DNA of 36,300 bases from Arsukibacterium tuosuense (lineage in GTDB: Bacteria > Pseudomonadota > Gammaproteobacteria > Steroidobacterales > GCA-2729495): the NCBI GenBank assembly GCA_945872065.1, contig CAMBYH010000017.1:1-36300 (forward strand), given 5' to 3'. The notes below the pieces were generated by a model, which was given only the letters and a program-made list of their open reading frames with translations, did not search any database and was not told the origin of the DNA. Below, in pieces: positions 1-36,300 of the stretch. The position numbers and the translations under genes are program-made. Numbering within the stretch: position 1 is the first letter of the stretch; each line of letters begins with the position of its first letter.

Positions 1-17
1 TTGCAAACCCGGTGCCT

Positions 18-46
18 CTTGAATTTCCGGCATCTGGCCCTATAAA
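18..46 (+). promoter_or_regulatory. Probable heat-shock (sigma32-like) promoter of htpG
   Basis: CTTGAAT at 18-24 is followed after 13 bases by CCCTATA at 38-44. This resembles the sigma32 pattern CTTGAAA-N13-17-CCCCATnT. The same bases also read as a sigma70-type pair, TTGAAT (19-24) and TATAAA (41-46) with a 16-base spacer. The gene begins at 79, so the 5' leader would be about 25-30 bases. Heat-shock control of htpG is established in enterobacteria; here it is inferred from the motif and its position. Confidence 0.5.
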
Positions 47-78
47 GGCCACTCCGGATCTTCAAGGTACCTAGGCCC

Positions 79-1962
79 ATGTCCGTCGCTGCGCGCGAAA
101 CCCACGGTTTTCAGGCCGAGGTGCAGAAACTCCTGCACCTCATGATTCACTCCCTCTACAGCAACCGGGAGATCTTCCTCCGGGAGCTGATCTCCAATGC
201 CTCCGATGCCGCCGACCGGCTGCGCTTCGAGGCGCTGGCCAACCCGGCGCTGCTGGAGCCCGATTCCGACCTGAAAGTCCGGGTGGAGTACGACGGGGCG
301 GCGAAGACCGTGTCCGTGGTCGACAACGGCATCGGCATGACCCGGGAGGAAGTGATCCGCCAGCTCGGCACCATCGCCCGCTCCGGCACCGGGGAGTTCA
401 TCAGCCAGCTCAGTGGCGAGCAGAAGAAGGATGCCAACCTCATCGGCCAGTTCGGCGTGGGGTTCTACTCAGCCTTCATCGTGGCTGACCGGGTGGTCGT
501 GGAAACCCGCCGGGCGGGCGCCGCCGCCAGCGAAGGCGTGCACTGGGAGTCCGACGGGCAGGGCGAGTACAGCGTCGAGAATATCGAGCGTACGGAGCGG
601 GGCACCCGGGTGACTCTGCATCTGCGGGAAGACGCCGCCGAGTACGCTGACGAGTTCCGGCTGCGGAGCCTGATCCGCAAGTACTCCGACCACATTGCCT
701 TCCCTGTGGTGATGACCAGCACCGCCGAAGAGGGGGAAGCGAAGGAGGAGGCAGCCAACGAGGCCAAAGCCCTCTGGACCCGGCCCCGCACCGAGATCAC
801 CGATGCGGAGTATCAGGAGTTCTACCGCCACGTCTCTCACGACTTCCAGGAGCCGCTCACCTGGAGCCACAACAAGGTTGAGGGCAAGCGGGAGTACGTC
901 AGCCTGCTCTACGTGCCGGCCCGGGCGCCCTGGGACCTGTGGAACCGCGCCGGTTCCCGGGGGCTCAAGCTCTACGTCAAGCGCGTCTTCATCATGGACG
1001 ACGCCGAGCAGTTTCTACCCCTCTACCTGCGCTTCGTTCGCGGCGTCGTCGACTCTGGCGACCTGTCCCTGAATGTCTCCCGGGAGCTGCTCCAGCAGGA
1101 TGCAGTGGTCGAGTCGATGAAGGCGGCACTCACCAAGCGCGTGCTGGACATGCTGGAGAAGCTGTCCAGGGACGATCCGGCGAAGTACGCCACATTCTGG
1201 AAGGAGTTTGGTCGCGTCCTGAAAGAGGGCCCCGCCGAGGACCACGCAAACCGGGAGAAGGTTGCTGCGTTGTTGCGCTTTTCCAGCACCCACAACGACA
1301 GCGCCACGCCGGACCAGTCCCTGGCCGATTACATCGGTCGCCGCAAGGGCGGTGACGAGGGCGGCAAGAAGGTCATCTGGTACCTCACGGCTGACAGCTT
1401 CAACGCCGCCCGTTCCAGCCCGCATCTGGAAGTGTTCCGCAAGCGGGGTATCGAGGTGTTTCTGCTCACCGACACCATCGACGAATGGCTGATTGGGCAC
1501 CTGGGCGAGTTCGACGGGCACGAGTTCCGGGATGTGAAGCGCGGCGAGCTGGAGCTGGACGGTGGCGACGAGCCCGAAGCGGCAACCCCAAAGCCCGACG
1601 CGGGGGAGCACCAGGCGCTCCTGGACCGGCTGAAACAGACCCTGGGCACACAGGTCCAGGACGTGCGCGCGACAGACCGCCTCAGCGAATCCGCGGCGTG
1701 CCTGGTCATTGGCGAACATGAGATGGGCGCCCAGATGCGCAAGCTGATGCAGGCTACCGGGCAGACGGTCCCGGAGGCCAAGCCGATTCTCGAGGTGAAT
1801 CCCGCACATCCGTTGCTTAAGCGGCTGGCTGGTGAGACGGATGAGGCCCGTTTTGCGGATCTGGCCCTGCTGATTGTCGATCAGGCGCACCTGGCGGAAG
1901 GCGGACAGCTGGACGATCCGGGCGCGTTTGTGCAGCGGCTGAACCGCATCCTGCTGGGCTAG
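79..1962 (+). CDS. htpG: Molecular chaperone HtpG (bacterial Hsp90)
   Basis: A cytosolic ATP-dependent chaperone that acts late in folding and remodels client proteins, often with DnaK. The product has 627 residues, close to the usual length of about 620-640. The N-terminal GHKL ATPase domain is complete: [16 protein letters not shown] near residues 30-45 with the catalytic Glu and Mg-binding Asn, DNGIGM near 82-87, and [11 protein letters not shown] near 120-130. The middle domain has the conserved [16 protein letters not shown] loop near 325-340, and the C-terminal dimerisation region follows. The ATG at 79 gives the expected short N-terminus, with AAGG about 11 bases upstream. It is monocistronic here: a perfect 28-bp inverted repeat begins 3 bases after its stop codon. 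A sigma32-like promoter lies at 18-46. Confidence 0.97.
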
Positions 1963-1964
1963 AG

Positions 1965-2028
1965 AACCTGTAGGAGCGCCTTTAGGCGCGATAGATCGTC
2001 ATCGCGCCTAAAGGCGCTCCTACAGGTT
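1965..2028. repeat. REP-like palindrome, perfect 28-bp arms
   Basis: Arms 1965-1992 and 2001-2028 are exact reverse complements around an 8-base loop (1993-2000). The core is GTAGGAGCGCCTTTAGGCGC and its complement. GTAG followed by GGAGC is typical of gammaproteobacterial REP/BIME elements mobilised by RAYT (TnpA-REP) transposases; no such gene is in the window. The element fills the space between htpG and the hydrolase at 2041 and could act as a transcriptional stop or mRNA-stabilising hairpin. A second, slightly diverged copy is at 3155-3208. Confidence 0.85.
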
Positions 2029-2040
2029 AACCTCTCCCCC

Positions 2041-2703
2041 ATGAGCAATGGCACAGCAGCCCGCGAAGCCTTGACGCTCGACGGTCCGGCGGGCTATCTC
2101 GAGGCACTGCTCGACACGCCCCCCATACGGCCTCATGCCCCGCTGGCGCCGGCAGTGGCCGTTGTGTGTCACCCCCACCCCCAGCACCAGGGAACCATGC
2201 TGAACAAGGTTGTGCATACCCTCAGTCGCGCACTGTCCGACCTGGGTATCCCGGTGGTCCGCTTCAACTTTCGAGGCGTCGGGGCGAGTGAGGGTGCTTA
2301 CGCGGATGGCATTGGCGAAACCGAGGATGTGCTCGCCGTAGCGGCCTGGGCACAGCAGCGCTTTCCTGGCGCCGAACTGTGGCTGGCCGGGTTCTCCTTC
2401 GGGGCCGCCGTGGCGATCCGGGCGGCACTTGCCAGTCCCTGCCGGCAGTTGATCAGCGTGGCACCGCCGGTAGCACGGATGGCGGCGCTGCTGGCGGGGG
2501 CCCGTCCCACCTGCCCCTGGCTGCTGATCCAGGGTGAGGCGGACGAGGTGGTGGCGGCCGCCGACGTGGTGGCCTGGGCCCGGGAGCTTGCGCCGCCGCC
2601 GGATCTGGTTTTGCTGCCGGACGTGGGCCACTTCTTCCACGGCCGGCTGACGCTTCTTCGGGACACGGTGGTCACCCGTGTGGTGCGGCCGGTGGTGCAC
2701 TGA
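2041..2703 (+). CDS. Alpha/beta-fold hydrolase (dienelactone hydrolase-like, COG2945 type)
   Basis: A small cytosolic alpha/beta hydrolase of 220 residues, substrate unknown. The N-terminal motif VVCHPHPQHQGTM (near 40-52) and FRGVGASEG (near 76-84) are typical of this family. The nucleophile elbow is GFSFGAA near 119-125. A later Asp in GEADEVV (near 169-175) and a His in DVGHFFHG (near 199-206) complete a plausible Ser-Asp-His triad. The stop codon overlaps the next start (TGATG), so it is translationally coupled to the TerB-like gene. Oddly, the start lies 12 bases after the REP palindrome and is preceded by CCTCTCCCCC, so no Shine-Dalgarno is visible. Family membership is firm; function is not. 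Confidence 0.88.
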   Translation: MSNGTAAREALTLDGPAGYLEALLDTPPIRPHAPLAPAVAVVCHPHPQHQGTMLNKVVHTLSRALSDLGIPVVRFNFRGVGASEGAYADGIGETEDVLAVAAWAQQRFPGAELWLAGFSFGAAVAIRAALASPCRQLISVAPPVARMAALLAGARPTCPWLLIQGEADEVVAAADVVAWARELAPPPDLVLLPDVGHFFHGRLTLLRDTVVTRVVRPVVH

Positions 2704-3158
2704 TGCTGAGCCGCCTGCGCCAGTTTCTCGACGTGGCCCGCGCACCGCTTGCCCAGGCAGATCCGGCTGCGGGTACACGCCTCGCGGTTGCCGCTTTGCT
2801 GGTCGAACTGGCGCGGGCTGACCACGACGAACAGGCCGTTGAGCACGCGGCTATCACCGGCCTGGTCGCCCGGCACTTTCAGCTTGATCCTCCGGCGGCT
2901 GAGGAGTTGCTGGTCGAGGCCCGGGCCGCTGTGGACCAGGCGGTGTCGCTGCGGGAGTTCACCGCCCCGCTGCACGAAAATCTCTCCTACCCCGACAAGC
3001 TCAGCATCATTGCGATGCTCTGGGATGTGGCCCTCGAGGATCGGACTTTGGACAAGTACGAGGACTATCTCGTCACCAAGGTGGCGGAGCTGCTCTATGT
3101 CAGCCGCGGGGATGTGGTTCGCCTCCGGTACGAGGCCGGGCAGCGGCGAGCCCCGTAG
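2703..3158 (+). CDS. TerB-like family protein
   Basis: A 151-residue, mostly helical soluble protein resembling the TerB-like group (COG4103). The acidic helices ELARADHDEQAVEH (near 35-48) and AMLWDVALEDRTLDKYED (near 102-119) match the two TerB-type repeats, whose acidic residues bind metal in TerB. Its role is unknown, and the tellurite-resistance name is historical. Its ATG overlaps the stop of the upstream hydrolase by one base (TGATG), so the two are probably one operon. The TAG stop at 3156-3158 lies in the GTAG end of the REP-like palindrome. The C-terminus (after about RRAP) may therefore have been set by insertion of that element. Confidence 0.8.
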   Translation: MLSRLRQFLDVARAPLAQADPAAGTRLAVAALLVELARADHDEQAVEHAAITGLVARHFQLDPPAAEELLVEARAAVDQAVSLREFTAPLHENLSYPDKLSIIAMLWDVALEDRTLDKYEDYLVTKVAELLYVSRGDVVRLRYEAGQRRAP

Positions 3159-3208
3159 GAGCGCCTTTAGGCACGAAACCTATTGATCGCGCCTAAAGGC
3201 GCTCCTAC
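3155..3208. repeat. REP-like palindrome between convergent genes; provides both stop codons
   Basis: Arms 3155-3176 and 3187-3208 are 22 bases with one mismatch, around a 10-base loop (3177-3186). The sequence matches the element at 1965-2028 (GTAGGAGCGCCTTTAGGC core). The GTAG at the left end supplies the TAG stop of the TerB-like gene (3156-3158). The complementary GTAG at the right end supplies the TAG stop of the minus-strand DUF4426 gene (3205-3207). It lies exactly between two convergent genes, where a bidirectional terminator would be expected, and may serve as one. Confidence 0.85.
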
Positions 3209-3744
3209 TTGCCGTAGAACTGCCGCTGGAAGCGCAGCGAGAGGCGGCTGGTCGTCTCGACGGGGGTCGCGTCCACGGTGAACACCAGGGTCTCGTCATT
3301 GGCCACCGACACGTCGCCAATGTAGTAGATGGCGTTACCTTCCCGGACTTCCCGCACCGTCAGATCCTTGGACTGACCGTTCAGATTGACGGCCTGGACC
3401 GTTACCGCGCCGGGCACCGGAGCTCCGGTCGTGCCTTCGGCCTTTTTCACCAGGGAAATGTTCACCAGGGCCCGGTTCGCACTGCGCGCGATGTTGTTCA
3501 TTTTGGCAATTTCGGGGGTCAGCGCATCGGTACGGAGCGCGTTGAAGTACACCACGTACTCGCCGAAATCCCGTGATGAGGCGGTGTCTGGCTCCACGGC
3601 AGGTGCGGCGGCACTGGCCTGGGGGGGCGTCGGGCCGGGGTCGCAGCCCGTTACCAGGCTGGCCATCAGGAGGCTCAAAATGGCGAGGCTGGCCAGGCGT
3701 GGTGTGTGGCCAATGCGGCTGGCAGATACGTTGTTCTCGTTCAT
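3205..3744 (-). CDS. DUF4426 domain lipoprotein
   Basis: A predicted 179-residue exported lipoprotein. The ATG at 3744 is chosen because AGGGGGAAAG lies about 10 bases upstream and it gives a compact signal peptide; an in-frame extension to 3777 lacks support. Residues 17-33 are hydrophobic and end in the lipobox VTGC with the lipidated Cys at 34. Asp follows at +2, which in E. coli favours inner-membrane retention. The mature part, from about residue 60 (FGEYVVYFNALRTDALTP), has the DUF4426 beta-rich pattern, including GNAIYYIGDVSV. It is the last gene of the yggS-proC-yggT operon; a homologue occupies this place in Pseudomonas as I recall. Its function is unknown. The stop codon falls in the REP palindrome. 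Confidence 0.85.
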   Translation of the reverse strand: MNENNVSASRIGHTPRLASLAILSLLMASLVTGCDPGPTPPQASAAAPAVEPDTASSRDFGEYVVYFNALRTDALTPEIAKMNNIARSANRALVNISLVKKAEGTTGAPVPGAVTVQAVNLNGQSKDLTVREVREGNAIYYIGDVSVANDETLVFTVDATPVETTSRLSLRFQRQFYGK

Positions 3745-3814
3745 GGCGCTCGCTTTCCCCCTGATAGTGGTCCTCAAGCAGGACCTCCTCAGAACTATAA
3801 ACCCTCGGCACGTC

Positions 3815-4387
3815 TCAGAACACTGACCGGCAAAGCATGCCCCCCAGGACCCGCTCCATGGGGAGCAGCATCGTCGCGGCCTGGAGGGCGATCAGGGCGA
3901 AAAGCGGGGACAGGTCGAGGCCACCAATCAGCGGAATCAGGCGCCGGAATGGCGCCAGGACCGGTTCCACGACCGCTGCCACGATGGCCCCTGCAGGGTT
4001 GTACCCGCCCGGGCTCACCCAGCTCAGGACCACGTAGAGGATGATCGACCAGGTAAAGACGCTCAGCCCGAGTTTGATAGTGGTCAGCCCCGCGAGCGCC
4101 AGGATCTGCCAGAGGGCCGGCTCACCGACGCAACCGAGGCGGACGAGCACCGCAGTGCCCGCCAGTTGCAGGCCGATGAGGGCGACGAGCGTCGTGGTAT
4201 CCAGGCGACCCATGGAAGGCAGGACGCGTCGGAGGGGGACCACCAGGGGATTGGTGACCCGCAGGATGAACTGCACGAGCGGATTGCGCTTGTCCACCGT
4301 TACCCACTGCAGCAGCAGGCGGAGGGCGAACGTGAGCACATAGAGGTCGAACAGCGTACGCAGGATAAAGATGAGAGGGTTCTGCAC
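3815..4387 (-). CDS. yggT: YggT family integral membrane protein
   Basis: A 190-residue inner-membrane protein with two YGGT repeats. Each repeat has a hydrophobic helix followed by a short amphipathic segment: LFDLYVLTFALRLLLQW then PLVVPLRRVLPSMG, and SIILYVVLSWVSPGG then PVLAPFRRLIPLIGGLD. The family has been linked to osmotic tolerance and, in other lineages, to cell-envelope or plastid division functions; no mechanism is settled. The start is GTG at 4387, five bases after the stop of proC, so it is part of the same operon. The DUF4426 gene follows after 70 bases. Confidence 0.92.
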   Translation of the reverse strand: MQNPLIFILRTLFDLYVLTFALRLLLQWVTVDKRNPLVQFILRVTNPLVVPLRRVLPSMGRLDTTTLVALIGLQLAGTAVLVRLGCVGEPALWQILALAGLTTIKLGLSVFTWSIILYVVLSWVSPGGYNPAGAIVAAVVEPVLAPFRRLIPLIGGLDLSPLFALIALQAATMLLPMERVLGGMLCRSVF

Positions 4388-4392
4388 TGTCT

Positions 4393-5229
4393 TCAGGTTC
4401 CCGGCGGCGAGCGCCCAAGTTCGGCTGACCGATCTCGGGCGGCAGTCAGGGCCGCAAGGACGATGGCGTCCAGATTGGCGGCCGCAAAGACTCGCAAGGC
4501 GGCTGCGGTGGTGCCACCTGGCGACGTTACGGCGGCCCGGAGCGCAGCCGGCTCGGCCCGGGTCTCGATGACCACCCGCGCGGCCCCGAGGGCGGTTTCC
4601 CGGGTCAGTGCTGCAGCGAGCTCCGGCGACAAGCCGAGCTCCACGGCCGCGCGTTCCATGTGCTCCATCAGGAGGTAGAAGTAGGCGGGCCCGCTGCCGG
4701 AAACGGCGGTCACGGCGTCCATCAGCGTTTCGTCCTGCAGCCAGACCGCCTGCCCGGTCGCTGCGGCTATGTACTGGGCTATGTCCCGCTCTCGGTCCCC
4801 GACGGTGGCTGACGCCGCGAGGCCGGAAATCCCGGCACCGATCGTGGCGGGCTGGTTCGGCATGACCCGCACGAGGGGCGTCTCCGGACCAAACCAGGTG
4901 CGCAGTGAACCCAGGGTAATGCCGGCGGCTACCGACAGGATGAGCTGCCCGCGGGGCCGTGCGCCGCTCGCCAGCTGGCGGGCAACCCCGGCCATGAGCT
5001 GGGGTTTGACGGCAAGCACCAGCACGTCGGCACTTTCTGTCACTTCCCTGTTGTCGCCATGAATGCCGACGCTGGCATGCAGGGCACCCACCTGCTCGAG
5101 CTGGGCAGGGTCCGGGTCGGCCACGTGCAGGCGGCTGGCCGGGTGGCCTGCCTGCAGGAGCCCCCGCACCAGGGACCGGGCCATGTTGCCGGCCCCGATC
5201 AGGCCAATAGTCAGGTGTTCAAAACTCAT
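4393..5229 (-). CDS. proC: Pyrroline-5-carboxylate reductase (last step of proline synthesis)
   Basis: Reduces 1-pyrroline-5-carboxylate to L-proline with NAD(P)H in the cytosol. The product has 278 residues, the usual size. The N-terminal Rossmann motif IGLIGAGNMARSLVRG is at about residues 8-23. VLAVKPQLM is near 70-78. The P5CR signature AVSGSGPAYFYLLMEHM lies near 164-180, followed by the helical dimerisation domain with TSPGGTTAAAL near 230-240. Its ATG overlaps the TGA of yggS (ATGA), showing translational coupling. The yggS-proC-yggT order is widely conserved in proteobacteria. Confidence 0.96.
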   Translation of the reverse strand: MSFEHLTIGLIGAGNMARSLVRGLLQAGHPASRLHVADPDPAQLEQVGALHASVGIHGDNREVTESADVLVLAVKPQLMAGVARQLASGARPRGQLILSVAAGITLGSLRTWFGPETPLVRVMPNQPATIGAGISGLAASATVGDRERDIAQYIAAATGQAVWLQDETLMDAVTAVSGSGPAYFYLLMEHMERAAVELGLSPELAAALTRETALGAARVVIETRAEPAALRAAVTSPGGTTAAALRVFAAANLDAIVLAALTAARDRSAELGRSPPGT

Positions 5230-5921
5230 TGCCGTGCGCCAAATAATGCCGTGCCGATGCGCACCATCGTACTGCCTTCCTCAATGGCGATCTCAAAATC
5301 ATCGGACATGCCCATGGACAGGGTATCCAGTGAGTGACCCCCGGCATTCAGCTGGCCGAACAGGCTGCGGGCCGCGCGGTACTCCTCACGCAGCGACGCG
5401 GTATCGAGTCCGGCCCGGGGCAGCAGCATGAGCCCGCGGAGTCTGAGGCGGGGGAGGCTGACGATCAGGTCGGCCAGGGATCCCGCATCACCCCGGGAGC
5501 AGCCGGCCCGGCCGGTCTCACCGGCCGCCCCGGCCTGGCCGGGCCCCAGCTGGATGCACACCTGCAGCGGTTCACTATAGTGGGGTCTCTGGGCGGAGAG
5601 GCGCTCCGCGATCCGGGCCCCCGTCACAGTCTGGGCCCAGGCAAAGCTGGCCGCGATCTCTCGCGTCTTGTTCGACTGGATCCGGCCGATGAAATGCCAG
5701 ACTGCATCACGCTCGACAGCCGCGATCTTGGGCAAGACTTCCTGCAGGTAGTTTTCGCCGAAGTCCCTGAGTCCCGCCGCGAGGCCGCTGCGGACGGCAG
5801 ACGCCGGCTGCCCCTTGCTGACCCCGACCAGGGTAACCGTGTCCGCCGGGCGTCCGGCGCGGGTCAATGCCCGGGCCATGCGGTCGCGAATTTCTCCCAG
5901 ATGATCCGTGATTCCCGTCAC
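5226..5921 (-). CDS. yggS: YggS family pyridoxal phosphate homeostasis protein
   Basis: A PLP-binding, non-enzymatic protein (PLPBP/YggS) that buffers vitamin B6 and affects amino-acid pools. It has 231 residues, as expected. The PLP lysine is in VTLVGVSKGQ near residue 36. The barrel motif WHFIGRIQSNKTR is near 72-84, and the C-terminal LSMGMSDDFEIAIEEGSTMVRIGTALFG near 200-228 is diagnostic. The start is GTG at 5921 with AGG about 8 bases upstream. It heads the operon with proC and is divergent from pilT across about 114 bases. An insert near residues 125-150, rich in Gly and Ala, is a little longer than in E. coli. Confidence 0.94.
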   Translation of the reverse strand: MTGITDHLGEIRDRMARALTRAGRPADTVTLVGVSKGQPASAVRSGLAAGLRDFGENYLQEVLPKIAAVERDAVWHFIGRIQSNKTREIAASFAWAQTVTGARIAERLSAQRPHYSEPLQVCIQLGPGQAGAAGETGRAGCSRGDAGSLADLIVSLPRLRLRGLMLLPRAGLDTASLREEYRAARSLFGQLNAGGHSLDTLSMGMSDDFEIAIEEGSTMVRIGTALFGARQ

Positions 5922-6035
5922 TACTGACCTGCCTGCCCGCCTGTACTATGTTCACAGCCCAATCCGGTTATGGAAACCGCGGGCTTGGGGCTGCGCTTGG
6001 GCTGTGCCTGGACTGTGTTAGGGGCTGGGGACAAA

Positions 6036-7076
6036 ATGGCTGTCGATATCGCGCAATTGCTGGCGTTTGCGGTGAAGAGCAAGGCCTCGGACCTGCATCT
6101 TTCCGCTGGTGTGCCGCCGATGATTCGGGTTGACGGGGACGTCAAGCGGGTCAACATGCCGGCCCTGGCGCACAAGGATGTTCATAGCATGGTCTATGAC
6201 ATCATGAACGACAAGCAGCGCAAAGACTTCGAGGAGTTTCTCGAGACCGATTTTTCCTTCGAGATTCCAAAACTGGCCCGCTTCCGGGTCAATGCCTTCA
6301 ACCAGCAGCGCGGCGCCGGCGCCGTCTTCCGGACCATTCCCTCGATCATCCAGACACTGGATGATCTCAAGTGCCCGCCAATCTTCCGCGACATCTCCAT
6401 GTACCCCCGCGGCATCGTGCTGGTCACCGGGCCTACGGGCTCGGGAAAGTCCACCACGCTGGCGGCGATGATCGACTACATCAATGACAACAAGCCCGAT
6501 CACATCCTCACCATTGAGGACCCGATCGAGTTTGTGCACGAGAGCAAGCGCTGCCTCATCAATCAGCGGGAAGTCCATAAGGACACGCTGGGATTCAGCG
6601 AGGCCCTGCGCTCGGCCCTGCGTGAAGACCCCGACGTGATTCTGGTCGGCGAAATGCGCGACCTCGAGACCATCAGGCTCGCCCTGACTGCAGCCGAGAC
6701 AGGCCATCTGGTCTTCGGTACCCTGCACACCAGCTCGGCCGCCAAGACCATGGACCGGATCATCGATGTCTTCCCGGCCCAGGAAAAGGAAATGGTGCGG
6801 TCCATGCTGTCCGAATCATTGCGCGCCGTCATTTCCCAGGCACTGCTGAAGCGCGTTGGTGGCGGACGTGTCGCTGCCCACGAAATCATGATTGGTACGC
6901 CGGCGATCCGGAACCTTATTCGCGAGGGCAAGGTGGCCCAGATGTACTCCTCGATCCAGACCGGCGTGAAGGAAGGGATGCAAACCCTTGACCAGTGCCT
7001 GCAGGACCTGCTCTCCAAAGGTGTCATTACCAAGGAAGAGGCCCGGTTCAAGGCGCAGAACAAGGACAGTTTCTAG
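6036..7076 (+). CDS. pilT: Type IV pilus retraction ATPase PilT
   Basis: A hexameric cytoplasmic ATPase that depolymerises the type IV pilus and powers twitching motility. The ATG at 6036 gives 346 residues starting MAVDIAQLLAFAV, matching PilT length (about 344); the in-frame extension to 5970 has no family counterpart. Walker A GPTGSGKST lies near residues 132-140, the Asp box TIEDPIEFVH follows, the Walker B region is VILVGEMRDLETIRLA, and the His box is TGHLVFGTLHTSS. AIRNLIREGK near 289 is the signature that separates PilT from PilU. It is divergent from yggS, as in Pseudomonas, and followed 39 bases later by pilU. Confidence 0.96.
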   Translation: MAVDIAQLLAFAVKSKASDLHLSAGVPPMIRVDGDVKRVNMPALAHKDVHSMVYDIMNDKQRKDFEEFLETDFSFEIPKLARFRVNAFNQQRGAGAVFRTIPSIIQTLDDLKCPPIFRDISMYPRGIVLVTGPTGSGKSTTLAAMIDYINDNKPDHILTIEDPIEFVHESKRCLINQREVHKDTLGFSEALRSALREDPDVILVGEMRDLETIRLALTAAETGHLVFGTLHTSSAAKTMDRIIDVFPAQEKEMVRSMLSESLRAVISQALLKRVGGGRVAAHEIMIGTPAIRNLIREGKVAQMYSSIQTGVKEGMQTLDQCLQDLLSKGVITKEEARFKAQNKDSF

Positions 7077-7085
7077 TACTGCGGT

Positions 7086-7100
7086 GGGCCGGAGCGGCCC
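7086..7100 (+). other. Small GC hairpin between pilT and pilU
   Basis: GGGCCG (7086-7091), loop GAG, CGGCCC (7095-7100): a perfect 6-bp stem. It sits 10 bases after the pilT stop and just before the pilU Shine-Dalgarno (CGGGAG at 7102-7107). No T run follows, so it is unlikely to be a full terminator. It could tune pilT mRNA stability or pilU translation. The call rests only on the inverted repeat. Confidence 0.3.
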
Positions 7101-7115
7101 CCGGGAGTTAATACG

Positions 7116-8276
7116 ATGGAACGCGATCAGGCGACCAAGCTGATTCAGGGCCTGTTGAAGAAGATGGTGGACAAGAACGGGTCCGACCTCTTCATTACTA
7201 CCGGCTTTCCACCCGCCATCAAGATCGATGGCGAGATCCATCGTGCTGCAGAGCAGGTCCTGACGAGTGACGAAAGCGCCGTCATCGTCCGTTCCATCAT
7301 GAATGACCGCCAGGCGCGGGATTTCGACGCTACGAAGGAATGCAATTTCGCCATCAGCCCCCAGGGCATCGGGCGGTTCCGGGTGAGCGCCTTTATTCAG
7401 CAGGGCCATGTGGGCGCCGTGCTCCGCCGTATTATCACCAAGATTCCGACGCTCGACGAACTCGAGTTGCCGGTCATCATGCAGGATGTCGCCCTGACGA
7501 AGCGCGGCCTCGTCATCGTGGTCGGTGCCACAGGCTCAGGCAAGTCCACCACGCTGGCGGCGATGGTCAATCACCGCAACATGAATACGCGCGGCCACAT
7601 TGTGACGGTCGAGGATCCCGTGGAGTACGTGCACCCCCACGGGCGGTGTGTGGTTACCCAGCGGGAAGTGGGTGTCGATACCGAGAGCTGGCAATCAGCG
7701 CTCAAGAACACACTGCGTCAGGCACCGGACGTCATCATGATCGGCGAGATCCGCGAACGGGAGACCATGGAGTACGGTATCCAGTTTGCCGAGACTGGCC
7801 ACCTCTGTCTCGCAACCCTGCATGCGAACAGTGCTAACCAGGCGCTCGACCGGATCATCAACTTCTTCCCTGAGGAGAAGCGCGGGCAGCTCCTGATGGA
7901 CATGTCTTTAAACGTCAAGGCCCTGATTTCCCAGCGGCTGATTCCGCGCCAGACGGGTGTAGGCCGGATCGCCGCGATGGAAGTGATGTTGCAGTCCCCG
8001 CTGATCTCGGACCTGATCTTCAAGGGCGACGTCACCCGCATCAAGGAGATCATGGCCAAGTCGAATCGCATGGGCATGCAGACCTTCGATCAGGATCTCT
8101 TTACCCTCTATGAGAACAACAAGATTTCCTATGCGGAAGCCATGTTGAACGCGGACTCGAAAAACGAACTGCGCCTGCGGGTCAAGCTTGAGAGCAAGCG
8201 CGACAGGACCGTCGCAGCAGACGACTCCGGCGGCCTGACTGTCATGGAAGAAGAGAAGAAGGCAGTGCGCTACTAG
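7116..8276 (+). CDS. pilU: PilT-dependent accessory retraction ATPase PilU
   Basis: A PilT paralogue that assists retraction under load. It has 386 residues. Walker A GATGSGKST is near residues 143-151, the Asp box TVEDPVEYVHPH follows, then the Walker B stretch VIMIGEIRERETME and His box TGHLCLATLHANSANQALDRII. SDLFITTGFPPAIKIDGE and GIGRFRVSAFIQQ near the N-terminus and LNADSKNELRL near the C-terminus match PilU of Pseudomonas as I recall it. A charged tail of about 25 residues after the core is longer than in PilT. SD CGGGAG is 8 bases before the ATG. It lies in an operon with pilT. Confidence 0.92.
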   Translation: MERDQATKLIQGLLKKMVDKNGSDLFITTGFPPAIKIDGEIHRAAEQVLTSDESAVIVRSIMNDRQARDFDATKECNFAISPQGIGRFRVSAFIQQGHVGAVLRRIITKIPTLDELELPVIMQDVALTKRGLVIVVGATGSGKSTTLAAMVNHRNMNTRGHIVTVEDPVEYVHPHGRCVVTQREVGVDTESWQSALKNTLRQAPDVIMIGEIRERETMEYGIQFAETGHLCLATLHANSANQALDRIINFFPEEKRGQLLMDMSLNVKALISQRLIPRQTGVGRIAAMEVMLQSPLISDLIFKGDVTRIKEIMAKSNRMGMQTFDQDLFTLYENNKISYAEAMLNADSKNELRLRVKLESKRDRTVAADDSGGLTVMEEEKKAVRY

Positions 8277-8286
8277 CGCTTCGACC

Positions 8287-9342
8287 ATGAACGTCCAGCC
8301 ACTTTTCAATCTGATGGTGGAGAAACGGGCCTCGGACCTGTTCCTCACCTGCTTTGCCCCGGTCAAGATCAAGATCGATGGCAACATCTTCCCGGTCAAC
8401 ACGCTGGAACTGACGCCACAGATGGTGCGTCAGGCAGCTATGGAACTAATGACCGTTGAGCAGCTTGAGGAATTCAACCGGGAGCTGGAGATCGACTTTG
8501 CGGTATCGAAGCCAGGTCTTGGGCGCTTTCGGGTAAATATTTTTCACCAGCGCGGCAACGTCGCCCTGGTAATGCGCTACATCACTCACGAGATGCCCAG
8601 CCTTGAGGGCCTGGGGATGCCGCCGATCCTGAAGGATCTGGTGATGTTCCGTCGTGGCCTGTTGCTGATGGTCGGCGCCACGGGCTCGGGCAAGTCCACC
8701 ACCCTTGCCGGCATGATCAACTATCGGAACGAAAAGACCGCCTCCCACATCATCACGATCGAGGATCCCATCGAATTCCTGCACACCAACAAGAAGTCGA
8801 TCGTGAACCAGCGGGAGGTGGGTACAGACACCAAGTCCTATGCACGGGCACTGAAAAGCGCCATGCGCGAGGCCCCGGACGTCATCCTGGTCGGAGAGGT
8901 CCGCGACCGGGAGACCATGCAGACCACTATTGACCTGGCAGGCACCGGACACCTCGCAGTGGCCACGCTGCATTCAAACAACGCGCCCGAGACACTGGAC
9001 CGGATCATCAACCTGTTCCCTGAACAGCAGCACGGGCAGGTCTACATGGACTTGTCCCAGTACCTCCGGGCGATTGTCTCCCAGCGGCTGGTGCGCGGCA
9101 TGGACGGCCAGCGCGTGGCTGCCGTAGAGATCATGCTCAACACCCCGCGCATCGCTGAGCTGATTCAGCGTGGCGACGTCAACAAGGTGAAGGAATCTTT
9201 ACGCGAGAGCACCGAGCAGGGTATGCAGACCTTCGACCAGTCACTGCTCAAGCTCTACAAGGACGGCAAGATCTCGATGGCAGAGGCGCTGGCCAACGCC
9301 GATTCCCGGTCGAACCTCGAGGCGAAGATTCACTTCGCGTAG
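8287..9342 (+). CDS. Third PilT/PilU-family ATPase (PilU-like paralogue)
   Basis: A 351-residue ATPase of the GspE/PilT family, directly after pilU with a 10-base gap. All catalytic elements are present: Walker A GATGSGKST near residues 131-139, TIEDPIEFLH, Walker B stretch VILVGEVRDRETMQ, and His box TGHLAVATLHSNNAPETLDRII. It lacks the PilT AIRNLIRE signature (here RIAELIQRGDVN) and ends with an ADSRSNLEAKI tail like PilU, so it looks like a second PilU rather than a second PilT. No clear Shine-Dalgarno precedes the ATG (CGCTTCGACC), which suggests coupling to pilU. Its 3' end overlaps the convergent PyrK-like gene by 13 bases. Confidence 0.9.
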   Translation: MNVQPLFNLMVEKRASDLFLTCFAPVKIKIDGNIFPVNTLELTPQMVRQAAMELMTVEQLEEFNRELEIDFAVSKPGLGRFRVNIFHQRGNVALVMRYITHEMPSLEGLGMPPILKDLVMFRRGLLLMVGATGSGKSTTLAGMINYRNEKTASHIITIEDPIEFLHTNKKSIVNQREVGTDTKSYARALKSAMREAPDVILVGEVRDRETMQTTIDLAGTGHLAVATLHSNNAPETLDRIINLFPEQQHGQVYMDLSQYLRAIVSQRLVRGMDGQRVAAVEIMLNTPRIAELIQRGDVNKVKESLRESTEQGMQTFDQSLLKLYKDGKISMAEALANADSRSNLEAKIHFA

Positions 9343-10178
9343 ACCGAGGCGCCGTCGAACACAGGCCCGTCGACGCACACCCGCTTCATCTGGCGCTGTC
9401 CGTCGATCAGCACCGGCACCACGCAGCCTGCACAACCCCCCACCGCACAGGCCATGAATTCCTCCAGGCAGAGCTGGGAGGGGACCCTGAAGTCGTCGGC
9501 CACTTTCTGCACGGCCCTGAGCATCGGCGTCGGGCCGCAGGCGTAGATTGTCATGCGGCCGAGCTCCCCGGCCGGCTGCCCCGCAAGCCACGCTCGCGCG
9601 AGATCGGTGACGTAGCCGCGTTGCGCACCAGGCAGGCCGGCGTTGCTGGCCAGTTCGCTGGGAATGCCCGCTGCATCCAGCCGGACCAGCGTGCCGCTGG
9701 TTACGTCTACCTCGAAAGGGAAGGGCAGCTCGGAACCGAAGAAGGCCCGGGGGGCCCACCGCGGACCCGGGGAGTGGGCGAGGACCTCGGCCAGAAACAT
9801 CAGGGGCGGGATACCCACGCCGCCACCGATCAGGAGGGCAACGGGCCGCGCAGGGTCAGGCCGGAAGCCCTGGCCGATAGGGCCCAGCACGCTCACGGTA
9901 TCGCCCGGGGCAGCGACGGTCAGTGCCTGCAACCCCTGGCCCACAACCTTGTAGAGCACTTCCACCCAGCCTTCGGCGGCGTTGGCGCCCAGGATGGACA
10001 GCGGCCGGCGCATCGGAATACCTGGTGTGCACTGGACGTGCACGAACGAGCCCGCAGTCGCTGTCCGGGCACAGTCCGGGGCGTGGAACCGGACGACGTA
10101 CTGTCCACCGGGATATTTCGTCTGCTGCAGAACTTCTGCTTCGACGGAGTAGATGGTGCCGCGGTGAGCTTTGTTCAT
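9330..10178 (-). CDS. PyrK-like dihydroorotate dehydrogenase electron transfer subunit (FAD/2Fe-2S)
   Basis: A ferredoxin-reductase-type subunit of 282 residues that, in the PyrK family, passes electrons from dihydroorotate dehydrogenase PyrDB to NAD. The FAD-binding motif is MRRPLSI near residue 56-62 and the NAD-site loop is LLIGGGVGIPP near 115-125. The C-terminal iron-sulfur cluster is complete: Cys spacing C-x4-C-x2-C-x15-C in the segment MACAVGGCAGC to RVC. It follows ruvX by 16 bases in the yqgE-ruvX operon. The expected catalytic partner is not in the window. A related flavin reductase role cannot be excluded. Confidence 0.85.
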   Translation of the reverse strand: MNKAHRGTIYSVEAEVLQQTKYPGGQYVVRFHAPDCARTATAGSFVHVQCTPGIPMRRPLSILGANAAEGWVEVLYKVVGQGLQALTVAAPGDTVSVLGPIGQGFRPDPARPVALLIGGGVGIPPLMFLAEVLAHSPGPRWAPRAFFGSELPFPFEVDVTSGTLVRLDAAGIPSELASNAGLPGAQRGYVTDLARAWLAGQPAGELGRMTIYACGPTPMLRAVQKVADDFRVPSQLCLEEFMACAVGGCAGCVVPVLIDGQRQMKRVCVDGPVFDGASVYAK

Positions 10179-10194
10179 GGCATCGTCATCATGG

Positions 10195-10659
10195 TTATTT
10201 GTTCACAAGCGGCTGGTCGAGCCACATCTCTGCGATAACGCAGGCTGCCAGCGCATCCACGTCGCCGGTCCGGACCTTCTTCGTGCGGGCCCCGCTGCGC
10301 CGCTGCTCCCGGAGCCTCGATTCGGCCTCAACGGACGTCAGCCGTTCGTCGATCCGGGCCACCGGCAACCGGAAGCGTGCCTCGAGTGCGGTGGCAAAGC
10401 GCTCCGCCGCGGACTCACTGTCGGAGGACTCGCTGGAGCCACCACCCACGATGCGCACGCTGGCGTCATTGTAAGGGACGCCCACCACCAGTTGACCGGG
10501 CCGCCACTCCTTGACCAGCCGCTCCAGCTCCAGCCAGTCGGGCACCCCGTCGCGGGCCGCCAGGGTGAGGAGAGGGGATGCCAGCCGCGGACTCAGGTTG
10601 GCCACTGCCACACCGATGCGGCGGCCGCCATGATCGAAGACCAGGGCCGAGCCATTCAT
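10195..10659 (-). CDS. ruvX: Putative Holliday junction resolvase / pre-16S rRNA nuclease RuvX (YqgF)
   Basis: An RNase H-fold nuclease, implicated in 16S rRNA 5'-end processing in E. coli. Starting at the ATG at 10659 it has 154 residues. FDHGGRRIGVAVAN near residue 8 contains the first catalytic Asp. VVGVPYN is near 61-67, and RIDERLTSVEAE near 104 holds the catalytic Glu. DALAACVIAEMWL near the C-terminus contains the last Asp. A longer reading to 10860 overlaps the whole 3' part of yqgE and adds a non-family N-terminus, so it is rejected. It starts 13 bases after the yqgE stop; the Shine-Dalgarno is weak. The yqgE-ruvX pair is conserved in gammaproteobacteria. Confidence 0.93.
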   Translation of the reverse strand: MNGSALVFDHGGRRIGVAVANLSPRLASPLLTLAARDGVPDWLELERLVKEWRPGQLVVGVPYNDASVRIVGGGSSESSDSESAAERFATALEARFRLPVARIDERLTSVEAESRLREQRRSGARTKKVRTGDVDALAACVIAEMWLDQPLVNK

Positions 10660-10672
10660 GGCCGATGGCAGG

Positions 10673-11248
10673 TCAGGCGTGGCCTGCCTGATGGCTGATC
10701 GTGCTGAGGTCGATCCCCAGCAGTCGCGCCGACTCTCGCCAGCGCTGGTCGAAGGGCGTGTCGAAGATGATTCTGGGCGAGGCCGGAACGCTGAGCCAGG
10801 CGTTCTGCACCAGTTCGTGTTCCAGCTGACCCGCTCCCCAGCCTGCGTAGCCGAGCGCAACCAGTGACCGTCGTGGTCCCTGACCGCGGGCCATGGCCGC
10901 CAGGATGTCCTGGGACGTGGTCACCCGGATCGCGTCGGTCACGGCCACCGTGGCATCAAACTCCCGGTCGCCGGCCTCGGCCGGCTCGTGGAGGACGAAG
11001 CCCCGTTCCTGGTGCACGGGACCCCCAAGCAGCACGGGCTGGCGGGCGAGGACAGCGTCCGTCGAGTCCAGCGACAGCTGTGCGAATATGGCACCCAGAT
11101 CCATGCCGAGTGGCCGGTTGATGACGATACCGAGGGCACCCTGATCGCTGTGCTCGCAAATGTAGGTCACGGTCTTCGAAAAGTTCGGATCCTGCATGGC
11201 CGGCATGGCGATCAGGAGGTGGCCCGTGAGGTTGGTCGAATCGGTCAT
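10673..11248 (-). CDS. yqgE: YqgE/AlgH family protein
   Basis: A soluble 191-residue protein of the UPF0301/YqgE-AlgH family. In Pseudomonas AlgH has been tied to alginate regulation, but the biochemical role is unknown. Diagnostic segments are NLTGHLLIAMPAMQDPNF at the N-terminus, VTYICEHSDQGALGIVINRP near 27-46, and ALGYAGWGAGQLEHEL near 128-143. The ATG at 11248 matches the family start; an in-frame TTG at 11269 is less likely. No good Shine-Dalgarno is visible. The biosynthetic-cluster exporter gene ends only 40 bases upstream on the same strand, so readthrough from the cluster into this gene is possible. Confidence 0.93.
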   Translation of the reverse strand: MTDSTNLTGHLLIAMPAMQDPNFSKTVTYICEHSDQGALGIVINRPLGMDLGAIFAQLSLDSTDAVLARQPVLLGGPVHQERGFVLHEPAEAGDREFDATVAVTDAIRVTTSQDILAAMARGQGPRRSLVALGYAGWGAGQLEHELVQNAWLSVPASPRIIFDTPFDQRWRESARLLGIDLSTISHQAGHA

Positions 11249-11288
11249 GGTAAGGGAGTATAGATTCAATCCCGCCGGATCGTTCCAG

Positions 11289-13019
11289 CTACGGCGATTG
11301 ATTCACGGATGGTGGGTCAGAGAGCCGCAGGGCAGCAGTGTCAGAAGCCGTCGGGTGCCGTTCCTGGTGGACAATGCGCCCGTTTTCCAGCTTGAGGACC
11401 CGGTCCCCCAGCGCAAAGTACCGGTCGTCGTGGGTGACCACAATCACACACTTGCCGCGCGCCTTCAGTTCGGGCAGCAAGCGCATGTAGAAGACCTGCT
11501 TGTAGGTTGGATCCTGGTCAGCGGCCCACTCGTCGAAGATATAGACCGCACGGTCCTCCAGGTACGCGGTCAACAAGGCGAGGCGCCGGCGCTGACCGGA
11601 GGACAGCGCAGTCGTGGACAGGCGATCCTCCTGTACGCGGACCTTGTGGTCCATGCCGAGGATGGTCAGGTAGCGCTGGATCTCGTCCCCCCGGCCCCGC
11701 GCGTCCAGGCCGAAAAGGCGCTCGAAGAGATGAAAGTCGGCAAAGACGGCTGAGAACAGCTGCCGATACTGCTCCCGGCCGGAATCATCGACCACGCGGC
11801 CGTCGCAGCGAATATGGCCGCTCTTTGGCGAGTACAGGCCGGTGAGCAGGCGCACCAGGGTCGACTTTCCGCAGCCATTACCCCCGGTCACAAAAATAAC
11901 CTCGCCGGCTCCGAGCCGAAGGTCGATCGGGCCCAGCAGGAAGCCGGCTTCTTCGCTGGAGGGTGCCGGATACTCGTAGGTGGCGGCCTCGATCTCGATC
12001 AGTGGCGGGACAGATCTCGGCGCCGACCGGACCATCGGCGCCGGCGCGGTATCGAGATCGGTGTCGAGGGTCGCGTCAAGTTCGCGGATCTTGGCCAGCG
12101 ACACGCGTCCCCGCATGAACGTCGGCACGGCGCCGAGCAGCGCCCACATCGGCGACATCATGTACAGGGCGGCGAAGACATAGCCGGTAAGCGCAGTGTT
12201 GGACACCGTTGTGAAGGCAGGCGCGCCGAACAGCAACATGGCGACCAGCACAAAAAACAGGAGTTGGCTCCACACGTCGGCGATCAGGAGCTGGTGGGTC
12301 GCCGCGATGTTCTGGCGGCGCAGCAAATCCGTGGTCTCGTCGATCTCGGTGCGCACAAATTCCTCACGGCGCGCACCGTGCAGCTTGAGCTCCTTGACAC
12401 CCTCAATCAGCGTGCGGAAGTTGCCGAAGAGCAGATCGCGCCCGTTGCGTGCGGCAACGATGGCGATCTGTGCCCGGTGCAGCAGCAGCCGGTAGCCGAG
12501 CACACCGACCGATGCCATACCCGCGCAGAGCAGAAACACTGGCCAGGAGAGCCAGGCGAGATAGATAGAACAGCCGAGCAGTACGGACACGTTTGTGGCA
12601 ATCGACGGCATTATCAGCACGGCGCCGGAGAGCACCGAGACGTCGTCGTTGAGCGTGGCGAGCAGCCGGGGCGAACCCATGGCCTCAAGTCGGTCCAGTG
12701 GCGTGGCTAGTACGCGGTCGCAGAGCCGGCGGCACAGCTTCAGCACAATCTGCTGGGCAAACTGGATGAGCATTACCTGGGCGAAATACTGGGTGGCCGA
12801 CTTGGCAAGCAAAGTGATTACGAAACCCGCCGCGATAAGACCAATGCCGATCCCGCCAGGCACGAGCGCCCGGTGGATGATCGCAACCAGAGCGGCACTC
12901 GCCAGGCCAGTCAGGATGCTGACGGCAACCAGACTCAGCAGCTTGCTGCGGGATGCGGCAAACAGGAAGCGCAGGAGATCCACGTCAGTGCTCGCCGGCC
13001 TGAGAGTTAGCCTTTGCAT
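11289..13019 (-). CDS. Cyclic-peptide-type ABC exporter (SyrD/PvdE family), permease-ATPase fusion
   Basis: An inner-membrane half-transporter of 576 residues with a fused membrane domain and ATPase. The first ~310 residues hold about six hydrophobic segments. The ATPase shows Walker A GGNGCGKST near 380-388, signature LSSGQRRRL near 480, Walker B VYIFDEWAADQDP near 497 and the switch His in VVTHDD. The DEWAADQDP form is characteristic of the SyrD/PvdE group, which exports NRPS products or their precursors. It is the last gene of the cluster, so the likely job is to export the product. The ATG at 13019 overlaps NRPS-B by 35 bases; a GTG at 12983, one base after the NRPS-B stop, is an alternative start. 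Confidence 0.93.
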   Translation of the reverse strand: MQRLTLRPASTDVDLLRFLFAASRSKLLSLVAVSILTGLASAALVAIIHRALVPGGIGIGLIAAGFVITLLAKSATQYFAQVMLIQFAQQIVLKLCRRLCDRVLATPLDRLEAMGSPRLLATLNDDVSVLSGAVLIMPSIATNVSVLLGCSIYLAWLSWPVFLLCAGMASVGVLGYRLLLHRAQIAIVAARNGRDLLFGNFRTLIEGVKELKLHGARREEFVRTEIDETTDLLRRQNIAATHQLLIADVWSQLLFFVLVAMLLFGAPAFTTVSNTALTGYVFAALYMMSPMWALLGAVPTFMRGRVSLAKIRELDATLDTDLDTAPAPMVRSAPRSVPPLIEIEAATYEYPAPSSEEAGFLLGPIDLRLGAGEVIFVTGGNGCGKSTLVRLLTGLYSPKSGHIRCDGRVVDDSGREQYRQLFSAVFADFHLFERLFGLDARGRGDEIQRYLTILGMDHKVRVQEDRLSTTALSSGQRRRLALLTAYLEDRAVYIFDEWAADQDPTYKQVFYMRLLPELKARGKCVIVVTHDDRYFALGDRVLKLENGRIVHQERHPTASDTAALRLSDPPSVNQSP

Positions 13020-16000
13020 CGAGGCCGGCCAGTTCGCCGCGCATCCACGTCGCCAGAAGCTCGACGCCAGGTGTCAGGAGCATCAAGCCCGAGTCAGCGA
13101 CCGGCAGATCGATGGCTGCGTAGTCGCGCGGTGCCAGCGTGCGCCACTGGCGCCGCGTATCCTCGCCAACGAACGAACGCTGGGCAGCGGTGGCGAAGCG
13201 CACGGCACCGTCATACGGACGCAGGTCGTAGTGCAGCAGGGAAAGCTGGTTGGCCACAGACACACGATCCACGTACATCGAGGCCTGATCGCCCCGGTAT
13301 ACGTCGCCTGTGGAGGCCATTTCGCTGATGATCTTCAGCCCCGACAGGAGGGCCTGGACTTGCTGTCGGAGCGATAGCTTGCGCATCGCCGCCAGATGTC
13401 GCTTGACTGCATAGATGAGAAACCGGATTCGATAGGACCTCACGCGGAATGTATCCACGAGCGGCCGGAGCCTGGGTGGTGGCCAGCTCTCCAGCAGGAA
13501 CAGCAGTTCCACCTCTTCGCCAGCTGCTCGCAGTTGCTGCGCCATCTCGTAGGCGACAACGCCGCCAAAACAGCTTCCGCCGATGCGGTAGGGCCCGCTG
13601 GGCTGAAATTTGCGGACCTCACTGAGGTAATGTGCCGCCATCGGCTCGATGCGCTTGAATGGCTGCTCGCGCTCGTCAAGGCCCCGCGCCTGCAGGCCGT
13701 AAAACGGCTGGTCGGGGCCCAGCTGGCGGGCCAGGTCCCCGTAGCAAAGGACATTGCCGCCGATGCCGGGCACCATGAACAAGGGCCGCTGGGTCCCTTC
13801 GCCCTGGATTGTCACGAGCGAGGACCAGGCCGACCGGAAGCCCTCGTGTTCCAGACGCTTCGCGAACTGCTCAATATCGGGCGCGGTGAACAGCGCCGAT
13901 ACCGGCAGCTGTAAGCCAAGTACGCGCTCTATCTGCGCGAACAGCCTCATGGCCAGCAGCGAATGTCCGCCCAGGTCGAAGAAGTTCTCGGTCACGCCGA
14001 TGCCACTGCGGCCCAGCACGCGCTCCCAGATGACGTGCAGCTGAGTCTCCAGGAACGTGCGCGGTTCGATCACCCCGCGCCGGCCCAGTGTCGCAGCGGG
14101 TTTGGGTAACGCCGCGCGGTCGAGCTTGCCGTTGGGGGTCAGCGGCAAGGCCGCCAGTGTGACAAATGCGCCGGGGACCATATACGCGGGCAGCTGCCCG
14201 GCGAGGGCGAGCTTCACAGCCGCCAGGTCGATCGGATCAGCGCTGCGCGGAACCAGATAGCCCACCAGCGCGTTGGTACCCGCAGCGTCGCGGTGAGCCA
14301 GCACCGCGGCATCACGCACCCCAGGGCAGCCCCGCAGCGCGTCCTCGACGGCCTCAAGTTCAATGCGAAAACCCCGCACCTTGACCTGCCGATCGCGCCG
14401 ACCCAGAAATTCAAGCGTGCCGTCGGTGCGCCACCGCACGAGATCGCCAGTGCGGTACATCGTGGCGCCCGTGCCCGCACCAAAAGGGTCGGGCAGGAAT
14501 TTCTCGGCATTCACCGCCGGGTTGGCGAGGTAGCCACGGGCTACGCCGTCGCCGCCGGCGAACAGTTCACCGGCCACACCCGGCGGCACCGGCTCACCCT
14601 GTGGGTCGAGTACATAGACGCGCGTGTTGCTGATCGGCCTGCCGATCAGCACGGTAGCACCCAGCTGCAGACCGGGCGCCATGCGGTGGCAGCAGGTGAA
14701 GGTCGTATTTTCAGTCGGGCCGTAGGCGTTGACGACGATACCGCCCTGCTTTGCATCAAGCAGGCGTTGCACGTGGGAGACCGACAGCACGTCGCCGCCG
14801 GCCAGTACCTGCCGGACACCGGCCAGCGCAGTCAGCTCGCTTTCGACCATCTGATGGAAGAAGCCCGTAGTCAGCCACAAGGTGGAGATGCGCTGGCTGC
14901 GCAATACCAGTGCGAGAGCACCTGTGGTGGGCATGCCGGGCGGGTACACGACGAGCCGGCTGCCATTGAGCAGGGCGCCCCAGATCTCGAGCGTCGAGGC
15001 GTCGAAGGCCAGTGGCGCAAGCTGCAGCAGGGTTTCGTCGGGGCCCAGTTCGGCGTAGTCCGCATTGCACACCAGCCGCGCCACATTGCGGTGAGTGATG
15101 CACACCCCCTTGGGCACGCCGGTGGTGCCGGAGGTAAACATGATGTAGGCCGGCGCGTCGGCAGAGCCCTCGTCGGGCAGTGCGGGTGCGGGGCCGGTGG
15201 CCGCCCACTCCCGCTCCAGGATGATCGTGGCCACTATCGTGTCCCGCAGGCGGTCCGCCAGCAAGTGCTGGGACAGCACCGTACGAATGCCGGCATCGCG
15301 CAGCATTTCGCTGGTACGCGCCGGCGGGTCACCGATATCCAGGGGAACATAGGCCGCACCGGCCTTCACAATGGCGAGCATTGCGACGATGGCGCCAATC
15401 GAGCGCTCGACATACAGGCCGACAGCATCCCCGGGCTGCACACCGTAATCGCGCAGGCGTTGAGCCAGGCGGCTGCTGGCCTGGGACAGTTCTGCATAGC
15501 TCAAACGCGCAACCGGCAGTACCTCGGCCTCCGGTTCGGCACTCTCGACGGCGATCGCCTGGGGCCAGCGGCTTGCGGCCACCTCGAACAGGGACTGCAG
15601 ACTGGCGTTCCGCGGGTACGGCCGCGTCGTGTTGTTCCAGTCGACCAGCACCTGACTGCGCTGCGTCGCTGTCAGCATCCGCAGCTGGCCGATGCTTTGC
15701 TCGGGTGCCGCAACGGCGCTTTCCGCAAGCGCGACGAAGTGGTCGCGCATGCGTTCGGCGGTGGCCGCGTCGAACAGTGAGGTGTTGTACTCGAGGGCGC
15801 CGCGAATACCACCGGGCTCGTCCCACATGAAGAGCGACAGGTCGTACATGGAGGCCACGGTCGTGACAGCAAAGTTTGAGGCCAGAGGCGTGTTCTGCAG
15901 CGTGAAGACAACCTGGAAGACTGGCGACCAGGCCAGGTTTCGCGTCGGCCGCAGCTCGTCGACCATCTTTTCAAACGGCAGGGCGCTGTGGGTCTGGGCA

Positions 16001-17139
16001 TCGAGCACGTTTTCCCGAATTTGCGCAATCAGGTCCCGCAGGCCGAGATCGGGGGTCAGATCGCTGCGGATCGGCAGGGTCCCGACGAACATGCCGATCA
16101 CGCTTTCGAGTTCCCGGGTCGGCCGGTTGGCCACCGGGGTTCCCACCACGATGTCGCTTTGGCCGCTGTAGCGGAACAGCAGCGTCTTGAACACGGCAAG
16201 CAGGGTCATGTACAGCGAGGCGTGCTCGCTGCGCGCCAGGGCGCGCAGGCCCTCGGAGAGGGCGGGCGTCAGCGCGAAGGTCACCACCGCGCCGTCGAAA
16301 CGGCGCAGGCGCGGGCGCGGTCGATCGGTGGGGAGTTCCAGTGTGGGGGACGCGCTGATCAGGCGGCCCCGCCAGTAGCTGAGCAGGTTGTCGAGCGTGG
16401 CTCCGGACAGGGTGGCGCGCTCGCGCGTGGCATGCGCGCCGAAATGTATGGTCAGCGGTGGGAGCACCGGCGCGGTACCGGCCAGGCGTGCCGCATACGC
16501 CACATGCAGGTTTTCCAGGAAAATGCCGAGCGACCAGCCATCGCACACAATGTGGTGCAGGGTGAAGAGCAGCTGGTACCGGCTGTTGCCCAGTCGCAGC
16601 AGCGTGGTCCGGATCAGCGGCCCGTTGGCCAGGCTGAACGGCCGGGCTGCCTCGTCGCGGGTGTGGCGCCGTTCGACCTCATCCCGGTCCGGCGCCGGAA
16701 GGTCCGAAAGGTCGACCAGCACCAGAGGAATGGGCTGGAAGGGGCGCACGACCTGCATGGGCTCGCCATCCACAGCGCGAAACACGGTGCGCAGGGCGCT
16801 CTGGCGCCTCAATACATCGTTGAGGGCCGATTCCATGGCAGCCACATCGACGGTCGAGTCGATGCCATGAGCGGCTCCCAGGTGGTAGGCGCTATTGCCG
16901 GGCTCCAGTTGGTCCAGGAACCACAGGCGGCGCTGTGCGAACGACACCGGATACTCGCCTTCGGCCCCGTCGCTGCGCGCAGCAAGAAGGACAAGCAACT
17001 GCGGTTTGTGCTCGCCAATCAGGGCTTTGCATTCGTCGGACAGGCTTCCCGGCGCTGCGGTGACGCGCAGCCGTTCGCCATCGGCGGTCAGCCGAACGCC
17101 CAATGAATCCAGGTGGGCCAGCAAGCTCTCCGGATTCAA
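12985..17139 (-). CDS. NRPS-B: terminal NRPS module, TubC-type docking-C-A-PCP-TE
   Basis: A terminating module of 1384 residues. Residues 1-55 (ESLLAHLDSLGVRLTADGERL) form a TubC-like beta-hairpin docking domain. The C domain follows with canonical HHIVCDG near 196. The A domain has core FTSGTTGVPKG near 671; I read the specificity code as DALWLGATF plus Lys, close to valine-type codes. The PCP has GGHSLLA near 1058. The TE is unusual: the elbow is GSCFGG with Cys1190 in place of Ser, Glu1217 stands where Asp is usual, and no His is found at the expected C-terminal site (ADSGLML near 1348-1354). The start is TTG at 17139, overlapping the PKS-C stop as TTGA, with GGGAGGAG 8 bases upstream. 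It adds the last residue and releases the chain. Confidence 0.95.
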   Translation of the reverse strand: MNPESLLAHLDSLGVRLTADGERLRVTAAPGSLSDECKALIGEHKPQLLVLLAARSDGAEGEYPVSFAQRRLWFLDQLEPGNSAYHLGAAHGIDSTVDVAAMESALNDVLRRQSALRTVFRAVDGEPMQVVRPFQPIPLVLVDLSDLPAPDRDEVERRHTRDEAARPFSLANGPLIRTTLLRLGNSRYQLLFTLHHIVCDGWSLGIFLENLHVAYAARLAGTAPVLPPLTIHFGAHATRERATLSGATLDNLLSYWRGRLISASPTLELPTDRPRPRLRRFDGAVVTFALTPALSEGLRALARSEHASLYMTLLAVFKTLLFRYSGQSDIVVGTPVANRPTRELESVIGMFVGTLPIRSDLTPDLGLRDLIAQIRENVLDAQTHSALPFEKMVDELRPTRNLAWSPVFQVVFTLQNTPLASNFAVTTVASMYDLSLFMWDEPGGIRGALEYNTSLFDAATAERMRDHFVALAESAVAAPEQSIGQLRMLTATQRSQVLVDWNNTTRPYPRNASLQSLFEVAASRWPQAIAVESAEPEAEVLPVARLSYAELSQASSRLAQRLRDYGVQPGDAVGLYVERSIGAIVAMLAIVKAGAAYVPLDIGDPPARTSEMLRDAGIRTVLSQHLLADRLRDTIVATIILEREWAATGPAPALPDEGSADAPAYIMFTSGTTGVPKGVCITHRNVARLVCNADYAELGPDETLLQLAPLAFDASTLEIWGALLNGSRLVVYPPGMPTTGALALVLRSQRISTLWLTTGFFHQMVESELTALAGVRQVLAGGDVLSVSHVQRLLDAKQGGIVVNAYGPTENTTFTCCHRMAPGLQLGATVLIGRPISNTRVYVLDPQGEPVPPGVAGELFAGGDGVARGYLANPAVNAEKFLPDPFGAGTGATMYRTGDLVRWRTDGTLEFLGRRDRQVKVRGFRIELEAVEDALRGCPGVRDAAVLAHRDAAGTNALVGYLVPRSADPIDLAAVKLALAGQLPAYMVPGAFVTLAALPLTPNGKLDRAALPKPAATLGRRGVIEPRTFLETQLHVIWERVLGRSGIGVTENFFDLGGHSLLAMRLFAQIERVLGLQLPVSALFTAPDIEQFAKRLEHEGFRSAWSSLVTIQGEGTQRPLFMVPGIGGNVLCYGDLARQLGPDQPFYGLQARGLDEREQPFKRIEPMAAHYLSEVRKFQPSGPYRIGGSCFGGVVAYEMAQQLRAAGEEVELLFLLESWPPPRLRPLVDTFRVRSYRIRFLIYAVKRHLAAMRKLSLRQQVQALLSGLKIISEMASTGDVYRGDQASMYVDRVSVANQLSLLHYDLRPYDGAVRFATAAQRSFVGEDTRRQWRTLAPRDYAAIDLPVADSGLMLLTPGVELLATWMRGELAGLDAKANSQAGEH

Positions 17140-20100
17140 AACTCGAGCTCCTCCCGATCGTCCTCGCTTGCCGTGCCGGGTTGCACCGTTTTGCTGCTAG
17201 TCACCCGTTCCGCCAGTCGATGGACCGTCGGCGCGTCGAAGATGTCGCGCAGTGCCAGGCGCACGCCAAGCAACTCGTAGATGCGCGAGAGCACCCGCGT
17301 GGCCATCAGTGAATGGCCGCCGAGTTCGAAGAAGTCGTCGTGAATCCCGATGCCTTCGACGCCCAGCAGCTCGGTCCAGATCATCACCAGGCGCTGCTCG
17401 GCATCGGTGTCCGGCGCCACGAAGCCGCTGGACAGGATTGGTCGCTCGGCAGTTGCGCCAGATGACCCGCGCGCCGGAGGGAGATCGGATGAACTGTTCA
17501 ACGCTGCGGCCTCGACGTCCACCTCGTTGACTGCCGAGGGATCGGGACGCGAGCGGCGGACCGCTTCACCCATCGACACCACGTCATAGGTTTCCACAAC
17601 CACCCGCTGGCGCCCCGAGCGCAGCACGCGTGCGAAGGCTTCAACACCCGTCGCCGAAGGGATCGCGCCAGCCAGGTGACCCCGCCAGTGGCTGCGCATC
17701 GCCTCGGCCACCTGCAATTGTGAGGCCATGCCCACGTCGCGCCAGGCGCCCCACTGGATCGCCACCACCTGGCGCCAGGCGGCTGGCCGGGTGTCACTGT
17801 CGACGAACGCATCGAGCACCGCGTTTGCCGCGGAGTAGTCGCACGCGCCTGGCGAACCAACCGCGGCGTTAATTGAACTCATCAGCGCGACGAAGGCCAG
17901 CGGCTCGGCACCAAGCAACTTCACCAGCACGTCGAGGCCTTGCACCTTGGGAGCGAACACGGTACGTGCGTCCGAAGGACTGGCGAGCAGCGCGATTCGG
18001 CCCTTCCCGGAGATGCCGGCGGCGTGGATCACACCGTGCAGTGCGCCAAAGCGACCCTGTGCCGCCGCGATGGCGCTTGCCATGGCGGTTTCGTCGGCGG
18101 CGTCGGCCTGGGCCACCAGCACCGCACCGCCGGCCGCCTCGATGTTGCGGATTACGGCAATCGTGGTGGCGTGGCGTTGGTCTTCCGGGTGCGTCTGCAG
18201 CCAGGCGTTCCAGTCGTCCCAGGCTTCGCGTGGCGGGAGCGCTGAACGTGCGGTGAGCAGCAGCCTCGCGCCGCACTGCCGGGCCAGCCAGTGGGCGATG
18301 GACAAGCCTATGCCGCCCAGGCCACCGGTGATGAGGTAGCAACCCTGCGCCTGAAGGGGCAGGCCCCGGGTTGTGCCGGCGGGCAGCGTGATGCGTTCGT
18401 GCCGGCGCACCCAGCGTCGGCCAGCGCGCCGTGCGACCTGCGGCTCGATGCCTGCGAGTGCCACTTCTGCAGCGATGGCCGGCACGGACTGGACGGTATC
18501 CACGCCGCCGTCGTGCCACTCGAGATCAATGCTGCGCATCTGCAGGCCCGGTGTCTCGACTGGGAGCACCAGCACCGGCCCGACCGACAGTGCGGCCAGT
18601 GGATCGCGCACCGGCTCGTCGAACACGGACTCTGCACCCGCCGTGAAGTGAAGTATCCGTGTCGGCGCATCCGGGCTTCCGGCCGGAACGGCGCCCGCCA
18701 GTGCGATCAGGGTGGCGTAGGCCTGCTCGCCCGTGCACGGTGTGCTGCCCTCGCTGGCGAGAGCCCACAAGTGCACCGCGCCCCCGAGCGCCGCACCTGC
18801 GGAGCGCAGTTCCTGTGCCAGGGCAGCCAGGTCTTCGGCCCGGTCCGCCCGCACACGCCAGTGCGCGGCGTCGACGCGCTCGAGTGCGCTACCGCGCTCG
18901 ACGAGCACGGGCTCGACCGCCAGGGCGCGCAGCGCTGTGCACACGCCCCGCGTCAGCGGTGTGTCATCTCCAAGCACGAGCCATTGGCCCGCCGCGAGCG
19001 GGTCCGGCGCGCTGTCGTCGCGGCTCCAGGTGGGGGCGAAGAACCAGTCGTCGATCCGGGCAGAGCGGCGTATGGCGTTGGCAGCCCCCGCAGTTCCGGC
19101 CAGGGTGTCGACGGTGGGCTCCACCGCGTAGCGCTTGCGCTCGAAGGGGTAGGTCGGTAGCGGCACGCGGCGACGCGGCGCGCCGTGCAGGTTTTGCCAG
19201 TCGATTTCCGTCCCGGCGAGCCACAGCCGGCCCGCGGACTCGAGCAGGGCAGAGGCGTCGTCCCGGTCGTCGCTGGGGCGGCGCATTGACGCGACCGCGC
19301 GCCGCGTGCCGTCCACGCCGAGGTTCAGCCGCGCCAGTGAGGTGAGCGCGGTGCCCGGGCCGACTTCGAGGAAATGCAGGGCCGGGTCGGCGGCAAGCGT
19401 GGCCATGCCGGCCTCGAACTGAACGGGTCGGCGCAGGTGTTCGGCGTAGTAGGCGGGAGAGGTGGCCTGCTGCGGCGTAATCCACGTCCCGCTCAGGTTC
19501 GAGACGTAGGGGAGCGTTGGTGGCGAGAGCTGCACGCCTTCGAACACCTTGGTGAACGCGGCAAGTACTGGCTCCATCATCGCTGAATGAAAGGCATGGG
19601 AGGTGTGGAGTTTCCGCGCCTCGATGCCGGCGCCAGCGAGCCTGGCGAGCAGCGCAGCCACCGCCGGTTCAGGGCCCGACACTGTGCACAGCCCCGGCGC
19701 ATTCACGGCGGCAATCTCGATTTCCGCGCTGAGCCAGCGGCCGAGTTCGGCCGCACCCAGGTGCACGGCAGCCATGCTGCCGGGCGCCTGCTGCTGCATC
19801 AGCTGCCCCCGCGCTGCGACGACGATCAGCGCGTCGGGAAGCGACAGGACTCCGGCCAGGTGAGCGGCAACGTATTCACCGATGCTGTGGCCGAGCATGG
19901 CCTTCGGTGACACGCCCCAGTGCTGCCAGAGTGTGGCCAGCGCGAATTCGGTGACGAAGAGGGCGGGTTGCGTCAGGCGGGTTTCAGTCAGGGTAGCAGC
20001 GCCATCCGGGGCGTACAGGCACGCACGGATGTCGCTACCCAGCGCGGGCTGCAGAAGTTCGGCGCAGCGGTCGACGGCGGCACGATAGACCGGCTCGTTG

Positions 20101-21743
20101 TCGTAGAGTCCCTGACCCATGCCGGCGTACTGGCTACCCTGGCCGCTGAACAGGAAGGCCACTGGACGTTGCCCGCCTTCGTGTCGTCCGCTCTGATGCG
20201 GACCGCGCAGCGCGGCGATCGCGCCGGCGGTATCCATGGCCACCAGTGCACGACGGTGGGTAAACGCCAGGCGTCCGTGCTGCAGCGTGAAAGCAACGTC
20301 GGCCAGGGCTTGTTCGGGGTGCGCCTGCAGGTGGTCGGCCAGCCGCGCGGTAGCTGCATCCAGCGCCTCGGGGCTCCGCGCCGACAGCAGGATCAGCTGC
20401 GCATTTCGTGGGACGGGTCGTGCAACCGGCGGCGGCGCTTCTTCCAGCACCGCGTGCGCATTGGTGCCGCCAATGCCGAATGAACTGATGGCAGCGCGCC
20501 GTGGGGCATCGCCTTCCGCGGTCCAGGCACTTCCCGTGGCGCTGGCAGTGAAGGGGCTGCGGTCCAGTTCGAGCGCCGGGTTCGGTGTGCGGAAGTTGAC
20601 CAGCGGCGGAAGTTCGCGATGCTGGAGCACGAGCACAGTCTTGATGAGTCCGGCCACGCCGGCTGCGGCGTCGAGGTGGCCGAGGTTGGCCTTGAGCGAG
20701 CCGAGGCGGCAAAAACCCAGATCCGGTGTGTCGGCACGAAACACCTGGGTCAGCGCTGCAATCTCGATCGGGTCACCGAGCGGCGTTGCCGTGCCGTGCG
20801 CCTCAACATAGCCGATGCTGCGCGCTGAAACACCAGCCAGTGCCTGCGCGGTGGCGATCACCTCGACCTGGCCGTCGACGCTGGGGGCAGTGAAGCCGGC
20901 CTTGCCGTCACCGTCGTTATTGATTGCAATGCCGCGAATCACCGCGTGCACGGTATCGCCGTCGGCCAGCGCTTCTGCCAGGCGCTTGAGCACAACGATG
21001 CCAGCGCCCGCGCCGGCCCGCGTGCCGCGGGCCTCGGCATCGAACGGACGGCAGTGGCCGTCCGGCGACAGAATCATGCCTTCCTGATACAGGTAGCCCG
21101 CTCCCAGCGGGAAGGTCAGCGAAACGCCGCCGGCCAGTGCCATGTCGCACTCGCCACGCTGAAGCGCGCGGCAGGCTACCTGCACCGCCACCAGTGAGGT
21201 CGAGCAGGCCGTCTGAATGGACATGCTCGGCCCCCGCAGCCCGAGCTTGTAGGAAACGCGGGTGCAGAGAAAATCCTTGTCGTTGCCGAGCATGACCTGG
21301 TACGCGCCCACTGATTCAGTCAGTGCCGGGTTGCGCAGCAACTGGGCATAGACATACGAATTCATGCTCGCACCGGCATAGACGCCCACCGATTCGGGCA
21401 ACGCCCCCACCGCGTAGCCGGCATGCTCCAGCGCCTCCCAGGCGCACTCGAGGAACACGCGCTGCTGCGGGTCTATGACCTGCACCTCCCGCGGCGAGTA
21501 ACGAAAGAAGCCGGCATCGAAGAACTCGGACTGATCGACGTAGGTGCCGCGGCTCACGTAGTGCGGGTGCGCGCGAAGTGCGGCGGGCACCCCGGCGGCG
21601 TCCAGTTCGGCGTCGCTGAGCGTCGCGAGTGATTCAACCCCTGCGGCGATGTTTTTCCAGAAGTCGTCGAGACTGGCTGCCTGCGGGAAACGCCCGGCCA
21701 GGCCGACAATGGCGATCGCGCCGGGGGGCATGGGCGCACTCAT
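17136..21743 (-). CDS. PKS-C: type I PKS module, KS-AT-KR-ACP
   Basis: One cis-AT module of 1535 residues that extends the peptidyl chain from NRPS-A by a malonyl unit and reduces the ketone. The KS (about 8-430) has QTACSTS with the active Cys near 180, EAHGTATPLGDP and KANLGHLDAAAG. The AT has GHSIGEY near 619 and HAFHS near 719, both malonyl-type. The KR has ITGGLGGIGLS near 1139 and the catalytic Ser/Tyr pair SSINAAVG and YSAAN near 1302; no LDD motif is seen. The ACP has FFELGGHSLMA near 1477. There is no DH or ER, so a beta-hydroxyl should remain. The C-terminus ends DREELEF. The ATG overlaps the NRPS-A stop (ATGA), with GAGG 8 bases upstream. Confidence 0.96.
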   Translation of the reverse strand: MSAPMPPGAIAIVGLAGRFPQAASLDDFWKNIAAGVESLATLSDAELDAAGVPAALRAHPHYVSRGTYVDQSEFFDAGFFRYSPREVQVIDPQQRVFLECAWEALEHAGYAVGALPESVGVYAGASMNSYVYAQLLRNPALTESVGAYQVMLGNDKDFLCTRVSYKLGLRGPSMSIQTACSTSLVAVQVACRALQRGECDMALAGGVSLTFPLGAGYLYQEGMILSPDGHCRPFDAEARGTRAGAGAGIVVLKRLAEALADGDTVHAVIRGIAINNDGDGKAGFTAPSVDGQVEVIATAQALAGVSARSIGYVEAHGTATPLGDPIEIAALTQVFRADTPDLGFCRLGSLKANLGHLDAAAGVAGLIKTVLVLQHRELPPLVNFRTPNPALELDRSPFTASATGSAWTAEGDAPRRAAISSFGIGGTNAHAVLEEAPPPVARPVPRNAQLILLSARSPEALDAATARLADHLQAHPEQALADVAFTLQHGRLAFTHRRALVAMDTAGAIAALRGPHQSGRHEGGQRPVAFLFSGQGSQYAGMGQGLYDNEPVYRAAVDRCAELLQPALGSDIRACLYAPDGAATLTETRLTQPALFVTEFALATLWQHWGVSPKAMLGHSIGEYVAAHLAGVLSLPDALIVVAARGQLMQQQAPGSMAAVHLGAAELGRWLSAEIEIAAVNAPGLCTVSGPEPAVAALLARLAGAGIEARKLHTSHAFHSAMMEPVLAAFTKVFEGVQLSPPTLPYVSNLSGTWITPQQATSPAYYAEHLRRPVQFEAGMATLAADPALHFLEVGPGTALTSLARLNLGVDGTRRAVASMRRPSDDRDDASALLESAGRLWLAGTEIDWQNLHGAPRRRVPLPTYPFERKRYAVEPTVDTLAGTAGAANAIRRSARIDDWFFAPTWSRDDSAPDPLAAGQWLVLGDDTPLTRGVCTALRALAVEPVLVERGSALERVDAAHWRVRADRAEDLAALAQELRSAGAALGGAVHLWALASEGSTPCTGEQAYATLIALAGAVPAGSPDAPTRILHFTAGAESVFDEPVRDPLAALSVGPVLVLPVETPGLQMRSIDLEWHDGGVDTVQSVPAIAAEVALAGIEPQVARRAGRRWVRRHERITLPAGTTRGLPLQAQGCYLITGGLGGIGLSIAHWLARQCGARLLLTARSALPPREAWDDWNAWLQTHPEDQRHATTIAVIRNIEAAGGAVLVAQADAADETAMASAIAAAQGRFGALHGVIHAAGISGKGRIALLASPSDARTVFAPKVQGLDVLVKLLGAEPLAFVALMSSINAAVGSPGACDYSAANAVLDAFVDSDTRPAAWRQVVAIQWGAWRDVGMASQLQVAEAMRSHWRGHLAGAIPSATGVEAFARVLRSGRQRVVVETYDVVSMGEAVRRSRPDPSAVNEVDVEAAALNSSSDLPPARGSSGATAERPILSSGFVAPDTDAEQRLVMIWTELLGVEGIGIHDDFFELGGHSLMATRVLSRIYELLGVRLALRDIFDAPTVHRLAERVTSSKTVQPGTASEDDREELEF
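17148..17155 (-). promoter_or_regulatory. Strong ribosome binding site for the TTG start of NRPS-B
   Basis: On the minus strand GGGAGGAG ends 8 bases before the TTG at 17139-17137. It sets the start at TTG although the codon is rare: the only alternative starts would truncate the docking domain. The same bases encode the Arg-Glu-Glu of the PKS-C C-terminal DREELEF, so the site is read both as protein and as RBS. Confidence 0.8.
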
Positions 21744-24700
21744 GCGCCTTGCCTCGCTGCGCGCGCCCGCGCACGCTGCATGGCCCCGTCGTCGGTGGCG
21801 GTGGACCCGAGTCGCTCGGCCTGCGCCTGCACAGTCGTGTGCTGGAACAGTTCGACCAGCGGCAGTGCGACGCTGAAGTCGCGTTGCAAGCGCACCTGGA
21901 GCTTCACGAGGAGCAGTGAATGGCCGCCGATGTCAAAAAAGTTGTCGTGCAGGCCGACGCGCTCAACGCCCAGCAGTTCGCGCCAGGACGCGGCCACGCG
22001 CTGCTGGGTCGGGCTCATCAGGGCGTCCGGCACATTTGTGGGCGCGGCCTGCGTACGCGGCGCCGGCAGCGCCTTGCGGTCGACCTTGCCGTTCGGCGTC
22101 AGTGGCAGCGCGTCGAGCTCGACAAAGAGGTTCGGGATCATGTACTCCGGCAGTGTCGCGCGCAGCGTTGCACGTGCTGCCTCGGCTTCGAATGGAGTGA
22201 CTTCGGTGGGCACCACGTAAGCGACCAGCCGCTGGTCGCCGGGCGTGTCTTCCCGCACTGCCACCACACAGTGACGCAGTCCCGGGTGGGTGGCGAGCAC
22301 GGTTTCAATCTCCTCGAGTTCGATGCGAAACCCGCGGAGCTTGACCTGCTGGTCGCGCCGGCCGACGAATTCGAGTTGGCCGTCACTGCGCAGGCGCGCC
22401 AGATCGCCGGTCCGGTAGACGCGTTCCGGCGCCCCATCGCCCAATTGCAGGGTGACGAACTTCTCGGCCGTCAGCTCCGGCTGGTTGCGGTAGCCGCGCG
22501 CAACACCAGCGCCGCCAATGCACAACTCACCGGCCACGCCGATGGGTGCGGGCAGACCCGAGGGTTCGAGCACATGGACCGAGGTCTCGGCAATCGGCCG
22601 GCCGATGGCAATCGGGCGGATCGTGTCGCGTACGCGGCTGAGAGTCGACCAGATCGTGGTCTCGGTCGGGCCGTACAGATTCCACAGTTCACCGGGCAGG
22701 CTGACGAGCCGTTCCGCCAGCTCCCGGGGCAGGGCCTCGCCCCCACACAGCATCTTCAGGCCGCCGCTGGCCCGCACGCCGGTCCAGCCGGAGTCGAGCA
22801 GCAGCCGCCAGGTGGCGGGTGTGGCCTGGAGGATGGTTGCCTGCGCGGTCTCGAGCAGGGTAGCCAGGCGCTGGCCGTCCAGCGCCGTGGCCCGGCTGGC
22901 CAGCACGACACTGCCGCCGGCGGTGAGCGGGCCGAAGATCTCCAGACCCGCGATATCAAAGGACAGCGTCGTCACCGACACCAGCCGGTCGTCCGCGCCA
23001 ATGCCGGGTTCCCGGTGCATGGAGCGCAGGAAGTTGACCACTGCCCCATGCTCGATCTGCACGCCCTTGGGCCGGCCCGTGGAGCCGGAGGTGTAGATCA
23101 CATAGGCGAGCGTGTCCGGGCCGACGTCGACCCCGGGCGCGTCGGCTGGCAGTGCAGCGAGCCGTGGGGCCTCGGTATCCAGTGCGACGGGCACCGGTCC
23201 GCCCGGGGTCAGCGTGCCCAGCAGGTGCGACTGGGTCAGCACCACCGCCAGCGCAGCGTCCGTCATCATGAATTCGATGCGATCCCGCGGGAAGGCCGGG
23301 TCCAGCGGCACATAGGCGCCGCCCGCCTTCAGTACGGCCAGCATCGCGACGATCATGTCGATCGAGCGCTCCATCCACACCCCGACCAGTGACTCGCTCC
23401 CTACGTTTAGCGAGATCAGATGATGGGCGAGCCGATTCGCACGGGCGTTGAGTTCGCTGTAGCTGAGTTCGCTGTCGTCCATGCAGACGGCTACCGCACC
23501 GGGCGTGCGCCGCGCCTGGGCTTCGAACAAGGCGTGCACCGTGGTCTCGGGCGTCGGCGGCAGGGACGCGCCGCGGCGCTGCGTAATCAGGGCCTGGGCC
23601 TCTGCCGCGCTGACTATGGGCAGGGATCTCACGCGGGCCTGGGGGTCGGCGGCCAGGCCGCCCAGCAGGTTGGCGTAGTGATCCACCATGCGATCGATGG
23701 TGGCAGCATCGAAAAGATCGGTGTTGTACTCGAAGTAGACCTTTATGCCGTCGGCCATGTCGAAGACATCGACCGAGAGATCGAAGCGCGCAGTCGATAG
23801 CGGCAGCTCGTGCACCGTGCTGGTGACATCGCCGTTTTCCGGGCTGGGCGCTGCGATGCTGTGCAGGACAAACAGCACCTGGAACAGGGGCGAGTGGTCG
23901 AGGTCGCGACGCGGCGCAACCCGCTCGACCAGAAGGTCGAACGGCATCTCCTGGTGGGCGTAGGCTTTTAGCGCCGTTTCCCGCACGCGGGCCAGCAACT
24001 CGCCGCCTGTCGGGTTTCCGGACAGGTTGGCGCGTTGCACGATGTTGTTCGCGAAGAAGCCGACCACGCGCTCGACCTCTGGGCGGTCCCGGGCTCCGAC
24101 CGCTGTGCCGACGGCGAAGTCCTCCTCGCCGCTGTAGCGGTGCAGCAGGATCTCGAAGGCGGCAAGCATCACCATGTAGAGCGTCACGCCCTCGCGGCGC
24201 GCCAGTGTCCTCAGCTCCGCCACCAGGGTATCGGGCAGGAGCTTCAGCCGCCGTGAGCCGTGGTGGGTCTGAACACGGGGGCGGGGGCGGTCGGTGGGCA
24301 GCGCCAGCACCGGTGGCAGGCCGCGCAACTGCTGCATCCAGTACGCCACATGCTCGTCGAGCGCACCGCGGGCAAGTACCTCGCGCTGCCAATGCACGTA
24401 ATCAATGTATTGAACGGGTAGTGGCGGCAGACTGGCCGCCTTCCCACTCAGGTACTGGCGATACAGCGTCTCCAATTCGGAGAACAGGATGGCCAGGGAC
24501 AAACCGTCGGCGACGATGTGATCGACAACGACGCACAACAGATGCTGGTCCGGTGTCAGGCGCACCAGCGTTACCCGCAGCAGCGGGCACCGCGACAGGT
24601 CGAAGGGTTCACGCGCCGTTTCCAGTGCTACGCGCTGCACCTGATCGTCCCGCGAGGCCTCGGCCATGGCACTGACGTCAACCACCTTCAGGTGCACCTG

Positions 24701-25149
24701 CGCTTCGGTCTCGACACCGCAGCGCGGCGCGCCATCGACGGCGAAGAAGCGTGTACGCAGGCTTTCGTGCCGCTGCACCAGGTCGTCGAAGGCCCGCTCG
24801 AGCGCGCTGACATCGAGCACGCCCTCCATCCGGATAGCGCTGACGACGTTGTAGGCGCTGCTGCTCGGATCCATCTGGCGCAGAAACCAGAGGCGCTGCT
24901 GGGTGTGTGATACCGGCATGCTTGCGAGGCGAGGCACGCGCACCAGGGCCGGGACAGCGGCGGGACCCCGGGGTGTGGTGGGAGGGTGCAGGCGCAGGTG
25001 TTCCTTGATCGCTTCCTTGTGTGCGGCGAGTTCGGCGCGCTGTTCGGGGCTGAGCGCACCTTTCGGCGCATTCACGCCCAGGCGGTCGCCGTCGAGGGAC
25101 AGACGCACATCGAGAGAGGCCAGCCGGCCGAGAAGTTCGTCGATCTCGG

Positions 25150-25153
<4 letters not shown>
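21740..25153 (-). CDS. NRPS-A: NRPS module, TubC-type docking-C-A-PCP, predicted glycine
   Basis: One elongation module of 1137 residues. Residues 1-55 (TEIDELLGRLASLDVRLSL) form a TubC-like docking domain. The C domain has DHIVADG near 211, where the first His of the usual HHxxxDG is Asp; the catalytic second His is kept. The A domain has core YTSGSTGRPKG near 689, and I read its code as DILQLGLIW plus Lys, which I recall as a glycine code. The PCP has GGHSLLL near 1076. It condenses glycine onto the polyketide from PKS-B. The start is GTG at 25153, overlapping the PKS-B stop as GTGA with GAGGAA 8 bases upstream. A 33-residue longer reading from 25252 has no domain support and runs through PKS-B. 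Confidence 0.95.
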
Positions 25154-31665
<6,512 letters not shown>

Positions 31666-31803
31666 CGCGTTCCACAGCTCGCAGTCAAGTTAAGGTGGAG
31701 CACCGTGAAGGCCTGGAGGCCCGGTGTTTTGCAAGTTCGGCAGCGGGCCCGCTGCGAACGCTGGCCGGATGCTCTCGCCCGAAGTCTACACAGCGCAGCG
31801 CCG

Positions 31804-31827
31804 CCAAGCCGCATTGAAGCGGCTTGG
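31804..31827. other. Perfect 9-bp stem-loop in the PKS-A/PKS-B spacer
   Basis: CCAAGCCGC (31804-31812), 6-base loop, GCGGCTTGG (31819-31827). It lies in the only sizeable gap of the cluster (31666-31867), 41 bases after the PKS-A stop in transcription order. No T tract follows on the minus strand, so intrinsic termination would be weak. It could be a partial terminator, an mRNA processing or stability element, or an operator. I see no convincing -35/-10 pair in this spacer: TTGACT at 31687-31692 (minus) has no room for a -10 before the ATG. Confidence 0.55.
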
Positions 31828-31867
31828 ACATCGAGTCGGAACCAGTTCGGCACCGTACACGTCAGAC

Positions 31868-34800
31868 TCATCGCATTTGCTCCAGGCGAGAGAGCAGGCG
31901 CTGCTCGAGTTCGTCTTCGCTCAGCTCGTCGAGTGCACTCTCGTTCGCGAGCGGCGCAGCAGCCGCCGCAGGACTGACGGACGTTGTTATGGCTGCTGTC
32001 CTTGTAGCCTCCTGTAACAGGCCCTGGATGAACGTCGCCAACGCGCCGATGTTGGGGTAATTAAAGGTCAGTGTAGACGGAAGCGGCTGGCCGACACCGT
32101 GCTCAAGTCGACGTTTCAGCTCCACCGCCATGAGGGAGTCCATGCCCAGGTCGAAGAGCCCGGCGGCCAGCGAAATCGGCCCCTGGTCTTCCAGGGCCAG
32201 AACCGCGGCCACCTCGCGCTGGACGAAGTCGATGAGCACGTCGTGGCGCAGGCTGGCTGGCGCGGCGGCTACCCGCTGTACCAGTGCCGAGGTCGCCGCA
32301 TCGTCCTTGCGCCCCGCCGCCGTTGGAGCCGTCACCGGTTTGTTGCCCAGGTGGCGCAGGAAGGGCCGCGGCCGACGCGCCTCGTGCACTGCCTTGAGCT
32401 GGTGCCAGTCGACGCTGGCGATCACGCCCCGCGCCGCGCCGCCGGCCAGCAGTCGCGAGAGCGCGTCGAGGGCAGTGGCGCCCGGCATGGGTTCCAGGCC
32501 AGCCTGGCGGAAATCCTGCTGGCTTTGGGCCGACGCGAGCCGCATGGCGTCCCAGGTGCCCCAGTTGATCGACAGCACAGGCCTGCCCTGCGCGCGCGCG
32601 CGTTCGGCGGTCGCGTCGAGGAAGAGGTTTGCTGCCGCGTAATGGGCCATTCCCGAAGCGCCGAGCAACGCTGTCGTCGACGAGAACAGCACCAGGAAGT
32701 CCATGCCCCCGGACTCCGCCAGCCGTTCGAGCACCAGCGTGCCGTCGACCTTTGGCCGCTGCATGCTCGTCAGCTGCGCAGCGCTCAGTTCGCTGATTGG
32801 CGCCACGCTCAGGTCGGCCGCCAGGTGCACCATGCCCCGCACCGGCGGCGCCTGCGCTGCCACCTGGTTCAGGAGACGTTGCATGACGTCGGCATCGGCC
32901 ACATCGCCCTGCAGGGCGATGACTTGTGAGCCCAGGGCCTGGATGTCGCGCACGGCACCCGAGTCCAGGTCCGGGTGACGACCCAGCAAGGCCACGTGCT
33001 TTGCGCCATTCTCTGCCAGCCAGCGCGCCACCAGCAAGCCGAGTCCGCCGAAGCCGCCGGTGACGAGATAGGTCGCGTCGGTCCTGATGCGCAACGGAAT
33101 GGCGGCCGGTAGTGGCGCCCGGGTCAGGCGGCAGGCCAGTCGTTCGCCGTCGCGCCACGCGGTCTGATCTTCGCCATCGTCGGCCCCCAGTGCGGCCACC
33201 AGCGTGGCGGTCACTATGTCGGCAGAGTCCTGGGGCGGCAGGTCGATCAGGCCACCCCAACGGCCGGGCTGTTCCAGCGCGAAGACCCGGCCCACACCCC
33301 AGAGCGGTGTTTGCCAGCGACCTTCGGCAGCCGCCTGGCCCAGCACGGTATGGGCCCCCTGCGTGACCAGCCAGGCGCGGCCAGCGGCGCTGTCGCGCAC
33401 CAGGGCGCCAAGCCCGCGTAACGGCGCAGCCACGGCTAGTGCGGCGCAGCGCCGGGCGGCATCGGCGTCATTGCCGGCGCCGGCCAGTTCGAGCGCCCCC
33501 AGGTAGACCCACTCATCGGCAGCGGGCAGCGCTGCCTCGCCCGGATCGGCCGGACCTGTCGTCACCGCGTCGCCGCGGGCCTGCAGACACTTCTGTAACG
33601 CAGTGACCAGGGCGGCTGGCCCGCCAACCAGGTTCCAGCGCCTCGGTCGTGTCGGCGCCCGGGCCACCACCAGCGCCTGCTGGGCCTGACCGCGCGTGCC
33701 GGAGGCCTTGTCCGGCACGGCAGCCACGTCCGTGAAGCCGAGTTGCCCGAGCATTTGCGTCCAGGTCTGGTGGCTCACCAGCGGGTAGTCCGGGCGCAGG
33801 CCGGTGTCGGTGAAGCGCCACCAGCCGTCGGTCAGGCCAAAGCTCAGATCTACCCAGCGCTCGGGCGCGACGCCTTCGAGCAGCAGCAGCAAGCCGCCGG
33901 GCGCGAGCAGGGCGCGCGCATGCAACAAGGACTGCCGGAGATCAGCGCTGGCATGCAGGACGTTGGCGGCGATGACGATGTCGTATTCGCCCGCGGCAAA
34001 GCCCTGCGTCGCCGGGTCCTTTTCGATGTTGAGCAGCGCGCGGTGCAGGAACGGCTGTTCACCGAACTGCTCGGCGGCGCGATCCAGGAACAGCGGTGAA
34101 AGGTCAGTAAAGGTGTAGTCGAGGCGCTCCTGGGGCAGCAGTGGCAGCACATAGGTCGTGGTGCCGCCGGTCCCGGCGCCAATCTCGAGCACGCGCAACC
34201 GGCTCGTGACCGGCAACCTGGCAATCGCTGCCGTGAGCGCCGCACCGAGCGCGGCGTTGTAGGTGCGCGCATAGGGCGAATCGACATAGAGTTTGCGGGC
34301 CTCGGCGAACGAACCGCCCGGGAACAGCAGCTGCAGCGGGTCCTGTTCGCCGCGCAGCACGCGGGCCAGCTCGCCGCCACAGCGCCGCAGCGTGCTCAGT
34401 TCGCCGTCGACGTCAGCAAAGCGCTTCAGCAGTCCGTTGTAGCGGGCCATCGGGTCGGTTGGGTCGAGCGTCTGCGCGCACTCGAAGCCGGCGCCCTGCG
34501 CGCGCAGCACGCCATCTTCAGCCAGCATCCGCAACAGGCGGGTAAAGAGGCGCCGGTGTGCGGCGACCACACCGAGGGTGCGGGCCTCGGCTTCGGCCGT
34601 GAACCAGCGGCCGGGGGTGTCGACGAAACCGAGCCGCTTCAGGGCGGTGGCCACGTGTTGTGCGCTCAGCCGGTCGAGTTCGGGCAGCAGCGCGTCGTAG
34701 ACGGCCATGCCATGTTCCTGCGCCAGCGAGTCGAACCGGTCGCACACACCAGGCATGAAGGTCGCCGGTGCCACCAGCAGCGGCGCAGCCCGCAGGGGCA

Positions 34801-36300
34801 GGGGCGCGGGCTCCCACACCACCTGGTAGCTCAATCCGCTGTCGGCCGATGCGCCGACAGCGCGTTGCAGTGACGCCCGCGTCGCACGGCGCAACACCAC
34901 GCCGGAAATCGTGCCGAGGACGGCCCCCTCATCACTGCGCAGCGTGATGTCGGCCCGCCACTCGGCAGGGCTCGCCGCTTCCGCCGGGCGCAACCGGGCG
35001 TGGCACCACAGTGCTGCCGGCAGTGGTGCCGCCAGCTGCAGGTGTTCGATCCCGGTCAGCAGATGGACGTCACTCGACCCGGGCTGTTCGGGCAACACCA
35101 GGCCGACGGCCTGCAGGGCACCGTCGAGCAGAGCCGGGTGCACCCAGGCAACGGCGTCAGCGCGAGCAGCTTCGGGCAGGCCAATGCGCGCCAGAACCTC
35201 GCCGTCGCGCTGGTGGGCGTGCTGCAGACTGCGAAAGACCGGCCCGAGTGCGATCGAATGTGCTGCCAGCCGCGTGTAGTAGGGCCCGCACAGTTGCGAC
35301 TCGCCGAGCGCGTTCGCCAGGTCGCTGATGGGCGTCCCGGCAGACGTGAACGCCGGCGACCCGCCGGTCAGCAGCCGGCCGCTCGCATGGCGCTGCCATT
35401 CCCCACCGGCCTCGATGGCGCGGCTGTGGATCTCGAAGGCCTGGGCCTCGTCGCCGTCAGCGCGGAAGTGGACCTGGACGACGCGGCCTGCAGGCGTCAG
35501 CACCAGCGGCGCATGGACCACGAAACTGACCAGGCTGCGCGATGCCGGACCAAACGCTTCGCCCGCGCAGGCTTGCGCCATCTCGATGAACACTGGCCCG
35601 GCAGCGAGCGGCACACCGTGGACGCAGTGCTCCGCCAGGTAGGCAGGCTGCTGCGGTGTGAGCCTGACCTCGAACGTCGGTAGCGCCGTGGGCAGCCGTG
35701 CGCCAAGCAGCGGATGTGCACTTTTGGGCGCAGGCAATGCGCGCTGCGCCTCGGGCGGGGTGGTGGCAATCCAGAACGAACGGCGCTCGAACGGGTAGGT
35801 GGGCAGCGACACGCGGGGCACTGGCCGGGGCCTGCCGACACCAGCCCAGTCCACCGACGCGCCCTGGACATACAGCGCCGCCAGGCAGTGTGTCAGCGTG
35901 TGCCAGGCTTCATGCCCGCGGCGCAGGGAGACGGCGAAGTGCGTACCCACCTCGGGCAGGGAACGCTGCGCCAGAGCAGTGAGTGTTGGGTGCGGGCCAA
36001 CTTCCAGGAAGTGGCGGTAGCCCTCCCGGTGCAGCCAGGCCAAGCCGTCGGCAAAGCGCACCGGCTCGCGCAGATGGCGGCGCCAGTAAGTGGCGTCGGG
36101 CGTGCCTGCGGGCAGCGGGCCGCCGGTCAGGTTCCAGGCCACCGGAATCTGCGGCGCCTGCATGGCGACGCAGCCCGCGCAGGCCTGCATGGCGTCGAGC
36201 GCGGGTTCCACCAGTGGCGAATGCGCCGCCAGCGACACGAACAGTCGTTGACCCTGCACGTTGCGCGCCGAAAATTCGGCGAGCAGGGCGTCGAGCGCCG
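31868..36300 (-). CDS. PKS-A (partial, N-terminus beyond window): AT(C-term)-DH-cMT-KR-ACP
   Basis: The reading frame is open to the right edge; at least 1476 residues are visible and the KS plus most of the AT are missing. The AT tail has VSLAAHSPLVEP at about 36210-36240, where malonyl-type ATs have HAFHS and methylmalonyl-type YASHS. The DH has EHCVHG near 35620 and HPALLDGALQ; the usual Pro of the first motif is Ala. A C-methyltransferase follows with SAM motif LEIGAGTGG near 34175. The KR has VTGGFGGLG near 33050 and HYAAAN near 32640. The ACP has LGMDSLMAVE near 32137. The C-terminus LDELSEDELEQRLLSRLEQMR-type helix resembles a PKS docking segment. Predicted output: an alpha-methyl, alpha,beta-unsaturated thioester passed to PKS-B. 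Confidence 0.95.
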   Translation of the reverse strand, partial: ALDALLAEFSARNVQGQRLFVSLAAHSPLVEPALDAMQACAGCVAMQAPQIPVAWNLTGGPLPAGTPDATYWRRHLREPVRFADGLAWLHREGYRHFLEVGPHPTLTALAQRSLPEVGTHFAVSLRRGHEAWHTLTHCLAALYVQGASVDWAGVGRPRPVPRVSLPTYPFERRSFWIATTPPEAQRALPAPKSAHPLLGARLPTALPTFEVRLTPQQPAYLAEHCVHGVPLAAGPVFIEMAQACAGEAFGPASRSLVSFVVHAPLVLTPAGRVVQVHFRADGDEAQAFEIHSRAIEAGGEWQRHASGRLLTGGSPAFTSAGTPISDLANALGESQLCGPYYTRLAAHSIALGPVFRSLQHAHQRDGEVLARIGLPEAARADAVAWVHPALLDGALQAVGLVLPEQPGSSDVHLLTGIEHLQLAAPLPAALWCHARLRPAEAASPAEWRADITLRSDEGAVLGTISGVVLRRATRASLQRAVGASADSGLSYQVVWEPAPLPLRAAPLLVAPATFMPGVCDRFDSLAQEHGMAVYDALLPELDRLSAQHVATALKRLGFVDTPGRWFTAEAEARTLGVVAAHRRLFTRLLRMLAEDGVLRAQGAGFECAQTLDPTDPMARYNGLLKRFADVDGELSTLRRCGGELARVLRGEQDPLQLLFPGGSFAEARKLYVDSPYARTYNAALGAALTAAIARLPVTSRLRVLEIGAGTGGTTTYVLPLLPQERLDYTFTDLSPLFLDRAAEQFGEQPFLHRALLNIEKDPATQGFAAGEYDIVIAANVLHASADLRQSLLHARALLAPGGLLLLLEGVAPERWVDLSFGLTDGWWRFTDTGLRPDYPLVSHQTWTQMLGQLGFTDVAAVPDKASGTRGQAQQALVVARAPTRPRRWNLVGGPAALVTALQKCLQARGDAVTTGPADPGEAALPAADEWVYLGALELAGAGNDADAARRCAALAVAAPLRGLGALVRDSAAGRAWLVTQGAHTVLGQAAAEGRWQTPLWGVGRVFALEQPGRWGGLIDLPPQDSADIVTATLVAALGADDGEDQTAWRDGERLACRLTRAPLPAAIPLRIRTDATYLVTGGFGGLGLLVARWLAENGAKHVALLGRHPDLDSGAVRDIQALGSQVIALQGDVADADVMQRLLNQVAAQAPPVRGMVHLAADLSVAPISELSAAQLTSMQRPKVDGTLVLERLAESGGMDFLVLFSSTTALLGASGMAHYAAANLFLDATAERARAQGRPVLSINWGTWDAMRLASAQSQQDFRQAGLEPMPGATALDALSRLLAGGAARGVIASVDWHQLKAVHEARRPRPFLRHLGNKPVTAPTAAGRKDDAATSALVQRVAAAPASLRHDVLIDFVQREVAAVLALEDQGPISLAAGLFDLGMDSLMAVELKRRLEHGVGQPLPSTLTFNYPNIGALATFIQGLLQEATRTAAITTSVSPAAAAAPLANESALDELSEDELEQRLLSRLEQMR

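Follow-up and report, generated by a model that had tools for sequence, protein, structure and literature searches.

How a chain could be released by a thioesterase (TE) domain that has no histidine at the usual catalytic position is the question raised by the terminal NRPS gene of this locus. The window, meaning the whole stretch of 36,300 nucleotides that was analysed, is an entire contig, and its features are collected in Table 1. An initial annotation had described a Cys nucleophile, a Glu at the acid site and a missing catalytic His, and had proposed that the TE uses altered chemistry or belongs to a specialised subgroup. Translation confirms these readings. Cys1190 and Glu1217 are separated by exactly 27 residues, which places the acid at position I, and His occurs in aa 1100–1384 only at 1170, 1248, 1303 and 1384. 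Judged by the triad of type I thioesterases, the domain has a nucleophile (Ser or Cys) and an acid at position I or II, and lacks the His that follows the last strand.

Table 1. Features of the window, all on the reverse strand.
Feature	Position	Strand	Basis
Terminal NRPS gene, 1384 aa translated from TTG, TubC_N-C-A-PCP-TE	12985..17139	(-)	ORF, Pfam, TTG start
TE region analysed, aa 1100-1384	12988..13842	(-)	PF00975, AlphaFold2 model, structure matches
Cys1190, nucleophile elbow GSCFGG (1188-1193)	13570..13572	(-)	translation
Glu1217, usual acid site, in LLESWPPP (1215-1222)	13489..13491	(-)	translation
ADSGLML (1348-1354) where GxHxxML is expected; no His	13078..13098	(-)	translation
PCP domain, phosphopantetheine Ser motif DLGGHSL	13852..14043	(-)	Pfam, motif
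Adenylation domain of terminal NRPS, ten-letter code DALWLGATFK	14125..15588	(-)	Pfam, code
Condensation domain of terminal NRPS, HHIVCDG intact	15652..16962	(-)	Pfam, motif
TubC_N docking domain of terminal NRPS	16984..17130	(-)	Pfam
Cyclic peptide export ABC transporter, overlaps NRPS gene end	11289..13019	(-)	TIGR01194
PKS module KS-AT-KR-ACP	17136..21743	(-)	Pfam, motifs
NRPS module TubC_N-C-A-PCP, code DILQLGLIWK	21740..25252	(-)	Pfam, code
PKS module KS-AT-DH-ER-KR-ACP	25150..31665	(-)	domain search
PKS module AT(partial)-DH-MT-KR-ACP, frame still open at contig end	31868..36259	(-)	domain search

The TTG start is credible: it is preceded by GGAGG and shares bases with the TGA stop codon that ends the PKS gene before it. 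Two related NRPS genes (L168 and L170) also begin with TTG and overlap the end of the preceding gene by 4 bases. The Pfam profile PF00975 (Thioesterase) matches at 93 bits against a cut-off of 26.4, with the match limited to aa 1118–1223, the first half of the profile. In an AlphaFold2 model of the TE (pLDDT 89.5, pTM 0.87), the active-site blocks are placed at high confidence and the alpha/beta-hydrolase TE fold is predicted to be intact. Three solved structures are tied as the closest matches: AB3403 (4zxh; Z 27.5, rmsd 4.5, 248 residues aligned), 7crn (Z 27.1, rmsd 2.4, 211 aligned) and NocTE (6ojd; Z 26.8, rmsd 2.7, 213 aligned). The best 50 matches (Z 21.4–27.5, rmsd 2.0–5.3) are mostly TEs of NRPS, PKS and FAS enzymes. 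AB3403 is also the top solved match by sequence. Like the window TE, it has a Cys nucleophile and an acid at position I, and it is called uncharacterised in the accessible text of one source (PMC11298585); however, its usual loop does contain a His (DLPGDHSSIMY).

Alignment with other type I TE domains reveals that the missing His is a group character. The window TE falls in a His-less group of 56 aligned rows (55 distinct TEs, since L044 and L139 are the same), which was compared with 96 other rows chosen by similarity, consisting of 82 Ser-type and 14 Cys-type TEs. Cys occupies the nucleophile site in 56/56 rows of the group. The stretch that usually holds the His is without one in 52 of the 56 rows, whereas the other four carry a His at a variable place, and no substitute His is fixed in every member of the alignment. 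Relatives have DSG, NSG, DTG, SSG, NAG, AAG or HAG at the ADSGLML site. In contrast, the catalytic His is present in 82/82 Ser-type and 13/14 other Cys-type TEs, and thus within the compared set His is lost only among Cys-type domains. Two smaller sets behave similarly with respect to Cys: a side branch with Asn at the acid column (Cys 6/6, Asn 6/6) and a second His-less group (Cys 5/5). All 21 spread representatives retain the Cys together with the G-x-C-x-G elbow and PG loop. The carrier Ser motif is matched in 55/56 rows, with L156 unread by the pattern and the L141 match atypical.

The proposal that three canonical residues had been lost together therefore holds for His but not for Cys and Glu, since TEs that retain the His can carry either substitution (at the respective sites, the other 96 rows contain 14 Cys and 2 Glu). 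The Glu-for-Asp exchange is minor, because the acid column of the group contains 35 Glu, 20 Asp and 1 Ala. The essential point is the missing His. The pattern of Cys without His is not due to chance because it recurs across 56 aligned rows, and the TE is a member of a natural, conserved PF00975 branch without catalytic His in which Cys is the sole invariant classical catalytic residue. An ordinary TE that has been misread or damaged by assembly has a negligible probability. The genome is a fragmented draft of 130 contigs, but a relative from another genome (45–47% identical) and dozens of Nitrospira members have the same TE features, which refutes both random mutation and assembly error.

In trees made with FastTree and treekit, the main His-less group is explained by one change, or by two when the triad columns are omitted. 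With those columns omitted, the two His-less groups may share a single origin: a tree constrained in this way is not rejected (p-AU 0.58) and is even 4.4 log units better. The class sample comprised 369 genomes with at most six candidates scored in each, such that misses are possible. All 209 records recovered by a plasmid search are below 60% identity.

Nitrospira includes nitrite oxidisers and the comammox bacteria of treatment plants. The His-less group is present in 28 of the 29 genomes of one Nitrospira genus. At 48 of 58 distinct places, nearly all in Nitrospirota, a cyclic-peptide ABC exporter gene lies directly downstream, whereas most members outside Nitrospira lack this neighbour. 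In the main Nitrospira genus, the median dN/dS of the TE is 0.052 (28 sequences) versus 0.072 for the preceding stretch of up to 330 aa, values that are rough given a median dS above 1. The C, E and DSG residues are invariant there. These values indicate strong purifying selection on the TE in this genus, and together with the 56-row group and the tree they support the specialised subgroup that the initial annotation had favoured over a random mutation. In 13 further exporter-linked members of the Nitrospira type, constraint on the TE is weaker than on the upstream stretch (0.212 versus 0.151, with 32 of 78 TE pairs saturated), and the TE looks relaxed in the Nitrospira members of the Asn-site side branch (0.255 versus 0.110, from the four of seven sequences that were readable). 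A general tie to exopolysaccharide export was rejected, as XrtA/PEP-CTERM genes occur at L168 only among the neighbourhoods scanned. An unsystematic look at the scanned clusters revealed no common amine donor.

Altered TE chemistry is likely. The explanation that we favour, with a probability of roughly 0.4, is that the domain is a Cys-only thioester relay, which accepts the chain from the carrier and delivers it not to water but to a better nucleophile, presumably an amine. If this hypothesis is true, then the peptide would move from the carrier phosphopantetheine to Cys1190 by transthioesterification, a step that would be near energy-neutral and require little help from a base. Without a His–acid pair, water would be barely activated, and the Cys-bound chain would therefore wait for a good nucleophile. 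The acceptor most likely would be an amine or another thiol, giving an amide or a transferred chain instead of a free acid, and gene order suggests that the finished product would afterwards leave through the neighbouring exporter. This relay is consistent with a Cys that is invariant across the His-less groups beside a variable acid and without any fixed His, and also with the carrier Ser motif, the fold, the confidence of the modelled active site and the selection on the main Nitrospira genus. The retention of Cys and loss of His in a branch of which one part is near-universal among the genomes sampled from one Nitrospira genus suggests that the domain may pass its product on rather than hydrolyse it.

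The genes for CmaE and SyrC belong to toxin biosynthesis in a plant pathogen. Their products, together with CysB and LgnA, are described as moving carrier-bound aminoacyl groups without hydrolysis, a likeness to the proposed relay; they differ in being free-standing, whereas the window TE is fused to an NRPS, and LgnA has a Ser-Asp-His triad. These carrier-group shuttles are joined as precedents by PacP TE0, an NRPS-fused domain without the usual triad, for which spontaneous transthiolation is described (PMC8748450, PMC7966384). The indolylamide-forming BulbE-TE shares the Cys nucleophile and an acid after b6 with the window TE, and it comes with the published argument that, relative to oxoesters, Cys thioesters are strongly activated towards aminolysis but not towards hydrolysis (PMC11536411); BulbE-TE differs in keeping His1097 and in producing a 15-atom macrolactam. 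For SulM, the sulfamate nucleophile, with a pKa of about 8, is described as possibly needing no base (PMC11298585). In contrast, removal of His or Asp from ObiF1 significantly diminishes activity (PMC6668435), so a Cys-TE is not simply tolerant of such losses. The weaker constraint in the 13 further exporter-linked members, the failure of the unsystematic look to reveal a common amine donor and the absence of the exporter from most non-Nitrospira members also count against the relay.

A working hydrolase or cyclase could instead draw its base from elsewhere (H1170, the His three residues past the acid in Nitrospira ESWHP, the Asp or Ser of DSG, or Glu1217), which we regard as unlikely but worth serious consideration. 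His is found in 48/56 rows at the 1170 column and 43/56 at the 1220 column, and the main Nitrospira genus shows no variation in DSG. However, these fractions drop to 5/13 and 1/13 outside Nitrospira, the window has Pro at 1220, both D and S of DSG vary among relatives, and the acid varies to Ala or Asn. At the spacing that separates the position-II Asp from His in SulM (2926/2956) and ObiF1 (1254/1284), as reported in the sources available, the window TE has Gln1320, 30 residues before Ser1350, and thus neither Asp nor His. That the domain is dead or dying, with its product released spontaneously or by another enzyme, is doubtful. The relaxed Asn-site side branch and the 13 less constrained members fit decay, and PacP TE0, compared by description, is believed to be inactive (PMC8748450); but a dead TE should lose its Cys, which is kept with the elbow and PG loop in all 21 representatives, and selection in the main Nitrospira genus is strong.

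A cyclase that closes strained rings or performs a Dieckmann condensation, comparable to ObiF, SulM or NcmC, we consider very unlikely. The initial annotation drew the analogy with ObiF and SulM, and the TEs of ObiF1 and SulM indeed are terminal NRPS domains with an elbow Cys; NcmC also has an elbow Cys. The analogy is weak, since all three retain His, and the ObiF1 and SulM TEs, which form four-membered rings, have their acid at position II, which lies after the next strand (PMC11298585, PMC6668435). The final residue is also pertinent. Terminal adenylation codes presumably specify Gly at 6/6 Nitrospira loci and, at seven proteobacterial loci, Gly (2), a Val/Ile-like residue (4) or Thr (1, L171); the window code we take to be Val-like. 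On this reading, 12 of the 13 coded loci end in Gly or a Val/Ile-like residue and therefore offer no side-chain nucleophile for a four-membered ring, whereas the Thr of L171 does. Dieckmann closure in the window was rejected, because the nucleotide and Ser/Tyr motifs of the KR before the last module read as intact, so that no beta-keto group is expected.

The way in which a Cys-TE without His releases its chain bears on how TEs choose between water and other nucleophiles, and the approximately 60 natural His-less domains, with their His-bearing Cys relatives, allow this choice to be probed directly through single-residue changes. The survey further suggests that almost every genome sampled from one Nitrospira genus encodes a product of the lipopeptide type. 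NRPS clusters of Nitrospira have been reported, with a biosynthetic potential called mostly unexplored (PMC9765116). In the literature searched, mostly without subscription papers and partly as excerpts, we found neither a published His-less Cys TE nor a published product of a Nitrospira NRPS. A bolder version, which we hold to be rather improbable, would define a class of non-hydrolysing Cys-only TEs in which a long-lived lipopeptide–Cys thioester is handed to an amine acceptor, as in ubiquitin E2 enzymes, with hand-over tied to the exporter; in Nitrospira, an N-acyl dipeptide with Gly as its last residue would be made and exported almost universally.

In the upstream NRPS module, scanning the C domain for the HHxxxDG pattern gave no match, and the adenylation code presumably specifies Gly. 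The window exporter matches TIGR01194 at 468 bits against a cut-off of 286 and contains the Walker A, signature and Walker B motifs.

The window spans an entire 36.3-kb contig of a draft genome totaling 2.71 Mb, and its thioesterase (TE) ends a hybrid assembly line. The initial annotation had claimed three unusual sites for this domain, and translation of the sequence finds them exactly as described: Cys1190 in GSCFGG, Glu1217 in LLESWPPP, and ADSGLML (1348–1354) at the usual position of the His. The domain passes the PF00975 threshold with a match limited to its first half. Its AlphaFold2 model is confident (pLDDT 89.5, pTM 0.87) and matches solved TE domains along its own length, including AB3403, 7crn, NocTE, EntF, Vlm2, and SrfTE (structure comparison).

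Features of the window and of related loci (L, locus; G, genome)
Location	Strand	Feature	Observation
Window	minus	Hybrid assembly line	AT(partial)-DH-MT-KR-ACP -> KS-AT-DH-ER-KR-ACP -> TubC_N-C-A-PCP -> KS-AT-KR-ACP -> TubC_N-C-A-PCP-TE
Window	minus	Cyclic-peptide export ABC transporter (TIGR01194)	Follows the terminal TubC_N-C-A-PCP-TE
C9:59003-59887		Second His-less Cys TE of the window's genome, G000 (L002, L175, L176)	GACFGA, GRDSGDML, acid absent from usual site; on 2509-aa ORF; adjoined by ORFs matching LLM-type oxidoreductases and MFS transporter
L177:8627-9763		Free-standing carrier-TE protein, His-less group of the window TE	Acyl-CoA-ligase-like gene adjoins
L178:11080-12243		As L177	
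L179:4996-6102		As L177	Acyl-CoA-ligase-like gene adjoins
L168:9282-14069		Related NRPS of G008	Adjoins XrtA/PEP-CTERM exopolysaccharide genes and a protein read as having a PEP-CTERM-like tail
L170:8265-10154		629-aa protein ~1 kb after NRPS of G156	Interpreted as asparagine-synthase-like; its match to macrolactam cyclase NF033561 is weak and well under cut-off
L118:8001-10986		Opitutaceae Cys TE	His kept, Asn at acid site; same exporter family follows

Homologue searches covered the family, order, phylum, and genome_contigs collection. A related genome (L003) carries a C-A-PCP-TE gene whose TE is 45–47% identical to that of the window. One pattern recurs in proteobacteria, a Rokubacterium, and Nitrospira: Cys in the elbow, E or D at the acid site, and DSG, NSG, or DTG replacing His. 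This recurrence supports the proposal of a specialized subgroup rather than a single-gene oddity. Among type I TEs, that of the window represents a novel variant, well conserved in Nitrospira. Within the main Nitrospira genus (that of L042), 28 of 29 genomes carry a His-less TE, all 28 with C, E, and DSG. At a threshold of 1e-55, 28/198 sampled genomes of that phylum pass, and the window's own genome alone passes in the class sample around it (369 genomes). In Nitrospira, the gene UBC2 (L166) was read over its full length: close to its start is a DIP2-like stretch, and besides the TE it encodes three AMP-binding domains, two condensation domains, and three carriers; we read its order, partly inferred, as FAAL-carrier-C-A-PCP-C-A-PCP-TE. 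Next downstream come genes for a TIGR01194 exporter and a phosphopantetheinyl transferase.

The 163 aligned TE rows were selected for similarity to the window TE and are therefore no random survey. Fifty-six of these rows (55 distinct TEs) form the main His-less group, which has Cys in 56/56 and E (35), D (20), or A (1) in the acid column; its loop stretch lacks His in 52/56 and has one at a variable position in four. Cys is likewise kept in the Nitrospira-type Asn-site branch (6/6; L055, L094, L135, L194–L196), where RTA or RTT replaces DSG (GMM in L135). A second His-less group (PVYPxG type; L057, L058, L062, L068, L099), from Acidobacteria, Aminicenantes, and a Nitrospirae genome, has Cys in 5/5, a GGYCLGG or GGYCMGG elbow, PxxPxG at the His loop, and the loop His at column 1124. 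The remaining rows comprise 82 Ser TEs, all with His, and 14 Cys TEs, 13 with His (exception, L023).

Support for the main and second groups is 0.96 and 0.996 with FastTree (130 rows), and SH-aLRT is 99 for each with treekit (67 rows). Leaving out the triad columns means that two changes are required for the main group and lowers support for the second to 92. The test then does not reject one shared origin for the His-less rows as a whole (p-AU 0.58). These supports and the non-rejected single origin suggest that His was lost once or a few times, within this set always on Cys.

An exporter homologue starting ≤1.2 kb after the TE match on the same strand occurs at 48/58 distinct places of the main group (49/59 counting a duplicate), at 0/6 of the Asn-site branch, at 0/5 of the second group (two with <1 kb of sequence remaining), and at 1/94 of other TEs (L118; three negatives with <1 kb remaining). 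All positive places except the window, L021, and L022 are in Nitrospira or its phylum, and thus represent few independent events. L002, L003, L019, L020, and L046 lack this neighbor, as do the free-standing PCP-TE genes L004–L006, L011, and L015 (L004 being short of remaining sequence).

We take the last-module A-domain codes to mean Gly in Nitrospira L042, L045, L047, L049, L055, and L166 and in L173 and L174, Val in L168, Ile-like in L170 and L175, Thr in L171, and Val-like in Rokubacterium L046. The last A domain of the window is read as Val-like, with Gly in the upstream module and then a ketide unit before the last module. The earlier interpretation is partly supported; its strained-ring idea is unlikely for members ending in Gly or a plain aliphatic residue.

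His is kept in each of the published Cys TEs ObiF1, SulM, and BulbE and in the Dieckmann enzyme NcmC (PMC6668435, PMC11298585, PMC11536411, PMC10956176). The BulbE paper argues that a Cys thioester, relative to an oxoester, is more activated for aminolysis but not for hydrolysis (PMC11536411). Because removal of His would further disfavor water as nucleophile, we favor a thioester relay in which an amine or a thiol would accept the chain. The main rival is a catalytic base supplied from an unexpected place. A search for a fixed His column across the 56 rows of the main group found none; the most frequent, 1170 (48/56) and 1220 (43/56), fall to 5/13 and 1/13 outside Nitrospira. Invariant in 21 spread representatives are C1190, G1188, G1192, P1124, and G1125, and column 1124 is His in 72/96 of other rows.

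In the main Nitrospira genus (28 sequences), the TE has a median dN/dS of 0.052 and the upstream stretch one of 0.072, values that are rough because median dS is 1.4 and 1.3. Other exporter-linked members of Nitrospira and its phylum give 0.212 versus 0.151 (13 of 15 given sequences used; 32/78 TE pairs saturated), and the Asn-site branch 0.255 versus 0.110 (4/7 given sequences). By these values the His-less TE is maintained in the setting where it is commonest, and its constraint looks more relaxed elsewhere. The Asn-site branch, without DSG turn, acid, or exporter neighbor, looks to be under relaxed constraint, and relaxation relative to its own upstream stretch appears greatest there.
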